A stretch of DNA of 64,000 nt from Trichocoleus desertorum NBK24 (GTDB taxonomy: Bacteria > Cyanobacteriota > Cyanobacteriia > FACHB-46): the NCBI RefSeq assembly GCF_030409055.1, contig NZ_CP116619.1:4890924-4954923 (forward strand), written 5' to 3'. The notes under the pieces were generated by a model. That model made no database searches, was not told where the DNA came from, and saw only the letters and a list, made by a program, of their open reading frames with translations. The translations under genes and the position numbers were made by a program. Shown piece after piece: positions 1-64,000 of this stretch (its first letter is position 1; each line of letters starts with the position of its first letter).

Positions 1-693
1 GGATTGCAATACGAGCGCGGTGGCCCTGCAAAGGGATGGCACTACGAACTAGAGCTGCAACCCGATAGCGAAGCGTGGCAACCTGACTGGCTCGAATGTG
101 CTCGTGAAGCGGATCTAGAAGCCGTTGAAACCGCAAGCTGTTCCTGTGAGTTCGTCCCTGCGGCTCTGCCTCTGTCGCGTGACGCTCGGATTCAAGCCGT
201 GCTCTCTAGTATCTGTCGCACCCTGCACCAACCGCTCGAACCTGTCGAATACTGCCAGCGCTGGGTGTTCCATCCTCTACACCTCCAGAACTACAAGCAA
301 GCCTGCGATCAAGCTCTGGCTCAGGCTTGTGGCTTGCTGCCGACCGAGGTGCAGTTGTGGGGTAAGGAATGGCGCAAACGTCCCAACTATGTGCCCTTCC
401 TGCTACGGCTTGCTGATACCGTCAAGCGCTCTCAAGCTTTGGGTGTCTGTGCCTCTAAGTTCAAGAACCAAACCCCAGAGCTAACCCTCCCCTTGCCTGG
501 GGGCATCCCTCGCCCCCGCTTCCACTTCTGGCAGCAAGTCAGAATCAACGACGAGTGGAGCGAGTGCGGGGTGATTGTCGGCATGGAGTATCAGAACGGC
601 TGGTGGTACTCCATCGAACTAGACCAAGCTACGCCTCACAAGTTCATTGAACCCGTGCGTCACAGCTTTGAGACGGAGGTGCAGCCCCGATGA
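1..693 (+). CDS. Hypothetical protein, 5' end cut by window start
   Basis: The reading frame is open from base 1, so the gene almost certainly begins upstream; the first possible in-window start is a TTG at 4. The visible part is 230 residues. It is rich in Trp, Cys and charged residues, with a C-terminal stretch (roughly the last 55 residues, FHFWQQVRI to the end) that looks like a small beta-rich domain. No family was recognised. Its stop overlaps the start of the next gene by four bases (ATGA at 690-693), so the two are translationally coupled. The position in the phage-like element suggests an accessory or replication-associated protein, but this is only context. Confidence 0.6.
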   Translation, partial: GLQYERGGPAKGWHYELELQPDSEAWQPDWLECAREADLEAVETASCSCEFVPAALPLSRDARIQAVLSSICRTLHQPLEPVEYCQRWVFHPLHLQNYKQACDQALAQACGLLPTEVQLWGKEWRKRPNYVPFLLRLADTVKRSQALGVCASKFKNQTPELTLPLPGGIPRPRFHFWQQVRINDEWSECGVIVGMEYQNGWWYSIELDQATPHKFIEPVRHSFETEVQPR

Positions 694-1739
694 GCACTGC
701 TAGCCCTAACCTGACTTACCTCAAGCTCTGCAAAGAGTACGTCCAAATCACCCAGCGCAACTACTGCGCGGCTAAAATTCTCGCCATCATCGAGGGCTGG
801 CAGCAGTGGAAAGCCAAGCACAAGCTTGACGACTGGGTGAGGCTGACGCTAGAGCAAATTCGAGAGCATCTATTTGAGGAGTACAGCATCGAAACCATTC
901 GCCAAGCCCTCGCCAAGCTGACCAATAAACTGCAACTCCTCAAACGGCGCAACAACCCCAAAGCGAAGTATGACCGAGCCTACCAATACCAACTCAACCG
1001 AGAGGCCATTGAACAAGCTCTAGCCCAAAAACAGGCTAAAACCCTGACTCCGTCTCATTTCACAAATCTAGGAGATGATGACCCTGATTCTGGGAGTTCA
1101 TTTCCTAGTTCAGAGGTCATCATCTCCAAAACGAGTAGTGATCCTATAGAAATAGATTCCACTCTAAATACCTCAATAAACACCACAACAACGGAGCCGC
1201 CCACCCTCCCTGTTGTTGTGGATGAGGTGAAAGTTTCCGAGCCAGCAAGCGCCACTCTGCCTGTCGAACCTTCCCCCGTTCTAAAAGCATCTGGGTTAGA
1301 AGTGGAACAGGTTGCAGAAGACGACTATTCCGCCGCTGCTCACGAAGCAATTTTTGAAAAAATTGAGCAAGCGGGATTTCCGCTGACTTCGCCTTTGAAA
1401 GCTGAGGTTTTAGCCGCTCCATTGAGCGTGGTCAGCGATGCCTTAGCTGCTGCCGTTGAGTATCGAGACAGGCATGAAGTGAGGAATCCGATCGGCTTAC
1501 TCAGGGACGCAATTAGTCAATGCTGGAAACTAGGAGGCAGTGAGCATCCGAAAGCAACCAAGGCCGCAGAACCAGGCTTCAAAGAATGGTTTGACCTGGC
1601 TCATCGGTTGAGGTTGGTGACTGCTAGCCAACTGATTGGGGGTGAACAGTACATCTTGACTAACGATGACGAGTGGGAGCCTTGGGACTTCTTAGCAGCG
1701 GCGTTCCCGATCGCGCGATTGAAGCAGATGCTGGTTTAA
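690..1739 (+). CDS. Winged-helix-like accessory protein of the element
   Basis: The protein has 349 residues. Residues about 1-110 are helical and basic, with a pattern (LTLEQIREHLFEEYSIETIR then LAKLTNKLQLLKRR) like a winged helix-turn-helix DNA-binding domain of replication or partition proteins. Residues about 115-215 are a low-complexity Ser/Thr/Pro/Glu linker. The C-terminal part (about 225-349) is a separate conserved module ending in NDDEWEPWDFLAAAFP. A GGAGG ribosome-binding site lies about ten bases upstream and the start overlaps the previous stop. The last ~25 codons recur downstream as a fragment at 2254-2355. The DNA-binding role is inferred from pattern only; the exact family was not identified. 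Confidence 0.65.
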   Translation: MSTASPNLTYLKLCKEYVQITQRNYCAAKILAIIEGWQQWKAKHKLDDWVRLTLEQIREHLFEEYSIETIRQALAKLTNKLQLLKRRNNPKAKYDRAYQYQLNREAIEQALAQKQAKTLTPSHFTNLGDDDPDSGSSFPSSEVIISKTSSDPIEIDSTLNTSINTTTTEPPTLPVVVDEVKVSEPASATLPVEPSPVLKASGLEVEQVAEDDYSAAAHEAIFEKIEQAGFPLTSPLKAEVLAAPLSVVSDALAAAVEYRDRHEVRNPIGLLRDAISQCWKLGGSEHPKATKAAEPGFKEWFDLAHRLRLVTASQLIGGEQYILTNDDEWEPWDFLAAAFPIARLKQMLV

Positions 1740-1849
1740 TAGTGGGGCTGACTAACAGTTCGGGTTAATGGCTTCAAAACCATTTTGTGTAACCTAAGCC
1801 GTTTCGATCTCCGCTACACCCAAATTGTTGTACGGCATGAATTAAACAG

Positions 1850-1874
1850 TGCGGGTGGGGGGAATCGAACCCCC
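1850..1874 (-). tRNA. tRNA 3' half (T arm plus acceptor strand), probably tRNA-Leu remnant
   Basis: Read on the minus strand, this is a perfect T arm (5-bp GGGGG/CCCCC stem around TTCGATT) followed directly by CACCCGC and discriminator A, the usual 3' end of bacterial tRNA-Leu. No matching 5' acceptor strand (GCGGGTG) or clean D and anticodon arms were found in the 100 bases 5' of it, so it looks like a truncated or degenerate tRNA rather than a working gene. It could be an old attachment-site scar or a decayed element-borne tRNA. Confidence 0.45.
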
Positions 1875-2176
1875 TTTAGCATTGGTCTTGGTAAGGAACC
1901 TTTTCCATAACTCACGTTGCTCTCAGCGCACTTGGGAGTCACCAGACCTCCGCAGCAATGCTACCCCGCATGAACCGCTAATCGTATAGATAACAGGTGC
2001 AGTCATAAGCTTCTCCTTAATGTTCATAAAGAAAGGAAACAATTCATGCACTGTTGAGCAACCCTTGAGTACTTCTAAAAGCACCCATATCACCAAGGCT
2101 TTGGGAAGGCTTGAGCGCCAGCTACCCACGTAATTTGCTAATCATACCAAGCAAGAGCCCAAGCGATCGCCCCCTT

Positions 2177-2210
2177 CAACTTTTCCCCAATTTGGGAACG
2201 CAACCAAGCT
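2177..2210 (+). repeat. Palindromic interspersed repeat, copy 1
   Basis: The core is CAACTTTTCCCCAATTTGGG followed by AACGCAACCAAGCT. It is the first of four copies (2177, 3095, 4661, 5091), with the same orientation and 3' extension (GCAACCAAGCT) as copy 2. The palindrome here has one mismatch. Confidence 0.8.
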
Positions 2211-2253
2211 AGAGAATCTGAGCGATCGCCCCAGTTGTGCAGACTTTGAACAT

Positions 2254-2355
2254 CGCCTGGAACGCAATGTTTACCGCAATGATGACGAGTGGGAGCCTTG
2301 GGGTTTCCTGGCTGCTGCGTTTCCCGTAACGCGATTGAGGCAGATGCTGAGTTAG
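2254..2355 (+). pseudogene. Duplicated C-terminal fragment of the 690-1739 gene
   Basis: The frame reads HRLERNVYRNDDEWEPWG and on to a TAG at 2353-2355. It closely matches the last ~25 residues of the gene at 690-1739 (NDDEWEPWDFLAAAFP). DNA similarity is also high over this stretch. No start codon or upstream domain accompanies it, so it is a gene remnant left by duplication or recombination inside the element. Confidence 0.75.
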
Positions 2356-2407
2356 CTTAGAAGCTTACAGGCAATCTCGCAAACGATCGCATTTTTGAGG
2401 GCATCTC

Positions 2408-2881
2408 ATGACACTAGATGACGCTAGAAACTTAGCAATTATTGCTGGCACATTTATTGCGGCTTGCACCTTAGTTAAAGCGGTTCGTGAGTACGCGCGT
2501 GATAACGCTCAAAAACGTGCTGAGCAATACTCTGAACTTCGTAAGCAGTTCAAGGAAAATGAGCGCTTTCAAGAGCTACTTGAGAAGCTGGATAAGGATG
2601 ACCCATCACTTGAAGGTTTGCCTTACGCCGAGAAGACGGATTTCCTTGGTTTCTATGAAGATATTGCTCTTGCAGTGAACTCAGGTTTACTCAAGAAGGA
2701 AGTAGTGCATTATATGTTTGGCTATTACGCAATCCGATGCTGGAAGAGTCAGAACTTTTGGAGCAATCTTGAACGGAATAGTCACTACTGGGCGCTTTTT
2801 AAGCATTTCGCGCTGGAAATGATAGCTGTTGAAGAAAAATTTAAAGTTGAACCTCCTCAAGTGAAGAGCTTTCGATTTTAA
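2408..2881 (+). CDS. Small membrane-anchored protein of unknown function
   Basis: The protein has 157 residues. Residues about 8-26 (NLAIIAGTFIAACTLVKAV) form one hydrophobic helix, followed by a long charged helical stretch (about 27-70) and then an aromatic-rich domain with a YYAIRCWKSQNFW motif. The layout resembles small DUF4760-like membrane proteins of bacterial accessory regions, but the match is not certain. A good ribosome-binding site (GAGGG, six bases before ATG) supports the start. It stands alone between palindrome copies 1 and 2, which suggests an independently acquired cargo gene. A defence or superinfection-exclusion role is possible for a short membrane protein in a prophage, but no motif proves it. 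Confidence 0.6.
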   Translation: MTLDDARNLAIIAGTFIAACTLVKAVREYARDNAQKRAEQYSELRKQFKENERFQELLEKLDKDDPSLEGLPYAEKTDFLGFYEDIALAVNSGLLKKEVVHYMFGYYAIRCWKSQNFWSNLERNSHYWALFKHFALEMIAVEEKFKVEPPQVKSFRF

Positions 2882-3028
2882 GAGAAGTAACTGGCTATTA
2901 GTTGGCTCCTCGTCACGGCGATCGCCTCTCCAACCCCTGCCCCAAAACCCGATCGCCCTACCCAGCACTCAGCCCAAAATCAGAAATTTTCTGACTCTCA
3001 AAGCTTGGCCTGGGGTTTGTGTTACTAA

Positions 3029-3089
3029 AGCGATCGCGCCTCAGCCCTTCATCAAGCGATCGCGCCTCAGCCCTTCATCAAGCGATCGC
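3029..3089. repeat. 26-bp tandem repeat containing HIP1
   Basis: The unit AGCGATCGCGCCTCAGCCCT plus TCATCA occurs twice in perfect tandem (3029-3054, 3055-3080), followed by the first nine bases of a third unit. Each unit begins with a GCGATCGC octamer. It lies just before palindrome copy 2. Confidence 0.9.
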
Positions 3090-3094
3090 CCCTG

Positions 3095-3128
3095 CAACTT
3101 TTCCCCAATTGGGGAATGCAACCAAGCT
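3095..3128 (+). repeat. Palindromic interspersed repeat, copy 2
   Basis: A perfect TTCCCCAATTGGGGAA core with CAACTT on the left and TGCAACCAAGCT on the right, in the same orientation as copy 1. It lies between the small membrane-protein gene and the HigBA-like pair. Confidence 0.85.
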
Positions 3129-3167
3129 GCTGGGTCAACGCGATCGCCATTAACTCACCGCCACCTT

Positions 3168-3575
3168 CTAATGTGGAAAGAAGGCAGCAGGGGAGACATG
3201 AAAGAATTCTGCCAGCCCTTGAATGTGGCGAGCCGTCAAATTGCGCTGACCGCTAAGGACAGCGGACACAATAGATTCTGTCTTGAAGATAGGTACTAAG
3301 TCCTTCTGGCGAAGGTCAAGCTCTTCTATCAGTACTTTGAGCAACTCGACTCCATAGATATCAGGAATCGGTTCCTGGGTTTGCTCGTATTCATACACGA
3401 GTGTGCCCAAGACATTGAGATAGTCTTGTTCGTCAGGTGTTAGCTCTCCGCGATCGATGAGTGAGTCAATCACCGATTGGGCAGCTAACATTTCCTCCTC
3501 AGACTTAATCGGTCGAGGAGGAAATGATTGTAGTAGTTCCATGTAGGAAGCAGGGTTACTTAAACCACGGGTCAT
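3168..3575 (-). CDS. higA: HigA-type antitoxin, HTH transcriptional regulator
   Basis: This is the antitoxin of a type II toxin-antitoxin pair and would bind both its partner and its own promoter. From MTRGLSNPASYMELLQSF the protein has 135 residues. The N-terminal half carries the HigA-like PRPIKSEEEMLAAQSVIDSL helix. The C-terminal half is a Cro/cI-type helix-turn-helix (LRQKDLVPIF ... SAVLSGQRNLTARHIQGLAE) ending in FHVSPAAFF. The frame extends to an ATG at 3605; the start at 3575 is preferred because it matches how related antitoxins begin. It overlaps the end of the toxin gene by 20 bases, typical of coupled higBA genes. Confidence 0.85.
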   Translation of the reverse strand: MTRGLSNPASYMELLQSFPPRPIKSEEEMLAAQSVIDSLIDRGELTPDEQDYLNVLGTLVYEYEQTQEPIPDIYGVELLKVLIEELDLRQKDLVPIFKTESIVSAVLSGQRNLTARHIQGLAEFFHVSPAAFFPH

Positions 3576-3858
3576 CTTTCCAATGCCCTTTGTCGTAATC
3601 GGCATGAGTTAGGACGTGCCGGATAAAAATTTTCTTAGTTTCGTAATCAATGTAAGCAATCAGGCGATAGTTGTTTCCACCAATGTTAAAGACGGTCAAA
3701 TTGCCAACTTGATCGGCGGAAGCAAAGGTTTGACGCAGCTCAACAAAGTTGCCCCATTGGGTTTTAGAGGCAATTTTGTACCAAGCGCGTAAGCTCGGCT
3801 CAGCATTGGGATGCACTTTGTAGAACTGCTTGAGCCTCGAAAGAGTAATGATATGCAT
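3556..3858 (-). CDS. higB: HigB-type toxin (RelE-superfamily mRNA interferase)
   Basis: The protein has 100 residues, the usual length for HigB toxins, which cleave mRNA on or off the ribosome and halt growth. Family-typical stretches are visible: an N-terminal MHIITLSRLKQFYKVHPNAE, a central NLTVFNIGGNNYRLIAYIDY and the C-terminal KIFIRHVLTHADYDKGHWK. The toxin comes first and the antitoxin second, which is the higBA order. The pair sits next to the broken tape-measure-like gene, so it was probably inserted there. It may act as an addiction module stabilising the element. Confidence 0.88.
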   Translation of the reverse strand: MHIITLSRLKQFYKVHPNAEPSLRAWYKIASKTQWGNFVELRQTFASADQVGNLTVFNIGGNNYRLIAYIDYETKKIFIRHVLTHADYDKGHWKDDPWFK

Positions 3859-3991
3859 TGGTTAACCCAGGGGGGTATTTTGGGTGGTATCTGGCGGCTA
3901 TTCATATGGGATTGGGGAAATACGTCTGACAGGTTCTACAATCTTAGCGATTTGCGAAGTTATTGACCACCTCTCTAACAATTGTTGATAA

Positions 3992-4657
3992 CTTTACAAG
4001 GCAGAGGCCCAGAGCAATTTAGAAATTGCTAAGAAGTCTGGGGATAGTACCAAGATTGCTGAGGCTGAAGCCAAGGTGAAGCTGGCTGACCGGGAAGTGA
4101 ACCTGAGCGATCGCCGTTTTGCCAATGCTCAATCTAGTCTGGGCCTACAAGATGAGCTAGCAGGCAATGCGCTCCAAGCACAGGGTGCTAAGCAGCAGGC
4201 AGAGCGGATTAACTTCAATACGGATGAGGAGTCTAGAGAGAGCGATCGCGGTTTGACTTTGGCAGAGGCGATCGGCAAACGCGGTCGCGGTGGGCGTAAA
4301 ACCTTCGCACCTCGCAGCGCTAGATCGGGTGGCCTCAGTGTTCCAGAAGGGGCGCAGATTCGAGCTTCCGAGGGTGTTGATCCATCGATCAATCGCACCG
4401 ATCCTCAAATCCCAGCCACTCAGCCAGTCAACATCCCAACTACCTCGGCTCCTGAATTGAGCAGCAAGGGTGGCGTTGGCGAGAACCTACGGACTGCGGT
4501 TAGTGGCGTAGAGCAACGACTGGATAAGATCGCCGAGCTTCTGCTCAAGCCACGAGTTGAGAACCTGTACGTCTCCAGCTCTCAGCCTGTAAGTGATGCT
4601 GGCTCAATTCTGAGCGATATCGCCTATCAGAGTACGGTGGGTGCGGGGTTAGCTTAA
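3992..4657 (+). pseudogene. 5'-truncated tail tape-measure-like protein, C-terminal part
   Basis: The frame is open from 3992, just after an in-frame TAA, but the first usable start is a GTG at 4076 that lacks a clear ribosome-binding site. The residues before that GTG (AEAQSNLEIAKKSGDSTKIA) continue a heptad-like helical pattern, so the coding sequence once began further upstream. The remaining 222 codons give a coiled-coil-like, Gln/Ala/Glu-rich N-terminal part, a Gly/Arg patch (GKRGRGGRK) and a Ser/Pro-rich C-terminus. This composition and its place before the other tail genes fit the C-terminus of a tape-measure protein; the assignment is inference. The HigBA pair lies just upstream on the other strand. 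Confidence 0.55.
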
Positions 4658-4660
4658 TGG

Positions 4661-4684
4661 TTTCCCCAATTGGGGAAAAGTTGG
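4661..4684 (-). repeat. Palindromic interspersed repeat, copy 3 (inverted)
   Basis: A perfect TTTCCCCAATTGGGGAAAAG core followed by TTG. Relative to copies 1 and 2 it is in the opposite orientation. It begins three bases after the stop codon of the tape-measure-like fragment. Confidence 0.85.
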
Positions 4685-4685
4685 A

Positions 4686-4708
4686 GGGTCTGAACAATAA
4701 TCAGACCC
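4686..4708 (+). terminator. Hairpin after the tape-measure-like fragment
   Basis: An 8-bp perfect stem GGGTCTGA / TCAGACCC with a 7-base loop directly follows palindrome copy 3. There is no U-run on the + strand, so it may be a weak or Rho-independent-like terminator or simply a structural element. Confidence 0.45.
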
Positions 4709-4757
4709 TTGGGCGATCGCCCCTCCAAAGCCTCGTAGTTGCTACTGCACAGTACTG

Positions 4758-5024
4758 CTAGCTATTGCTACCCCCCTCTGCCTCATTCAGTCTGTATCCC
4801 AGCACTTCTACCACTTCCTCAAAACTCCAACCCGCTTGCATGAGAATTTGAGCAGCAGCGGTTTTGTCTCTTGAAGTGTTCTGTGCCATAAAGTCACGGG
4901 CAAGTTTTTCTACAAGTTTTTCTATATCTGGCGGAGGCGTACTTGCCATAAAGTCACGGACAAGTTTTTCTGTATCTGGTTGAGGCGGTGGATAGCCTTG
5001 AAATTCATCAGGATTGATAGTCAT
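4758..5024 (-). CDS. 88-residue hypothetical protein with an internal duplication
   Basis: No family was recognised. The protein contains two similar segments, DTEKLVRDFMAS and DIEKLVEKLARDFMAQ, each preceded by a Pro-rich spacer (YPPPQP, STPPP). The DNA also repeats: 27 bases at 4884-4910 recur at 4944-4970 with one change. The C-terminal part (AAAQILMQAGWSFEEVVEVL) looks like a small helical unit. The gene is on the strand opposite to the tail genes and lies between palindrome copies 3 and 4, so it reads as a separately acquired cargo gene. Function unknown. Confidence 0.6.
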   Translation of the reverse strand: MTINPDEFQGYPPPQPDTEKLVRDFMASTPPPDIEKLVEKLARDFMAQNTSRDKTAAAQILMQAGWSFEEVVEVLGYRLNEAEGGSNS

Positions 5025-5090
5025 TGCGATCGCATTTCTTCTTCAAGGGGCAAAATCAGGATAACTGGTACTAGTATCCGACTCCTGTCG

Positions 5091-5112
5091 TTCCCCAATT
5101 GGGGAAAAGTTG
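5091..5112 (-). repeat. Palindromic interspersed repeat, copy 4 (inverted)
   Basis: TTCCCCAATTGGGGAAAAGT followed by TG, in the same orientation as copy 3. It separates the 88-residue protein gene from the DUF2829 gene. Confidence 0.85.
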
Positions 5113-5172
5113 AATTGTTCTAATTTTTAGAATATTTGGGGCGATCGCTGGTGCAGTAGCCTAAATAGCTTC

Positions 5173-5427
5173 TTATGGTTCAGGCTTTGTGGCGGTTAGA
5201 TTCACAAGCTCCCAATCTTCTGTTAGTAAATCCTCTTGAGAGCAAACCCAACCTGGCTGATGTGTCCCTCTGGGCGTTTTTAAGACAACGACTGATTCGA
5301 TTGTTGTTTCGTCGCGCAGAACTGTTTGGCTGTTGAGGTATACATACATTCCTTTTCCATTCCAGCCAGCGCGGCGAGCACCTCCTCCCTGCTTGAGATG
5401 AGCTACAACTTCTCCTATTCCAGCCAT
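5173..5427 (-). CDS. DUF2829 protein, Tad2-like (Thoeris anti-defence family)
   Basis: The protein has 84 residues from MAGIGEVVAHLKQGG. The two conserved blocks of DUF2829 are present: ARRAGWNGKGMYVYL near the N-terminus and GWVCSQEDLLTEDWELV near the C-terminus. DUF2829 includes phage Tad2, which sequesters the cyclic-ADP-ribose-type signal made by the Thoeris defence system. The start at 5427 is chosen because a good ribosome-binding site (AGAGG, seven bases upstream) and the family's N-terminus agree; the frame runs to 5523 but the extra 32 codons have no family match. It is antisense to the surrounding tail genes, as expected for a cargo (moron) gene. Whether this member blocks Thoeris is not shown by sequence alone. 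Confidence 0.82.
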   Translation of the reverse strand: MAGIGEVVAHLKQGGGARRAGWNGKGMYVYLNSQTVLRDETTIESVVVLKTPRGTHQPGWVCSQEDLLTEDWELVNLTATKPEP

Positions 5428-5443
5428 TGTTCTGCCTCTTGGG

Positions 5444-5665
5444 GTGATGAATGAGGGAGCGATCGCAGATTCACTATTGGCATTCCTGGCTCGGAGAAGC
5501 AGAGATGCAGCTAGGCTCGCCACTTCCCAACCCTTTAACCCCTACCGCCTACGCTATGCCGCATGGGTGCTAGCGATCGCTACCCAAATCCTAACCCCTG
5601 AACCGAGGGAACGCTACCAAGTCCAGACGGCTTGGTGCTATGGGCTTAAAGCTAACCCTCAATGA
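5444..5665 (+). CDS. Small hypothetical protein at the head of the tail operon
   Basis: The frame encodes 73 residues with an Ala/Arg-rich helical N-terminus (SLLAFLARRSRDAARLA) and a Tyr/Gln-containing C-terminus. It overlaps the start of the next gene by 26 bases. No family was recognised. It could be a real small tail-assembly gene or a chance frame, since the region has few stops; its fit between the tape-measure-like fragment and the next tail gene is the main support. Confidence 0.4.
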   Translation: MMNEGAIADSLLAFLARRSRDAARLATSQPFNPYRLRYAAWVLAIATQILTPEPRERYQVQTAWCYGLKANPQ

Positions 5666-6113
5666 AATATCAGTGGAGTTCGTGCGGTTTCTCGACACGA
5701 ACTATCCTCGCGTGCTTGCAGACGGCTCTAGCTCCAAGGTTGAGTTCAGTATTGCGGGCACCCCTGCCATTGACGGCCCTGCCTATATCTCCCGCCATAT
5801 CTGGGCCTGCAACGCCATTTACACCCATGAACAGCGAGACCTACTAGAGGCACTGTTCGCAGAATTTCACTACCGCAGACGCAATCAGCAACTCTGCGAC
5901 ATCCTTATCTATGACACCACAGTCACCCTCAAAGAGCGTAGCCCTCGCACTCGCGCCTTAGTCCCTGGCACCGCAGAGCAGGCGATCGGACTTAGTCATG
6001 TGGCGTACTATGCCCAATTCAAGGGAGCGTTCACCGAGGGGCCAAAGTTTAGCAAAGCGGGTCAGCATGACTTCGTGCAGTTCACCCTGACTGAAACGGT
6101 TCTAGTGCCATGA
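5640..6113 (+). CDS. Phage tail protein, distal-tail-like
   Basis: The protein has 157 residues and is predicted mostly beta, with the pattern KVEFSIAGTPAIDGPAYISR near the middle and QHDFVQFTLTETVLVP at the C-terminus. No enzyme motif is present. It is coupled to the next, large tail gene by an ATGA overlap at 6110-6113. A small beta protein just before a large hub-like protein is where distal-tail or minor-tail proteins sit in siphophage-like modules. The specific role is inferred from gene order. Confidence 0.5.
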   Translation: MGLKLTLNEISVEFVRFLDTNYPRVLADGSSSKVEFSIAGTPAIDGPAYISRHIWACNAIYTHEQRDLLEALFAEFHYRRRNQQLCDILIYDTTVTLKERSPRTRALVPGTAEQAIGLSHVAYYAQFKGAFTEGPKFSKAGQHDFVQFTLTETVLVP

Positions 6114-8563
6114 CCGTGAACAAGTCGGCGCGGTTTGTTCGGCTTCTAGTAGGCGATGAACTGCTGGATTACTCCAGTGCCTGCGCTGCGGTTCAACTCA
6201 GCGATTCACAGTACGAACCAGGAAGCGGGCTGAGCACAACCAGCGGGACTATCACCCTCATTCCCGTGCGAGATTTGCCAGGAAGCTTGGACGATCGCAA
6301 GAATCCAACCACCTGGAAGATCGGCCAAAAGCTAACGCTCTACACCACCAAGCTTGACGGTAGTTTTGCCAAGCATCCACGCGCAGCACTGCGGATTCTG
6401 AGCGCCGAATATAGCGACGAAACCAAGCGGCTGACCTTAAAGGTGGGATGCCTGCTTGCTGCGCTCAACTTCAAGCAACCCACTGACCCCAAGAAAGCAG
6501 AGATTGAACCGGGTAAGGCTACGAACCGAGCGGCGATCGCCAGCAAGCTCCTGACCGAGGCTGGTATCACCCAAATTGCCAACATCGGCGTAGCAGGTGG
6601 CTACCCCATCAATTACCCGATTCGGGTCAGTGGCGGCTACCTGGAAACGGTCGGGAAGCTTTTGTACGCTGCTGGCTGCATTGGCTGGATTGACAAAGAC
6701 GAAAAGTTTCAGGTTAAGCAAGTCAGCATCAAGCCCTTGACTTCAGTCGTCACAGTCACGGTTGGAGCAAACGAACTTTGGTATCGACGGCTCACCAACC
6801 CTGAGGGGCCACGCGAGATTGTCAAGGTTAACGGGGTCAGCCAGGTTGCTCGACTAACCAAAACAATTAAGAACCTATTTACCGAAAAGATTGGCAATGG
6901 CATCGTTTTAGGCGAGTTCTGGCAAGGTGCCACGATCATTCTCTTGCAGTCCTACCTGACAGAGGAATGGGACGAGACGCGCAAGATTCTCACCACGACC
7001 ACAATCAGCTATCAGCCGCGAGGGTTGATCCTACCTAACCAGGCGGACCCAATCAAAGCGGGGTTGATTTTATCTGAGAAGCGGATTGAAAAGCGCTATT
7101 TTGAGCGCACTGAGGAAGGGAAGCTCCTCAAGATTGTGACTGAAGTGCAGAGGCCCAAGGGGGCTGTACTAGGCGAGTACTACGAAGCCAACGATTTGAC
7201 CGACTCTCCCGCGATCGCCGCCTCTTTCTTCGCTGAAACCACTGAAGTCGTCTACCAGTACGATCGCAAGAATCGAACCCAGCAAATCACGACCACCAAA
7301 TTTGAATCGATGGGGGCCATTCTCACTGGAACGGGTGAGGATTGGGCGGGACAGGTTGAACCCACAAAACCTTATGCCTCTGAATCGCAGGTGGAAGCAT
7401 GGCGACTGTTGAGGCATCGCAACTGGGAGCACACGATTGAAATCTATAAGCCTTTGGTGAAGGTGCGATCGCTAGAAACCCTACCAGAAGACGCAACCCA
7501 GCAACAAAAACTAGCCCTCACCCGCGATGACCAGAACAGCATTCGAGAGGTGAGCGGCTCCGGACAAACCACACCCCCAGCAGTCGAGCATTGCCCAGCT
7601 AAAGCCACCTTTGAGGATAGGCAGGTTTCTGGCTCGGCCAGATTTGGGCAATACGGCGGCAACACTTTCAGGGAGCGCGAACGCAGCTTCTCGGTTGACT
7701 ACCTTCAGGGCTATGAGGCGGACGAGGACGACCTCTACACCTACAGGTTCACCTTCGCGGGAGCTGGGACCGATGGCAGCGGCATCAACAACGGTGGCGG
7801 AGACGAAGGCGGCGGAGGCGCTCAAGCTCAATGTCAAATGCTGGCTCAACAAGAAGGCGCGATCCTGATTGGCAAACATAAGGGCCAAGAGATTGGCATT
7901 GCGCTGCGAGATGAGCTGTTTGATAATTGGTCGCCGCTGATGGCTGCGGACGTACTGGAGCAAGACGGTACGGTTCGTACCTATCTATTAGATGGCTCGA
8001 ATTGGGTGCTGTATGAGCGCGAAGCTTTAGTAAATTTTGACGGCATTTGGGTCGGCGATCGCATCACTACCACGATCAACGGCAGCACTACGCCAACCAC
8101 AACTCTGAAGTTGCCCTACCTGGAAGTGGATGTTTGCGAAGCAGGATGGGCGATCGGCGCTCAAATCACCGACTATCCCTACAGTCTGGATGCTGGAGCC
8201 GACGTTATTCAAGCTGGCTTAGGGATTGGGGCGCAAATTACTGAGACTGAAACCCTTGTTGAAACTGACTTAGTGCGGGCTGGCTTAGGAATCGGCGCAC
8301 AAACTACTGAAACCCTTCCACCCAGTGATACGGTGCAGGCTGGCTTAGGAATTGGGGCGAGAATTCTAGACAACGAAAACGACATTATTCAAGCTGGCTT
8401 GGCAGCTGGGGTGCGAGTGACCGATGAGGCGATCGCTGACGAACTGCACGCTGGCATCGGCATTGGCGCAAGGGTGAGAGATGGGCAGGTGGCTTGGCAG
8501 GATCTGACCTTTAGCGACTGGCAGAATCTGAGCCTGGAGGATTGGCAGAGTCTTGAGTTCTAG
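6110..8563 (+). CDS. Large phage tail hub-like protein with C-terminal repeats
   Basis: The protein has 817 residues. Residues about 1-400 look like a baseplate-hub or tail-associated protein: beta-rich, with SGTITLIPVRDLPGSL, WKIGQKLTLYTT and a KVNGVSQVARLT segment. A Gly-rich stretch (GGGDEGGGGA, about 561-570) links to a C-terminal half that, from about 8129, has six imperfect repeats with core AGLGIGAQIT, then ends in the Trp-rich pair LTFSDWQNLSLEDWQSLEF. The family was not pinned down. The repeats probably form a fibre-like or carbohydrate-contacting tip, which would place it at the tail end next to the fibre genes that follow. Confidence 0.6.
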   Translation: MTVNKSARFVRLLVGDELLDYSSACAAVQLSDSQYEPGSGLSTTSGTITLIPVRDLPGSLDDRKNPTTWKIGQKLTLYTTKLDGSFAKHPRAALRILSAEYSDETKRLTLKVGCLLAALNFKQPTDPKKAEIEPGKATNRAAIASKLLTEAGITQIANIGVAGGYPINYPIRVSGGYLETVGKLLYAAGCIGWIDKDEKFQVKQVSIKPLTSVVTVTVGANELWYRRLTNPEGPREIVKVNGVSQVARLTKTIKNLFTEKIGNGIVLGEFWQGATIILLQSYLTEEWDETRKILTTTTISYQPRGLILPNQADPIKAGLILSEKRIEKRYFERTEEGKLLKIVTEVQRPKGAVLGEYYEANDLTDSPAIAASFFAETTEVVYQYDRKNRTQQITTTKFESMGAILTGTGEDWAGQVEPTKPYASESQVEAWRLLRHRNWEHTIEIYKPLVKVRSLETLPEDATQQQKLALTRDDQNSIREVSGSGQTTPPAVEHCPAKATFEDRQVSGSARFGQYGGNTFRERERSFSVDYLQGYEADEDDLYTYRFTFAGAGTDGSGINNGGGDEGGGGAQAQCQMLAQQEGAILIGKHKGQEIGIALRDELFDNWSPLMAADVLEQDGTVRTYLLDGSNWVLYEREALVNFDGIWVGDRITTTINGSTTPTTTLKLPYLEVDVCEAGWAIGAQITDYPYSLDAGADVIQAGLGIGAQITETETLVETDLVRAGLGIGAQTTETLPPSDTVQAGLGIGARILDNENDIIQAGLAAGVRVTDEAIADELHAGIGIGARVRDGQVAWQDLTFSDWQNLSLEDWQSLEF
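8129..8500 (+). repeat. Six imperfect coding repeats (core AGLGIGA) in the tail protein
   Basis: Units of about 18-24 codons each start near a (V/I/L)xxAGxxIGA(Q/R) core: CEAGWAIGAQ, IQAGLGIGAQ, VRAGLGIGAQ, VQAGLGIGAR, IQAGLAAGVR and LHAGIGIGAR. The spacer between cores varies in length and is rich in Thr, Glu and Asp. Confidence 0.85.
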
Positions 8564-8604
8564 CGGGTGGGAACTGTAGCCGCGAACTGAAGGCAAGTCC
8601 TGCA

Positions 8605-9294
8605 ATGGCAACTGTTACCTGTAATCACGTCTCCTCCTGGCAGCTCTACGTTGCCGAACTGGTCCGCACGATGGGCGTCTATCGGCAAGTTTTCTGCATG
8701 GGTGCAGGCACAGCCACCACGATTGAAGCAGTCGTTGCTGCCGAGTTGGTTGAGGCCAACGGGTACAATCGCAAGACCTACAATCCAGGGCCAAACACCT
8801 ATAGCTCTACCAATAAGCGGGTGGAAGCTCCAGCGGTTAATAACGCTTTGGTTGCTAGCGGGACTTCCCTGCAATACGACTCAACCGCACTAATTTTTAA
8901 CGGCGCGAGTAGCGCTAACAAAGGCTTTACTAATTCAAATGTGGATGCTGGCAGCAACACTATTACTGTTACGGCTCACGGTCTAGTCAATGGAGACGCG
9001 ATCGTCTTGACTGCTGATGCTGGCTCGACCCTAGCAGGCGGACTGACCGCAGGCACCCTATACTACGCTGCTGCTATCACCTCAGACACCTTCCAGGTTT
9101 CTACTACTGCCGATGGCTCAGCCATTGTCGATATCACGAATACTGGCTCAGGCAACATGCGACTGCGCTATGCCAAAGGCCAACTGGTGTGGGTGGGCAA
9201 TTATGGCTCAACTCAGACGATCGCAGACGGAGCCTCCAGAACTATCACCACCAACACCGAACTCCACAACTCCGGTTACACGGTGGGAGTGTAA
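8605..9294 (+). CDS. Phage tail-fibre-like structural protein
   Basis: The protein has 229 residues, rich in Thr, Ser, Ala, Gly and Asn and poor in charge, as in fibre and appendage proteins. A recognisable module is HGLVNGDAIVLTADAGSTLA ... GTLYYAAAITSDTFQVSTT, a small beta-rich repeat-like domain common in phage structural proteins. There is no enzymatic motif. It lies 41 bases after the hub-like gene and three bases before the next fibre-like gene, so it belongs to the same transcription unit. Confidence 0.6.
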   Translation: MATVTCNHVSSWQLYVAELVRTMGVYRQVFCMGAGTATTIEAVVAAELVEANGYNRKTYNPGPNTYSSTNKRVEAPAVNNALVASGTSLQYDSTALIFNGASSANKGFTNSNVDAGSNTITVTAHGLVNGDAIVLTADAGSTLAGGLTAGTLYYAAAITSDTFQVSTTADGSAIVDITNTGSGNMRLRYAKGQLVWVGNYGSTQTIADGASRTITTNTELHNSGYTVGV

Positions 9295-9297
9295 GCA

Positions 9298-9840
9298 ATG
9301 GCTTGGGGTGGAAGCAGTGCTGATATTACGGCGCTTAAGGCAATCAACACCACTGGATTGCAAGATGGCCTAGCCCTTGAGGTACTAAGCAAACGGGCTT
9401 GGTACTATCTCGCCTCCAGCTCCAGCACAACGGCAGACGATGAGCAATGTGTTGCCCCAACTACGGGGCCAGGTCGCTGGCTCAAGCTTGGGGTTGGGTT
9501 CAACAATTATCAAGCGGCTCAAGTTGTAGCACCTGTCGCGATCGCTTACGCCGCAACGGTCACGCTCGACTGCTCACTAGGCAACACTTTTGTGATTGGT
9601 ACTCTGACCGGAAATATCACCGTTAATGTCACCAACCTCAAAGCGGGTCAGGCGATCGCCATTCAATTCACCCAAGATGCGACCGGGGGCAGAACCGTTA
9701 CTTGGCAGACTGGAGTTTTTGAGTGGGCAGGTGGAACCGCAGGTGTGCTCAGTACTGGAGCAAGTAAGCGCGATCGCTTTTACGGGCATAGCTTTGACGG
9801 CATCAAGATAGATGGGGCGCTACGCCAGGATGTGCGCTGA
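9298..9840 (+). CDS. Phage tail-fibre-like structural protein
   Basis: The protein has 180 residues. The N-terminus (SADITALKAINTTGLQDGLA) and the following WYYLASSSSTTADDEQCVAP resemble the trimer-forming modules of tail fibres and appendages. The central part (LDCSLGNTFVIGTLTGNITVNV) and the C-terminal ASKRDRFYGHSFDG are typical of a beta-sandwich fibre tip seen in many dsDNA phages. Its stop shares a base with the next start (TGATG at 9838-9842). Confidence 0.65.
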   Translation: MAWGGSSADITALKAINTTGLQDGLALEVLSKRAWYYLASSSSTTADDEQCVAPTTGPGRWLKLGVGFNNYQAAQVVAPVAIAYAATVTLDCSLGNTFVIGTLTGNITVNVTNLKAGQAIAIQFTQDATGGRTVTWQTGVFEWAGGTAGVLSTGASKRDRFYGHSFDGIKIDGALRQDVR

Positions 9841-10694
9841 TGTTTCCTTTGATTGGCGTTGGCCTGCTTCAAGTTGCAACGACTTCTGCTTACGATCCAG
9901 ACGCTCAGGCTGTGATAAGTGCGATCGAGGCTACCGGAGTGACGCTGTCACCTACTCAAAAGACAGCTTGCAATAATCGCATTCTTGCTCACAAAGCCGA
10001 TCAGACCTGGGCTAAGTTGATAGGCTATTACGGATTTCTAGGCGGTACGGCGGCTAGCCACGCAATTAACTGGAAATCTCCAGGTACTTACAACCTGACC
10101 TACATTGGAACAATCAGCCATTCAGCGAATGGAGTTCAAGCCTCTGGGTCGGGCAGCGCTGCCAACACTGAATACAATTTCGCTTCGGCAGGACTGCTAA
10201 CCAGAAGTGCTCATTTAGCCTGCTATTCACGGACTAATATTGCTGAGACCTCCTGCGACATGGGAGCGCTGGAGTATTACCCAGCATTCGGCAGTGTTAA
10301 GGCTATGGGCCTGTATCTAAGGTGGAGCACTGGCGAGCTTATTTATTCCGGGATTGATCAAATTCAATTCGGTATTGCTGCGAGCACTGGAGCGACAGTT
10401 GCAGCACATACTTTTGACTCCGGAAGTAATGGGAAGGCTTTTCGAGTAATTCAATCAGGGAGTGCGATTTACACAGCAACTATCACTGGAGTCGCGAGCC
10501 TCACGGAACTGAACGCCCCACTTTATCTAATGAACCGAAGCAATGTGAACGCTCCTGACCCAGCGGCCTACGACAGAGTTTCTTCTCGACAATTCGGAAG
10601 CTTTCAATTCGGATACGACTTTACGCAATCAGAAGCGATCGCTTCCTCAAACTCAGAGCAAGCTTACCAAACTGACTTAGGGAGACAGGTTTAA
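9840..10694 (+). CDS. Phage structural protein, possible lectin-like fold
   Basis: The protein has 284 residues. An N-terminal helical segment (DAQAVISAIEATGVTLSPTQ) is followed by a long beta-rich region that alternates aromatic and small residues (for example GKAFRVIQSGSAIYTATI). The layout resembles concanavalin/LamG-like domains in phage appendages that contact cell-surface sugars, but the match is by pattern only. It overlaps the previous gene by one base and is followed six bases later by another structural gene. Confidence 0.55.
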   Translation: MFPLIGVGLLQVATTSAYDPDAQAVISAIEATGVTLSPTQKTACNNRILAHKADQTWAKLIGYYGFLGGTAASHAINWKSPGTYNLTYIGTISHSANGVQASGSGSAANTEYNFASAGLLTRSAHLACYSRTNIAETSCDMGALEYYPAFGSVKAMGLYLRWSTGELIYSGIDQIQFGIAASTGATVAAHTFDSGSNGKAFRVIQSGSAIYTATITGVASLTELNAPLYLMNRSNVNAPDPAAYDRVSSRQFGSFQFGYDFTQSEAIASSNSEQAYQTDLGRQV

Positions 10695-10700
10695 CGTGCC

Positions 10701-12140
10701 ATGACCCCTGAAGAGCTACTACGCCAAACCTCTGTCACCAATCGCGCTGCTCACCAGCAAAAGCAAACCAAGCAGCAGAAGATCCGATCGCGCCAAAATC
10801 CTCATGCTGTGGCACTTTCTTACGATGCAGCAAGCGGCTCTCAGCAAATCCAACTGAGTGATGGCAGCATTCGTGAAGCCCAAACCAATAGCAATGGTGT
10901 GATTGGAGTTGGAGATACGGTAGCGCTGCATCAAGGCAAGGGGCGATCGCGCATTAATGTGATGCCGCACAAGCCAACCCAGCGTCAGGCTGAGGTTTCT
11001 CAGTCTGCTCCATCTGGGTCAGTCAAGGTTTTGTTTTCGGTGGTTGTGGATGGGGTGAGGCGTTTTTATGTTGGGGGCGATCGCCAAACCCCTACTAAAA
11101 TCTTTGAGATTCCAGCAACTGATTTTTTTCAAGCTTATATCACCAATACTGGGAAGAAAATAAACGACTGGATTGCCTCGTTTGACCGCAGTGGGAATAA
11201 GGCGATCGTTACGCCTTCGGGGCAGTGGATTTATAACACTCCGCAATCTGGGTACGTGATCTACCGGGGCGGGGGTTTTTGGTCTAGCGACTTAGTTGTT
11301 GCTAGCATGAGCACTGGGGCCGCCATTCAAAGCGGTGGCACGTCAGTAGGGGAGCTGACTTGCGGGGGGACTACCTACGCCCTTTTTAGGTCTACGATTA
11401 CAGGTCGCATAACGGGTCCAGTAACACCTAGTTTTTTGTCAGCTTCTTCTACCACTAGCGGAACTGTCGTGGGAGGAAATGATGGAGGAAGCCCGCCGAT
11501 TGGCATCACAACAAGCCTAAGTATTACAGACTCCAGATCCTATGAGGCTGTCGCCTTTGGCCTCTACAAGTCGGAGTTCAACACTTTGGCAGGCTCAAGA
11601 AACTTCACGGCACAGGAGACTGCTGCTAGAGGTTGCGATACTGGTAGTTCAAGTTATACCCAAGAGGAGATCACTGCAGGCTCAACCTATTTGGCTCCTG
11701 ATATTTCTAGAGTTTACGAGAGTTCAAGATACTTTTTAAGCCAATCAAGCTCTTCGGATGTGTACGAGGATTCGGATTCGTATTATCTTCCTGTTTTAAC
11801 AGGCGTAAATTCTCGATCCGCGATCGCCATAAAAATTAGTCAAACTCGTGACGGGTCAAGACCAGACGCAGGCTTGAAGTTGTTCACCAAAACAGCAAAC
11901 GACCTAACAGAAACAGCGATCGCCGGAACTCTGCCAACACTTAATCTGGCAACTCAGAACTTGATTGGTTCAAGAATCTATCAAGTGCCAATATTAGAAG
12001 TCTATAAAACTCAGAAAATAGACGTAGAGTTAGATGTTTTTGCGATCGCTGAAACTGTTAGCAATTCAAAGAAAAAAGCTCCTGTTCTCAGCCTGAAATC
12101 TCAAAACTGCACCATTCACTCGGCCAGTGCATTCCTATGA
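10701..12140 (+). CDS. Phage-element structural protein with conserved N-terminal module
   Basis: The protein has 479 residues. The first ~90 form a module beginning MTPEELLRQTSVTNRAAHQQ, with a basic Gln-rich helix, a short beta unit containing IGVGDTVALHQGKGRSRINV and ending in MP. The rest is Ser/Thr/Gly-rich and beta-like, as in fibre or adhesin proteins. The next gene is a short paralogue of the N-terminal module alone. Its stop overlaps that gene's start by four bases. Function unknown; a role at the tail tip or cell surface is inferred from location and composition. Confidence 0.55.
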   Translation: MTPEELLRQTSVTNRAAHQQKQTKQQKIRSRQNPHAVALSYDAASGSQQIQLSDGSIREAQTNSNGVIGVGDTVALHQGKGRSRINVMPHKPTQRQAEVSQSAPSGSVKVLFSVVVDGVRRFYVGGDRQTPTKIFEIPATDFFQAYITNTGKKINDWIASFDRSGNKAIVTPSGQWIYNTPQSGYVIYRGGGFWSSDLVVASMSTGAAIQSGGTSVGELTCGGTTYALFRSTITGRITGPVTPSFLSASSTTSGTVVGGNDGGSPPIGITTSLSITDSRSYEAVAFGLYKSEFNTLAGSRNFTAQETAARGCDTGSSSYTQEEITAGSTYLAPDISRVYESSRYFLSQSSSSDVYEDSDSYYLPVLTGVNSRSAIAIKISQTRDGSRPDAGLKLFTKTANDLTETAIAGTLPTLNLATQNLIGSRIYQVPILEVYKTQKIDVELDVFAIAETVSNSKKKAPVLSLKSQNCTIHSASAFL

Positions 12141-12418
12141 CTCCAGCAGAACTTTTAGCCGAAACCAGCAAAGCATCGCGATCGCAATTTATCGAGCGGC
12201 AAATCAGCAAGCAAGCTGAGGAGCAAGCGCGTCAGGAATTTACAGCAGAGGTGATTGGCTGGAATTCGGCGGCGGGGGCTTGGGATTGCAAGCTGGACGA
12301 TGGCGGCTCGATTGTACAGGCGGATAGCATTACGTCAGGTGGTGAGTTTGGGACTGGGGATGTGGTGTCGCTCTACTTGCCTGCTCAGGGAAGGGCCACA
12401 ATCAGTGCAATGCCATGA
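12137..12418 (+). CDS. Short paralogue of the preceding gene's N-terminal module
   Basis: The protein has 93 residues starting MTPAELLAETSKASRSQF and ending GRATISAMP. It matches the first ~90 residues of the preceding protein in order and layout: the MTPxELLxxTS start, a Gln-rich helix, a SDGSIREAQ-like / DDGGSIVQAD strand pair, a GxGDxVxL turn and a final MP. It is therefore a stand-alone version of that module, created by tandem duplication. It is the last gene of the element before the tRNA-Ser piece, 90 bases upstream of it. Confidence 0.6.
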   Translation: MTPAELLAETSKASRSQFIERQISKQAEEQARQEFTAEVIGWNSAAGAWDCKLDDGGSIVQADSITSGGEFGTGDVVSLYLPAQGRATISAMP

Positions 12419-12508
12419 ATTATTTGTAGTATCTGGGCATTTTTGGGGCAGCTAGCTAACGCGATCGCCACAAGCCTTGCTCAACAAGCTTTCGTCATCC
12501 TCCCTATC

Positions 12509-12565
12509 CAGACTCGAAATCTGTTTTGGGGCAACTCAACGGGGGTTCGAATCCCCCCCTCTCCG
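12509..12565 (+). other. Displaced tRNA-Ser(CGA) 3' piece: attachment site (attR)
   Basis: The sequence reads as the 3' two-thirds of a + strand tRNA-Ser. It has an anticodon arm with loop CTCGAAA (anticodon CGA at 12515-12517), a long variable arm stem (TTGGG-GCAA-CTCAA), a perfect T arm (GGGGG TTCGAAT CCCCC), the acceptor strand CCTCTCC and discriminator G. No D arm or 5' acceptor strand lies upstream, and the outermost anticodon-stem pair is broken at 12508, which places the left limit of identity at about 12509. Many phages recombine into the 3' part of tRNA genes. The piece on the right means the intact, restored tRNA-Ser should be at the left end of the element, outside this window. Confidence 0.85.
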
Positions 12566-12637
12566 TTGATTACAGCAAAGATACCGGATAGCCAACGAAT
12601 TATCTGAAAAAGGGGTTGGAACTTCGCGGTATTGGTT

Positions 12638-13150
12638 ATGCTGAGAGAATTTAGTTCAATTGCACTCTTAACTCCCGCTTTGCTAGGCGTAGAGGGTCTC
12701 GGTTTTGCTGCTAAAAGCCAAGCAGTCAATCTACCCCAGCTTGACTCTTCACTTAAAGGCTTGGTTTGCCAAAACAACTGGAATCAAGCAATTAGGGCAA
12801 TGGGGCCTCGCATCGGCAACCCTCGCATCACCTCTCAAGATCGGCAACGACTGATCCAATTTCGGCATCAGTTGCAAGATTGGCAGGCTGCACAGGCAAG
12901 AGTTTCTGAATTGCCTGGTTGTGAGGGAGTTGCGGTATCCGTAGAGGGGCCAACAATTGAGTATGCGGCCCCCACTTCTTTAGACTTTGCTGCTGGATTA
13001 GAATCGGTGGTAGCCATGCGCTCTTTGCCTCAAGGGTATATTGGGTATTCAGGTCTTTCCCAAGCTAGTGAATCTGTAGATCGCAGTTGTCGTGTCATTG
13101 ATGCGAGGGGAAGAAGAACGGACCTGAGCATTTTATGCAATGGACAGTAA
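12638..13150 (+). CDS. Secreted hypothetical protein
   Basis: The protein has 170 residues from the ATG at 12638; the frame itself extends two codons further to a TTG. The N-terminus (SSIALLTPALLGVEGLGFAA) is a plausible signal peptide. Three or four cysteines (CQNNW, GCEG, SCRV, LCNG) suggest disulphides outside the cytoplasm. No family was recognised. It is the first chromosomal gene to the right of the tRNA-Ser piece and is not part of the phage-like operon. Confidence 0.6.
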   Translation: MLREFSSIALLTPALLGVEGLGFAAKSQAVNLPQLDSSLKGLVCQNNWNQAIRAMGPRIGNPRITSQDRQRLIQFRHQLQDWQAAQARVSELPGCEGVAVSVEGPTIEYAAPTSLDFAAGLESVVAMRSLPQGYIGYSGLSQASESVDRSCRVIDARGRRTDLSILCNGQ

Positions 13151-13519
13151 TAAGTAACTCATCTCTCAGATTGGGTTCAGATTGGGTCATGGCTCTGATT
13201 GATTACCTTTCGTGACTGCTCTTAGCGAGGCGATCGCTCCTCATTCTTCCATTAGCGTCTGGAGAATAGGGGCGATCGCTATGTTTTTGAGACATTATCT
13301 AAAAGATTAAAGATGTGGCAGTTGGAATAGGTAGATTGATGCACAGGAATTTATACTCAAGAAGTGAGTACAGTCTTGTTACCAATTTTCTTGGCTACAA
13401 GAATGACTTCTACAGTTGTAGTAGGGGTGACTCATAAGGCACGCCGATTTACAATGAGCGTGTCAAAATGTAAATGAAAAGCAACGCAAGTTCCTTTACT
13501 AAAGCGGTAGTTATTAGCA
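13151..13519. other. Non-coding region upstream of ndhCKJ
   Basis: This 369-base spacer contains HIP1 octamers and presumably the ndhC promoter. No tRNA, riboswitch, repeat array or terminator hairpin was recognised. Confidence 0.5.
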
Positions 13520-13882
13520 GTGTTTGTCCTTAGTGGTTACGAGTACTTCTTAGGCTTTTTAATTATTTGCAGCCTGGTACCTGTCCTGGCCCTGAGCGCG
13601 TCTAAGCTATTGCGTCCTCGTCTCCGAGGTCCTGAGCGTCGCACCACTTATGAGTCAGGGATGGAACCTATTGGGGGTGCCTGGATTCAGTTCAACATTC
13701 GCTACTACATGTTTGCACTGGTCTTTGTCATCTTCGACGTAGAGACGGTTTTTTTGTACCCCTGGGCCGTCGCATTTAACCAACTAGGGTTGCTAGCTTT
13801 TATCGAAGCATTGGTTTTTATTGCAATTCTTGTGATTGGTCTAGTTTACGCTTGGCGTAAAGGAGCCTTGGAATGGTCATGA
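13520..13882 (+). CDS. ndhC: NAD(P)H-quinone oxidoreductase subunit 3 (NDH-1)
   Basis: This is a membrane-arm subunit of the thylakoid NDH-1 complex, which moves electrons from ferredoxin to plastoquinone in respiration and cyclic electron flow. The 120 residues equal the usual cyanobacterial length. Three membrane helices are visible (about 7-27, 63-83, 89-109), and the family loop [20 protein letters not shown] follows the first. The start is a GTG without a strong ribosome-binding site. The gene overlaps ndhK by ten bases, giving the conserved ndhC-ndhK-ndhJ order. Confidence 0.97.
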
Positions 13883-14622
13883 GTCCTAAAGATGCGGCTC
13901 AAAATGGCGCAATTTTGCAGCCAAATGAGCAAATTATCAACCCCATTGAGCGTCCTCAGGTGACGCAAGCACTCTCCGAAAACGTCATCTTAACGACTGT
14001 GGATGACCTCTACAACTGGGCGCGCCTCTCTAGCTTGTGGCCCTTGCTATATGGAACTGCCTGCTGCTTTATCGAGTTTGCAGCGCTTATTGGCTCCCGT
14101 TTTGACTTCGATCGCTTTGGCTTGATTCCGCGTTCTAGCCCGCGCCAAGCTGATTTGATTATCACTGCGGGGACGATCAACATGAAGATGGCCCCTGCTT
14201 TAGTGCGTCTGTATGAGCAAATGCCCGATCCTAAATATGTGATCGCGATGGGTGCCTGCACGATTACAGGTGGAATGTTTACCGTAGACTCGCCTACGAC
14301 AGTGCGCGGTGTGGATAAGCTGATTCCAGTGGATGTTTATCTACCCGGTTGCCCGCCTCGCCCTGAAGCAATCATTGATGCGATCATCAAGCTGAGAAAA
14401 AAAATTGCCAATGACTCAATGCAAGAGCGTGGCAAACAAGGCCAAACTCATCGCTATTACAGCATTCCTCACAAGATGAAGCAGGTGCCCGACATTACCA
14501 CAGGGGCGTATCTGCAAGTTTCAACTCGCCAAGTGCCACCCAAAGAACTTACAGAAGCAATGGGCCTACCTGTACCGCCCGCTTTGAAGGCCGCAGAGAA
14601 GGAGGAAATTGGTCGTGGCTGA
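13873..14622 (+). CDS. ndhK: NAD(P)H-quinone oxidoreductase subunit K (NDH-1)
   Basis: This hydrophilic-arm subunit of NDH-1 binds the terminal [4Fe-4S] cluster N2 that passes electrons to plastoquinone. Its cluster ligands are visible in [12 protein letters not shown] (adjacent cysteines), [10 protein letters not shown] and [10 protein letters not shown]. The 249-residue length is typical, with a cyanobacterial C-terminal extension ([20 protein letters not shown]). The gene overlaps ndhC at its 5' end and ndhJ at its 3' end, so the three are translated from one message. Confidence 0.97.
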
Positions 14623-15154
14623 AGAATCTAAAGCCCCTGAAAATGGAGCGGAACAAGCTACTCAAGCTCCGATTGTTGAGGCAGGAAAGATTTCCAAGTG
14701 GCTGAGTGAAAACGGGTTTGAGCACGAGTCTTTAGGCCCCGATCACTCTGGCGTGGAAATGCTCAAGGTCGATCGCGATTTTCTGATTCCAATCGCGACT
14801 GCGCTCTATGCCTATGGCTTCAACTACCTGCGTTGTCAAGGTGGGTACGATTCTGGCCCTGGACAGGAGTTAGTCAGCTTCTACGATCTAACAAAGGTTG
14901 GTGACTATAGCGATCGCCCCGATGAAGTGAGAATCAAGGTTTTTCTTCCTCGCGAAGATCCCAGAATTCCCTCCGTCTATTGGGTTTGGAAGACCGCCGA
15001 CTGGCAAGAGCGAGAAGCTTTTGACATGCTTGGTATCGTCTACGAAGGACACCCCGACCTGAAGCGCCTGCTGATGCCAGAAGATTGGGTAGGTTGGCCA
15101 CTCCGCAAGGACTACATCTCGCCCGATTTCTACGAGTTACAAGACGCTTACTAG
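14615..15154 (+). CDS. ndhJ: NAD(P)H-quinone oxidoreductase subunit J (NDH-1)
   Basis: This hydrophilic-arm subunit of NDH-1 is equivalent to the 30-kDa / NuoC subunit. Recognisable stretches are [40 protein letters not shown] and the C-terminal [17 protein letters not shown]. The GTG at 14615 is preferred over a TTG at 14609 because a GGAGG ribosome-binding site at 14601-14605 is then nine bases upstream. This gives 179 residues. It overlaps the ndhK stop by eight bases. A strong hairpin follows the gene. Confidence 0.96.
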
Positions 15155-15192
15155 TTTGGTTTTACTGCTAACAATTTGAACCTCTCCCCCAT

Positions 15193-15240
15193 CCCCTCTC
15201 CTACAAGGAGAGGGGTGCCGTAGGCGGGGTGAGGTTTTTT
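15193..15240 (+). terminator. Hairpin between convergent ndhJ and leuD
   Basis: A perfect 10-bp stem CCCCTCTCCT / AGGAGAGGGG with an ACA loop (15193-15215) is followed by a GGGGTGAGG stretch and six T residues ending at 15240. It probably ends transcription of ndhCKJ and may work in both directions. The CTCTCC...GGAGAGGG form is a common dispersed element in cyanobacterial intergenic DNA. Confidence 0.7.
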
Positions 15241-15250
15241 ATTGGCAAGC

Positions 15251-15853
15251 TTAAGCGGTTGTAGACCAGGCAATGTAAGGTAAGTGAGTTGCGGTTGCTC
15301 GGATTTGATCGGCTTGGGCGACAAGTTGACCGCAAGCATCCCAAGTACCACAAGTGAACATTTGCCGAGGCCCCTCGCCTATTGAGACTGCAATGGTGAG
15401 ATCGCCACATTGCACCTGCATGGCTTCCAAGTCTACTCTGACTTCGGCTTCTGGATTGGCAGCGATCGCCCCTTGCAATTGCTTGGCATCTTCTGGAGCC
15501 GCAGTGACACAAGGTACGCCTAAAGCAACACAATTACCAAAAAAGATTTCCGCAAAGCTCTCACCCACGATCGCTTGGATACCCCATTTGGCGATCGCTT
15601 GGGGGGCATGTTCGCGAGAGGAACCACAACCAAAGTTGCCATTCACGACCAGAATTTTGGCTCCTTGGTACTGCGGTTGATCAAAGGGATGCTGTCCTTG
15701 AGTCTGGATGCGATCGTCTGCGAAGACTTGTTCGCCAAGACCATCAAAGGTGACACAACGCAAAAACCGTGCTGGGATAATGCGATCGGTGTCAATATCG
15801 TTGCCGATGAGGGGCACACCCCGCCCTACTACTGCCTTAACTTCACTACTCAT
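15251..15853 (-). CDS. leuD: 3-isopropylmalate dehydratase small subunit
   Basis: Together with LeuC it isomerises 2-isopropylmalate to 3-isopropylmalate in leucine synthesis. The 200 residues are typical. The aconitase swivel-domain signature is present: [17 protein letters not shown] near the N-terminus and [16 protein letters not shown], with the substrate-contacting SSREH, in the middle. A GGGAG ribosome-binding site six bases upstream fits the ATG at 15853. The gene begins eleven bases after leuC ends, so the two form an operon. Confidence 0.96.
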
Positions 15854-15864
15854 GACATGCTCCC

Positions 15865-17268
15865 TTACAGTAATTCACGAACGTCAGAAACTTTGCCTGT
15901 AACGGCGGCGGCTACTACCATCGCTGGACTCATCAGCAAAGTACGACCGGAAGCTGAACCTTGGCGACCTTTGAAGTTACGGTTGGAGGAAGAAGCGCTC
16001 AGCTGACGGCCTTCAAGTTTGTCTGGGTTCATCGCGAGGCACATTGAGCAACCAGGCTCACGCCACTCAAAGCCCGCTGCAACAAAAATCTTGTCTAGAC
16101 CTTCGGCTTCTGCTTGCAGTTTCACGCGCTCGGAGCCAGGAACGATAAAAGCTTTAACCCCTTCTGCAACTTGTCGCCCTTGGGCAAACTTAGCAGCTTC
16201 GCGTAAATCGCTAATCCGACCGTTGGTGCAGCTACCCACAAAGCAGACATCAACCTTGGTGCCTTGAATCGGTTGGCCTGGTTGCAAGTCCATGTAACGG
16301 TAAGCTTCTTGCGCGATCGCTTCTTCGTCAGCAGGTAAGGTGTCGGGGGTAGGTACAAGTTCGTTAATGGCAATGCCCTGACCGGGGGTGATGCCCCAAG
16401 TGATGGTGGGGGCAATGTCAGCCGCATCGAATACGACTAGATCGTCATACTCGGCATTGACATCACTCCGTAGGTTTTGCCACCAATCTACAGCTTTATC
16501 CCAGGCTTCGGCTTTAGGAGCAAAATCGCGGCCTTTGAGATAGTCGAACGTCACTTGATCGGGGTTGACGTAACCGCAACGAGCGCCCCCTTCGATCGCC
16601 ATGTTGCAGACGGTCATGCGTTCTTCCATGCTCATCTGCTCAAATGTGGTGCCCGCAAACTCATAAGCGTAGCCAACCCCACCTTTGACACCCAGTTTCC
16701 GAATGATATGAAGAACCACATCTTTGGCGTAGACTCCGGGCTTTAGACTACCGTTAACTTCGACTTTGCGAACTTTTAGCTTTGCGAGGGCCAGTGTTTG
16801 GGAAGCCAACACATCTCGCACTTGGCTAGTCCCAATGCCAAAGGCGATCGCGCCAAAGGCTCCGTGAGTAGAAGTATGGCTGTCTCCACAGGCGATCGTC
16901 ATCCCAGGCTGAGTGAACCCTAGCTCTGGGGCAATTACATGAACAATGCCTTGACTGCCAGAGCCGACGTTATAAAAACGAATCTTGTGCTCGGCACAGT
17001 TTTGCTCTAGGGACTGCATCATTTCTTCGGCCAAGCTGTCAGCAAAGGGACGCGCTTGGTTCTCTGTCGGCACAATGTGGTCTACCGTTGCCACTGTCCG
17101 CTCTGGAAACAGCACTTTCAGGCCGCGATCGCGCAGCATGGCAAAAGCTTGAGGGCTGGTGACTTCGTGAATCAGGTGCAGGCCAATAAATAGTTGCGTT
17201 TGGCCTGAGGGGAGAATTCCAACGGTGTGTAAATCCCAGACTTTATCGAAGAGTGTGCCTTTGCTCAT
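15865..17268 (-). CDS. leuC: 3-isopropylmalate dehydratase large subunit
   Basis: This catalytic subunit carries the [4Fe-4S] cluster of isopropylmalate isomerase. Cluster ligands are seen in [10 protein letters not shown] and [13 protein letters not shown], with further family blocks [19 protein letters not shown] and [11 protein letters not shown]. The 467-residue length is normal for bacterial LeuC. It is upstream of leuD in the same operon. A TTAGTGCACTAA palindrome and a small hairpin lie just before the gene and could take part in control. Confidence 0.97.
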
Positions 17269-17594
17269 GCTGAAGTTCAGTACTTAGTGCACTAAAGGGT
17301 AAGTCCCTTATTGTAACGTAGAGCCGAGCTACCCTCTCAGGGGGGATTTTAGGGTTTTAAGTTGTGCAATCCTCAGGCGTGATGAGAACAAGCTACTTCA
17401 GAGCCTCTAATTTTCAGGTGCTAATCAATCTTGTGAGTATTTTGAAAAGGTCAGAGCAGCGATCGTCCATCTAGATTTTCTTCTATAGTTGGTTGCAAGC
17501 TTCCATCGTCCTAGAAGTAGGCAAGCATAATTTTATTTGTAAAGTTATATGACGATGAGACAATAGAATATACTCTCATTAAACTTTGTTTGTC
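17269..17594. other. Divergent promoter region of leuC and a secreted-protein gene
   Basis: This 326-base spacer contains a palindrome TTAGTGCACTAA at 17284-17295, 16 bases from the leuC start, followed by AAGGG-TAAGT-CCCTT (17295-17309). No other feature was recognised. Confidence 0.5.
17284..17309 (-). promoter_or_regulatory. Palindrome and small hairpin just upstream of leuC
   Basis: A perfect 12-bp palindrome TTAGTGCACTAA abuts a 5-bp hairpin (AAGGG/CCCTT). The position between promoter and start codon suits an operator or leader structure. No regulator is identified. Confidence 0.35.
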
Positions 17595-18143
17595 ATGCTC
17601 CAAATCTTCAATTCACGTTTAGCAAATCGCTTTAGTCAGGCGATCGCACGGATTAGTCGAGGGGCGATTGCAACAGGGCTGGCTATTTTAGTGGCGATCG
17701 CACTCTGGATGCCTGGCGCAGCTTGGGCTGCGAACTCTAACTTGGGCGTTACGCTGGTGTCTCTGCAAGGAAATTTCGAGCAACTGGGATTTCGACTGGA
17801 ACCTAAGACTGAGACAGCTTTCATTGGTAAGTCTAAGGATGGAGTGGCGACGGTGCGCCTGAATGTGACGCCGAAAGAAGTGGTGACTAATGCAGTTTTA
17901 GTGGTTCATAAGCCATTGACCAAGCAAAGAAAGCCACAAACCCTGAACTATATGGAAGAGTTTTTGCAGGTGATGCTTCCCGACTGGAATGAGGCCCATG
18001 ATTGGCTGACTCAAGGAGTGACAGACGCGACTGACTTTGGTTCTACGGATTTGGTAGTGGGCGATCGCCGAGTTTATCTGCTGATTCCCAAAACCAAAGA
18101 AGCCCTGTTGCTAGCCGTAGATCCTTTGGACTACAAGCGCTAG
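17595..18143 (+). CDS. Secreted or lumenal hypothetical protein
   Basis: The protein has 182 residues from the ATG at 17595; an in-frame TTG lies nine bases upstream. The N-terminus has a basic region and a hydrophobic run ending in AAWAAN (about residues 23-46), a good signal peptide with an AxA-type cleavage site. The mature part is mixed alpha/beta with no cysteines. Its pattern is not one I can name. It is divergent from leuC and convergent with the M20 amidohydrolase gene. Confidence 0.65.
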   Translation: MLQIFNSRLANRFSQAIARISRGAIATGLAILVAIALWMPGAAWAANSNLGVTLVSLQGNFEQLGFRLEPKTETAFIGKSKDGVATVRLNVTPKEVVTNAVLVVHKPLTKQRKPQTLNYMEEFLQVMLPDWNEAHDWLTQGVTDATDFGSTDLVVGDRRVYLLIPKTKEALLLAVDPLDYKR

Positions 18144-18160
18144 ATTATTCAGCTTCGGGT

Positions 18161-19372
18161 CTAAACGCAGAATTTCTCAACGCAATGGACAAAAATTTCT
18201 ACGCCCATGCCTAGAGCGGTTTCGTCAAAGTCGAAGCGGGGATGGTGGTGGGGGTAGGCTAAGCCTCTGTGAATGTTGGCGGAGCCGAGGAAGAAGTAAC
18301 AACCAGGGACTTGCTGCAAGAAGAACGACATATCTTCACCGCCCATTGTTTGGCATTCGGGGACGATGCCTACCTCCGCCTCGACCACATTCTCTGCCAC
18401 AGAGCGAACAAGGTCTGCGATCGCCCCATCATTAATCACAGGGGGGTACAGAGATTGATAATCCAACTCGTAGCTGGCTCCATGACTTTGACAAATTCCT
18501 GCAATAATCTGCTCAATCCGTTGATGAAAAAAGCCTGCCAAGGCTGGGTTGAAGTAACGCACCGTACCGCTCATTTTGGCTGAAGCTGCGATCACATTGG
18601 TAGCTGTACCTGCATGAAGCTCGCCTACTGTGACCACTGCGGAGTCAATGGGGTTGACGTTGCGGGCGACAATGGTTTGTAAGGCGTTGATGATTTGGGC
18701 ACTGACCACAATGGAATCTATGGTTTGGTGGGGGATGGCTCCATGTCCCCCTCTACCTTGAATGGTGCACCGAAAGAGTTCTACGGCTGCCATCAGTGCC
18801 CCGGTTCTCACACCGACCGTTCCCAGCGGTAAGTTATTCCACAAGTGTAGACCCACGATCGCGTCTACCGTTGGGTTCTGGAGTACTCCTGCTTCGATCA
18901 TGGGCTGTGCGCCTCCCGGACCTTCCTCGGCAGGCTGGAAAATAATTTTCACCGTACCCGCAAAGCTATCCCGATGTTGAGAGAGGTGGTAAGCGGTGCC
19001 TAGGGCGATCGCGGTATGCCCATCATGACCACAAGCATGCATCAAACCATCATGTTGCGATCGATAGGGCACTTCGTTTTCTTCTTGGATGGGTAGAGCA
19101 TCCATATCGGCCCGAATCGCCAGTACAGGGCCTGGTTTGTCAGAGGCGATCGTAGCCACGATTCCGGTTTGGGCGATTTCGGTTTGATGCTCAATGCCCC
19201 ATTCAGTTAGCTTTTGGGCCACAAATTCTGCGGTAAGTTTCTCGCGAAAGCCTAATTCAGGTCGCTGATGTAGCCGTCTTCGCCACTCGACTAGTTGGGG
19301 TTGCAACGTCTGAATAGCTGGCCGAATCCGAGATTGATCGACGGCAAGTGGGCTTAAAGAGGTGGAAACCAT
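18161..19372 (-). CDS. M20-family amidohydrolase (HipO-like)
   Basis: This metal-dependent hydrolase belongs to the M20D group, which removes acyl groups from N-acyl amino acids such as hippurate or IAA conjugates. The zinc-site block MHACGHDGHTAIALG and the catalytic AEEGPGGAQPMIEAG are visible, as are a dimerisation domain (about 190-300) and the C-terminal MGGEDMSFF that contributes a ligand. The 403 residues fit the family. It is a single gene. The true substrate cannot be told from sequence. Confidence 0.92.
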   Translation of the reverse strand: MVSTSLSPLAVDQSRIRPAIQTLQPQLVEWRRRLHQRPELGFREKLTAEFVAQKLTEWGIEHQTEIAQTGIVATIASDKPGPVLAIRADMDALPIQEENEVPYRSQHDGLMHACGHDGHTAIALGTAYHLSQHRDSFAGTVKIIFQPAEEGPGGAQPMIEAGVLQNPTVDAIVGLHLWNNLPLGTVGVRTGALMAAVELFRCTIQGRGGHGAIPHQTIDSIVVSAQIINALQTIVARNVNPIDSAVVTVGELHAGTATNVIAASAKMSGTVRYFNPALAGFFHQRIEQIIAGICQSHGASYELDYQSLYPPVINDGAIADLVRSVAENVVEAEVGIVPECQTMGGEDMSFFLQQVPGCYFFLGSANIHRGLAYPHHHPRFDFDETALGMGVEIFVHCVEKFCV

Positions 19373-19546
19373 AGGGCGAAGGTGGCTTGCGACTGAACTA
19401 CAAAGATAAATGGACAGGAATGATCAGGGAGCGTTAAGACTTAGGGTGCCCATCCTGTCTTCATAGTAAAGGGTGAAGTTAGTTTGCGAATTGACCCACT
19501 TCTCAACCTCAAGCCTCAAGGGTCACGATCGCCTGCTCTCGATTAA

Positions 19547-20713
19547 TCACACGGCTTTCCAAATAGGTAATCTGACTGTGAATGTGGTGCCGACTCCTAC
19601 TTCGCTCTGCACCGAGATCTGGCCACCGTGGGCTTCTACGCATTTTTTGGCGATCGCTAGCCCCAAACCTGTGCCCGGAATGTCATCTACGTTTCTAGCT
19701 CGATAAAATGCCTCAAATAGGCGAGGCTGGTCTTCTGGCGGGATGCCAATGCCTTGGTCTTGAATCTGAAAGGTGACTGTGGTTTCTTGAGCAATCAACT
19801 CAAACTGCACCAGACCCCCAGCGGGCGAATATTTGAGTGCGTTGGAGAGGAGGTTGCTCAAGATATGGCGTAAAAAATTCTCATCCCATAGGGCTTGAAG
19901 TAATTCGCCTTGCTGAGTAAAGAGGAATTGATATTTCTCGTGAGAGCTGAATCGCAGTTCTTCAAACAGTTGGCGGCAAAAAGAGGCTAGATCTAATGCG
20001 GTGAGCTGACACTGAAGTTGGCCCAAATCGGCTTTGCCAATTAAGGAAACTTCATCGAGCAAATGGGCCATGTTGGTAATAGCAGAGCGAATCAATTGAA
20101 AGTGGGTGAGTCTTCTCTCCTCGGTCAGTTGGTCTTGGTTATTTTGCAATAAGCCTGTGGACAGCAAAATGCTATTGAGCGGGCTGCGGAAATCATGGGA
20201 GAGGATTGAGACAAATTCCGACTTCAACTGGTTAAGTTCTTTCGCTTTCGTCAGCTCAGCGGTGCGTTCTTGCACTTGCATTGCTAGAGCTTCGTTGACT
20301 TTACGTAGAGCTTCTGAAACTTGTTTACGCTCAATCGCATAGTAGAGCGATCGCGCCAACAACTCGGCATTCACCTGGCGCTTAACTAAATAATCTTCGG
20401 CTCCCTGGCGCACTGCCGCGATCGCCAAGTCATCATCGTTGGTGTTGGTGAGGACCACGATCGGTAAATTAGGTGCTTGATCCAGCAAAGGTGGCAAAGA
20501 CGCTAAGCCCTGGCTATCTGGCAAGGTCAGATCCAACAAAATGGCATCAAAGCTGTTTTGCTGGAGATGGACTAGCGCCTCCGCCAACCGCTTGACGTGC
20601 AGTAAGCTAAATTGCTTGAACTTAGGCACCCGCAAGATCTCCTGCAACAGTCTGGCTTCTGCGAGATTGTCTTCAATTAACAAGACCTTGATGGCGCTTG
20701 CAGGCATAATCAT
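19547..20713 (-). CDS. REC-histidine kinase hybrid (third gene of phytochrome operon)
   Basis: The protein has 388 residues in the order REC domain (about 8-128), coiled-coil linker (130-165), HisKA (165-230) and HATPase (270-385). The receiver has the phospho-acceptor Asp in DAILLDLTLPDSQG and the conserved Lys in EDYLVK. The kinase has the H-box ILSHDFRSPL and N, G1 and G2 boxes (NLLSNALKYS, DQGIGIPPE, GTGLGLAIAK). It lies 27 bases downstream of the response regulator and on the same strand as the phytochrome gene. It probably receives phosphate through its REC domain and relays it further. Confidence 0.93.
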   Translation of the reverse strand: MIMPASAIKVLLIEDNLAEARLLQEILRVPKFKQFSLLHVKRLAEALVHLQQNSFDAILLDLTLPDSQGLASLPPLLDQAPNLPIVVLTNTNDDDLAIAAVRQGAEDYLVKRQVNAELLARSLYYAIERKQVSEALRKVNEALAMQVQERTAELTKAKELNQLKSEFVSILSHDFRSPLNSILLSTGLLQNNQDQLTEERRLTHFQLIRSAITNMAHLLDEVSLIGKADLGQLQCQLTALDLASFCRQLFEELRFSSHEKYQFLFTQQGELLQALWDENFLRHILSNLLSNALKYSPAGGLVQFELIAQETTVTFQIQDQGIGIPPEDQPRLFEAFYRARNVDDIPGTGLGLAIAKKCVEAHGGQISVQSEVGVGTTFTVRLPIWKAV

Positions 20714-20740
20714 GAATTGCGATCCGCTCCTTTCCCCACT

Positions 20741-21187
20741 TCATCCCGGCGGCAATGTGACAGTGCCCAGCCAGAACTCTTCGATTCCCTTCACGATCTG
20801 AAATAGCTGGCTGAGGTTGCGGGATTTAGTGATGTAGCAATTCACATGCAAGTCATAGCTTTGAGAAATATCCTCCTCGTTTCTAGAAGTGGTGAGAACG
20901 ACAACTGGAATTCGTTTCAGATTGGGATCAGCTTTAATTTCAGCTAAAACTTCCCGCCCATCTTTTCGAGGAAGGTTCAAGTCCAGCAGAATCAGGTCAG
21001 GGCGAGGTGCATCCACATACTCGCCCTCCTGCCGCAGAAAGGCCATTGCATCCATGCCGTTGCGAACTGCTACGACTTGATGTGGGACATTGCTGTTCTT
21101 GAGTGCTTCTTCGATCAGGCGAATGTCAGCTCTGTTGTCCTCGACCAAAAAGATGGTTTTGTACCTTTCGTCCACTTCTACGCTCAC
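20741..21187 (-). CDS. Phytochrome-associated response regulator (Rcp1-like)
   Basis: This stand-alone receiver domain of 148 residues has the acidic pair EDN near the start, the phospho-acceptor Asp in LILLDLNLPRKDG, a conserved Thr (VVLTTSRNEED) and Lys (YITKSRN). Rcp1-type regulators accept phosphate from cyanobacterial phytochrome Cph1, and the gene directly follows the phytochrome gene. Its start overlaps the 3' end of that gene by 62 bases; the receiver fold needs this start. Confidence 0.94.
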   Translation of the reverse strand: MSVEVDERYKTIFLVEDNRADIRLIEEALKNSNVPHQVVAVRNGMDAMAFLRQEGEYVDAPRPDLILLDLNLPRKDGREVLAEIKADPNLKRIPVVVLTTSRNEEDISQSYDLHVNCYITKSRNLSQLFQIVKGIEEFWLGTVTLPPG

Positions 21188-23444
21188 GATCGCGTCCCCC
21201 TACTGGAATCGTAAAGTAGAATGTTGCTCCCTGCCCTAGTTGGGATTCCACCCAAATTCGGCCACGATGGCACTCCACAATTTTCTTGCAAATCGCCAAA
21301 CCCATGCCTGTGCCCGCATATTCATCTCGCGTATGGAGACGTTGGAAGATGACAAAAATGCGATCGCTAAATCTCGGATCAAACCCAATGCCATTGTCCT
21401 TGACCGAGAATAACCAGGCATCTTCTAGCCGCTGCGCCCCAATATGAATTTCTGGGGGTTGCTCACTACGGAACTTGATAGCATTGCCGACCAAATTCTG
21501 GAAGAGCTGCATCAGTTGAGTGCTGTCTGCCATCACGGTAGGTAATGGGTCTTGAGTAATCACTGCGTTACTGGCAGCGATGCGACCCCGGACATTTGCC
21601 AGGGCGCGATCGAGAGCCGTTTCTACCTCAGTCAGTTCAAACTCAACCCCTTGGATATCGACCTTAGAGTAAGCCAGCACATCGTCAATCAAGGTCTGCA
21701 TCAAGCTCACGCCTTCGACGGCAAAGCCAATGAACTCTTTAGCGCTTTCGTCTAACTTGTCGTTGTAACGTAGCTCTAGCAGTTGCATGTAGTTAGCGAC
21801 TTGATTCAGCGGCTCCTGCAAGTCGTGGGAGGCGACATACGCAAACTTTTTCAGCTCGGCGTTGGAGCGTTCTAGGTCTTGGGCCAGTTGGGCCAACTCA
21901 TCAGCCTGTCGCAACACAATATTGATAATGGCTTTTCTCAGTTCCAGCGCCGCCTTCACTTCTACAGGGTGCCAAGGCAGGGAGGTCAAGCGCACCGTTT
22001 CTTTCCACAGATCGAAGGACTTGCGGGGAGACAGATGCACTGTACTTTCCGTCTGCGTTGCAGCAAAGGGCTGGTTTGGATCGCCGCCCCAATTAACGGT
22101 TTGAATCACCTCTGGACGGAACCACAGGACGTAGTTTCGTTGAGAAATGGGGATGGCGAGAAGGCCGCTGGCTACGTTCTTGAACCGCTCCGCATCTGGG
22201 TAAAGCTCAGAAAGAGAATTGGTATAGAAAACTTCCTCTTGAACTTGCTGCCTCAGCCATTGCAACAAGAAGTTGAGATCCTCTTCCTTGGGAGTTTCCC
22301 CGATCAGGGTGCAATTGTTGCCAAAGCAAACTGCTGCTCCTTGCGCCCCTGCCAAGTCCAATAGATTGGGGTTGTGCTTCACCAATCCATCCACAAAGTT
22401 TTCTTCTTGGGACATGGAGTCAACTAACGCTGACTGCACATAAGTCAGCTTCATGCAGTAGTCGTGATCGGCAGTTTCTTCTCGCGCTGAAATTTCGGCA
22501 AAGATTAACCGTCCCAAAAATTCACAGGCTTTCCGTAGTTCATAGGAAACATACTTGGGAGATTGGTGATGGCAAGCAATCAGACCCCAAAGTTTCTGAT
22601 CTTTCATTAACGAAATCGTCAAAGATGCCCCCACACTCATGTTGTGGAGATACTCGATGTGGCAGGGAGAGGCACTTCTGAGGATCGAAAAAGTGAGATC
22701 GAGCGATCGCTGCGTCTCTGGATTTTGCGCGGGAACTAGGGCGATCGCCTCCGCATGAGTATCCGGAATCAGCCGAATCCAATTGGAGGCAAATAACTTG
22801 CGAGCAGCCTTAGGAATATCAGATTCGGGGTAGTGCAGACCTAAATAAGGCTCTAGATGATCCAGCTTTTCTTCGGCTAGAACCACACCATGTCCGTCGT
22901 GGTCAAACTTGTAGAGCATGACTCGATCAAACCCAGTGACTTGCCGCACTTCCTGGACGATGGTTTGGCAGAAGTCTTGGAGGCTGGAGTTCGCTTCTAG
23001 CTGGTTAATCGAGGCTCTAGCCAAATGATAGAAGCTGAGGAAGGGAATGCTTTCTTGAGAAAGGGCAGGCTCTAATTCCAGAATCAAAAAGCCATCAGCG
23101 CTGCGGTGGAAAATCCCATCAAAAACAAAATAATCATCCCCTTTTTGCCGATTTTTCGTCCAAATCTTAATCGGATTAATTAGCTCTAAGCTGCTATCTG
23201 CTAGCCCTGCTCTAATCCGTTCTACCTGAAATGGATCAATTAGTTCATCTAAGGTTTTTTGTAGAACATTTTCAGGAGTAATCCCAAATACAGCCAGTGT
23301 ATTGTTAGTGACTTGGGCAATCTTTAAGTCTGGTTCCGATAAAACTAGCAGAACTCCATGCGGCTGAATTTGATTATGAAACTGAATTGGCGCTTGCTCC
23401 AAATAAGCGAGATGAAGCTCTTGTGCTTGTAAAGGGCCTACCAT
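21126..23444 (-). CDS. cph1: Cph1-type phytochrome, light-regulated histidine kinase
   Basis: This red/far-red photoreceptor kinase has the domain order PAS (about 15-120, with QIQPHGVLL), GAF (130-310), PHY (320-500), HisKA (about 520-600) and HATPase (635-750). The chromophore cysteine is in SPCHIEYLHNM of the GAF domain, the Cph1 position for phycocyanobilin. The N-terminal cysteine used by biliverdin-binding bacteriophytochromes is absent. The kinase H-box is YVASHDLQEPL and GTGMGLAIC is the G2 box. The ATG at 23444 is preferred to a TTG eleven codons upstream. The last ~20 residues (after TIPVGG) are encoded inside the next gene's start and are Arg-rich. Confidence 0.92.
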   Translation of the reverse strand: MVGPLQAQELHLAYLEQAPIQFHNQIQPHGVLLVLSEPDLKIAQVTNNTLAVFGITPENVLQKTLDELIDPFQVERIRAGLADSSLELINPIKIWTKNRQKGDDYFVFDGIFHRSADGFLILELEPALSQESIPFLSFYHLARASINQLEANSSLQDFCQTIVQEVRQVTGFDRVMLYKFDHDGHGVVLAEEKLDHLEPYLGLHYPESDIPKAARKLFASNWIRLIPDTHAEAIALVPAQNPETQRSLDLTFSILRSASPCHIEYLHNMSVGASLTISLMKDQKLWGLIACHHQSPKYVSYELRKACEFLGRLIFAEISAREETADHDYCMKLTYVQSALVDSMSQEENFVDGLVKHNPNLLDLAGAQGAAVCFGNNCTLIGETPKEEDLNFLLQWLRQQVQEEVFYTNSLSELYPDAERFKNVASGLLAIPISQRNYVLWFRPEVIQTVNWGGDPNQPFAATQTESTVHLSPRKSFDLWKETVRLTSLPWHPVEVKAALELRKAIINIVLRQADELAQLAQDLERSNAELKKFAYVASHDLQEPLNQVANYMQLLELRYNDKLDESAKEFIGFAVEGVSLMQTLIDDVLAYSKVDIQGVEFELTEVETALDRALANVRGRIAASNAVITQDPLPTVMADSTQLMQLFQNLVGNAIKFRSEQPPEIHIGAQRLEDAWLFSVKDNGIGFDPRFSDRIFVIFQRLHTRDEYAGTGMGLAICKKIVECHRGRIWVESQLGQGATFYFTIPVGGRDRERRSGRKVQNHLFGRGQQS

Positions 23445-23477
23445 AGATAATTTTCTTCCAGCCTCTGGAAGCCACAA

Positions 23478-23869
23478 AGTTAAGGTGTGAGTCTAGTCTC
23501 GAATGCTTGACTGTGAACACATGATGAATAAGGGTTTTCGTGTGCCTTAAATGATCAGTTGGGTAGAGAACCAGTTAGCCAAAAAATTCTGATGTCTCAA
23601 TCCTTTAATGCAATCCTTCACTCCTGCCATTGAAGCTACAAGAATAAGGTTGCAGCTCTAACTTAAATTGATGATGCGATCGCGTGGCGCTTTTTCCCTC
23701 TAATCTAGGCGCGTTCAAAAGTCTAGCACGATGATCAAACTGGCATTCTGGAGGAAATGTTAAAAAGTAAATACTCAGCTAATATTGCTAATACTTAATA
23801 TTTAATTGGTAACTCTTTGAAATAATTTGAGATTTATATCTGTAAATCGATATTTTTAGGAATATTACT
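23478..23869. other. Non-coding region between purU and the phytochrome gene
   Basis: This 392-base AT-rich spacer contains the upstream region of the phytochrome operon. No hairpin, repeat or RNA gene was recognised. Confidence 0.5.
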
Positions 23870-24724
23870 CTACTCAAATATGACAGTGCGATTGCTGTAA
23901 ACCAGTACCCGATTTTTGAGATGTAAGCGTACCGCTCTCGCTAAAACTACACGCTCCAAGTCTTTGCCCTTGCGAATTAAGTCATTGACCTCATCACGAT
24001 GGCTGACACGCACAACATCCTGCTCAATAATTGGCCCTGCATCTAAGTCTTCAGTCACGTAGTGAGACGTAGCGCCAATGATTTTGACCCCACGCTTATA
24101 AGCTCGTTGATAGGGATTTGCTCCCGCAAAAGCAGGCAAGAAAGAGTGATGAATATTAATTATTTGAGGAAAATTAGCAATAAAGTCAGCACTCAAAACT
24201 TGCATGTATTTAGCCAGTACCACTAAATCAATTTGGTACTGCTGAAGTAAAGCGAGCTGCTTGGCTTCTTGCTCAGCCTTATTCTCTTTATCGATCGGAA
24301 TATGGTGATAATCAATGCCAAATTGCTCAGCGATCGCGCCCAAATCTGGATGATTGCTAATAATCAACGGAACTTCGGCAGCAAACTCTTGAGCTCGTTG
24401 TCGCCAAATTAAATCAAATAAACAATGGTCTTGGCGGCTGACCCAAATAGCAATCCGAGGCACCGCATCCGAGAAGTGTAAGCGCCAATTGGCTTGCAAA
24501 GGTTGAGCGATCGCATTAAACGCAGGCCCAATCAGATCACGGGGTAAATTAAACCCTTCTAGCTGCCACTCAATCCGCGTCAGAAATAACCCCGCCTCAA
24601 AATCGGTGTGCTGATCCGCATGAATAATATTGCCGCCATTGGCATAAATAAAATTGGCAATTTTTGCGACAAGTCCCCTCTGGTCAGGACAGGAGACTAA
24701 AAGCGTTGCGGTAGGGCTAGTCAT
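23870..24724 (-). CDS. purU: Formyltetrahydrofolate deformylase
   Basis: The enzyme hydrolyses 10-formyl-tetrahydrofolate to tetrahydrofolate and formate, balancing one-carbon pools with purine and glycine metabolism. The N-terminal ACT domain (about 8-85, TLLVSCPDQRGLVAKIANFI) is followed by a formyltransferase-type domain with ISNHPDLGAIAEQFGIDYHH and the catalytic region HHSFLPAFAGANPYQRAYKR followed by the conserved DAGPIIEQD. The 284-residue length fits. It is a single gene, with the terminator of the upstream ABC operon immediately before it. Confidence 0.96.
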   Translation of the reverse strand: MTSPTATLLVSCPDQRGLVAKIANFIYANGGNIIHADQHTDFEAGLFLTRIEWQLEGFNLPRDLIGPAFNAIAQPLQANWRLHFSDAVPRIAIWVSRQDHCLFDLIWRQRAQEFAAEVPLIISNHPDLGAIAEQFGIDYHHIPIDKENKAEQEAKQLALLQQYQIDLVVLAKYMQVLSADFIANFPQIINIHHSFLPAFAGANPYQRAYKRGVKIIGATSHYVTEDLDAGPIIEQDVVRVSHRDEVNDLIRKGKDLERVVLARAVRLHLKNRVLVYSNRTVIFE

Positions 24725-24759
24725 ATCAAACTTGGACTGAATGGGTTAAACGCATAACG

Positions 24760-24788
24760 AAAAAGGGGTAAACCAAAGCTCACCCCTT
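24760..24788 (-). terminator. Terminator of the ABC exporter / DUF4340 operon
   Basis: Read on the minus strand, a 7-bp stem AAGGGGT / ACCCCTT with a 12-base loop is followed by a run of T residues. It sits 31 bases after the DUF4340 stop. Confidence 0.75.
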
Positions 24789-24818
24789 CATCATCACCGA
24801 AGCAGAATGCTCAACGGT

Positions 24819-25670
24819 TTATTCTGCTGGAGGAGCAGGAGCAGACGAAGTACCAGTGTCAGGGCTAGGTGACGAGTTGGAATTTGGACTGGCACTGTCC
24901 GCCGGAGGAGGGGATTCAGAGCTAGGGCTAGCCTCTTCTGAAGCAGGTTCAAGCCTGGGAGCCGTATTTTCCGTGGAGGGAGAAGGAGATGGGGCGGGAG
25001 CTTCAGGTGTTGCTTTCCACTCCGACAGGGGACGACTTACAGCATTGTTAAAATCTGGAGACACCAACAAAACCGATAACTCTGGTGTCCCTGAAGTCGC
25101 CGGATCAGCTTGAGCGTACCAAAAGCTCTGATTAAAATCAGGCTTACCCAAGATGAAACGATGAGTTTTTTGATCATTCAATTTCACCTCAATTGTCGCC
25201 GTCGGTTGGTCTAAACCAAAATCCGCTTTCTGAGTGAGAGGCGCTTTAATCGTGCGATCGCTCCGTCCCGTTGCCAGCAAACTCAGCAAGAAAGCCACCG
25301 AAGCATCATTCGCCGGACCCGTCTCCGGAGCCTTCAACAACCATTGAGACTGAGGCTGTTTAGAGTCAGACTGCTTCCCAGTTGGTTTCTCAGTAGCTTT
25401 GTCTGTTGCCTGCTCAGCTTGTTTTCCTGGGGATGCAGAAGCTCCAGACTTGGCCGTGGCAGGAGCTTTGACAAACTCCAGTGTTTGCCCTGCTGTTTTC
25501 AGCGTCAAAGCCTGAACTTGCGACTCCTCAAAAGCAAAAATTTGCTGACCCGACGCTTGCGCTTGTTGCTCTTGGCTCCTGCCACCCCCACGAATCTCAT
25601 AGAAATAAACAAAGCCCCCCAAACCACAAGCTAGTAAGAGCAAAATCAAAGTTTTTGACTTCAGCTTCAT
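24819..25670 (-). CDS. DUF4340 domain protein, ABC-operon partner
   Basis: The protein has 283 residues with one N-terminal membrane helix (LILLLLACGLGGFVYFYEI) and a periplasmic part. The DUF4340-like core includes FAFEESQVQALTLKTAGQTL, WLLKAPETGPANDASVAFLL and the FGLDQPTATIEVKLND / HRFILGKPDF strands. An Ala/Ser/Gln-rich insert occupies about residues 70-110, and the last ~60 residues are a Ser/Pro/Glu-rich low-complexity tail. DUF4340 genes commonly follow GldG-type genes, as here, and the protein is thought to work with that ABC system. The cargo is unknown. Confidence 0.85.
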   Translation of the reverse strand: MKLKSKTLILLLLACGLGGFVYFYEIRGGGRSQEQQAQASGQQIFAFEESQVQALTLKTAGQTLEFVKAPATAKSGASASPGKQAEQATDKATEKPTGKQSDSKQPQSQWLLKAPETGPANDASVAFLLSLLATGRSDRTIKAPLTQKADFGLDQPTATIEVKLNDQKTHRFILGKPDFNQSFWYAQADPATSGTPELSVLLVSPDFNNAVSRPLSEWKATPEAPAPSPSPSTENTAPRLEPASEEASPSSESPPPADSASPNSNSSPSPDTGTSSAPAPPAE

Positions 25671-25680
25671 ATCCCCATTT

Positions 25681-25712
25681 TGGATTTTAGATTTTAGATT
25701 TTAGATTTTGAA
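25681..25712. repeat. Short tandem repeat (GATTTTA) upstream of the DUF4340 gene
   Basis: The heptamer GATTTTA and close variants occur four times in tandem, ending in GATTTTG. It is a simple-sequence repeat in the operon's spacer. Confidence 0.75.
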
Positions 25713-25774
25713 TTGAAGGTCAAGCCTTCCTACCAAGGTTCCACAGTGCCTTCAACCCACTTTTGGAGGGAGTC

Positions 25775-25824
25775 TGAGGGACGCAACCGTCCCTCAGCGG
25801 GGGTTTGGGGGCGAGTGCCCCCAA
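25775..25824. repeat. Double-hairpin repeat between the DUF4340 and GldG-like genes
   Basis: Two perfect hairpins lie close together: TGAGGGACG-CAAC-CGTCCCTCA (25775-25796) and TTGGGGGC-GAGT-GCCCCCAA (25805-25824). The spacer is inside an operon, so this may be a dispersed palindromic element or a processing site rather than a terminator. Confidence 0.75.
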
Positions 25825-25834
25825 GGTTCGGGCT

Positions 25835-27514
25835 TTAACGTCGTTGCCACCACATCACCCCAGCAGTCCCAAATCCCAGCAAAGGCAAAATCGCCAGCGA
25901 CAACCAACCCACCAAATTAGCCTGCTGCGCCGTCATCGTAATCCGACGATTCTTGTCCTCCTTCGGACGAATCGATAAAACCTGGTCATCCCGCTTGCTG
26001 AGCCAGCTTACCGAATTAAGGAAGACATCGCCATTCAGTTGCTGACCAAACAAACCATCCGTAGCAAACCTAGAATTACCTACCACAACCAACCTGGCTT
26101 CAGATGGCGTTTTACCAGCCTCAGAAGTGGTTGGAGAAGGACTAGGGCTAGGGTTAGGACTAGCAGAAGGAGAAGCCGATGGACTAGCAACTGGGCTAGG
26201 TGAGGGAGAAGGCTGAGTAGAGTTCGTAACCTGAGCCGTCTTGCTTAGCGCGACACCCAACATCAAAGGCCCTTGGCGATCGCTCCCCGGATTAAACTCC
26301 AAATTTTGAGTTTTAGGATCACTCTCTGCCCAACTCTCAGGACTCGTCACCAACAAAGGAGTTTCCTGCACCCCAGGAATTGGAGTTGTTTGAATGGGTC
26401 TTGCGATCGGATAAATTGAATAGCGATTGCCAAAATCTTTAGTGATGGGGTGATCGCCATACTGATTTACCACAGGAGCCGCTGGGCCAAACTCAACCGT
26501 TTGCTGAGCCGACGCATTGATCGCAAGTCGGTTGTCTAGCGTCACGCCCCAATTTTTCAGCAAGGTGTCTAGCTTTGGATCTACATTGGGGTCAATCATC
26601 AGCAAGACACTACCCCCCTGTTGCAAGTAAGCATTCAGCTCTCTGACTTCTTTGTCAAACAAAGCTTGCTTAGGGCCAGCCACGACCACCGCTGCCGCAT
26701 CCTCAGGCACAGTCAGTTCTTCCACCAAGTTCAGGGGTTCACTGACAAAGTTTTTCTCCTGCAACAAAGCTTTGGCTTGAGTTAAACCTCCTTGGCCCCC
26801 ATCTAAGGGATACTCTCCATGCCCTTGCAGGAAGTAAATTTTAGCTTGGCGATCGCTCGTGATCTGCTCAATCGCATTCGTTAGCCGCCCTTCCACCAAC
26901 CGCTCGCTCTTGAGGTTTTGCAGAAACTGACGTTTTTGGCCTGCCTCAAGATAAACATCGCCCACATCCTGAATGCCAAAAGATTGCGCCAATCCTGGTT
27001 GAGCTTGCGGATCAACTAGCTCAAAACTAAACTGTCTCGACTGACGTTTGTATTGGTCTAACAAAGCTTGAGTCGGGCCAGAGTTTGGATTCGGACTGTT
27101 CGGGTCCATAAATACCCAAACTTTCACAGGTTGGGGCAAGCGTCTCAAGATCGCCTGTGATTGGGGAGCGAGGGTATAAAGTTGGTTTTCAGTCAGATCA
27201 ATCTGGTTGGCATAGCGGACTCCTAGGAAATTAATCAAACCGAGGATAACCACAACTGCCAAAGTTGAGAGGAGGGCATTGGTACTGGCTTGAGTCGAGC
27301 GTCGGCCCCAAAACCCAGAACCTGGTTGGCTTTGTAGCACTAGCCATACCCCAATCAACACGATGCCCGCAACCGTCAGACCGACAGGCACGGCACCCCA
27401 ATTTCCAGACACAGCTCCGGCTGATAAGCCTATAACTACCAGTACTGGCCCAGCCCAGAAGAGCCATTGCCAAGATTGCTTGAACGATTTCCAGGTGGTA
27501 GGAATTTGTTTCAT
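25835..27514 (-). CDS. GldG-family ABC transport auxiliary membrane protein
   Basis: The protein has 559 residues. Membrane helices lie at about 15-32, 40-60 and 85-105, with one more near the C-terminus (LAILPLLGFGTAGVMWW). Between them is an extracytoplasmic ABC_transp_aux-type domain with NQIDLTENQLYTLAPQSQAI, KVWVFMDPN, IYFLQGHGEYPLDGGQGG and VLLMIDPNVDPKLDTLL. A Pro/Ser repeat tail-like linker occurs at about 430-465. It belongs to the GldA/F/G-like ABC exporter with the permease and ATPase genes upstream. In Bacteroidetes Gld proteins serve gliding; in cyanobacteria the substrate is not known. Confidence 0.9.
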   Translation of the reverse strand: MKQIPTTWKSFKQSWQWLFWAGPVLVVIGLSAGAVSGNWGAVPVGLTVAGIVLIGVWLVLQSQPGSGFWGRRSTQASTNALLSTLAVVVILGLINFLGVRYANQIDLTENQLYTLAPQSQAILRRLPQPVKVWVFMDPNSPNPNSGPTQALLDQYKRQSRQFSFELVDPQAQPGLAQSFGIQDVGDVYLEAGQKRQFLQNLKSERLVEGRLTNAIEQITSDRQAKIYFLQGHGEYPLDGGQGGLTQAKALLQEKNFVSEPLNLVEELTVPEDAAAVVVAGPKQALFDKEVRELNAYLQQGGSVLLMIDPNVDPKLDTLLKNWGVTLDNRLAINASAQQTVEFGPAAPVVNQYGDHPITKDFGNRYSIYPIARPIQTTPIPGVQETPLLVTSPESWAESDPKTQNLEFNPGSDRQGPLMLGVALSKTAQVTNSTQPSPSPSPVASPSASPSASPNPSPSPSPTTSEAGKTPSEARLVVVGNSRFATDGLFGQQLNGDVFLNSVSWLSKRDDQVLSIRPKEDKNRRITMTAQQANLVGWLSLAILPLLGFGTAGVMWWQRR

Positions 27515-27604
27515 CGAATTCTACTCAACCCTTAACAGGGATAGTACTTGCAAGTGGCCTTAGCCAGTGCCCTACTCAACCGAGATGCAGGTGCAATAGC
27601 TGGA

Positions 27605-28387
27605 TTAAGAGCGCTGAAATCTTAACGCTTCAATAGACTGGGCGGTCAAAAAGAGTCCCAAAATAATGTAGCTGACAAATAAAATTAAGCCGCTAGTGTT
27701 GACGACGCCGCGAACTAAATCGCCGTAGTGCTTCAGCAACGATAAATGACCGATCGCCTCACCAACAGGGCCACCGATGGCAGTGGCGATCGCTTGGATC
27801 GACCAGAGAAACAAAACGAGCGCAAATGTCAGAATGGCAGCCAAAATACTACTTTCAGTCAACGAAGAGAGAAACATCCCTAAAGACAACACTGCCGCTG
27901 CCATCAGAATTAAGCCGCCGTACCCCGTCAACAATAGGGTCGGGTTTACGGGAGGATTGGCGGCACTCAAAGTGATCGTTTCGTAAACTAGCAAGGGCAG
28001 CACTAAGGTAATGAAAAAAGTCAGAACCCCCAGCAGCTTGCCTAGAGAAACCACCCAATTTGTGACGGGAGAGGTAGCTAGAAGCTCCAACGTGCCCCGC
28101 TTACGCTCCTCAGCGTAAAGCCCCATCGACAAAATCGGCAAAATGAACAGAGACAAAACTCCCATCAAGCCCAAAAAAGCTTGAATCAAGGCATAAGCCG
28201 CATCAAAGGGTTGCCCAATTTGATCCGCAGCAGCGGCAGTTTGCAGAGTGTCTTGCAAGGCAATCACAAAGAAGAAGCCAGATAAGAGCCAAAAGATGCC
28301 CGCGATCGCATAAGCCAACGGAGAGGCAAAGTACCCCTGCAACTCTTTGCGATAAATCGCCACAATATTGCTAAGAATGACCCGCAT
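27605..28387 (-). CDS. ABC-2-type permease (GldF-like)
   Basis: The protein has 260 residues and about six membrane helices (for example PLAYAIAGIFWLLSGFFFVI and VLTFFITLVLPLLVYETITL). A conserved cytoplasmic segment, LYAEERKRGTLELLATSPV, follows the second or third helix and is typical of ABC-2 permeases of the GldF type. The start overlaps the stop of the ATPase gene by one base (TAATG), so the two are co-translated. It is the membrane channel of the exporter. Confidence 0.92.
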   Translation of the reverse strand: MRVILSNIVAIYRKELQGYFASPLAYAIAGIFWLLSGFFFVIALQDTLQTAAAADQIGQPFDAAYALIQAFLGLMGVLSLFILPILSMGLYAEERKRGTLELLATSPVTNWVVSLGKLLGVLTFFITLVLPLLVYETITLSAANPPVNPTLLLTGYGGLILMAAAVLSLGMFLSSLTESSILAAILTFALVLFLWSIQAIATAIGGPVGEAIGHLSLLKHYGDLVRGVVNTSGLILFVSYIILGLFLTAQSIEALRFQRS

Positions 28388-29472
28388 TACGCTTCTTCCT
28401 CCGATTCTGCTGGCTCAGACACGACAGCACTGGATACTACAGGTGTGTCCTCAATGACTGGCTCTGCCTCTGTCTGAGATTCAAACTCTGATTCTGCACT
28501 GGGTTCCAGCGCTTTGTCTTCGGTCATTGTTAGCTGCAAGAACACATCCTCCAGGCTGGCCTTAGTCCGTCGCATTTCATAGAGACCTAAACCTGCCCCT
28601 ACGATGACAGCAGCAATATCGCCACCCGGATCGCTATCGGCTTCAGCGACCACTCGTACCCGACAGCGCTGAGGTGTGGATGCTTGGTCTGCTCCTTCTT
28701 CGACTTGGATCGGTTCCACCAAGCGCACACCAGAAATCGGTTGCACCAGTTGTTGCAAGGTGTCTACATTCCCATCCACCTCTAGCTCATACCCAGATCC
28801 AGCATTGAGTTGCGCCATCAAGTTTTCTGGGCTGTTTGTTGCTACCACTCGCCCTCGATTAATAATGGCGACGCGATTACAGGTCATGCTGACCTCAGGT
28901 AAGATATGCGTGGAAAGAATTACTGTATGAGTCCCTGCTAAGTTCTTGATTAAATTACGCACTTCAATAATTTGGCGAGGGTCTAAGCCTACTGTTGGCT
29001 CATCCAAAATAATCGCCGGAGGGTCATGAACGATCGCCTGGGCAATGCCAACTCGCTGACGAAAGCCTTTAGACAGCTTGCGAATTAAGGTTTTGCGTTT
29101 CTCAACTAGGCTGCAACGCTCCATTGCTGATTGGACTTGCCGAGAGCGATCGCCCGCACTAACTCCCTTAATCCGAGCTACAAAATAGAGGAACCCCTCT
29201 ACCGTCATTTCTGGATACAGCGGGGGAGTTTCGGGAAGATAGCCAATGCGTTGCCTCACCGCCATCGAATCTTCATGGACATCGTAGCCCGCGACTCGCG
29301 CACTTCCACTCGTTGCAGGTAGGTAGCCAGTCAGAATCCGCATGGTGGTGGTTTTTCCAGCCCCGTTTGGACCCAGAAAACCCAAGATTTCCCCCGGTTC
29401 TACCGCAAATGTCACATCTTGAATCGCAGGGGTTGAGCCGTAAACCTTGCTCAACTGTTCAACTTCAATCAT
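28387..29472 (-). CDS. ABC exporter ATP-binding subunit (GldA-like)
   Basis: This energising ATPase has Walker A GPNGAGKTTTMRIL, Q-loop YLPETPPLYPEMTVEG, a signature LSKGFRQRVGIAQA, Walker B AIILDEPTVGLDP and H-loop STHILPEV. The nucleotide-binding domain fills about 1-235. The C-terminal ~125 residues form an accessory domain, then an acidic Glu/Ser/Val-rich tail. It is the first gene of the operon with the permease, GldG-like and DUF4340 genes. In family members the C-terminal domain contacts the permease. Confidence 0.93.
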   Translation of the reverse strand: MIEVEQLSKVYGSTPAIQDVTFAVEPGEILGFLGPNGAGKTTTMRILTGYLPATSGSARVAGYDVHEDSMAVRQRIGYLPETPPLYPEMTVEGFLYFVARIKGVSAGDRSRQVQSAMERCSLVEKRKTLIRKLSKGFRQRVGIAQAIVHDPPAIILDEPTVGLDPRQIIEVRNLIKNLAGTHTVILSTHILPEVSMTCNRVAIINRGRVVATNSPENLMAQLNAGSGYELEVDGNVDTLQQLVQPISGVRLVEPIQVEEGADQASTPQRCRVRVVAEADSDPGGDIAAVIVGAGLGLYEMRRTKASLEDVFLQLTMTEDKALEPSAESEFESQTEAEPVIEDTPVVSSAVVSEPAESEEEA

Positions 29473-29769
29473 GCAAACTTCACTCCCAGGAGTTGTTCAT
29501 TCCGATGGTCACCCTGATGCACAGCAAACTTCACTCACCTCAGCTTTGCCTTGTAGGTCAAGGCTCTAACGCCCCATTGAATGTAGCGCTTACTTGTGAC
29601 AACCCAATGGCTCAGAGATGAAACTCAGTTGATGCAAGCCGACTCTTTCAACTCACTCTAGAAAGTAATGCGCCTTGCAGTCTGGCAGGATACCAAAATC
29701 TGGGATCAACTGCAATTCATTACAGTCTCAAGCGCTACCTGGAGAGCAATCCCGTCTGTCTGCTTCAGC

Positions 29770-30573
29770 CTACAGTGGCTGCTTCGCTGGCACGCCAATC
29801 GCCCTGGGAAATTCACTAGGCGTTTGCGCCACTTTGCGTAAGTAGAGGCAGTGCCGCATGCTATGGCTGATCGGGGTGCTACATTCCTCGATCGCCGCGA
29901 TCGCTCCACCTAGCTGAGCCACCGCTGGGCGCAATGCTTCAGTTTCCTCAACAGTCCACTGACCGCGATAGAGCACCGCTTGTCCTTCCAATTTCAACAA
30001 GGGCAAGGCGTACTCAGCACAAACAGACGCTGACCCTACGGCTCGAATCAGCGCTAAATCATAAGCTTTCCGGTGCTCAGGCAACTGACCTACCTGTTCG
30101 GCTCGGTCTACTAAAGTTGTGATATTTTCCAGCCCCAACGTCGTTGCCAGCGTTTGCAGAAAAGTAACTTTTTTCTGAGTTGAATCTAGCAGTGTCACTT
30201 GCCAATCGGGACGAGCGATCGCCGCAGGAATACCCGGAAACCCGCCACCCGTGCCAATGTCAATAACATGAAAGGATGAGGGGGGAAGGAGGAGGGATGA
30301 ATTTGGCTCTTCTTCATCCTTCATCCCTCCTCCTTCATCCTCCAAAAACGGTGCAAGGCCGCGTAATGAGTCCCACAGGTGCTTTTCCCAAAACTCGGTT
30401 GGCTCGGTAATGCGGGTGAGGTTTAACTGGCGGTTGCCGTCTAGGATGAGGTTGTAAAGCTGTTGCAACTGCTGCTGCTGGTGAGAGGTGGGCTGCCAAT
30501 GGAGAGTTTCTTGCCAAACAGCGGCCATTTCCGGCAAATTCACGGTTTCAAGATCCAATTCAAGACCCAACAT
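29770..30573 (-). CDS. rsmG: 16S rRNA (guanine527-N7)-methyltransferase, with in-frame insertion
   Basis: RsmG methylates G527 of 16S rRNA using S-adenosylmethionine. The binding loop VIDIGTGGGFPGIPAAIARP and LLDSTQKKVTFLQTL are clear, and the 267 residues are near the usual size. A short segment EDEGGGMKDEEEPNSSLLLP, not seen in the family, sits just before the SAM loop. It is encoded by an inverted repeat at 30286-30335. The reading frame is kept, so the enzyme is probably still made; the effect on function is unknown. Confidence 0.93.
   Translation of the reverse strand: MLGLELDLETVNLPEMAAVWQETLHWQPTSHQQQQLQQLYNLILDGNRQLNLTRITEPTEFWEKHLWDSLRGLAPFLEDEGGGMKDEEEPNSSLLLPPSSFHVIDIGTGGGFPGIPAAIARPDWQVTLLDSTQKKVTFLQTLATTLGLENITTLVDRAEQVGQLPEHRKAYDLALIRAVGSASVCAEYALPLLKLEGQAVLYRGQWTVEETEALRPAVAQLGGAIAAIEECSTPISHSMRHCLYLRKVAQTPSEFPRAIGVPAKQPL
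30286..30335. repeat. Inverted repeat inserted in frame in rsmG
   Basis: Perfect 16-bp arms (AAGGAGGAGGGATGAA and its reverse complement) are separated by 18 bases. The surrounding DNA is a purine/pyrimidine-rich palindrome of the type dispersed in cyanobacterial genomes. It adds roughly 20 codons to rsmG without breaking the frame. Confidence 0.85.
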
Positions 30574-30576
30574 TAA

Positions 30577-31257
30577 TTAATTTTGTACAACGGATTGAGG
30601 CGGCTTTGCCTTCATTTCTAGCATTTGGCGATCGGCAGGTTGCAATTCGCCGTGGTTGAGGGTCCAACAGCGGTCAGCGATCGCCAGCAAGTCACCCGCA
30701 TCATGGGTCACAATCAACAAACTCCAATGGTCTTTGAGACGCGCCAATAAATTAACTAATTGCCGTCGCATCGACCAATCTAGCCCAGCCGTCGGTTCAT
30801 CGAGCAATAATAAGTAGGGTTGCCGAATTAGTTGCACAGCCAGGGCTAGTCGTCGCTGTTGTCCACCACTCAGCGAATGAGGAGATGTGTGTAACGGCAA
30901 GTGCCCCAACCCCACCTCTGACAAAGCCTGATTTACCTTTTCTGTTCCTAGCTCTGGATGACCAAGACGCAGTTCTTCTAAAACGGTGGCTCCGCAAAAA
31001 TGCCGTTCCGGAAACTGGAAGACAAGGCCACCGAGTTGTTGCAGATGCGCTGGCGTCAGTTCCTGCTCTCGCCATAGGATGTCACCTGAAGTCTTTTCCG
31101 CTAACCCCGCCAAAATTTCTAAAAGCGTGCTTTTTCCCGAACCACTGGGGCCGATGATCAAGCCCATTTGCTGGGGTGCTAGCTCTAAGTTGATTGATTT
31201 GAGGATAGCTGTAGGGGTAGCAGTCGGATGATAGAGCAGGTTTTTGAGATAGAGCAT
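30577..31257 (-). CDS. CbiO-like ABC transporter ATPase
   Basis: The protein has 226 residues from the ATG at 31257; six codons of upstream frame are not used. Walker A GPSGSGKSTLLEILAG, signature SLSGGQQRRLALA, Walker B LLLLDEPTAGLDW and H-loop VTHDAGDL are intact. The Q-loop segment FQFPERHFCGATVLEEL is the energy-coupling-factor (EcfA/CbiO) type. No permease gene neighbours it, so its membrane partner is encoded elsewhere. It starts four bases beyond the rsmG start region and may be co-transcribed with rsmG. Confidence 0.88.
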   Translation of the reverse strand: MLYLKNLLYHPTATPTAILKSINLELAPQQMGLIIGPSGSGKSTLLEILAGLAEKTSGDILWREQELTPAHLQQLGGLVFQFPERHFCGATVLEELRLGHPELGTEKVNQALSEVGLGHLPLHTSPHSLSGGQQRRLALAVQLIRQPYLLLLDEPTAGLDWSMRRQLVNLLARLKDHWSLLIVTHDAGDLLAIADRCWTLNHGELQPADRQMLEMKAKPPQSVVQN

Positions 31258-31549
31258 TAACGGTTTTACCAGCAAGGAGCAAAGTGACCAGCGAGGAGCA
31301 AATTAGCCATTGAACTGTGACAAATTCAGCCTGCCCACCGACCAGTCTAACTGGAACCCAAACCAAATGACTGCGTCAAGTTTATGCAGCTAGCTGAACC
31401 CCTAAGCGGTAGGCGATCGCACCTGAACAGGGCGCTTCTAAATCCTTGGTATCAACTGCATGAGCGATTTTGACTCATCGGTAGCCATCCTAGGCTTTAG
31501 CGCATTTGCAAGCAGAACGAATTTGAGGAACGTTTTGAGAGGCTCCATT

Positions 31550-32533
31550 ATGACAAATATGCCGATTGCTTCTAGGAGTGTTGGGACTCCTGTCCACCCC
31601 TGCCCCTCTAGGATGCAACCCCAAAGCCGCCCTGGTTTCGCTTCCCGGCGGATCGTTTCTGCCATTGCGGGTACTGCGGCGATCGCCCTTAGCCTATGGG
31701 GCAATCCTGCCTTTGCAGGCGATCCCTTCCGTACCAATAGCCCACATGCAATTGGCAAGAATACGGAAGCTGCTTTCAAAGCAATTTTTGAGCAGGGCGA
31801 TTACCAAGAAGCCAAAAAATATCTTTCTCAAGCTGAAGCCAATGAGCCACTCAGCTATGCCATGAAAGCGTCTTTAGCTTACATGGAAAAAGATTGGAAT
31901 GCGCTCAAAACCAACGCGATCAAGACTCGTGAAACCGCTGAGCAGTTGCGTAAAACTGATCCCCTACGCGGCAATTTGTATGTGGCAGTGGGCGAATTTA
32001 TGGAAGGCGCTTATATCGTCTCTCGTGAAGGCACAGTGCGAGGCACCCCGCAAGCCTTAAATAAGCTACAACGAGTTTTTCAGTCCTTGAATGCAGCGGA
32101 AAAGGTCAATTCTCAAGATCCAGAACTTAACTTAGTCAAAGGGTTTATGGATTTGATGTTGGCGGTTAACCTCCCCTTTGCCAATCCAGCCGATGCCGTG
32201 GAGCGATTAAACAAATACGCCCAGCCCCGCTACCTAGCTTATCGGGGGATTGCGATTGGCTATCGGGACTTGAACCAACCGACGAAAGCATTGGAGTTTG
32301 TAGATCAAGCCCTGAAGCTGACTCCTAACAACCCAGATCTGTACTACCTCAAAGCTCAAGTTTTAGTGAAGCAGGGCAAAAATCAGGAAAGCCTAGGATT
32401 CTTCCAAAAAGCCTTGGATAAAAACGCTCAACTGCCTCGCCAATTGCGAAACCAAATTGCCTATGAGCGTTGTCGCACTGAGTTCCGCATCGACCAAAAA
32501 GCGCGCCCTTGCGATGCCGAACTAAAAAAATAA
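31550..32533 (+). CDS. Secreted TPR-repeat protein (Sll0314-like)
   Basis: The protein has 327 residues from the ATG at 31550, chosen for the GAGAGG ribosome-binding site seven bases upstream; the open frame extends to 31460. A signal-peptide-like hydrophobic run (AIAGTAAIALSLWGNPAFA) follows a basic stretch. The mature part has repeated helical hairpins, with a clear TPR motif at the C-terminal side (ALEFVDQALKLTPNNPDLYY). The pattern is that of conserved cyanobacterial periplasmic TPR proteins; function not established. A terminator follows. Confidence 0.75.
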   Translation: MTNMPIASRSVGTPVHPCPSRMQPQSRPGFASRRIVSAIAGTAAIALSLWGNPAFAGDPFRTNSPHAIGKNTEAAFKAIFEQGDYQEAKKYLSQAEANEPLSYAMKASLAYMEKDWNALKTNAIKTRETAEQLRKTDPLRGNLYVAVGEFMEGAYIVSREGTVRGTPQALNKLQRVFQSLNAAEKVNSQDPELNLVKGFMDLMLAVNLPFANPADAVERLNKYAQPRYLAYRGIAIGYRDLNQPTKALEFVDQALKLTPNNPDLYYLKAQVLVKQGKNQESLGFFQKALDKNAQLPRQLRNQIAYERCRTEFRIDQKARPCDAELKK

Positions 32534-32597
32534 GGCGCGAGCGCTCAGCTCAATAGTCACCCAAACTCACCCAATAAATCACTCAACAGAACTTCTC

Positions 32598-32622
32598 AGG
32601 TGCCACAGTGGCACCTTTTTTG
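32598..32622 (+). terminator. Rho-independent terminator after the TPR gene
   Basis: GGTGCC / GGCACC stem (extendable to GGTGCCAC/GTGGCACC) with a small loop and a run of six T residues. Confidence 0.85.
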
Positions 32623-32751
32623 TGGCCTAGTTGCTCTAGAAATGGCTGCTCTCAATACAGGGAGCTAAACTTGCTGCGGTATTCTGGAATGGCTTAGCTT
32701 GCAGATAGCGATCGCTTAAGCCACGCCCCACTCACTCGATTTTGAAACAAA

Positions 32752-33207
32752 ATGCAAGTACAGTTTCGCGAGTTTGATCCCTTTAATGTCTGGATTTGGT
32801 TAGAGTTTAGCCTCAACCCCTCTGAAATGGAAAAACAGTACGTAGAGGAAATCATCAACTCCTGGTTTTTTCTGGGGAAGTTAGGCGGGTTTAATGCCGA
32901 AAACCTCCAGGTGCAAGACGTTGGCTTAGAAATCAGCTACATGAACTACAACCAAGATGCGGCTGAAGATAGCTTCATGGCCTTGATGCACAACGTCGGA
33001 GAAGTGGAATACGAAAGCAACTGGGCACGCTGCTGGTTCGACTTAGGCACCAGTGATGCGATCGCCCTAGATGTTTTGATTAACTCCTTGAGACAATTCA
33101 GCAAAGACTACGTAGAAATCAAAACCCTAATTATCGGCGGGGAGAATGAAGACTGGGCCATCCCCGAAAGCCGAAAGCGGGAGTACTCAGAATACGACGA
33201 TAATTGA
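32752..33207 (+). CDS. DUF3531 family protein
   Basis: The protein has 151 residues. The family-typical opening VQFREFDPFNVWIWLEF, the middle MNYNQDAAEDSFMALMHNVG and VEYESNWARCWFDLGTSDA are present. DUF3531 is confined to cyanobacteria and plastid-bearing eukaryotes; its biochemical role is not known. The gene is single, 81 bases before a NUDIX gene on the same strand. Confidence 0.9.
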   Translation: MQVQFREFDPFNVWIWLEFSLNPSEMEKQYVEEIINSWFFLGKLGGFNAENLQVQDVGLEISYMNYNQDAAEDSFMALMHNVGEVEYESNWARCWFDLGTSDAIALDVLINSLRQFSKDYVEIKTLIIGGENEDWAIPESRKREYSEYDDN

Positions 33208-33288
33208 TTCAGCTAAATAGGCTCTGTGATACTTGATACACAAGCCAGCTAGTTTGGCATAGCGTTTGCATCCCCATCTCTAAGAATT

Positions 33289-33741
33289 ATGTACGGAGTC
33301 AATCAAATTCGCGTGTTAGCTCTAGGGCTAATCCAAGACCGTCAGGCTGCTGCGGCTGAAAAAGGCGATCGCATCTTCGTTTCCGAAGGATACGATCCAG
33401 TAAAGCAAAAAACTTTCTATCGAGCTTTAGGAGGCGGCGTAGACTTTGGCGAAACCAGCCTGATCGCTTTGCAGCGTGAATTTCAAGAAGAAATTCAAGC
33501 AGAACTGGCCAATATCCGCTACTTAGGGTGTCTAGAAAACTTATTTGTGTTCGATGGCCGAGCGGGACATGAGCTGATTCAGCTCTACAAGTGTGACTTT
33601 GCTGATCCTAGATTTTACGAACTGGACGAACTAATTTTTGTCGAAGGCGATCGCCGGAAAAAAGCCCTCTGGGTCGAGAGCGATCGCTTCAAATCTGGAG
33701 AACTAACCCTGGTTCCAGAGCAGTTTTTTGATTATCTTTAA
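33289..33741 (+). CDS. NUDIX hydrolase
   Basis: The protein has 150 residues with a full NUDIX box GGGVDFGETSLIALQREFQE followed by EIQAEL, the Mg-binding helix that hydrolyses nucleoside-diphosphate-linked substrates. The substrate cannot be told from the sequence. A GGGCACC/GGTGCCC hairpin separates it from the convergent prs gene. Confidence 0.9.
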   Translation: MYGVNQIRVLALGLIQDRQAAAAEKGDRIFVSEGYDPVKQKTFYRALGGGVDFGETSLIALQREFQEEIQAELANIRYLGCLENLFVFDGRAGHELIQLYKCDFADPRFYELDELIFVEGDRRKKALWVESDRFKSGELTLVPEQFFDYL

Positions 33742-33776
33742 CTTTCCAACTCACCCCTAAACCCCAAAAATATCAA

Positions 33777-33797
33777 GGGCACCCACAAGAGGTGCCC
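33777..33797. terminator. Hairpin between convergent NUDIX and prs genes
   Basis: A 7-bp stem GGGCACC / GGTGCCC with loop CACAAGA. It lacks a strong T-run on either strand; it matches the common cyanobacterial GGGGCACC dispersed palindrome. Confidence 0.55.
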
Positions 33798-33854
33798 CTA
33801 CCAGGTTAGACGTAGCTTTAACCCATAAAACTAGAAAGCTAGAAAAGCAGTAGA

Positions 33855-34871
33855 TTACCGGAACATGCTACTGAGTGAGCTGTCTTCGTGAATTCTCCAA
33901 ATTGCCTCACCCAAGATATTAGCCACCGAGAGTACCGTCAGTTGCTCAAAGCGGCTGGTGTCAGGCACTGGAATGGTATTGGTGACAATGATCTCCTCAA
34001 ACAAGCCACTAGAGAGTCGCTCGATCGCTGGGGGTGAGAAAACAGCATGGGTAGCGCAAGCATAAACCTGACGAGCGCCCTCTTTGCGCAGGAGACGGGC
34101 TCCCTCACAGATTGTCCCCGCAGTATCGATCATGTCGTCTACCAAGATGGCAGTCTTGCCAGCAACATCTCCAACCACATTGAGCACTTCTGCAACATTA
34201 TGAGCTTGACGACGCTTATCAATAATGGCGAGAGGAGCATCATTAAGCTTCTTAGCAAAAGCTCTAGCCCGTGCCACTCCACCGACATCTGGTGAAACGA
34301 CCACAATATCCGATAAGTTCTTACTCGCTAAATAATCAAACACAACTGGTGAACCATAGACATGGTCACAAGGAATATCGAAATAGCCTTGAATTTGGGC
34401 CGAGTGCAGATCCATCGCTAAAATTCGATTTGCGCCAGCCTGAGTAATTAAGTTAGCCACAAGCTTGGCTGTAATGGACTCTCGCCCCGCAGTTTTACGG
34501 TCTGCTCTAGCGTATCCATAGTAAGGAATCACGGCAGTAATTTGCCGAGCCGAAGCTCGTCGGCAAGCGTCCACCATGATCAGTAGTTCCATCAGGTTAT
34601 CGTTAACCGGTTGGCATGTTGGCTGAATTAGATAGACATCACACCCTCGGATCGATTCCTGAATTTGGATATAAAGTTCTCCATCGGCAAACCGTTTGCG
34701 GACCATGGGTCCTAGGTCCATGCCTAAGTAGCGAGCAACTTCTTGAGAGAGCGGTACATTAGCAGAGCCAGAAAACAACCGCAGACGACTATTGTCAGAA
34801 ATAGTCGGCAGAGTTGGGTGAAGAGTCAAAGTTGCAGAACGGATCACAACAGGCCCCCGAAGCGCATTCAT
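33855..34871 (-). CDS. prs: Ribose-phosphate pyrophosphokinase
   Basis: The enzyme makes PRPP from ribose 5-phosphate and ATP for purine, pyrimidine, NAD, histidine and tryptophan synthesis. It has 338 residues from MNALRGPVVI. The open frame runs 69 codons further upstream, but that part has no family similarity, so the ATG at 34871 is preferred. Active-site blocks are RLFSGSANVPLSQEVARYLG, DLHSAQIQGYFDIPCDHVYG and the PRPP loop ILVDDMIDTAGTICEGARLL. It is a single gene divergent from yqeY. Confidence 0.96.
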   Translation of the reverse strand: MNALRGPVVIRSATLTLHPTLPTISDNSRLRLFSGSANVPLSQEVARYLGMDLGPMVRKRFADGELYIQIQESIRGCDVYLIQPTCQPVNDNLMELLIMVDACRRASARQITAVIPYYGYARADRKTAGRESITAKLVANLITQAGANRILAMDLHSAQIQGYFDIPCDHVYGSPVVFDYLASKNLSDIVVVSPDVGGVARARAFAKKLNDAPLAIIDKRRQAHNVAEVLNVVGDVAGKTAILVDDMIDTAGTICEGARLLRKEGARQVYACATHAVFSPPAIERLSSGLFEEIIVTNTIPVPDTSRFEQLTVLSVANILGEAIWRIHEDSSLSSMFR

Positions 34872-35244
34872 CGCAATATTATCATTCCGATCCAGAATCA
34901 GCCTCCAAAAATTCCCTGAATTAGGTGTAGCAATGGAGAGCAGTTTTTGCGGAATCTGACTAGGAATTGTCGCACAAGAGTGGAGAAGGAAACTAGCGAT
35001 TTTTGGCTGAAGAATCTGTAGATCAATGAGAATTTCAAAGAAACTTGCAGATCGGCAGAAGTCAATAGCTGCGTTCACTTCCCGGCGGAACAGTCAGTAA
35101 GCAAGCTAAAATTGATCACTTAGCTGGCCTAGGCAGAATTCCTCATTCATACTTGCGGGAAAAATTCTGTCGAGTTTGTTGAGGAAACAGGTAAAAACCG
35201 CTCTACTTTAAGTAGGGCGAAAAATTTCTTCTAAAGGTGACGTT
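34872..35244. other. Divergent promoter region of prs and yqeY
   Basis: This 373-base region contains the unused frame extension of prs and the upstream region of the YqeY gene. No repeat or RNA feature was recognised. Confidence 0.5.
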
Positions 35245-35700
35245 ATGAGCTTAAAAGATCGCATTGGTAAAGATATTAAAGCGGCAATGAAATCTAAGGA
35301 GAAAGTTCGCTTAGAAACGATTCGCAGTATTAAAAAGGCATTGTTAGAAAAAGAAGTCAGTCTGAGACCCACTGGGCAGACAGAGTTGACGGAAGCCCAA
35401 GAAATGGAGTTAGTGCTACAACAAGCCAAACAACGCCGTGATTCGATCGAACAATACCAGCAAGCGGGACGCACTGACCTAGCTGAGCAGGAAGCGCAAG
35501 AACTGGCAATTTTAGAAACTTACTTGCCGACTCAACTCTCTGATGATGAGTTAAGTCAGGCCATTGATGAAATTATTACAGAGGTGGGAGCAACTTCACC
35601 GAAAGATCTCGGTAAAGTCATGGGGGCCGCTATGCAACGACTCAAAGGCCAAGCAGATGGCAAGAAGATTCAGGAGCTAGTGAAAGCGAAGTTGAATTGA
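35245..35700 (+). CDS. yqeY: YqeY / GatB-tail domain protein
   Basis: The protein has 151 residues in two helical parts. The N-terminal LKDRIGKDIKAAMKSKEKVR and LETIRSIKKALLEKE and the C-terminal LETYLPTQLSDDELSQAIDE and GKVMGAAMQRLKGQADGKKI are typical of YqeY, whose C-terminal half resembles the tRNA-binding tail of GatB. A role in tRNA-dependent amidation or tRNA binding is inferred for the family and is not proved. Confidence 0.93.
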   Translation: MSLKDRIGKDIKAAMKSKEKVRLETIRSIKKALLEKEVSLRPTGQTELTEAQEMELVLQQAKQRRDSIEQYQQAGRTDLAEQEAQELAILETYLPTQLSDDELSQAIDEIITEVGATSPKDLGKVMGAAMQRLKGQADGKKIQELVKAKLN

Positions 35701-35895
35701 TAGGCTGTTGTGACAATAAAGCTGACCTTGGCTACAGTTAAAGTTGTCAGCTCAGCCACCACCCTACTACACGCTGTTTGCCACAATGGATCTGTTTATC
35801 ACAATGGATGGTTTACCTACAGTCAATAACATCTGGGTGCTAGGGTGAGCGTGTGGTGTCCCTGCTGCAATCAACTCAAGGCCATCTAACCTGCT

Positions 35896-37908
35896 ATGCA
35901 ACCGCCAATTCCAATCGGGACTATTCTACAAAACCGTTACCGCTTGATTAGCATTTTGGGCCAGGGTGGATTTGGCCGAACTTATTTGGCAGAAGATCAA
36001 GGGCGTTTTAATGAGCGCTGTGCCTTAAAGGAGTTTATTCCAGCCCAGTCTAGCCCGTATGCTTTAGAGAAGTCTAAGGAATTGTTTCAGCGAGAAGCAG
36101 CAATTCTATATCAAATTCAGCATCCGCAGGTGCCGCAGTTTCGGGCGACGTTTGAGCAAGATCAGCGTCTCTTTTTAGTTCAAGACTATGTTGAGGGCAA
36201 GACCTATGGCACGCTGGTCCAGGAGCGGACAGCCCAAGGTTATCCCTTTTCGGAGTCAGAGGTAATTCAATTACTGCGACAAATTTTGCCTGTCCTGGCT
36301 CATATTCACAGCAAGGGGATTATTCATCGGGACATCTCACCAGATAATTTGATTTTGCGCGAAAGTGACCATTTGCCAGTCTTGATTGATTTTGGGGTGG
36401 TGAAAGACCTGGCGACCCGGATTCAGTCTCCAGAGACGGTGCCACAAGCCACTACGGTTGGCAAGTTTGGCTATGCCCCCAGCGAACAGATGCAGACGGG
36501 TCGGGCTTACCCCAGCAGTGACCTCTATTCTTTGGCGGTACTATCTATAGTCTTGCTGACGGGGAAGGAGCCACAAGAACTTTACAACGAAAGTACTCTG
36601 ACTTGGCATTGGCAAGATTTGACCAAGGTTAGCCCTGGCTTGGCTCAGATTTTGAACCAAATGCTGAGTTATAAACCGGGCGATCGCTATCAATCTGTAG
36701 CTGAGGTGGTTCAAGCACTACAAGCTTTGACTCAGCCCACGGTTGTTTCGCCGCCAACTCCGCCCCCACCCTATCCGGGGCAATCTCCATCACCGCCTCC
36801 TCCTGTCCAGCCTCAGGCTCAGGTACCATCGCCGCCACCTCCTACCCAGACACCTCCTCCAGCCCCGCCACCTCCGGCTAACCCAAACATATCCCAGGTG
36901 GCAACGGTTGCCGTAGGTCGCAGGCCAGACCCAGTAAATCCCAACCCCAATAGTGATCCCAACCGGATCAATCCTGTAATTCCAGCTCCTTCGAGTGGTC
37001 CGTCTTGGGAAAATCCTTGGGCGATCGCGGCAGTGGGAACAACTTTAGCTTTAGCAGCAGGACTAGGGTCTTGGGCTCTCGTTACTTCTTTACTGCGCTC
37101 TCCCGAAGATCCGGTTGCCCCAACCCCTACCGTTGCCATTAGCCCCACCTCCACACCTAGCCTCACACCTAGCCCTAGCCCTAGTCCTACGCCCACGCCC
37201 AGCCCTAGTCCTGTACAGTTCAGCCAACAGTTAAATGTCACTCCTGGCGAACAAAATACGGTTCAAGGTGGGTTGAAAGCCAACGAAACCATTAGCTACA
37301 TTGTGCCAGGGCAGCAAAATCAGACCCTCAGTGCTTATTTAGGGGGTGAAGGGATTTTGATGAGCGTGTTAGGCCCAAATCAGAATCCAGTGAATAATCG
37401 CGCCAGACGGGTTTCTGCGTGGGAAGGAACGCTGCCTTATACCGGAGACTACTACATTCAATTGAGTCCAGTGCGGGGTATTGCTCAGGCTGATTATGAA
37501 TTGGAGTTAAACATCAGTAACCCGGCTGAACCGACACCCAGTCCTACTCCTAGCCCCACTCCTAGTCCTACCCCCAGTCCTACACCTGCCGCCGTTGACG
37601 TGGAACGAGTCAGTTTTCCGGCAGGTGCAACAGAGACACAAGTGTCGGGTCAGACCAATCCCACGACAATCAAGCGCTATTTAGTTACGGCTCAAGCAGG
37701 ACAAGTACTCAATGTAGAAATTCTCGATGGCGCAGCTACACTCGACATTCGCTACCCGGATGGCCGATTGGTGGAAGATGCTTCCGGCATTGTTTCCTGG
37801 CAATCGCAGCTTCCGACTGATGGAGACTACCAAATTGATGTGATTGCAGCTCGTGATACTAACTTTACGCTGGCTGTCAGTGCCCAGAATGCGGAGCCAT
37901 CGCCCTAG
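35896..37908 (+). CDS. Serine/threonine protein kinase with extracytoplasmic C-terminus
   Basis: The protein has 670 residues. The N-terminal kinase domain (about 12-270) has the glycine loop GQGGFGRTYLAED, the catalytic lysine in CALKEFI, the HRDISPDNL loop and the DFGVVKDLATR metal-binding segment. A Pro-rich linker follows (about 285-370), then one membrane helix (WAIAAVGTTLALAAGLGSWALV), a Pro/Ser/Thr repeat region and two similar beta-rich modules (one around 440-540, the other around 565-665), like the PPC domains of secreted bacterial proteins. It is an active-looking sensor kinase; its signal is unknown. Its neighbour is bioD. Confidence 0.92.
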   Translation: MQPPIPIGTILQNRYRLISILGQGGFGRTYLAEDQGRFNERCALKEFIPAQSSPYALEKSKELFQREAAILYQIQHPQVPQFRATFEQDQRLFLVQDYVEGKTYGTLVQERTAQGYPFSESEVIQLLRQILPVLAHIHSKGIIHRDISPDNLILRESDHLPVLIDFGVVKDLATRIQSPETVPQATTVGKFGYAPSEQMQTGRAYPSSDLYSLAVLSIVLLTGKEPQELYNESTLTWHWQDLTKVSPGLAQILNQMLSYKPGDRYQSVAEVVQALQALTQPTVVSPPTPPPPYPGQSPSPPPPVQPQAQVPSPPPPTQTPPPAPPPPANPNISQVATVAVGRRPDPVNPNPNSDPNRINPVIPAPSSGPSWENPWAIAAVGTTLALAAGLGSWALVTSLLRSPEDPVAPTPTVAISPTSTPSLTPSPSPSPTPTPSPSPVQFSQQLNVTPGEQNTVQGGLKANETISYIVPGQQNQTLSAYLGGEGILMSVLGPNQNPVNNRARRVSAWEGTLPYTGDYYIQLSPVRGIAQADYELELNISNPAEPTPSPTPSPTPSPTPSPTPAAVDVERVSFPAGATETQVSGQTNPTTIKRYLVTAQAGQVLNVEILDGAATLDIRYPDGRLVEDASGIVSWQSQLPTDGDYQIDVIAARDTNFTLAVSAQNAEPSP

Positions 37909-38024
37909 CTGGTGTCGAAATGACAAAATTTGGCTCAAACTAACTGTCTGTAGGGGAGGAGGGTAAAGTATAGTTTGAGACTGCTTTTAACTTCGTAATT
38001 ATATAGACATACTAACTACTTCCC

Positions 38025-38741
38025 TTGAACGCACTACTTATTGCTGGAACTGATACTGACGCAGGTAAAACTGTCCTAACCAGTGCCCTTGCTGCTTATT
38101 GGCAGACCTACTGCACTTCACGCAGTTTAGGGATCATGAAACCGATCCAATCGGGTGTGGGCGATCGCGAACTCTATATCCGTCTCTTCAACCTCAATCA
38201 ATCGGCTGACGAAATTACCCCGCTCTACTTTCAAGCTCCCCTAGCACCACCCCTAGCTGCGGATCGCGAAGGTCGTCGCATTGAGCTAGAACTGGCTTGG
38301 AAAGGCTTAGAATCGCTACGACAGCAACGAGATTGGGTGTTAGTAGAATCTCTGGGCGGTTTGGGTTCTCCCGTAACTCACGAAACCACTGTGGCAGATT
38401 TGGCATGGGATTGGCGACTGCCGACTGTACTAGTGGTGCCTGTCCGTTTAGGAGCGATCGCCCAAGCGGTGGCTAATGTCGCTTTAGCCCGCCAAACGCG
38501 GGTACACCTTAAAGGGATTGTGTTGAATTGCACTCAACCTCGCACAGAGCAAGAAATAGAGGATTGGGCACCTAGAGATTTAATTCAGTCTTTAACTCAT
38601 GTCCCAGTTTTGGGCGTTATTCCTTACGTGAGCGATGTCACAGATTTGGCAAAGTTAACTCAAGTAGCAGCTAATTTAGACCTAGAACAACTGATGCCAA
38701 TTTTTACCCCACTTGAAGAATTTTCAAGAGTAGGCGAGTAG
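38025..38741 (+). CDS. bioD: Dethiobiotin synthetase
   Basis: The enzyme closes the ureido ring of biotin from DAPA, CO2 and ATP. The protein has 238 residues with P-loop [23 protein letters not shown], and the [14 protein letters not shown] block. The start is a TTG at 38025, as no ATG or GTG is suitably placed. It is a single gene, convergent with nothing, between the kinase gene and ycf3. Confidence 0.95.
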
Positions 38742-38914
38742 TGGGCGATCGCGACGGATTCTAACTAAAGCTTCAACTAAAACTATTTACCTATTTGCAT
38801 CCTGCTCAACTCTCAGGAAGTGACCAATCGACGCTAAATTAGTTGAATAAGCGTTTAGCAGTGACCTGCCCAGCGGTTAACCTGAGCCACTGGCCCCCAT
38901 TCGCAGAGGCGACC

Positions 38915-39436
38915 ATGCCAAGATTTCAAAGAAACGACAACTTCATCGATAAAAGCTTCACCGTCATGGCAGACATGATTCTGAAAGTCTTGCCAGCCAC
39001 CAAAAAGGAAAAGGAAGCATTTGCCTACTACCGGGATGGCATGTCTGCTCAGGCGGATGGCGAGTATGCCGAAGCCCTCGAAAACTATTTCGAAGCCCTG
39101 AAGCTGGAAGAAGATCCCTACGATCGCAGTTACGTTCTTTACAACATTGGCTTAATCCGTACCAACAATGGTGAACACGAAGAAGCCTTAAAGAACTACT
39201 TAGAAGCGATCGAACTAAACCCTCGTTTACCTCAAGCCCTCAATAATGTGGCAGTGATTTACCACTATCGAGGTGAGCAGGAAAAAGAGGCGGGTAATCT
39301 TGAGGCCGCTGAAGCCTTGTTTGATCAAGCGGCTCAATATTGGAAAAGCGCCATTCGGATGGCCCCTAACAACTATATTGAGGCGCAAAACTGGCTCAAA
39401 ACCACAGGTCGTTCACAAATGGATGTGTACTTCTAG
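38915..39436 (+). CDS. ycf3: Photosystem I assembly protein Ycf3
   Basis: Ycf3 is a thylakoid-associated TPR chaperone required for assembly of the photosystem I reaction centre. The 173 residues from [20 protein letters not shown] match cyanobacterial and plastid Ycf3 almost in full. Two or three TPR units are visible ([40 protein letters not shown] and [16 protein letters not shown]), and the conserved end is [15 protein letters not shown]. The ATG at 38915 is chosen because the extra 24 codons upstream are not part of the family. Confidence 0.97.
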
Positions 39437-39462
39437 TTGATAGTTTGAGTTGATTAGTTTTC

Positions 39463-39500
39463 AGCAGCTAATAGTTCGTTGCTGTTAGCTGTGCTTTTTT
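39463..39500 (+). terminator. Terminator after ycf3
   Basis: An imperfect stem (AGC-AGCTAA / TTAGCT-GTGCT) with a long loop is followed by five to six T residues. Confidence 0.55.
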
Positions 39501-39527
39501 CAACCTTTAGTGCTGAGTTACTGACCC

Positions 39528-39818
39528 ATGCTGGATCGTGATCAAGTTCATAAAGTGGCTCACCTTGCCCGTTTAGAATTAGCGGTTGAAGAGGAAGAAA
39601 AATTTGCCACCCAACTAAGCAGTATTTTGGACTACTTTGAGCAGCTCAGTGAGCTAGACACAAGCAATGTAGAACCAACGACACGGGCGATCGATTTAAG
39701 TAATGTGACGCGATCGGATCGGTTGCAGCCTTATGGCGATCGCGAAACCATTCTAGAGGGTGCGCCTGAGCGGGATGACAACTTTTTTAGAGTGCCTAAA
39801 ATCATTAATGCTGATTAA
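39528..39818 (+). CDS. gatC: Glutamyl-tRNA(Gln) amidotransferase subunit C
   Basis: GatC stabilises the GatA-GatB complex that makes Gln-tRNA(Gln) from Glu-tRNA(Gln) by transamidation. The 96 residues show the usual helical arm ([20 protein letters not shown]) and the extended segment with [20 protein letters not shown] and the C-terminal [11 protein letters not shown]. The gene is single, followed by a terminator. Confidence 0.96.
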
Positions 39819-39862
39819 TAGTCCGTTAGAGATTAACAACTTTAATCAAAGAGAGCACTAGG

Positions 39863-39892
39863 AAGGGGGACGTAGATTTGCGTCCCTTTTTT
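39863..39892 (+). terminator. Rho-independent terminator after gatC
   Basis: GGGACG / CGTCCC stem with an eight-base loop and six T residues. Confidence 0.85.
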
Positions 39893-40102
39893 AATTTATG
39901 GATGTAATGAGTGCTTGTAAGCCTAGGAAAAGCTCAGTAAACTCTGACATTTGGCTCTAGTCTATCTGTGGATGGATGCCACAGAGCTAAGTGCAGAATG
40001 GTCTACTCCCTGGAGGAAGATATTTACACCATCATTAAGGCAGATTTCTAAAAATTTGCCTTCTGATTTAATTGGCAAAGTCCTTTGTTGAGGTTAAGTC
40101 TT

Positions 40103-40681
40103 GTGAAGGCTAAATACGTTACCCTCTTTGGGACAGCCCTAGCCCTGACTCTGACGGGTGGTGCTGCTGTTGCCCAATCAAGTGGCACCACTGCCCCCTC
40201 TGGTGCAGAAATCAAGCTTTCCCCAGAAGGCTTTAAAATTCTGTGCGAGGTTTTCCCCCTAAACTCTCGCTGCCCTGGCGGTAGCCCTACTACCAGTCCG
40301 ACCGCTGCTCCAACTAGCCCTGGAGAGCTTGACGACACGACTGAGCCTGCTGATACCACCACAGACACAACCGAAACAGACACAACTCGGCCTGCGGGTC
40401 CACCCAGCTCGCCCGGTAGCCCTGATAGCGGTACTGTACCTGAAGTAGATCCTGCTAGCCCAGATGATTCCGGCACTATGACTGATCCCGGCATGGCCCC
40501 AGATGGTTCTATGTCACCTGAAGTTGACCCCGGTATGACTCCAGATGGCTCTATGACTCCTGAAGCTGACCCTAGCATGGCTCCAGATGATTCTATGACT
40601 CCTGAGGCTGACCCCAGCATGGCTCCAGATGGTTCTATGACTCCTGAGACTGAGCCTAGCTCAGAGCCAGTCACCCCTTAA
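40103..40681 (+). CDS. Secreted Pro/Thr/Asp-rich repeat protein
   Basis: The protein has 192 residues from a GTG at 40103, supported by a GAGG ribosome-binding site nine bases upstream. A signal peptide (LFGTALALTLTGGAAVAQS) precedes a short domain with two cysteines (FKILCEVFPLNSRCPGG), which could form a disulphide. The rest is a low-complexity region rich in Thr, Pro, Asp and Ser that ends in four tandem 14-residue repeats (DPSMAPDGSMTPEx). It is likely exported; function unknown. Confidence 0.7.
   Translation: MKAKYVTLFGTALALTLTGGAAVAQSSGTTAPSGAEIKLSPEGFKILCEVFPLNSRCPGGSPTTSPTAAPTSPGELDDTTEPADTTTDTTETDTTRPAGPPSSPGSPDSGTVPEVDPASPDDSGTMTDPGMAPDGSMSPEVDPGMTPDGSMTPEADPSMAPDDSMTPEADPSMAPDGSMTPETEPSSEPVTP
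40484..40651 (+). repeat. Four tandem 42-bp coding repeats in the secreted protein
   Basis: Each unit encodes DP(G/S)M(A/T)PD(G/D)SM(S/T)PE(V/A/T). The four units are contiguous, with 42 bases each. Confidence 0.85.
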
Positions 40682-40812
40682 GTGCTCTCAGGTTCCAATA
40701 AAGTTAAGACCCCTGAGTTTTAACGCTTCAAACTCATACCAAGACCCTAAAGTTTGAACTATCCAGCTCTAAGTGATAAAGCTTCTCGTAGAGCTGGATT
40801 TTGTATGGGCAG

Positions 40813-42135
40813 TTAAAGCACTCGTAGCACGCTAGAAACGTTACTGGTAGATGACAAGCCACGAATTTCGTCTAAAGCTTGGCGAAAGTTTCCTTCTGAG
40901 ACGTCATGCGTAACGACTACGATTTCTGCCAAACCGTCTTGAATGCCAATTTGGACCACTGATTCTAAGCTAACTTGATGATTGCCGAAACAGGTGCCCA
41001 ATTTGCCGATCACACCAGGGTAGTCTTGGGTGAGGAAACGAGCGTAGAAGCGGGTTACTAAGTCTGCCATTGGCGCGATCGCGCTGTAGTGCTGGTGAGA
41101 GCAAGCTAGTAGGGGATGCGCGGCTTGGGGTTCTTGTGTGGGTGGAGCTAATTTAGCTTGCAGCACCGCAGCAATGTTGAGCACATCTGACACGACTGCA
41201 CTAGCGGTTGGCCCTGCACCTGCACCGCGACCAAAGAACATCACCTGCCCAATGGGTTCGCCTTCTACCAAGATGGCGTTGTAGACATCGTTGACGCTAG
41301 CAAGGGGGTGAGATTTGGGAACTAGAGTGGGATGTACCCGAATTTGGAGCTGTTCTGGTTCGCTGTCGGTAGAAACTGTGTTGCGCTTAGCGATCGCCAG
41401 CAGCTTAATCACAAAACCGAGATTTTCAGCGTAGGCAATATCAGCAGCACTGACCTGACGAATGCCTTCACAGTACACTTCGGCTAACTTGATTCGGCCC
41501 CCAAAAGCGAGTGAAGCTAAAATCGCAATTTTGTCAGCCGCATCCAGTCCGTCCACATCAGCAGTGGGATCGGCTTCGGCATAGCCCAGCCGTTGAGCAT
41601 CGGCTAGCACCTCAGCGAAGTCAGCACCTTCGTTTTGCATCCGGGTCAGGATGTAGTTTGTAGTGCCATTTACAATGCCCATAACCGTGTGGATGCGATT
41701 GGCTCCGAGCGATTGCTTTAGGGGTTGAATCACTGGAATCCCGCCACCCACTGCCGCTTCTAGCAGCACATAGACCCCTGCTTCGTTGGCAGCGGTAAAA
41801 ATCTCAGCGCCATAACGGGCGATCGCGGCTTTATTGGCTGTGACAACATGCTTACCATGAGCAATGGCTTGTAGGATCAGCGATCGCGCTGGCTCTAAAC
41901 CGCCCATAACCTCAACCACAATATCGATGTCTGGATCAGTCACAATCGATTCTAAGTCTGTGGTCAGTAGGTAAGTCGGTAAGTCGATTTCACGAAATTT
42001 GTCCAGCGATCGCACCCCAACTCGATGAATTTCTAGCGCTTTTAAGAGGGGGTGGCGCTGCGTTGGATCGAGCAAAATCTGTGCGGTACCCGTTCCTACT
42101 GTTCCCAGTCCTAGCAAACCGACTTTGAAGGTCAC
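40813..42135 (-). CDS. hom: Homoserine dehydrogenase
   Basis: The enzyme reduces aspartate semialdehyde to homoserine, the branch to threonine and methionine. The protein has 440 residues from the GTG at 42135, where the family begins (TFKVGLLGLGTVGTGTAQIL). The longer open frame, 54 codons upstream, lacks similarity. The NAD(P) loop GLGTVGTG, the substrate block VMGIVNGTTNYILTRMQNEG and YAEADPTADVDGLDAADKI, and a C-terminal ACT regulatory domain (about 360-435) are visible. Confidence 0.96.
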   Translation of the reverse strand: MTFKVGLLGLGTVGTGTAQILLDPTQRHPLLKALEIHRVGVRSLDKFREIDLPTYLLTTDLESIVTDPDIDIVVEVMGGLEPARSLILQAIAHGKHVVTANKAAIARYGAEIFTAANEAGVYVLLEAAVGGGIPVIQPLKQSLGANRIHTVMGIVNGTTNYILTRMQNEGADFAEVLADAQRLGYAEADPTADVDGLDAADKIAILASLAFGGRIKLAEVYCEGIRQVSAADIAYAENLGFVIKLLAIAKRNTVSTDSEPEQLQIRVHPTLVPKSHPLASVNDVYNAILVEGEPIGQVMFFGRGAGAGPTASAVVSDVLNIAAVLQAKLAPPTQEPQAAHPLLACSHQHYSAIAPMADLVTRFYARFLTQDYPGVIGKLGTCFGNHQVSLESVVQIGIQDGLAEIVVVTHDVSEGNFRQALDEIRGLSSTSNVSSVLRVL

Positions 42136-42316
42136 AACCGTTAATCCCAAATTCCAATAAGTTCTAACAAATGAATAAGCCCTAGGGTTTGAATCTTCAG
42201 GAAGGAAAGCTTCCTCGCAGATCCAGACTCTAGGGCTAGTGTAACTGTAACTGTTGACATTCTGAGACTTCAGCTCAGAGGAGTCATTGAGAGACATTCA
42301 GAAAGGCGATCCCGAC

Positions 42317-43603
<1,287 letters not shown>

Positions 43604-43659
43604 TTAACATTCTGCTACAAAGCGTTGTTGGCTCCCATTTAATGTTAGCCTTACGCCTC

Positions 43660-43693
43660 AATTGCAAGCTTCAAAGAATTGCAAGCCTCAAAG
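43660..43693 (-). repeat. 17-bp tandem repeat in petH leader
   Basis: AATTGCAAGCTTCAAAG is followed directly by AATTGCAAGCCTCAAAG (one mismatch). Cyanobacterial petH leaders are known to influence which isoform is translated, so a leader repeat may matter, but this is inference. Confidence 0.75.
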
Positions 43694-44140
43694 GACTCAA
43701 TCATCAAATCCGCATCACGCAGCTATAGAAGCCATGCCTACTTCTAATAGAGTATAGGAAGACCGGAATATCTCGGCCTCTTTCTCATGGCTACCCAAAG
43801 CATAAAAGGTTAGTCAGCAAAAGAATGTCAATGTTGAGCCAATTTCATTTCTTTAAAATGCGCAATTAACCTTAGCATAGATAGGAACCGAGCTAATTTT
43901 CAATTCAGGCTGAACTTGTAGAGGGGATCATGTTCTGGTAAGATTAACTGCTAAAGTAGTACTAAATACTTACTAGAAAAACTTCCTCAGGCTAAGCGGT
44001 AGCTCTTTTGCTGCATGCTTGCTTTGTATCTGCCTTTGTGCTAGCTTTCTAAGCCGCACTACCCACTCCGGGCAACTCCGGGCGTAAATTCCGGACTCTA
44101 GAGTGAATCTGCTCAAAACTCAGTTAGTGAACAGTCTATT

Positions 44141-44152
44141 TAACGATCGTTA
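44141..44152. promoter_or_regulatory. Palindrome upstream of prk
   Basis: Perfect palindrome TAACGATCGTTA about ten bases before the prk start; possible operator or leader element of a Calvin-cycle gene. No regulator identified. Confidence 0.35.
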
Positions 44153-44162
44153 GAGGGAATCT

Positions 44163-45173
44163 ATGACCAGTAAGCCAGACCGCGTGGTTTTAATTGGCGT
44201 TGCCGGAGACTCCGGGTGCGGTAAATCTACATTTTTGCGCCGATTGACAGATTTGTTTGGGGAAGATTTTGTTACCGTAATCTGCCTCGACGACTACCAC
44301 AGTCTGGACCGGAAGCAACGTAAGGAGACCGGGATTACCGCCCTTGATCCCCGTGCTAACAACTTTGACTTGATGTACGAGCAGGTCAAAGCTCTGAAAA
44401 ACGGCCAGTCTATTGATAAGCCTATCTACAACCACGAAACGGGTGCGATCGATCCTCCAGAACGGATTGATCCCAATCACATCATCGTGATTGAAGGGTT
44501 GCATCCTCTGCATGATGAGCGGGTGCGATCGCTGATTGACTTCAGCGTTTACCTCGACATCAGTGACGAAGTGAAGATTGCTTGGAAGATTCAGCGGGAT
44601 ATGGCTGAGCGTGGTCACACCTATGATGACGTGATGGCTGCCATCAATGCTCGTCGCCCTGACTTCGAAGCTTATATCGATCCCCAAAAGGGCCACGCCG
44701 ATGTGGTGATTCAGGTACTACCCACTAACCTGATCAAAGGTGAAACGGAGCGCAAAGTTCTTCGCGTTCGCATGGTGCAGAGAGATGGGATTGAAGGATT
44801 TGAGCCAGCTTATCTATTTGATGAAGGCTCTACCATCGACTGGACACCTTGTGGCCGTAAGCTGACCTGCTCCTACCCCGGTATCAAGATGTTCTACGGT
44901 CCTGATACCTACTACGATCACAGCGTTTCCGTGCTGGAAGTGGATGGTCAGTTCGACCAGCTAGAGGAAGTCATCTACATTGAGAAGCACCTCAGCAAGA
45001 CTTCGGCTAAGTACGAAGGTGAAGTGACTCATCTGTTGTTGCAGCACCGGGAGTATCCTGGTTCGAACAATGGCACTGGCTTGTTCCAAGTGCTAACGGG
45101 TCTGAAAATGCGGGCGACTTACGAGCGTTTGACAGCTAAAGAAGCGAAGACCAAAGTAGCAGCTAACGTCTAA
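44163..45173 (+). CDS. prk: Phosphoribulokinase
   Basis: The Calvin-cycle kinase turns ribulose 5-phosphate into ribulose 1,5-bisphosphate with ATP. The 336 residues are typical of cyanobacteria. The P-loop GVAGDSGCGKSTFLRR is near the N-terminus. The redox-sensitive pair Cys19 (in the P-loop) and Cys41 (VICLDDYH) are present, as is a C-terminal pair (TPCGRKLTCSYPG), so thioredoxin and CP12-GAPDH regulation is expected. The gene is followed by a strong terminator. Confidence 0.98.
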   Translation: MTSKPDRVVLIGVAGDSGCGKSTFLRRLTDLFGEDFVTVICLDDYHSLDRKQRKETGITALDPRANNFDLMYEQVKALKNGQSIDKPIYNHETGAIDPPERIDPNHIIVIEGLHPLHDERVRSLIDFSVYLDISDEVKIAWKIQRDMAERGHTYDDVMAAINARRPDFEAYIDPQKGHADVVIQVLPTNLIKGETERKVLRVRMVQRDGIEGFEPAYLFDEGSTIDWTPCGRKLTCSYPGIKMFYGPDTYYDHSVSVLEVDGQFDQLEEVIYIEKHLSKTSAKYEGEVTHLLLQHREYPGSNNGTGLFQVLTGLKMRATYERLTAKEAKTKVAANV

Positions 45174-45208
45174 AGCTTTTTGTTTCCATCACCGGCTGTA
45201 TTACTGGG

Positions 45209-45235
45209 GCGCGAGGCTGAGGTCTCGCGCTTTTT
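45209..45235 (+). terminator. Rho-independent terminator after prk
   Basis: Perfect 7-bp stem GCGCGAG / CTCGCGC with an eight-base loop and five T residues. Confidence 0.9.
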
Positions 45236-45293
45236 CTATGGTGTTATGGAGTGTGTTGTGTTTCAGGGCGTTATGGCGATCGCAAAGCTAATG

Positions 45294-45701
45294 CTAAGGC
45301 TGAGCTGACTCCTGACCCTCTAAAACCTGACTCTCTAAAAACTCAATTCCCCATTCGTGCATAGAGTTCAAAATTGGCTTCAGGGTTTCACCTAAGGGAG
45401 TTAGCGAGTATTCCACTTTGGGTGGCACTTGCAGGTAAACTTGGCGATGAACTAAGCCATCTTGCTCCATTTCTCGCAATTGCTGAGTCAGCATTTTTTG
45501 GGTGATGCCTTGTAAGGCGCGGTGTAACTCCCCGAAACGTTTTACGCCAGGAAATAGTTCGCGGATAATCAGAACTTTCCAGCGACCGCCGATCACAGCT
45601 AGAGTGGTTTCCACTGGACAAGTGGCGCGATCGCGGTTCTCGGCTTGAGGCTCCATAGTATCTTTTGGAGTAGTATCCAACTTTTGAATATGTACTTCCA
45701 T
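45294..45701 (-). CDS. HxlR-family winged-helix regulator
   Basis: The protein has 135 residues. The HxlR pattern is clear: [40 protein letters not shown] (recognition helix) and [16 protein letters not shown] (wing). Such regulators respond to redox or aldehyde stress or bind small ligands; the effector is unknown. The ATG at 45701 has no good ribosome-binding site, so the Met at 45656 (MEPQAENRD) may be the real start. Two tandem copies of a 10-bp element lie immediately upstream (45701-45720). Confidence 0.9.
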
Positions 45702-45720
45702 TTAAGCGTCTTTAAGCGTC
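45701..45720 (-). promoter_or_regulatory. Tandem 10-bp repeat at the HxlR gene start
   Basis: TTTAAGCGTC is repeated exactly twice at 45701-45710 and 45711-45720. Its position over the 5' end of the regulator gene suits an autoregulatory operator; this is inference. Confidence 0.4.
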
Positions 45721-45775
45721 AAAAGTTAGCGAATGGCCAAACGTCAGCGAATCGGTTGTTGAGCCATTGTTTTGC

Positions 45776-46414
45776 TCAGTAGGCTTTGCTCAGTAGGACG
45801 ATCGGGTTGACTGCGGTCTGTCCTTGCGGGCGGATCTCGAAATGGCAGTGAGGGCCAGTGCTGTTACCTGTACTGCCTAGCTCAGCAATGATTTGGCCTT
45901 GTTGTACCTGTTGGCCTAATCGGACTAAATTTTTCTGGTTGTGGGCATAGAGCGTGACGCTGCCGTTGGGATGTTGAATTTTGACTAGGTTGCCGTAGCC
46001 TCCTTCGTTCCAACCAGAACTAATCACGACTCCAGCCGCTGCGGCTTGAATGGGCGTACCCACAGGACCTGCAATATCAATGCCATGGTGCATGCGACCC
46101 CAACGTGGGCCAAATCCAGAGGTGACTACGCCTTTGACAGGCCAAATATACCCTGCCTGGATGGAAGAATCTGTAGGCCAAACAAAGTTGCGATTTGAAC
46201 TGGATGGGCTGTAGGTCGCGATGGGCTGGCGTGGCACTGCTACTTGAATCAGTCTGATCAATCCAGGCGCTGAATCGGAGGTGGTAACTTGAATTCTGTA
46301 GTTTTGGGGAGTCGCGATCGCAGGGTTTGATAGCCCAACTGCGAAGCTCCCGATCGTTAAGGATGCGGTTAGTAGCAATTGCAGAGGATGACGGTTTGAT
46401 GAAGGGAGAGTCAT
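45776..46414 (-). CDS. M23 peptidase (LytM-like), secreted
   Basis: The protein has 212 residues from the ATG at 46414, with a signal peptide (LQLLLTASLTIGSFAVGLSN). The C-terminal M23 domain carries the zinc motifs HHGIDIAGPVGTPI and GPHCHFEIRP, which cleave or remodel peptidoglycan cross-links. The preceding ~60 residues are probably a linker. Role: cell-wall turnover or septum remodelling in the periplasm. Confidence 0.92.
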   Translation of the reverse strand: MTLPSSNRHPLQLLLTASLTIGSFAVGLSNPAIATPQNYRIQVTTSDSAPGLIRLIQVAVPRQPIATYSPSSSNRNFVWPTDSSIQAGYIWPVKGVVTSGFGPRWGRMHHGIDIAGPVGTPIQAAAAGVVISSGWNEGGYGNLVKIQHPNGSVTLYAHNQKNLVRLGQQVQQGQIIAELGSTGNSTGPHCHFEIRPQGQTAVNPIVLLSKAY

Positions 46415-46613
46415 GCGTGATTGGTTCAATTCGACAAAGGACGGAGCAAGGACACCCTATTTCACACCAAAGGCACGATTGCTAATAGATGGCAAATCGC
46501 ATAGTCCCCACTTTGCCTGGAACCCCTAGAAAATTAACTAGCGTTTATACGGATCTCCGCCCGATTCTTTATCTCATCATTTTTTGAGATTTGGCAGAAT
46601 TTGCCGATGTAAC

Positions 46614-48809
46614 TTATCGGGTGCCCGCAGGCTCAATTTGTAAGTCTTCTTCTTGAGCCTCGAAGATGATATCTATACCGCGCACATCTCGGAAGGTAAA
46701 TTCGGCTCGGCGATCGCGGGCATAATCCACACGACTGGCACCCGTAGTTCTACGTTGGGTTTCCCCTAAAGAACGGATGGTTAACCGTTCTGGCGCTACA
46801 TCTTGACGGAGTAGATAGTTTCTCGCGGCTAAAGCTCGACGGCGACCTAAGTCTAAGTTGTAGGCATCGCTAGCACGCGGATCGGTGTGACCTTCAATAT
46901 CAACCACGATGAAAGGATATTCTCGGAGTACGCCAGCAATTTGGTCGAGCACTGCGGCACTCTCTGGACTGATGGTGTCTTTGTCTAGGGCAAAGTGGAT
47001 GTTTCTGGGCACACGTAGCCGAATGGGTTCTGGAGTCGGAGGGGGTTCGACTGGAACTGGGGGTGGCACTTGGGCCACGGGGGGAGTGGTGCAGCGGGGC
47101 ACTTCTGTAACGGGAGTTGGTGCTGAAGGGGGTGTAACAGGCCCTTGGGTGCTGCGAATGGTGGCATTGGCGGCAGGCTCCGAGGTGCCATAACGGGGGT
47201 CTGTGGCGATCGCGCTAATTTGTGCTCCGGGCTGCACATTGGTCAAGGTGGCGCTAAATTGGCCTGCGTCGTTGGCTGTTGTGGTAGCGATCGCTTGACT
47301 TAAAGGTGCATAACCAGGGAACAACTCGATAGCTTTGTTCTTGGCTTCTGGCTCCTGCGTCCTAGCCTCAACTCGATAAATCTCTACTTGAGCACCCGGA
47401 TCGGCTTTGCCATCTACATTGACTTGATTGTTGAGCAGGATAAATTCTGAACTGAGCCATTGAGGAGCATTAATGGCCGAGTTGCCAGTATCTAAGCGCC
47501 GATTGCCTGAATTGCGAGGGGGGTTGGGGCCATCGCCGCGTTGGTAGTCTTGCACGCCCACATTTTGCTGAGTATTGAGGTCAATGCTGAGTCCTTCTAA
47601 GGCAGCAAATTGGTTGTCTTGAATTAAGTTGCGATCGCTTTTGGGATAGGACGTGACTACGACTCCAGGCCCAGTTTGATCACTAATCTGGTTTTGGGTT
47701 ACCTGATGCTGATTGCCCATCAAATAAACTGCGGCTCGCCGCAACCTCCGTCCATTCAATTTGATTTGGTTGGCTTGAATCTGCACTGCCCCGTCAGGTT
47801 TAAACAAATAAATGCCGCTGCCATCGTTGCCACAAATCAAGTTAGCCGTAATTTGGGAGCGATCGATCACACCTTCGAGCCGAATGGCGTCGGGCATCCC
47901 TGCCATGCCGTTGCCCACAATAATGTTTTCTGTGATCTGTGTACTCTCGGCGCGAACCGCAGTAATAATGCCGCTGCCATCGTGGTTAGCAATTCGATTA
48001 CGCCGAATCACGGTGCCGACTCCATTAAACACAGACACCCCAAACGCCGATGGATTGGCAGGCATCTGTTCATCGGTGGTTAGACCTAGCCAGTTGTTCT
48101 CGATCGTGACGTTCTGCGGCGGTTGGTCTTCAGCGCTGAATGGGAAGTTGGCATAGGGCGGTTGCTGTTGGCTGGTGTCTGGAGGTGGTAAACGGTGAGC
48201 AATAAAAATATCAGCCGGAGGGGTGCTGGCTGGCACTTGACGACGGGAGTTAAATCCGAAGAGACTGAGACCCCGAATCGTCACATTATCTGCGACTACA
48301 GTGAGTCCGCGAAATACTTCCTGTCCCTCCGCAGGAGTAATGGCAACGACTGGGATTGGAATGGTAATCTCAGCCGTGGCCGATTTTTCCGCATCGTATC
48401 CAGGTTGTGTGGTGCCATCTAGGACTAAGCCTGGGCTATCCAGCGGGGGCAAGACTGAGGTGAGGCGAATCGTTGTTTGCTCGGCAGGTAAGCTGAATTC
48501 GATCCGAGAAGAGGCATCAGCGCTCAGCGGAGTCACTTGGGCTTGTTCCTCTGTACTCAAGCGATCGCGCTCTAAGGTGCCACTGGTCAGGGCGATCGCC
48601 TCTCGCAGGGTCAGCGCTGCATCTGATTGGATCGGCCCATCTTGGTTGCTGTTGACCACCACCTGCATAGGTGGCGCAGGCGGAGTCTGATTTGTAGCCC
48701 GGTTGGTAGGGTTGGGAGCTGCCGTGACGCTAGTCGCGATCGCGATTTCGGTGAGTCCAACCCAAAGTCCCAGGAGGGTAGCCGATTTGAAGCGGTAGGA
48801 TGCAGGCAT
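46614..48809 (-). CDS. Right-handed beta-helix protein with C-terminal OmpA domain
   Basis: The protein has 731 residues from MPASYRFKSAT, with a signal peptide ending near SVTAAP. Residues about 70-420 have repeated NxI/V ladders (for example VTIRGLSLFG, TVIRRNRIANHDGSGI, HQVTQNQISDQTGPGVVVTS), typical of a parallel beta-helix (NosD/CASH-like). A beta-sandwich region and Pro-rich linker follow. The C-terminal OmpA domain (about 605-710, RNIHFALDKDTISPESAAVL, IEGHTDPRASDAYNLDLGRR) should bind peptidoglycan. The protein is likely anchored to the envelope. Confidence 0.88.
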   Translation of the reverse strand: MPASYRFKSATLLGLWVGLTEIAIATSVTAAPNPTNRATNQTPPAPPMQVVVNSNQDGPIQSDAALTLREAIALTSGTLERDRLSTEEQAQVTPLSADASSRIEFSLPAEQTTIRLTSVLPPLDSPGLVLDGTTQPGYDAEKSATAEITIPIPVVAITPAEGQEVFRGLTVVADNVTIRGLSLFGFNSRRQVPASTPPADIFIAHRLPPPDTSQQQPPYANFPFSAEDQPPQNVTIENNWLGLTTDEQMPANPSAFGVSVFNGVGTVIRRNRIANHDGSGIITAVRAESTQITENIIVGNGMAGMPDAIRLEGVIDRSQITANLICGNDGSGIYLFKPDGAVQIQANQIKLNGRRLRRAAVYLMGNQHQVTQNQISDQTGPGVVVTSYPKSDRNLIQDNQFAALEGLSIDLNTQQNVGVQDYQRGDGPNPPRNSGNRRLDTGNSAINAPQWLSSEFILLNNQVNVDGKADPGAQVEIYRVEARTQEPEAKNKAIELFPGYAPLSQAIATTTANDAGQFSATLTNVQPGAQISAIATDPRYGTSEPAANATIRSTQGPVTPPSAPTPVTEVPRCTTPPVAQVPPPVPVEPPPTPEPIRLRVPRNIHFALDKDTISPESAAVLDQIAGVLREYPFIVVDIEGHTDPRASDAYNLDLGRRRALAARNYLLRQDVAPERLTIRSLGETQRRTTGASRVDYARDRRAEFTFRDVRGIDIIFEAQEEDLQIEPAGTR

Positions 48810-48837
48810 AGTCAAGCGATGGAAAGTGACGATTGGA

Positions 48838-48863
48838 AGGTAACGAGCAAAGGTAACGAGCAA
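48838..48863. repeat. 13-bp tandem repeat between the OmpA-protein gene and gcvT
   Basis: AGGTAACGAGCAA is repeated exactly twice in tandem (48838-48850, 48851-48863). Confidence 0.8.
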
Positions 48864-48922
48864 CAGAGTGATTCAGAGTTTACCTTGATTCTCAAGAGCT
48901 TACCCAAAACAGGCACCTCAAC

Positions 48923-48956
48923 GGATAACGCAACGGGTAGGATAACGCAACAGGTA
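48923..48956. repeat. 17-bp tandem repeat upstream of gcvT
   Basis: GGATAACGCAACGGGTA is followed by GGATAACGCAACAGGTA (one mismatch). It lies 55 bases before the gcvT start, and has partial similarity (TAACG) to the 13-bp repeat further upstream. Confidence 0.75.
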
Positions 48957-49010
48957 GTAGTTTCCCGTAGGATCAAAACAGTTTCACTCAAACAACGGAA
49001 TTATAAAGCT

Positions 49011-50156
49011 GTGGCCTCATTAAGCGATGCAAACAACGCTGCAACTCCCTTGCCCCTCGCCCGAACCCCCCTGTTTGAGCATGCAGTTGCTCTGAAAGCT
49101 CGCATGACTGCATTTTCTGGCTGGGAAATGCCCGTGCAGTACCTCGGCATTGCTCAAGAACACCAAGCGGTGCGGCAGCAAGCAGGTATGTTTGACATTT
49201 CCCACATGGGCAAATTTGTGCTGAAAGGCCAGCAGGTGATCGAGCAGCTCCAGGGTTTAGTACCTTCAGATTTAAGTCGGCTTCAACCTGGGGCCGCTCA
49301 ATACACCGTTTTGCTCACACCAGAAGCGGGCATTGTGGATGATTTGATTGTGTATTACCAGGGAGAAGATGGGGCAGGACAACCGACGGTCGTGCTGATT
49401 GTTAACGCAGGCACGACGCTAAAAGACAAAACTTGGTTGACCGAGCATCTTGGGCTAAACCAGATTGACTTTCAAGATCTTTCAACCGACAATGCCCTGA
49501 TTGCGGTGCAAGGTCCCCAAGCGATCGCCTGTTTACAACCTTTAGTGGAGGCAGACTTGAGCGCCGTAAAACCGTTTGGGCATTTGATGGCTCCTGTTTT
49601 GGGTCAGCCTGGTTTCTTGGCTCGCACAGGCTACACCGGAGAAGATGGTTTTGAAGTCATGGTGGATGCTGCGGCAGGTGCAGAACTGTGGCGATCGCTA
49701 CTGGCGGCTGGGGTGACCCCTTGCGGTTTGGGTTGTCGGGATACCCTGCGTTTAGAGGCAGCGATGGCTCTGTACGGCCAAGATATTGACGAAACAACCA
49801 CACCTCTAGAAGCAGGTCTGGGCTGGCTCGTACATCTAGACACTAAAGGCGACTTTATCGGGCGATCGGTGCTAGAGCAACAAAAGCGAGCAGGTGTGGA
49901 ACGGCGGTTAGTGGGGCTAAAAATGGCAGGGCGCAATATTGCACGGCATGGCTACCCGGTGCTGCATGAGGGGCAAACGGTGGGTGAAGTCACGAGTGGC
50001 AGTTGGTCGCCAACTTTGGAGCAGGCGATCGCCCTAGCTTATGTCCCTACACCTCTAAGCAAAGTGGGACAGCAACTTGATATAGAGATCCGTGGCAAAC
50101 TCTATCCGGGAGAGGTGGTGAAACGGCCCTTCTATCGACGCCAGACCAGCCTATGA
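49011..50156 (+). CDS. gcvT: Aminomethyltransferase (glycine cleavage T protein)
   Basis: The T protein transfers the methylene group of glycine to tetrahydrofolate in glycine cleavage, part of photorespiration here. The protein has 381 residues from the GTG at 49011. The open frame runs 128 codons further upstream, overlapping the divergent OmpA-protein gene, and is not used. Family blocks are FSGWEMPVQYLGIAQEHQAV, GMFDISHMGKFVLKG, GYTGEDGFEVMV and the C-terminal domain with SGSWSPTLEQAIALAYVP. No riboswitch was recognised. Confidence 0.96.
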   Translation: MASLSDANNAATPLPLARTPLFEHAVALKARMTAFSGWEMPVQYLGIAQEHQAVRQQAGMFDISHMGKFVLKGQQVIEQLQGLVPSDLSRLQPGAAQYTVLLTPEAGIVDDLIVYYQGEDGAGQPTVVLIVNAGTTLKDKTWLTEHLGLNQIDFQDLSTDNALIAVQGPQAIACLQPLVEADLSAVKPFGHLMAPVLGQPGFLARTGYTGEDGFEVMVDAAAGAELWRSLLAAGVTPCGLGCRDTLRLEAAMALYGQDIDETTTPLEAGLGWLVHLDTKGDFIGRSVLEQQKRAGVERRLVGLKMAGRNIARHGYPVLHEGQTVGEVTSGSWSPTLEQAIALAYVPTPLSKVGQQLDIEIRGKLYPGEVVKRPFYRRQTSL

Positions 50157-50435
50157 TGCCTAACTGCTCAGTAGCGTGTTACCTTTTCCTCAGCCGTGAT
50201 CTTGAATATTTTCAAAAAGTTTTTGCGATAAAATTCCGGTTCGCTCATGATTAGAAGAAGTTTTTTAGCTTTTTCACCGATTGAACCTGTTTTATGCGGA
50301 TACTCAATTTGACAGCCTGTAAGCGAGATTAGACATTCGGTTGCTGGTTATCAATTGGCAAAACGTGTAAATGTTGCTAAGCAATGTTCACGGTAGATAC
50401 GAGATTTTCTGGTGGGTAGTAGGAGTGGTTCAGTC

Positions 50436-52520
50436 ATGATACCGAGCGAGCACAGGCTTCTTCACAGCCCGAATAGCGTCACCACACAAGATCACAAGCG
50501 AATGTTGTGGCGGACGGTTTGGCAACATTGGATGAGAAAAGAAACGCTGACCTATGTCCGCACGGCGGCGGCCTGCACTTTATTAACCCTAGTGGCAGGC
50601 AGTTTAACGGCAGAGGCGAAGGCGGATGTAGTCGTTCCGGTAGCCTCGGTGCCAGAACCTGGTAGCTCCGTGGTCTCAACCAGTGCGGCTGATCTGACAG
50701 GGACTCCCGCGATCGCGCCTCCCGAAAGTTCTTTGGCAGCAGAGTTTGCAGCAACCTCCCTCCCAGGTCTTCAGCGGGATTGGTCGCCTATTTCAGTGGA
50801 ATCAGCGGTAACAGTCAATGACTTGGCTCCAGAAGTCGCTGCTAGCGAACTGGGTACGACTGATCAGGCTGTCCTAGACTCCGAGCCTCAATCCACTGCG
50901 GTTGCCTCCGATTCGGATCGCTCTAAAGCTCAGGTTGTGGCGGCACAGCCAAAGCAACTTACATCTAGCGCCTCAGCAGCGACAGGACTGGCAGCTACAC
51001 CGGAAACTGTAGAGCCTGAATTTGCCGTAAGCGATCGTGATGCTGAACCTGCGATCGCGCCTTTGGCCCTGCCTAAATCTGAGTATCAATTAGCTCAAGT
51101 TAGTTCGTTTTCGGATATTCAAGGCCACTGGGCGCAAAGTGTGATTGAAGCATTGGCTGCGAGAGATGTAGTGCGCGGTTTTCCCGATGGCACCTTTCGA
51201 CCTGATGTGACAGTAACCAAAGCCCAATTTGCGGCGATTGTCCGGCAGGCGTTCCAAGTGCAACCTGTACGTACTTCGGTGCAGTTCTCAGATGTGGCGG
51301 CTAATTATTGGGCGTATAACGCCATTGATGAAGCGTACCGCTCTGGATTTGTCTCTGAGTCCGGTAACAATCTGTTTCGCCCAGACCAAGGCATCTCCCG
51401 CAATCAGGCGCTAGTGGGTTTAGTGAATGGCTTACAGCTAACTTCTGAGTCCAACAGCACCGACGTTTTAGAAACTTATTTCCAAGATGCTGCCCAACTA
51501 GCCGCTGCCGATCGCAATGACCTAGCGATCGCTACCGAGAAGCGATTGGTGGTGAGTTACCCAAATGTGAGGTCGTTGAACCCTAGCCAACTGGCGACGA
51601 GGGCGGAAGTAGCAGCTTCTGTTTACCAAGCCTTGGTGCAAAGTGGGCAAGTTTCAGCTTTAGATGCTAGCGCGATCGCCTCTCAGTATATTGCTGGCCC
51701 AGCGACCACGGCAGTAACTCCCCCAGCGACCTCAGAAACACTACCAACCACACCCACCACAGCAGCGGCTCCTTCTGAAGAAACAATTCAAGGGCTGCAA
51801 ACCCGTTTGCAAGCTTTGGAAACCGAGGCGGAAAACTTTGGCAATGTCTTTGAAGGCTCACCAGCGCTCAGCATTGCCAACCCGGTAGGCTTTGGGGCTG
51901 ATAATGGCACAGGATTCATTAGTGCTTTCTATCAAGAGCGCACCCGACGCAGCAACAAGGATGATGGTGCAGTTGGGATTGGGGTTGGTTTAGGAGATGC
52001 CCGTAGAAATGTTGGGGTCGAGCTTTCCTACACGATTGCCAGCTTTGGTTCTAATCGTGACTTTGGTACGGGCGGATTTAACGTAAAAGTTCATCGCGCC
52101 TTCTCAGAAGATTTTGCTGCGGCAGTGGGTTGGAACGGCTTCATAACAGTTGGAGATGAAACTGACTTTGAGGATTCACTTTACGCGACAGCTACTAAAA
52201 TTTTCCGGACGCGCCAAGACTTAAGCTCTTCCTTTAGCCGAGTTGCCCTGACCGGGGGGGTTGGGAACGGTCAATTCCGTTTGGAAGATGATGCGTTTGA
52301 AGACGACGAGACTGTGAATGTGTTTGGTAGTGTGGCTGTGCGGGTGGTGCGCCCAGTAAGCGCGATCGTGGAATGGACAGGACAAGATCTAGCAGCAGGG
52401 TTATCGATTGTGCCGTTTAAGAACCAAAGTTTGGTGATTACCCCAGCTCTGCGAGACATTGCAGGTGCAGGAGATGGGGCTCGCTTTGTTTTGGGGCTAG
52501 GTTACTCCTGGAAGTTTTGA
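50436..52520 (+). CDS. SLH-domain outer-membrane barrel protein
   Basis: The protein has 694 residues from the ATG at 50436 (AGGAG ten bases upstream). It has a signal peptide (YVRTAAACTLLTLVAGSLTA), an Ala/Ser/Pro-rich spacer, and SLH repeats at about 225-405 (FSDIQGHWAQSVIEALAARD, GFPDGTFRPDVTVTKAQFAA, FRPDQGISRNQALVGLVNGL) that tether to the cell wall. A coiled-coil-like stretch (QGLQTRLQALETEAENFG) leads to a C-terminal beta-barrel ending in YSWKF, a typical outer-membrane signal. It is likely an envelope-linking outer-membrane protein; the pore or binding role is unknown. Confidence 0.85.
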   Translation: MIPSEHRLLHSPNSVTTQDHKRMLWRTVWQHWMRKETLTYVRTAAACTLLTLVAGSLTAEAKADVVVPVASVPEPGSSVVSTSAADLTGTPAIAPPESSLAAEFAATSLPGLQRDWSPISVESAVTVNDLAPEVAASELGTTDQAVLDSEPQSTAVASDSDRSKAQVVAAQPKQLTSSASAATGLAATPETVEPEFAVSDRDAEPAIAPLALPKSEYQLAQVSSFSDIQGHWAQSVIEALAARDVVRGFPDGTFRPDVTVTKAQFAAIVRQAFQVQPVRTSVQFSDVAANYWAYNAIDEAYRSGFVSESGNNLFRPDQGISRNQALVGLVNGLQLTSESNSTDVLETYFQDAAQLAAADRNDLAIATEKRLVVSYPNVRSLNPSQLATRAEVAASVYQALVQSGQVSALDASAIASQYIAGPATTAVTPPATSETLPTTPTTAAAPSEETIQGLQTRLQALETEAENFGNVFEGSPALSIANPVGFGADNGTGFISAFYQERTRRSNKDDGAVGIGVGLGDARRNVGVELSYTIASFGSNRDFGTGGFNVKVHRAFSEDFAAAVGWNGFITVGDETDFEDSLYATATKIFRTRQDLSSSFSRVALTGGVGNGQFRLEDDAFEDDETVNVFGSVAVRVVRPVSAIVEWTGQDLAAGLSIVPFKNQSLVITPALRDIAGAGDGARFVLGLGYSWKF

Positions 52521-52609
52521 TAGTGAGACGTGATGGCAAGAAATCGGGTACCTACTGCTTGATTTCTTGCCAAATTGTTGGAAGTTGATTTTAACTTAGG
52601 AGCAATGTT

Positions 52610-53032
52610 ATGCCGAAAATGGCATGGAAGATTAGTTTTGTAAAAGGACTCCTTTTAGGGGGAGCTATCTTAATCGCTCCATTTAATGCCAACGCTGAGC
52701 CTACTCCTGGGGCTGCTTCTGATTATTCTGGTGGCAATGTTATGAACAATACTGCTCCCCGGTTTCCTACTCCAGGTCTAAGCCCCGATACAATTGCAAC
52801 TGCTAATCGACTGTCGCAAGAATTAGCAAGTGCTCGAAATGCTTACACCACGACTGAGCAGGAGGCGACGCGGGTTCCTCGGCGTTTTGCTCGTGGCCCT
52901 GGTGGAGATTGTGTCAATCCAGCTCTGTCGCGTTTGAATGAGGCGATTCGAGCCTCGGAAGAATTTCTCAGTGGTTTGAGTAGTGCTCAAGTGGAACAAC
53001 TGAGAAGGACTTCTAACTTAAAGATTTGGTAG
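52610..53032 (+). CDS. Small secreted hypothetical protein
   Basis: The protein has 140 residues with a signal peptide (SFVKGLLLGGAILIAPFNAN). The mature part is short and mostly helical (TANRLSQELASARNAYTTTE, NEAIRASEEFLSGLSSAQVE), with one cysteine. No family was recognised. It lies between the SLH protein and another secreted unknown on the same strand. Confidence 0.6.
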   Translation: MPKMAWKISFVKGLLLGGAILIAPFNANAEPTPGAASDYSGGNVMNNTAPRFPTPGLSPDTIATANRLSQELASARNAYTTTEQEATRVPRRFARGPGGDCVNPALSRLNEAIRASEEFLSGLSSAQVEQLRRTSNLKIW

Positions 53033-53093
53033 TGCTTTTGCATTCGGTTAGGGCAGTGGTTTAGTAGCAGTGGTCTAAGTGAGGAGGAACGCT

Positions 53094-53831
53094 ATGGTGA
53101 TGCGAGCGAAGCGAAAAAATAGTGGGAACGCCAGATTGCCTTGGTGGTTGGGCGCGATCGCGAGCGGTTTCCTGTTGGGAGGTTTAGCGGCTCCAGTTCA
53201 GGCTCAGGAAATCTTTGGCTCTGAGGGGATTCGCTTTGATGCCAATACGATTGTAGAGTTTGAGTTTATTGAATCGAATGGGGCATACCAGTCTGTTTTT
53301 GGGATCGTGAATTTGGAAACGGGGGAAAGAACACCGCTGTTTACGGAAGTGAAATCTTCTGATAATCCTCAACCGTTGATGGAACCCTCCGATTACAGCT
53401 CTGACCTTGGTACCGAGAATAACGATGACTTTTTAGGAACTCCGGGCAATACGGTGCCTGAACCGTTGGCTGAGTTTGAGTTTCAGGCCAATACTCGCTA
53501 TGCCTTCTATTTGGAGTCTAGTTTTCAGGGACGACCCGCTGGCGTGCTTTATTCCACCAATTTCCAAAACCAAACCAATGGCAGCAGATTGGTGAGATTT
53601 GAGGGAGGGTTGGGCAATCTGGCTGACCAAGGGATCACGATTATTTGGGATGACACGGGTTCTGTGATCGTGAAGCCGAATGCTCAAGATCGAGACTTTG
53701 ATGACTTTTTGGTTCGCGCTGGGGGGCATTTGGCTTGCCCTTATGGTACGACCACAAGCCAGCAGCAGTCTCAGCTCAAGTCTGTCAACGCTGGTGGCGG
53801 CACCCTGATTAGCCAAGCCACTTGCCGCTAG
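53094..53831 (+). CDS. Secreted protein with DUF4114-like C-terminal motif
   Basis: The protein has 245 residues from the ATG at 53094, chosen because GAGGAGG lies eight bases upstream. A signal peptide runs through GAIASGFLLGGLAAPVQAQ. The mature part is beta-rich. The segment NAQDRDFDDFLVRAGG near the end resembles the DRDF(D/N)D motif of DUF4114-type domains in exported cyanobacterial proteins, which may bind calcium; this is a pattern match only. Confidence 0.6.
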   Translation: MVMRAKRKNSGNARLPWWLGAIASGFLLGGLAAPVQAQEIFGSEGIRFDANTIVEFEFIESNGAYQSVFGIVNLETGERTPLFTEVKSSDNPQPLMEPSDYSSDLGTENNDDFLGTPGNTVPEPLAEFEFQANTRYAFYLESSFQGRPAGVLYSTNFQNQTNGSRLVRFEGGLGNLADQGITIIWDDTGSVIVKPNAQDRDFDDFLVRAGGHLACPYGTTTSQQQSQLKSVNAGGGTLISQATCR

Positions 53832-53881
53832 CAAAACTCGGCTTGATTTAGCTCCTCTGACCTCTCCCAAGTGTGGGGGAG

Positions 53882-54301
53882 CTAGACTCTTCGATATTTA
53901 GAGAGGCGAGCTAGTTGTTCTAAGGAGCGCACCCCCGAGTAAAAATGCCCGTTGATTTCCCAGGTAGGTGTTTGCTTGATCTGTAAGGATTGACAGAGGC
54001 TGGGTTGAGCATTTTTGCCGTTGGCGTGACATTCAATGTAGTGAACCTGCTTAAATGTCTCTTCACCAAACAGTTGCCGTTGCATCAGCGTAAATGGGCA
54101 ATTGTAGGCACTATACACTTTTATGTTGGCTTGGGTGAGGTAGCTGGCGAAGGTTGCCTTGGTTAGTGAATCTGGAGGTGTGGCGATCGCGCTGAAAGAT
54201 GAACCTACTAAGGTGACTGCCTGAGCTGGGTGGATGTGTAAGTTGAGGGTGACGGTGGAAAGGGCGATCGCGATTCCTACCCCAGAGAGTTTGCTAAACA
54301 T
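53882..54301 (-). CDS. Periplasmic thioredoxin-fold protein with a single active-site cysteine
   Basis: The protein has 139 residues with a signal peptide (VGIAIALSTVTLNLHIHPAQ). The sequence after it resembles the thioredoxin-like C-terminal domain of VKOR proteins: YSAYNCPFTLMQRQLFGEE, then LCQSLQIKQTPTWEINGHFY with the cis-Pro region TPTW. The usual CPxC redox pair is reduced to one cysteine (NCPFT), so it may act as a monothiol or has lost redox activity. Two further cysteines (IECHAN, SLCQS) may pair. Confidence 0.7.
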   Translation of the reverse strand: MFSKLSGVGIAIALSTVTLNLHIHPAQAVTLVGSSFSAIATPPDSLTKATFASYLTQANIKVYSAYNCPFTLMQRQLFGEETFKQVHYIECHANGKNAQPSLCQSLQIKQTPTWEINGHFYSGVRSLEQLARLSKYRRV

Positions 54302-54575
54302 AATGGCTGAATTTTGAGATCTGTAAGTCTCAACAGCATAGAGAAGGCGATCGCATGGTGTTAGGGCAAAATCGCGGAGTAATTAGGGCGCTGTTAGTAG
54401 CTCTGAGGGATGCTACGGAAGGTTATATGAATACTTTCTGAGAAGGGTCTTTAAAGATAGATTTAGATTAATTAATGCTTAATTTCCGGGTATCTTTTGT
54501 GGGATCAGAAGACTATTAAGAGCAAACGGAAACTAAGGTTGGACAGACTATTTAGAAGTAATTTATTGGCTGAGC

Positions 54576-55850
54576 ATGTCTGATACGGTAATCCGGGTTG
54601 AGAACTTAGGTAAAAAATATATCATCGGTCGCCAAAAGCAGGAGAGATACCTGACGTTGCGAGATGCGATCGCTCAAACAGCTCGGTCAGTAGGTCAGCA
54701 TTTTTCATCATCTAAGCACAAGGGAAAACTACGGCTTGATCAAGAAGAGTTTTGGGCGCTTAAGGATGTCGCTTTTGAAATTAAGCAAGGCGATCGCGTT
54801 GGTATTATTGGGCGCAATGGTGCGGGAAAATCTACTTTATTAAAGATATTAAGTCGGATTACAGAACCTACAACGGGACGTATTTCCATTAAAGGCCGAG
54901 TTGCTAGCTTATTAGAAGTTGGTACAGGGTTTCATCCGGAACTTACTGGGCGAGAGAATATATTTCTCAATGGTGCCATCCTTGGCATGGGAAAAACCGA
55001 AATCAGTAAAAAATTCGATGAGATCGTTGCTTTTGCTGAAGTTGAAAATTTTTTAGATACACCAGTTAAGCGTTATTCCTCTGGTATGTATGTGCGCTTG
55101 GCATTTGCTGTTGCTGCTCATCTAGAACCAGAAATTTTAATTGTGGATGAAGTGCTAGCAGTAGGAGACGCTCAATTTCAAAAAAAGTGTTTAGGAAAAA
55201 TGGAGGATGTTGGCAAAGAGGGAAGGACTGTCATATTTGTTAGTCACAATACAGATAGTATTCGCAGGCTTTGCTCATCTGGAGTTTACCTATCTTCAGG
55301 AATGGTTCAAGATCTTGGATCTATTGACTATATAGTCAACCAGTATCTGGAACAGTTTCATACCAAAGATCAAGAAAATAGCCAACCTCATATTATTTAC
55401 TTTGATAATAGGAGAACAGGTTATTCCGTTAAGCGGATTGAAATCTTGGAAATAGATAAAACAGCAAAAGAAAAGTTGTACACCTGGGATTCGGTCAGAT
55501 TTCGCATTGTCTTTCATTCCCCCAGTAATTTGAATAATGGTTCGGTTGTTGTCCAAATATCGACTCTCTCAGGAGCAGTTCTTACACTCTGTTCAACTCA
55601 GCCGGACTCCAGTTTTCCTATTGAGTTTAAGAAGGGTATAAATCACGTTGACTGTGTTTTTCCTCGCCTGATGCTCTCTGCCGGAAAGTATTTTATAGGA
55701 GTAGGTCTTGCTATACCTCATGCAGAATGGCTCTACCGAGAATTTGAGCATGGGGTTTTGCAGGTTCTCCCGCGAGATGTTTTTAATTCTCGTTTAGCAC
55801 CCCTTCAGTCTCGATATGTAGTTCCCCAAGAACATACCTGGGAAGTATAA
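54576..55850 (+). CDS. Wzt-type ABC ATPase for polysaccharide export
   Basis: The protein has 424 residues. The ATPase (about 1-250) has Walker A GRNGAGKSTLLKIL, signature YSSGMYVRLAFAVAAHL and Walker B ILIVDEVLAVGD, in the Wzt/TagH pattern. The C-terminal ~170 residues are a carbohydrate-binding-like domain, as in ABC exporters that sense the finished or capped chain. No Wzm permease gene precedes it in the window, so the permease is encoded elsewhere or upstream in an unusual place. It heads the glycosyltransferase cluster. Confidence 0.9.
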   Translation: MSDTVIRVENLGKKYIIGRQKQERYLTLRDAIAQTARSVGQHFSSSKHKGKLRLDQEEFWALKDVAFEIKQGDRVGIIGRNGAGKSTLLKILSRITEPTTGRISIKGRVASLLEVGTGFHPELTGRENIFLNGAILGMGKTEISKKFDEIVAFAEVENFLDTPVKRYSSGMYVRLAFAVAAHLEPEILIVDEVLAVGDAQFQKKCLGKMEDVGKEGRTVIFVSHNTDSIRRLCSSGVYLSSGMVQDLGSIDYIVNQYLEQFHTKDQENSQPHIIYFDNRRTGYSVKRIEILEIDKTAKEKLYTWDSVRFRIVFHSPSNLNNGSVVVQISTLSGAVLTLCSTQPDSSFPIEFKKGINHVDCVFPRLMLSAGKYFIGVGLAIPHAEWLYREFEHGVLQVLPRDVFNSRLAPLQSRYVVPQEHTWEV

Positions 55851-55892
55851 ATGTTTAGCTTTTCACTTCAATCCGATAACAGCAACTAAGAA

Positions 55893-56762
55893 ATGGAACA
55901 AATTAGAAATAACCTCTGGCAAACGCAGTGCCCCTTATGTGATGCCCATCCTATTCACAAAGTAGGTGATATAAATTACTTCTCGCCAGTGTACTATTCC
56001 AGTGAAAAAGTATCGATGCTGCTAGAGCCTGAACTTTGGAAGTGTGGGATTTGCAACTCAGCTTTTGTACAGAATGCTGTTCCTGAAGAGACATCCATCT
56101 CACTTTACAAGCAGGGAAATACAGAAAAGAGATGGTCTAGTATGCCATTTGAGCAGTCCAGAACTAGCGTTATCTTGAAAGCCCTTGAACGCTTTTTAAG
56201 GAAAAATGCACGTGTTTTAGATATTGGATGCGGAGCCGGAGATTTTCTTGATTTTGCCAGAAACACAGGATGTCATACATTCGGTGTTGAATATTCTTTG
56301 GTTGGTCTAGATTTGGTTAAAAAGAAAGGTCATATAGCTTTCTCAGATCTAAAAGAAGCTAATGGCCTCTTTGAAGTCATAACTGCATTTGATCTAGTTG
56401 AGCATCTTTACAATCTACCCCAATTTATGGAGATGTGTTTAGAGAAACTATCTCCTAATGGATGCTTACTTTTCCTGACGGGTGATATTAGTTGTTTTTG
56501 GGCGCAGTTTACAGGCTCAAACTGGTGGTACGTCCGATATCCAGAGCATATTGTATTTCCCTCTAAAAAATACTTTGAGCTTCATCCTAAACTTCAATTA
56601 GTAGACTGGATTCCTACCTATGCATCTCCAGTCTATCAGCAGCCAATGCTTTCAGCGGCAAAGGCTATCACCAAAGCGTTGCGTGGAGGGGATTACTCTG
56701 GTCTACCTTCTATTGGGTCCGATCACATTTTAGTCATACTCAAACGAAAAAACTCTCTATAA
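55893..56762 (+). CDS. Class I SAM methyltransferase with zinc-ribbon-like N-terminus
   Basis: The protein has 289 residues. An N-terminal CPLC ... CGIC pair (about residues 14 and 47) suggests a zinc site, as in C-methyltransferases of sugar or surface-polymer pathways. The SAM loop is VLDIGCGAGDFLDFA, followed by EVITAFDLVEHL. It follows the Wzt gene by 42 bases and precedes an FkbM-type methyltransferase, so it probably methylates a sugar or chain end of the exported polymer. Confidence 0.85.
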   Translation: MEQIRNNLWQTQCPLCDAHPIHKVGDINYFSPVYYSSEKVSMLLEPELWKCGICNSAFVQNAVPEETSISLYKQGNTEKRWSSMPFEQSRTSVILKALERFLRKNARVLDIGCGAGDFLDFARNTGCHTFGVEYSLVGLDLVKKKGHIAFSDLKEANGLFEVITAFDLVEHLYNLPQFMEMCLEKLSPNGCLLFLTGDISCFWAQFTGSNWWYVRYPEHIVFPSKKYFELHPKLQLVDWIPTYASPVYQQPMLSAAKAITKALRGGDYSGLPSIGSDHILVILKRKNSL

Positions 56763-56793
56763 GTCTCTCCTTGCATACTTAACCGTTCCACAA

Positions 56794-57537
56794 ATGATTA
56801 AAAAAATAATTCACTACTTACTAAGCCTCTTTAAGTTACAGCTGCATAGGATGCCGACAGCCGAAGAGTTGAATCAAATCGTAAATCAAATCGCCGAATC
56901 CGAGCGGAGAAAAACATTATGGTTAAGAAATATGGAGATCGAAACAATTCTTGATGTCGGGGCAAATACAGGTCAGTTTGCAAAATTTATGCATGAACTG
57001 TTTCCTAGAGCAACACTCTACTCTTTTGAACCTTTGCAAGATTGTTATGAGGAATTACTGGATCAATTTAAAGATGTACCCGAGTTTCAAGCCTTTAATG
57101 TTGCTTTAGGAGATGAAACAGGGACGGTAGAAATGCATCGTAGTGAGTACTCTCCATCTTCTTCATTACTTTGTATGAATGAATTACATAAAACCTCTTT
57201 TCCTTATAGCAAACAAGAGAGCCTTCAAAAAGTTGATATCGTTTGTTTAGATGACATGGCTAACCGCTTAAAATTACGTAAGCCAATGCTAGTTAAGCTG
57301 GATGTACAAGGTTATGAAGATAAGGTGATTTCTGGAGGCAAAAACGTGATCAACCAGGCAGATATTGTAATCACTGAGTTATCGGTGGAACAGCTTTATG
57401 ATGGTCAACCACTCTTTGATGACATTTACAAAACTATGGCCAGCATGGGATTTCAATATCGAGGGAACTATGACCAGCTTTGCAGCCCTGATGATGGACG
57501 TGTGTTACAAGTTGATGGAATTTTCTCTAGGGCGTAA
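56794..57537 (+). CDS. FkbM-family methyltransferase
   Basis: The protein has 247 residues with an FkbM layout: ILDVGANTGQFAKFMHELFP, YSFEPLQDCYEELLDQF, the LVKLDVQGYEDKVISGGKNV block and the C-terminal ITELSVEQLYDGQPLFDDIY. FkbM enzymes O-methylate sugars or other oxygen nucleophiles in surface polymers and secondary products. It is part of the polysaccharide cluster; the acceptor is unknown. Confidence 0.88.
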   Translation: MIKKIIHYLLSLFKLQLHRMPTAEELNQIVNQIAESERRKTLWLRNMEIETILDVGANTGQFAKFMHELFPRATLYSFEPLQDCYEELLDQFKDVPEFQAFNVALGDETGTVEMHRSEYSPSSSLLCMNELHKTSFPYSKQESLQKVDIVCLDDMANRLKLRKPMLVKLDVQGYEDKVISGGKNVINQADIVITELSVEQLYDGQPLFDDIYKTMASMGFQYRGNYDQLCSPDDGRVLQVDGIFSRA

Positions 57538-57610
57538 TTCTTAAATTCTATGCCTTGAAAATATCAAGTGATCAACTAGCTACTTTTGCTCCCCCTTAAT
57601 AATTTTTTTA

Positions 57611-58498
57611 ATGTCTGACTCTATTAACTATCCCTCAATATCAGTTGTCATTCCCTCATTTAATCAAGGCCAGTACATAGAAGAAACCCTTCTTTCAGTC
57701 ATTGGTCAAGGATATCCTAACTTAGAAGTTCTGGTGCTCGACGGTGGTAGCACGGATAATACCGTTGGGATTTTAGAAAAGTATTCCGATAAAATTTCAT
57801 ACTGGCATTCAAAAAAAGATAAAGGACAAGCTGACGCTATCAATCAAGGAATGAACCTTAGTTCTGGTGAGATAGTATGTTGGATTAATTCTGATGATAT
57901 GTACCTCCCTGGAACTTTATTAGACATCGGCAGAAGATTTCAAGGCTTAACTGATGAAAATTATCTGATTTATGGTTCTGCACTGGCTATCAATCAAGTT
58001 AATGAAAATTTATTCAGTGGCGCTCATCTAGCTTCTTCATTCGATGCCTTTAAGTTAACTTATGACGACTTTATTGTGCAGCCGAGTTCATTCTGGACTC
58101 GAAAGCTATGGCAAGCTACGGGTGATCTAAATACTAACTACCACTATGTTCTTGATTGGGATTGGTTCATTAGAGCTTCTGAATTTACAAAGTTTGAATA
58201 TGTTAATAAATTTTTCTCTATATATCGTTTTCATGAGCTTCATAAAACAAGCACGGGTGGTTTGAAAAGGCGGCAAGAGATTCTCGAAGTTGTTACTAAA
58301 TATTCCTCAGATTACTGGAAGAGTTTATATACAAAGGTTAACACTCACTATGCATCAATTAATAAAACAAAAAAAAATCTAGACTTTCTAAGAATTCCAA
58401 AACAAAAGTTATTTCTGTGCCTTTTCTTTCCTGAATTGATCTATTTTCTGAAGAATCAAAACGATTTAGGGGTAGTTCTTGGTATGTACATGATCTGA
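57611..58498 (+). CDS. Family 2 glycosyltransferase
   Basis: The protein has 295 residues. A GT-A fold is seen: SVVIPSFNQGQYIEETLLSV at the start, VLDGGSTDNTVGILEKYSDK for nucleotide binding, and WINSDDMYLPGTL with the DxD-like metal site. The pattern is shared with the next glycosyltransferase, so the two are paralogues. It probably adds one sugar to the growing chain in the cytoplasm. Confidence 0.92.
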   Translation: MSDSINYPSISVVIPSFNQGQYIEETLLSVIGQGYPNLEVLVLDGGSTDNTVGILEKYSDKISYWHSKKDKGQADAINQGMNLSSGEIVCWINSDDMYLPGTLLDIGRRFQGLTDENYLIYGSALAINQVNENLFSGAHLASSFDAFKLTYDDFIVQPSSFWTRKLWQATGDLNTNYHYVLDWDWFIRASEFTKFEYVNKFFSIYRFHELHKTSTGGLKRRQEILEVVTKYSSDYWKSLYTKVNTHYASINKTKKNLDFLRIPKQKLFLCLFFPELIYFLKNQNDLGVVLGMYMI

Positions 58499-58664
58499 AC
58501 TAAAAGATACTTTAGTCAGATTATTCGATGAGAACAAACTTGGTCCAGATCGCGAGCTAGAAAAATTAGCGCGGGAACAACTACATAAACGGATGAAGGA
58601 GTTCGTTTTAGTATTTATTAAGATTGCAAAAGAGGTTGTGCAACCTTATATAAGCTCGATTTAA
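58494..58664 (+). pseudogene. Short coding-like remnant between two glycosyltransferases
   Basis: A 56-codon frame without an early start codon reads SELKDTLVRLFDENKLGPDR and continues to YISSI and a TAA. The amphipathic pattern looks coding. No family was recognised; it may be the tail of a lost gene. Confidence 0.3.
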
Positions 58665-58719
58665 ACAGACTTCCTTCTAATTTGCAGCTAATTCAAAAGG
58701 TTTTCTATCCCTGTCGAAA

Positions 58720-59766
58720 ATGCCAATTATTAACGCCGCTCTAACATTAAAAGACCTACCACCACCACCACCTGGTAAATTGGGATGGCCTTGGACAGAT
58801 CAGAGCCAGTCTTTACTTCAACGACTTCCTGATGGCTTTGAATGGCCTCTAATCAGTATTGTCACACCTAGCTATAACCAGGGGCAATACATAGAGGAAA
58901 CGATTCGTTCTGTATTGCTACAAGGCTATCCAAATCTGGAATTTATCATTATTGATGGGACTAGTACAGATAATTCGGTTGAGATTATTCGAAAATATGA
59001 GTCCTGGCTCACTTATTGGGTCAGTGAACCTGACAAAGGGCAGAGTGATGCTATTCAAAAAGGTTTTAGCTTATGCACTGGCGTAATCTGGAACTGGTTG
59101 AATTCTGACGACTTGCTCGAACCTAATGCCTTGCAAACAATTGGGATCACTTACCAAAATCATTCTTCTGCTACCATTTATAGCGGTTATATGACAATTT
59201 TTGGTCAAGGGGAATCGGTTTTGGCTCCTAAGTGCTTTGAAATGCTTTCTGAACTAGTTTGTATATGGGAAAAATGGGCGGTTCCTCAACCTTCCGTTTT
59301 CCTCTCCAGAGAAAGTTGCTTGAAAGTTAAAGGATTGAATACATCTCTTCATTATGGTATGGACTATGAACTATATTTGCGGCTATCCCAGCTTCCTAGA
59401 TTCAATGTGCAGAGCATTGATACTACAGTCGCACGCATTCGCAGACATCCTCTGTCAAAAACAGTAAGTCAACAGCCCGCTTTCATGCGCGAAATCTTTA
59501 ATATTTTTGATGATTTTGCCAAGAACAATCTGTCAACGCTCCCTAAAGGATGGCGTAAGTCTAGAGAACTATGTGCTTATATTTCAGATTTGAAGTTTGC
59601 TGAAAAGTGTGATTTAGAAGAGTCCCCCAAAATTCCCATAAATTCATTTATAACAGTTTCATTGAAGCATCTAAATAAAATTTGGAAATACAGATACTTT
59701 TGGGGAACTTTTAAGAGAATCCTGATTAAAAGACTGAATATATTGATTTCGCTGAGAAACCAATAA
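58720..59766 (+). CDS. Family 2 glycosyltransferase
   Basis: The protein has 348 residues. The N-terminal extension (PPPPPGKLGWPWTDQSQSLL) is followed by a GT-A domain with VTPSYNQGQYIEETIRSVLL, EFIIIDGTSTDNSVEIIRKY and WLNSDDLLEPNALQ. It is closely similar to the upstream glycosyltransferase. Its reading frame continues open for 51 codons beyond the stop to a second TAA at 59920-59922. Confidence 0.92.
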   Translation: MPIINAALTLKDLPPPPPGKLGWPWTDQSQSLLQRLPDGFEWPLISIVTPSYNQGQYIEETIRSVLLQGYPNLEFIIIDGTSTDNSVEIIRKYESWLTYWVSEPDKGQSDAIQKGFSLCTGVIWNWLNSDDLLEPNALQTIGITYQNHSSATIYSGYMTIFGQGESVLAPKCFEMLSELVCIWEKWAVPQPSVFLSRESCLKVKGLNTSLHYGMDYELYLRLSQLPRFNVQSIDTTVARIRRHPLSKTVSQQPAFMREIFNIFDDFAKNNLSTLPKGWRKSRELCAYISDLKFAEKCDLEESPKIPINSFITVSLKHLNKIWKYRYFWGTFKRILIKRLNILISLRNQ

Positions 59767-60039
59767 AGAGTTAATCAGAAGACTTGGTGCCTTTTAAGAC
59801 AAGAAATCACTGAAGCTCTTGCCATACAAGGCTTACAGTTATTGAGCAAAAAATGCCTGAAACTGTTTACTAGAATAGGTTTCGCGGCTTTCTTGAGCTT
59901 ATTAAGCAACAAGCCTAGATAAGTAAGGCATTCATTTCTGAAATAAGCCAAATAACGAGGAAATTTCTTGATTGAAAACTAACTCTATAACAGTGGATAG
60001 ACCAAACTCCCAGCTCTATGAAGCAATTAAACGAGTTGC

Positions 60040-61275
60040 ATGAATATCCTACATATTAATCAGTCAGATCTCACAGGCGGAGCAGCGATCGCAGTCTATC
60101 GATTGCATCAAGGGCTGTTGGATCAGGGCATTGACTCACGATTTCTGGTGAACATAGTTAGCACTAGCAGCGAACGCATAGCTGCGATTCCCCCTAGACG
60201 CCGTATAGACTATCAAATTAGGCGCTTGGCGCGGGGTTTTGGCTTCAACGATATTCACCTCACAAGCACCTTTGACATTCTCAAACACCCCTTTTATCAA
60301 GAGGCAGATGGCCTCCACTTTCACAACCTGCATACTGAATACTTTAACTACCTAGCACTTCCCTCATTAACTGAAAATAAACCGGGTATTTGGACTCTGC
60401 ACGATATGTGGGGGATTACGGGACATTGTGCTTACAGTTTTGAGTGCGATCGCTGGAAAATTGGCTGCGGAAATTGTCCCTATCCAGATACATACCCAGC
60501 TATCCGGAGAGATAATACCCGCTTAGAGTGGAAACTGAAAAGTTGGGTCTATAGCCGCTCCAACCTAACTATTGTCACTCCCAGCAACTGGCTCACTGAG
60601 CAAGTGAAACACAGTATGCTCAACTGCTTTCCAGTTCATCAGATCCCTCACGGAATTGATACAGAAGCCTATCAGCCTATCGATTCAGAACAGTGTAGAG
60701 TGCTAATAGGCATACCGACTGGCAAAAGAGTGCTGATGTTTGGAGGGCAACACCTAACTGATCCTCGCAAAGGTGGCGATTTGCTGTTAAAAGCTCTCTC
60801 TAGTTTACCGGAATCCTTAAAAGCGGAAACGGTGCTGCTGACTCTCGGTAATGGAGGTGAAGCGATCGCAGAGACTGTCGGGATGCAAAGCCTGAACCTC
60901 GGCTTTGTCGCCAGCGATCGCCTCAAATCTATTGCTTATTCTGCTGCCGACTTATTCCTTTTTCCTACCCGGGCTGATGCTTTTGGGCTGGTGGTACAGG
61001 AAGCAATGGCTTGTGGCACTCCGACAGTTGCTTTCAAAATTGGTGGTGTTTCCGACTTGGTGCGTTCGGGGATTACAGGCTACTTGGCCGAACCTGAGAA
61101 TGCAGAAGATTTCTGTAAAGGCATTGTGCAACTCCTAGAGGACGAAGATTTACGGCAGCATTTAGCTCAGCAGTGCCGCGCGATCGTCCTCGATGAATAT
61201 CCTCTTGAACTACAGGCTCAGCGATATATAGAGCTGTATACTCAGTCGTTAAAAAGTAAGCGTGCGATCATTTAA
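60040..61275 (+). CDS. Family 4 glycosyltransferase
   Basis: The protein has 411 residues. It has a GT-B fold with an N-terminal MNILHINQSDLTGGAAIAVY and a C-terminal donor-binding half with EAMACGTPTVAFKIGGVSDL. The central segment includes TLHDMWGITGHCAY and a Cys-rich CGNCPYPDTYPA, which mark a GT4 subgroup used in surface-polymer synthesis. It is on the same strand as the rest of the cluster. Confidence 0.93.
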   Translation: MNILHINQSDLTGGAAIAVYRLHQGLLDQGIDSRFLVNIVSTSSERIAAIPPRRRIDYQIRRLARGFGFNDIHLTSTFDILKHPFYQEADGLHFHNLHTEYFNYLALPSLTENKPGIWTLHDMWGITGHCAYSFECDRWKIGCGNCPYPDTYPAIRRDNTRLEWKLKSWVYSRSNLTIVTPSNWLTEQVKHSMLNCFPVHQIPHGIDTEAYQPIDSEQCRVLIGIPTGKRVLMFGGQHLTDPRKGGDLLLKALSSLPESLKAETVLLTLGNGGEAIAETVGMQSLNLGFVASDRLKSIAYSAADLFLFPTRADAFGLVVQEAMACGTPTVAFKIGGVSDLVRSGITGYLAEPENAEDFCKGIVQLLEDEDLRQHLAQQCRAIVLDEYPLELQAQRYIELYTQSLKSKRAII

Positions 61276-61415
61276 TAGGTAAAGGAACTAGAGTGCAAAC
61301 GCTTTTAGCGGAGATAAAACAGTAGCTCGAACCAAGAATGTTTACCACTCCGTAGCTAAGCCGTGCTCGTCCTAACTCCTAAGGCTAGCTTATCAAGTTG
61401 TAGAAAGGATCAGCC

Positions 61416-62597
61416 TTGGAAAGAGTATCAATACCTGTGCGAATTTTGTTGATTTCCTCAGTGCTACCGCGAAACAGCAACGGGGGAGAGCTAATTCTTT
61501 ATAGACATCTCTGCCAAAGTTCAACGTTCAAACTAGCGATCGCCACTGATGATCCCACTAAGGTTGCTGAAGATATGACAGTCGAGGCAGTAATCAAACT
61601 CCCGATTCATCCATTACTGGCACGGTTAGCTCAAACTAGAGCATCTCGATGGATTCATAGTGTGCGACAACTCCTAAGCAGCTTTTACGATACTCGTCTA
61701 TTGCGACGCTATATTCAAGAACAACCGCCTGACCTAATTTTGACTGTTGCTCATGGTGATTTGTGCTGGTTAGCCCAGAACCTTGCACAAGAATATTCCA
61801 TCCCTTTAGTGACTATATTTCACGATTGGTGGCCTGATCTAGCATATGTGCATGAGTGGGTAAGACACGCGATCGCTCGTCGGTTTCGACAACTATATCG
61901 CCACAGCCAGCTAGCTTTCTGTGTTAGTGAAGCTATGCAGCAAGCATTAGGCCAGCATCAAAATGTCCAAATTTTGTTACCGATCCCACAGCGAATCAGT
62001 CTTGAGGGTAATCCTAAAAAAAAAGCTTTGAGCAACAAGTTGACAGTAGTGTATGCAGGTAATCTATCAGATATCTATGGGCCATTACTCCAAAAGCTAG
62101 CCACCATATCTCAATCAGTAGATACATTTCAACTCCAGCTACTAGGACCTGTTCCCGATTGGCCTACTGAAAAAGTTCAGGAATTTCAGCTTCAAGGAAT
62201 TTATACTGGTTTTCTGCCACGTGATCAATTGATTCAAGTCCTTTGGCAAGCGGATGTTTTGCTAGTGATTATGTCATTTGCTGAATCAGACCGAAAGCGA
62301 ATGCAGACTAGTTTTCCCTCTAAGTTATTAGAATACTGTCAGTTTGGTAAAGCGCTTGTTATTTGGGGGCCAAAAGATTGCTCTGTGGTTCATTGGGGGC
62401 AGAAATATGATTCAGCGCGAGTAGTGACATCCCCTGCCGTTGAAGATTTAGTTAGGGCTGTCATAGACCTATCAAAGCAACCTACAGAACAAAAACGTTT
62501 GGGCCAAAAAGCATTAGAAATGGCTCAAACAATGTTTAACCCTATGACAATTCAACAACAGTTTATTGAAAGCCTTTACTCTATTACTAAACTATAG
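61416..62597 (+). CDS. GT-B glycosyltransferase (GT4-like)
   Basis: The protein has 393 residues from a TTG at 61416, with an AAAGGA ribosome-binding site six bases upstream. GT-B features are an N-terminal ILLISSVLPRNSNGGELILY, a middle LTVVYAGNLSDIYGPLLQKL and a C-terminal SFPSKLLEYCQFGKALVIWG. The characteristic EX7E block is weaker than in the previous GT4 protein. It probably adds a further sugar residue. Confidence 0.88.
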   Translation: MERVSIPVRILLISSVLPRNSNGGELILYRHLCQSSTFKLAIATDDPTKVAEDMTVEAVIKLPIHPLLARLAQTRASRWIHSVRQLLSSFYDTRLLRRYIQEQPPDLILTVAHGDLCWLAQNLAQEYSIPLVTIFHDWWPDLAYVHEWVRHAIARRFRQLYRHSQLAFCVSEAMQQALGQHQNVQILLPIPQRISLEGNPKKKALSNKLTVVYAGNLSDIYGPLLQKLATISQSVDTFQLQLLGPVPDWPTEKVQEFQLQGIYTGFLPRDQLIQVLWQADVLLVIMSFAESDRKRMQTSFPSKLLEYCQFGKALVIWGPKDCSVVHWGQKYDSARVVTSPAVEDLVRAVIDLSKQPTEQKRLGQKALEMAQTMFNPMTIQQQFIESLYSITKL

Positions 62598-62647
62598 AAA
62601 TCCAGTCTACCTACAATCATTCAACATTCCTATATCAAGATAAGCTC

Positions 62648-63628
62648 ATGTCAATCACTTCTAGGCCGCATTTGTTGCCAAAAACACTGAGTAGGCTAGT
62701 AGATAACTGGCTTTTAACAGCCTTCCAGAGATTGCCTATACGCTTAATGCAGAGATTGCTTTGGTTACTACAAAAATATCCAACGTTAGGCGATCGCTGG
62801 GGTTATTCTATTCGTCAGTGCCATTACTACGAGCCACTGCCTGAATTTTCAGAAATTACGCCAGAGCAGGTGTTAAAGCGACGGGTATCCACCTGCATTG
62901 ATTGGAACTTAGAAAAGCAAGTTAGCTTGGTTCAAAAGCTGAGTCAGTATCAATCTGAAATTCAAGGGATCATAGAGGGGAAGACTAGTATTCCATTTGA
63001 TTTCTCAAATAATGTTTTTTCTGAGCTAGATGCAGCAGTTTACTACGCAATTTTGAGAGAGCTAAAGCCTAAAAAAGTAATTGAAATTGGCTGTGGTTAT
63101 TCAACTCAAATAGCAGCTTTAGCAATTGCCCAGAACTTGCAACAAGGATATAGCGGCAAAATTATTTGTGTTGAACCTTACCCTGAAGCAAGGCTGACAG
63201 AAGCTAATCTAGAGGTAGAGCTTATTGCTGAGAAAGTAGAAACCCTAAGCTTAGACTTTTTTCAACAACTAAGTGCAGGAGATGTTCTGTTGATTGATTC
63301 AACCCACACTGTAAAGTTTAATAGTGATGTTTGCCGAGAAATTTTACAAATTCTACCAACTCTTCCATCCGGAATATGGGTTCATTTTCACGATATCTTC
63401 TTTCCCTATGATTACCCCCCTGACTGGTTAATCAAGGAGCGCCGAGCCTGGAGCGAACAGTATATGCTAGAAGCGTTTTTAGCTTATAACAACGTTTTTG
63501 AGGTCAAGCTAGCAAATCATTGGTTGTCTCTTGATTACTCAGAAGAGGTGGCGAAACTTTGGCCTAATGTCCTTCAATGGCAGCAGAAGTTCCATCAATG
63601 TGGCAGTCTTTGGCTTTGTAAAAAATAG
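62648..63628 (+). CDS. Class I SAM methyltransferase (Methyltransf_24-like)
   Basis: The protein has 326 residues. After a ~145-residue N-terminal part, a Rossmann domain begins with VIEIGCGYSTQIAALAIA, followed by IICVEPYPEARLTEAN and LLIDSTHTVKFNSDVCREIL. The last block, WVHFHDIFFPYDYPPDWL, is typical of this family. It lies between glycosyltransferases and probably modifies sugars or chain ends. Confidence 0.85.
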   Translation: MSITSRPHLLPKTLSRLVDNWLLTAFQRLPIRLMQRLLWLLQKYPTLGDRWGYSIRQCHYYEPLPEFSEITPEQVLKRRVSTCIDWNLEKQVSLVQKLSQYQSEIQGIIEGKTSIPFDFSNNVFSELDAAVYYAILRELKPKKVIEIGCGYSTQIAALAIAQNLQQGYSGKIICVEPYPEARLTEANLEVELIAEKVETLSLDFFQQLSAGDVLLIDSTHTVKFNSDVCREILQILPTLPSGIWVHFHDIFFPYDYPPDWLIKERRAWSEQYMLEAFLAYNNVFEVKLANHWLSLDYSEEVAKLWPNVLQWQQKFHQCGSLWLCKK

Positions 63629-63643
63629 GATTGGTTCGTTTCC

Positions 63644-64000
63644 ATGCCAACTATTTCAATCATTACGCCGCTATATAACAAAGCACCCTACATTGCAGCC
63701 ACCATCCACTCTGTATTAGCGCAGACTTATTCAAACTGGGAACTGTGGATTGTTGACAATGGTTCCATAGACAGCAGTTGGGAAATTGCTCAACAATTAC
63801 CAGATCCGCGTATTCACTTGTTGCGAGCACCTAAACAAGGGCCAGGAGCCGCTCGTAACTATGGGTTATCTTATGCTCAGGGAGAATGGATTCAGTTTCT
63901 AGATGCGGATGATTTGCTTGAACCCAACCATCTTGCTCAACAACTGCAAGCAGCACAACAAGATCCAGTCGCCGATATTATTGCTTGTTGTTGGCAGGAA
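63644..64000 (+). CDS. Family 2 glycosyltransferase, 3' end cut by window
   Basis: The gene runs off the right end; 119 codons are visible. The start is the ATG at 63644. A GT-A opening is clear: TISIITPLYNKAPYIAATIH, WIVDNGSIDSSWEIAQQLPD and the DADDLLEPNHLAQQL metal-binding region. It continues the + strand polysaccharide cluster beyond the window. Confidence 0.9.
   Translation, partial: MPTISIITPLYNKAPYIAATIHSVLAQTYSNWELWIVDNGSIDSSWEIAQQLPDPRIHLLRAPKQGPGAARNYGLSYAQGEWIQFLDADDLLEPNHLAQQLQAAQQDPVADIIACCWQE

Follow-up and report, generated by a model that had tools for sequence, protein, structure and literature searches.

A Tad2-family gene carried as inserted cargo in a prophage of the cyanobacterium Trichocoleus desertorum NBK24

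Introduction

Tad2-family proteins are phage-encoded and sequester a bacterial alarm molecule. The described members differ in the molecule that they hold: SPO1 Tad2 binds gcADPR but not 3'3'-cGAMP (PMC11722364), ModTad2 binds His-ADPR (PDB 9EIB; PMC13299392), and for some members the ligand is a cyclic dinucleotide or His-ADPR, in place of gcADPR or in addition to it (PMC12043709; PMC13299392). Because ligands differ in this way, an anti-Thoeris role cannot be read from the family name. The gcADPR pocket is shared between two protomers, one of which supplies loop b1-b2, loop b3-b4 and strand b4, and the second loop b1-b2, loop b4-a3 and helix a3 (reviewed in PMC12043709); the binding of cGG and related cyclic dinucleotides by some members makes use of a long insertion (PMC12043709).

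Here, we describe a tad2-like gene of Trichocoleus desertorum NBK24, located in a window of 64,000 nucleotides (contig NZ_CP116619.1, positions 4,890,924 to 4,954,923). The original prediction, drawn from this stretch, was of a DUF2829 gene lying antisense within a phage tail operon and acting as an anti-defence moron against Thoeris.

Results

A Tad2-family protein

The tad2-like gene encodes 84 amino acids followed by a stop (MAGIGEVVAHLKQGGGARRAGWNGKGMYVYLNSQTVLRDETTIESVVVLKTPRGTHQPGWVCSQEDLLTEDWELVNLTATKPEP). A longer frame beginning with the GTG at 5523 was considered and dropped, since the ATG at 5427 has both a Shine-Dalgarno-like site and agreement with the family start in its favour. 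The single Pfam-A match of the product was to PF11195 (E 1.2e-19; 71 bits, with a gathering threshold of 25 bits; profile positions 3-73 of 73), the DUF2829 family that had been proposed, the current Pfam name of which is 'Tad2-like'. Within PHROGs the protein matched phrog_1048 (4e-20) and phrog_872, both of which are function-unknown entries, and it was matched by none of the PADLOC and NCBIfam models. When the PDB was searched with phmmer, SPO1 Tad2, AcrIIA7/HgmTad2, SptTad2 and ModTad2 were returned at E-values of 1e-9 to 1e-6, the sole further row being a chance match (E 0.76); a profile built from 65 Tad2-like relatives (A1) gave seven PDB matches with E-values of 2e-24 or better, all seven to Tad2/AcrIIA7.

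Both conserved blocks anticipated for DUF2829 are present. The residues that are invariant across the 65 aligned sequences (R19, G21-K25 [G21 W22 N23 G24 K25], M27, W60, S63, D66, D71 and W72) are all kept, with the invariance of the GWNGK block being partly circular because the search patterns used to collect the relatives contained GWNGKGMY. The motifs RxGWNGKxM, W..S..D and DW also occur in SPO1 Tad2, ModTad2, AcrIIA7 and SptTad2, all of which lie outside the A1 set. On the evidence of sequence profiles and a predicted structure, assignment of the protein to the Tad2 family is secure.

Predicted fold and pocket

An AlphaFold2 model of the monomer was obtained with a mean pLDDT of 88.9 and a pTM of 0.75. 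All 23 of the Foldseek matches in the PDB with E <= 0.001 were Tad2/AcrIIA7 entries, and VIA-align placed Tad2/AcrIIA7 entries at Z 9.5-10.7 over 72-77 residues, the next entry scoring 6.8. The expected likeness to Tad2 was therefore upheld by every significant structural match, and the predicted fold can be regarded as securely that of Tad2.

In the model, the pocket elements correspond to residues 20-26, 51-58, 59-63 and 64-68. G21 W22 N23 G24 K25, W60, S63 and D66 fall within predicted pocket elements, of which loop b1-b2, loop b4-a3 and helix a3 can be named. At the level of elements, the conserved blocks are intact and map in the model onto those that form the pocket. The b2-b3 linker, from M27 to W60, comprises 32 residues, compared with a median of 41 in the 65 relatives, and the alignment shows it to be clearly longer in AcrIIA7. 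The long insertion after strand 2 that typifies the cyclic-dinucleotide-binding AcrIIA7/SptTad2 type is not found in the tad2-like protein.

As a separate observation, chain S of PDB 8qkh, a neck protein of phage 812, has a Tad2-like fold, which hints at a relationship between the Tad2 fold and a virion protein.

Position of the gene within the prophage

The window covers the right end of a large prophage, whose tail genes extend to 12418; host ndh genes follow from 13520. An integrase, TerL, a portal-like DUF4055 protein, a Gp13-like capsid protein and a 3495-aa tape measure are encoded in the same region (G000:C1 4.79-4.90 Mb), and the Tad2-like protein is hence carried by a prophage, among phage tail genes, as had been supposed. 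The proposed antisense placement held in part: the gene is on the strand opposite to the tail genes, but it overlaps none of them, sitting instead in a gap between 4657 and 5640 (Table 1). No viral-contig relatives were found for the tail proteins encoded at 5640-6113 and 6110-8563 or for the cassette gene, and no phage record matched the 817-aa tail protein.

A related prophage (G083) has the order TerL, connector, tail genes, tape measure, 5640-gene and 817-aa gene. There, the tape measure and the 5640-gene are 14 bp apart, whereas in NBK24 they are separated by 11.3 kb of cargo; the span from TerL to fibre is ~26 kb in G083 as against 111 kb in NBK24, the structural module of which holds about 85 kb of insertions. 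In another genome (G257), an HNH gene 50% identical to that of NBK24 is found in the interval from the tape measure to the 817-aa tail gene. With the site empty in G083 and an HNH gene in this part of G257, it is well supported that the tad2-like gene, at the right-hand end of the 11.3-kb block, was inserted as cargo, and the 14-bp empty site sustains its description as a moron.

The block contains an HNH gene, a cassette, HigBA, a duplicated tape-measure end, an 88-aa orphan gene and the tad2-like gene, and the HigBA pair (3168-3858) and the orphan gene (4758-5024) are the neighbouring cargo that the original prediction had invoked. Beside the PD-Lambda-2_A match there is no full-length PD-Lambda-2_B; the B-like protein matches only positions 5-113 of 402, and the pair was filed as HigBA for that reason. 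The tape-measure duplicate, which covers the last ~215 residues and is isolated close to where the insertion ends, perhaps marks a recombination or insertion event.

Table 1. Features of the tad2-like locus and of other prophage cargo. Plain positions are those of the window; positions with an L prefix refer to other analysed stretches.
Feature	Position	Strand	Remarks
Right part of sixth cassette copy (229-aa part and 349-aa gene)	1..1739	+	
Palindrome copy, one mismatch	2183..2198	.	
Palindrome copy	3101..3116	.	
HigA-like antitoxin with HTH	3168..3605	-	partial PD-Lambda-2_B match
HigB toxin	3556..3858	-	PF09907; PADLOC PD-Lambda-2_A
Diverged duplicate of C-terminal end of tape measure (3495 aa)	3996..4657	+	68% identity, 217 alignment columns
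Palindrome copy, just after tape-measure fragment	4662..4677	.	
88-aa orphan gene, downstream of tad2	4758..5024	-	no family match
Palindrome copy	5091..5106	.	66 bp past tad2 stop, 66 bp before 88-aa gene start
tad2-like gene, 84 aa	5173..5427	-	PF11195, AlphaFold2 model
Shine-Dalgarno-like AAGAGG, 7 nt upstream of tad2-like ATG	5435..5440	-	read from sequence
Tail gene, directly after tape measure in relative	5640..6113	+	
817-aa tail protein	6110..8563	+	homologues in 21 other cyanobacterial genomes
Distal tail/fibre genes	8605..12418	+	
PifA-like KAP NTPase	L135:9251-11443	-	6e-118
DNA methylase and 1469-aa helicase	L142:12957-18445	+	
HigB-like toxin and PD-Lambda-2_B-like protein	L143:6622-8071	+	

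A prophage-confined palindrome and repeated cassettes

A perfect 16-bp palindrome (TTCCCCAATTGGGGAA) is present in 20 exact and 2 one-mismatch copies, all of which lie within 4,759,228-4,896,029 (137 kb). It does not occur in the rest of the 5.46-Mb genome, the reversed control gave no occurrence, and across the 389 other sampled genomes a single copy was seen, in a congener. Of the 20 sites, three are inside open frames; the others are intergenic, often at the edges of cassettes or cargo. Two sites (4662-4677 and 5091-5106) flank the 88-aa gene, and the nearer of these, being past the tad2 stop, is outside the tad2 promoter region. Dispersed repressor sites, 18-30 of them, are described for phages phiC31 and L5 (PMC4557955), and for the 43 and 21 dispersed motifs of Nostoc phages A-1 and N-1, respectively, a stoperator function was suggested (PMC4916379). 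The NBK24 palindrome resembles the phiC31/L5 stoperators in having many near-identical sites confined to the phage, and by analogy with these phages a dispersed repressor site would be its simplest interpretation; alternatively, it may be a cassette boundary or cassette-exchange element. A candidate HTH protein, a possible repressor acting at the palindrome, is encoded at L140:16181-16822.

A 350-aa gene is represented by six copies (90-100% identity to the query) and one fragment, all within the NBK24 prophage, and every copy belongs to a multi-gene unit that includes an ORF6N-type protein. Besides the copy at the left edge of the window, these cassettes are found at L142:7050-12528, L143:9948-14798, L134:5399-10615, L135:2967-8304 and L135:16337-L136:1651. 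The six cassettes occur in both orientations. Each has a small regulator or a toxin-antitoxin-like pair of its own, and near each is a different endonuclease gene (TnpB, HNH, LAGLIDADG or GIY-YIG); the product of L136:1760-2464 is HNH-like by eye, with no Pfam match. Weak relatives of the 350-aa protein are found on cyanobacterial plasmids. We tentatively suggest, as a possibility on which we would not insist, that tad2 is cargo of a modular system private to this prophage, in which plasmid-like, endonuclease-adjacent cassettes and palindrome-bounded blocks enlarged the structural module from ~26 to ~111 kb and filled it with genes for defence and counter-defence (methylase plus helicase, PD-Lambda-2-like pair, PifA-like NTPase, HigBA and Tad2), the palindrome serving either as a dispersed repressor site or as a cassette-exchange boundary.

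Defence genes of the host and of other cyanobacteria

Tad2-like proteins were present in 2 of 390 sampled cyanobacterial genomes, all of the same class as the host. Models of ThsB_TIR, TIR_2, STALD and ThsA (PDLC00407) gave no match in the closed 5.46-Mb host genome, the STALD model having no match in control genomes and matches in other cyanobacteria; the search for ThsA and ThsB with which the original prediction was to be checked thus revealed no Thoeris component in the host. This does not refute a counter-defence role, since other strains may carry the target. None of 380 sampled cyanobacterial genomes yielded a whole SIR2-SLOG ThsA, and each of the 16 cyanobacterial ThsA matches covered either the SIR2 part or the SLOG part alone. 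The two SLOG/STALD proteins that were scanned are both TIR-SLOG (TIR_2 plus STALD) fusions (L165:6964-8139 and L166:5629-6843); such fusions may be single-gene Thoeris-like proteins.

One SMODS (CBASS) cyclase was detected in the host, with a 2TM effector (SLATT_6) beside it. The N part (1-240 of 432) and the C part (237-430) of the cyclase flank a DDE transposase (L164:6990-9840; G000:C1 ~1.075-1.078 Mb), and the adjacent effector aligns to model positions 1-85 only, so the CBASS operon looks broken.

Discussion

The best explanation of these data, and one that we consider probable, is that the gene encodes a prophage-borne Tad2-family sponge that would bind a nucleotide signal derived from NAD+ and made by a TIR enzyme. 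The protein would form the Tad2 homotetramer, and the tetramer would bind gcADPR or a related molecule, such as His-ADPR, and keep it from its effector, with the result that infection or induction would not be aborted. Because Thoeris is not detectable in the lysogen, the benefit would fall in other hosts. An ADPR-type signal is our best guess for the ligand, since the region of the long insertion is short in this protein; cyclic-dinucleotide binding by way of that insertion appears less likely, and an anti-Thoeris action is plausible.

A sponge of the same fold could instead take a cyclic dinucleotide and counter CBASS rather than Thoeris, as cGG and related dinucleotides are bound by some Tad2 proteins (PMC12043709) and the host carries CBASS genes, an SMODS-AGS_C cyclase and a SLATT_6 effector. 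We regard this as rather unlikely: the insertion used for the reported dinucleotide binding is short here, SPO1 Tad2 leaves 3'3'-cGAMP unbound (PMC11722364), and in the host a DDE transposase interrupts the cyclase and the effector covers only the first half of its model. It is also unlikely that the gene is decayed or silent cargo with no present function, given that its frame is open across the whole profile, every invariant residue is kept and a Shine-Dalgarno-like site precedes the ATG. On the other side, the surrounding region is rich in duplications and transposases and holds a truncated copy of the tape-measure gene, and a promoter search around the gene, a weak test, gave no promoter-like match.

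A role as a neck or tail accessory part of the virion, built on the Tad2 fold, was raised by the phage 812 neck protein (8qkh_S; VIA Z 6.8) and by the position of the gene among tail genes. This role was rejected as very improbable, for the gene is on the opposite strand, inside inserted cargo whose site is empty in G083, and the 8qkh match, at 15% identity, is the weaker one and was missed by phmmer. AcrIIA7 is a relative in both sequence and structure, from which an anti-CRISPR function of the AcrIIA7 type might be proposed, but the structure of AcrIIA7 was later determined with cADPR and cGG (title of 8kbk), which makes it a sponge itself, and we give this last alternative hardly any credence.

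With a sponge for a TIR-made signal as the preferred reading, a well-supported Tad2 sponge is now placed in a cyanobacterial prophage, among hosts in which the family is rare and a whole SIR2-SLOG ThsA was not found in the genomes sampled. Either Tad2 meets another TIR signal here, or the gene came from another host range. Taken by itself, the gene belongs to a known family and is unremarkable within it, and its prophage context is stranger than the gene.

Among the described proteins, SPO1 Tad2 (Bacillus phage, gp34.65; PDB 8SME/8SMF/8SMG/8WJE) shares with the tad2-like protein a common fold (TM up to 0.73, 31-37% identity by Foldseek), the RxGWNGKxM and W..S..D..DW blocks and a phage origin. 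Its b2-b3 linker is ~10 residues longer, and the NBK24 protein, unlike it, belongs to a cyanobacterial prophage in a host genome where Thoeris was not detected. ModTad2, from a Myroides odoratus prophage (PDB 9EIB, with His-ADPR), also has the common fold (VIA Z 9.8, 35% identity) and a prophage location, but carries WTPSVSD where the tad2-like protein has WVCSQED. The fold and conserved blocks are likewise common to HgmTad2/AcrIIA7 (PDB 8KBI-8KBM) and SptTad2 (8WJD), in which the long insertion linked to cyclic dinucleotides is present, whereas the corresponding part is short in the tad2-like protein. The Tad2-like protein of a second cyanobacterial genome (G119, L137; PF11195 E 4.2e-25) is similarly encoded in what looks like a phage gene cluster, with neighbouring products that resemble phage lysozyme and terminase; it belongs to a 94-aa class with a longer linker, and its gene is on the same strand as its neighbours, whereas that of NBK24 is antisense.
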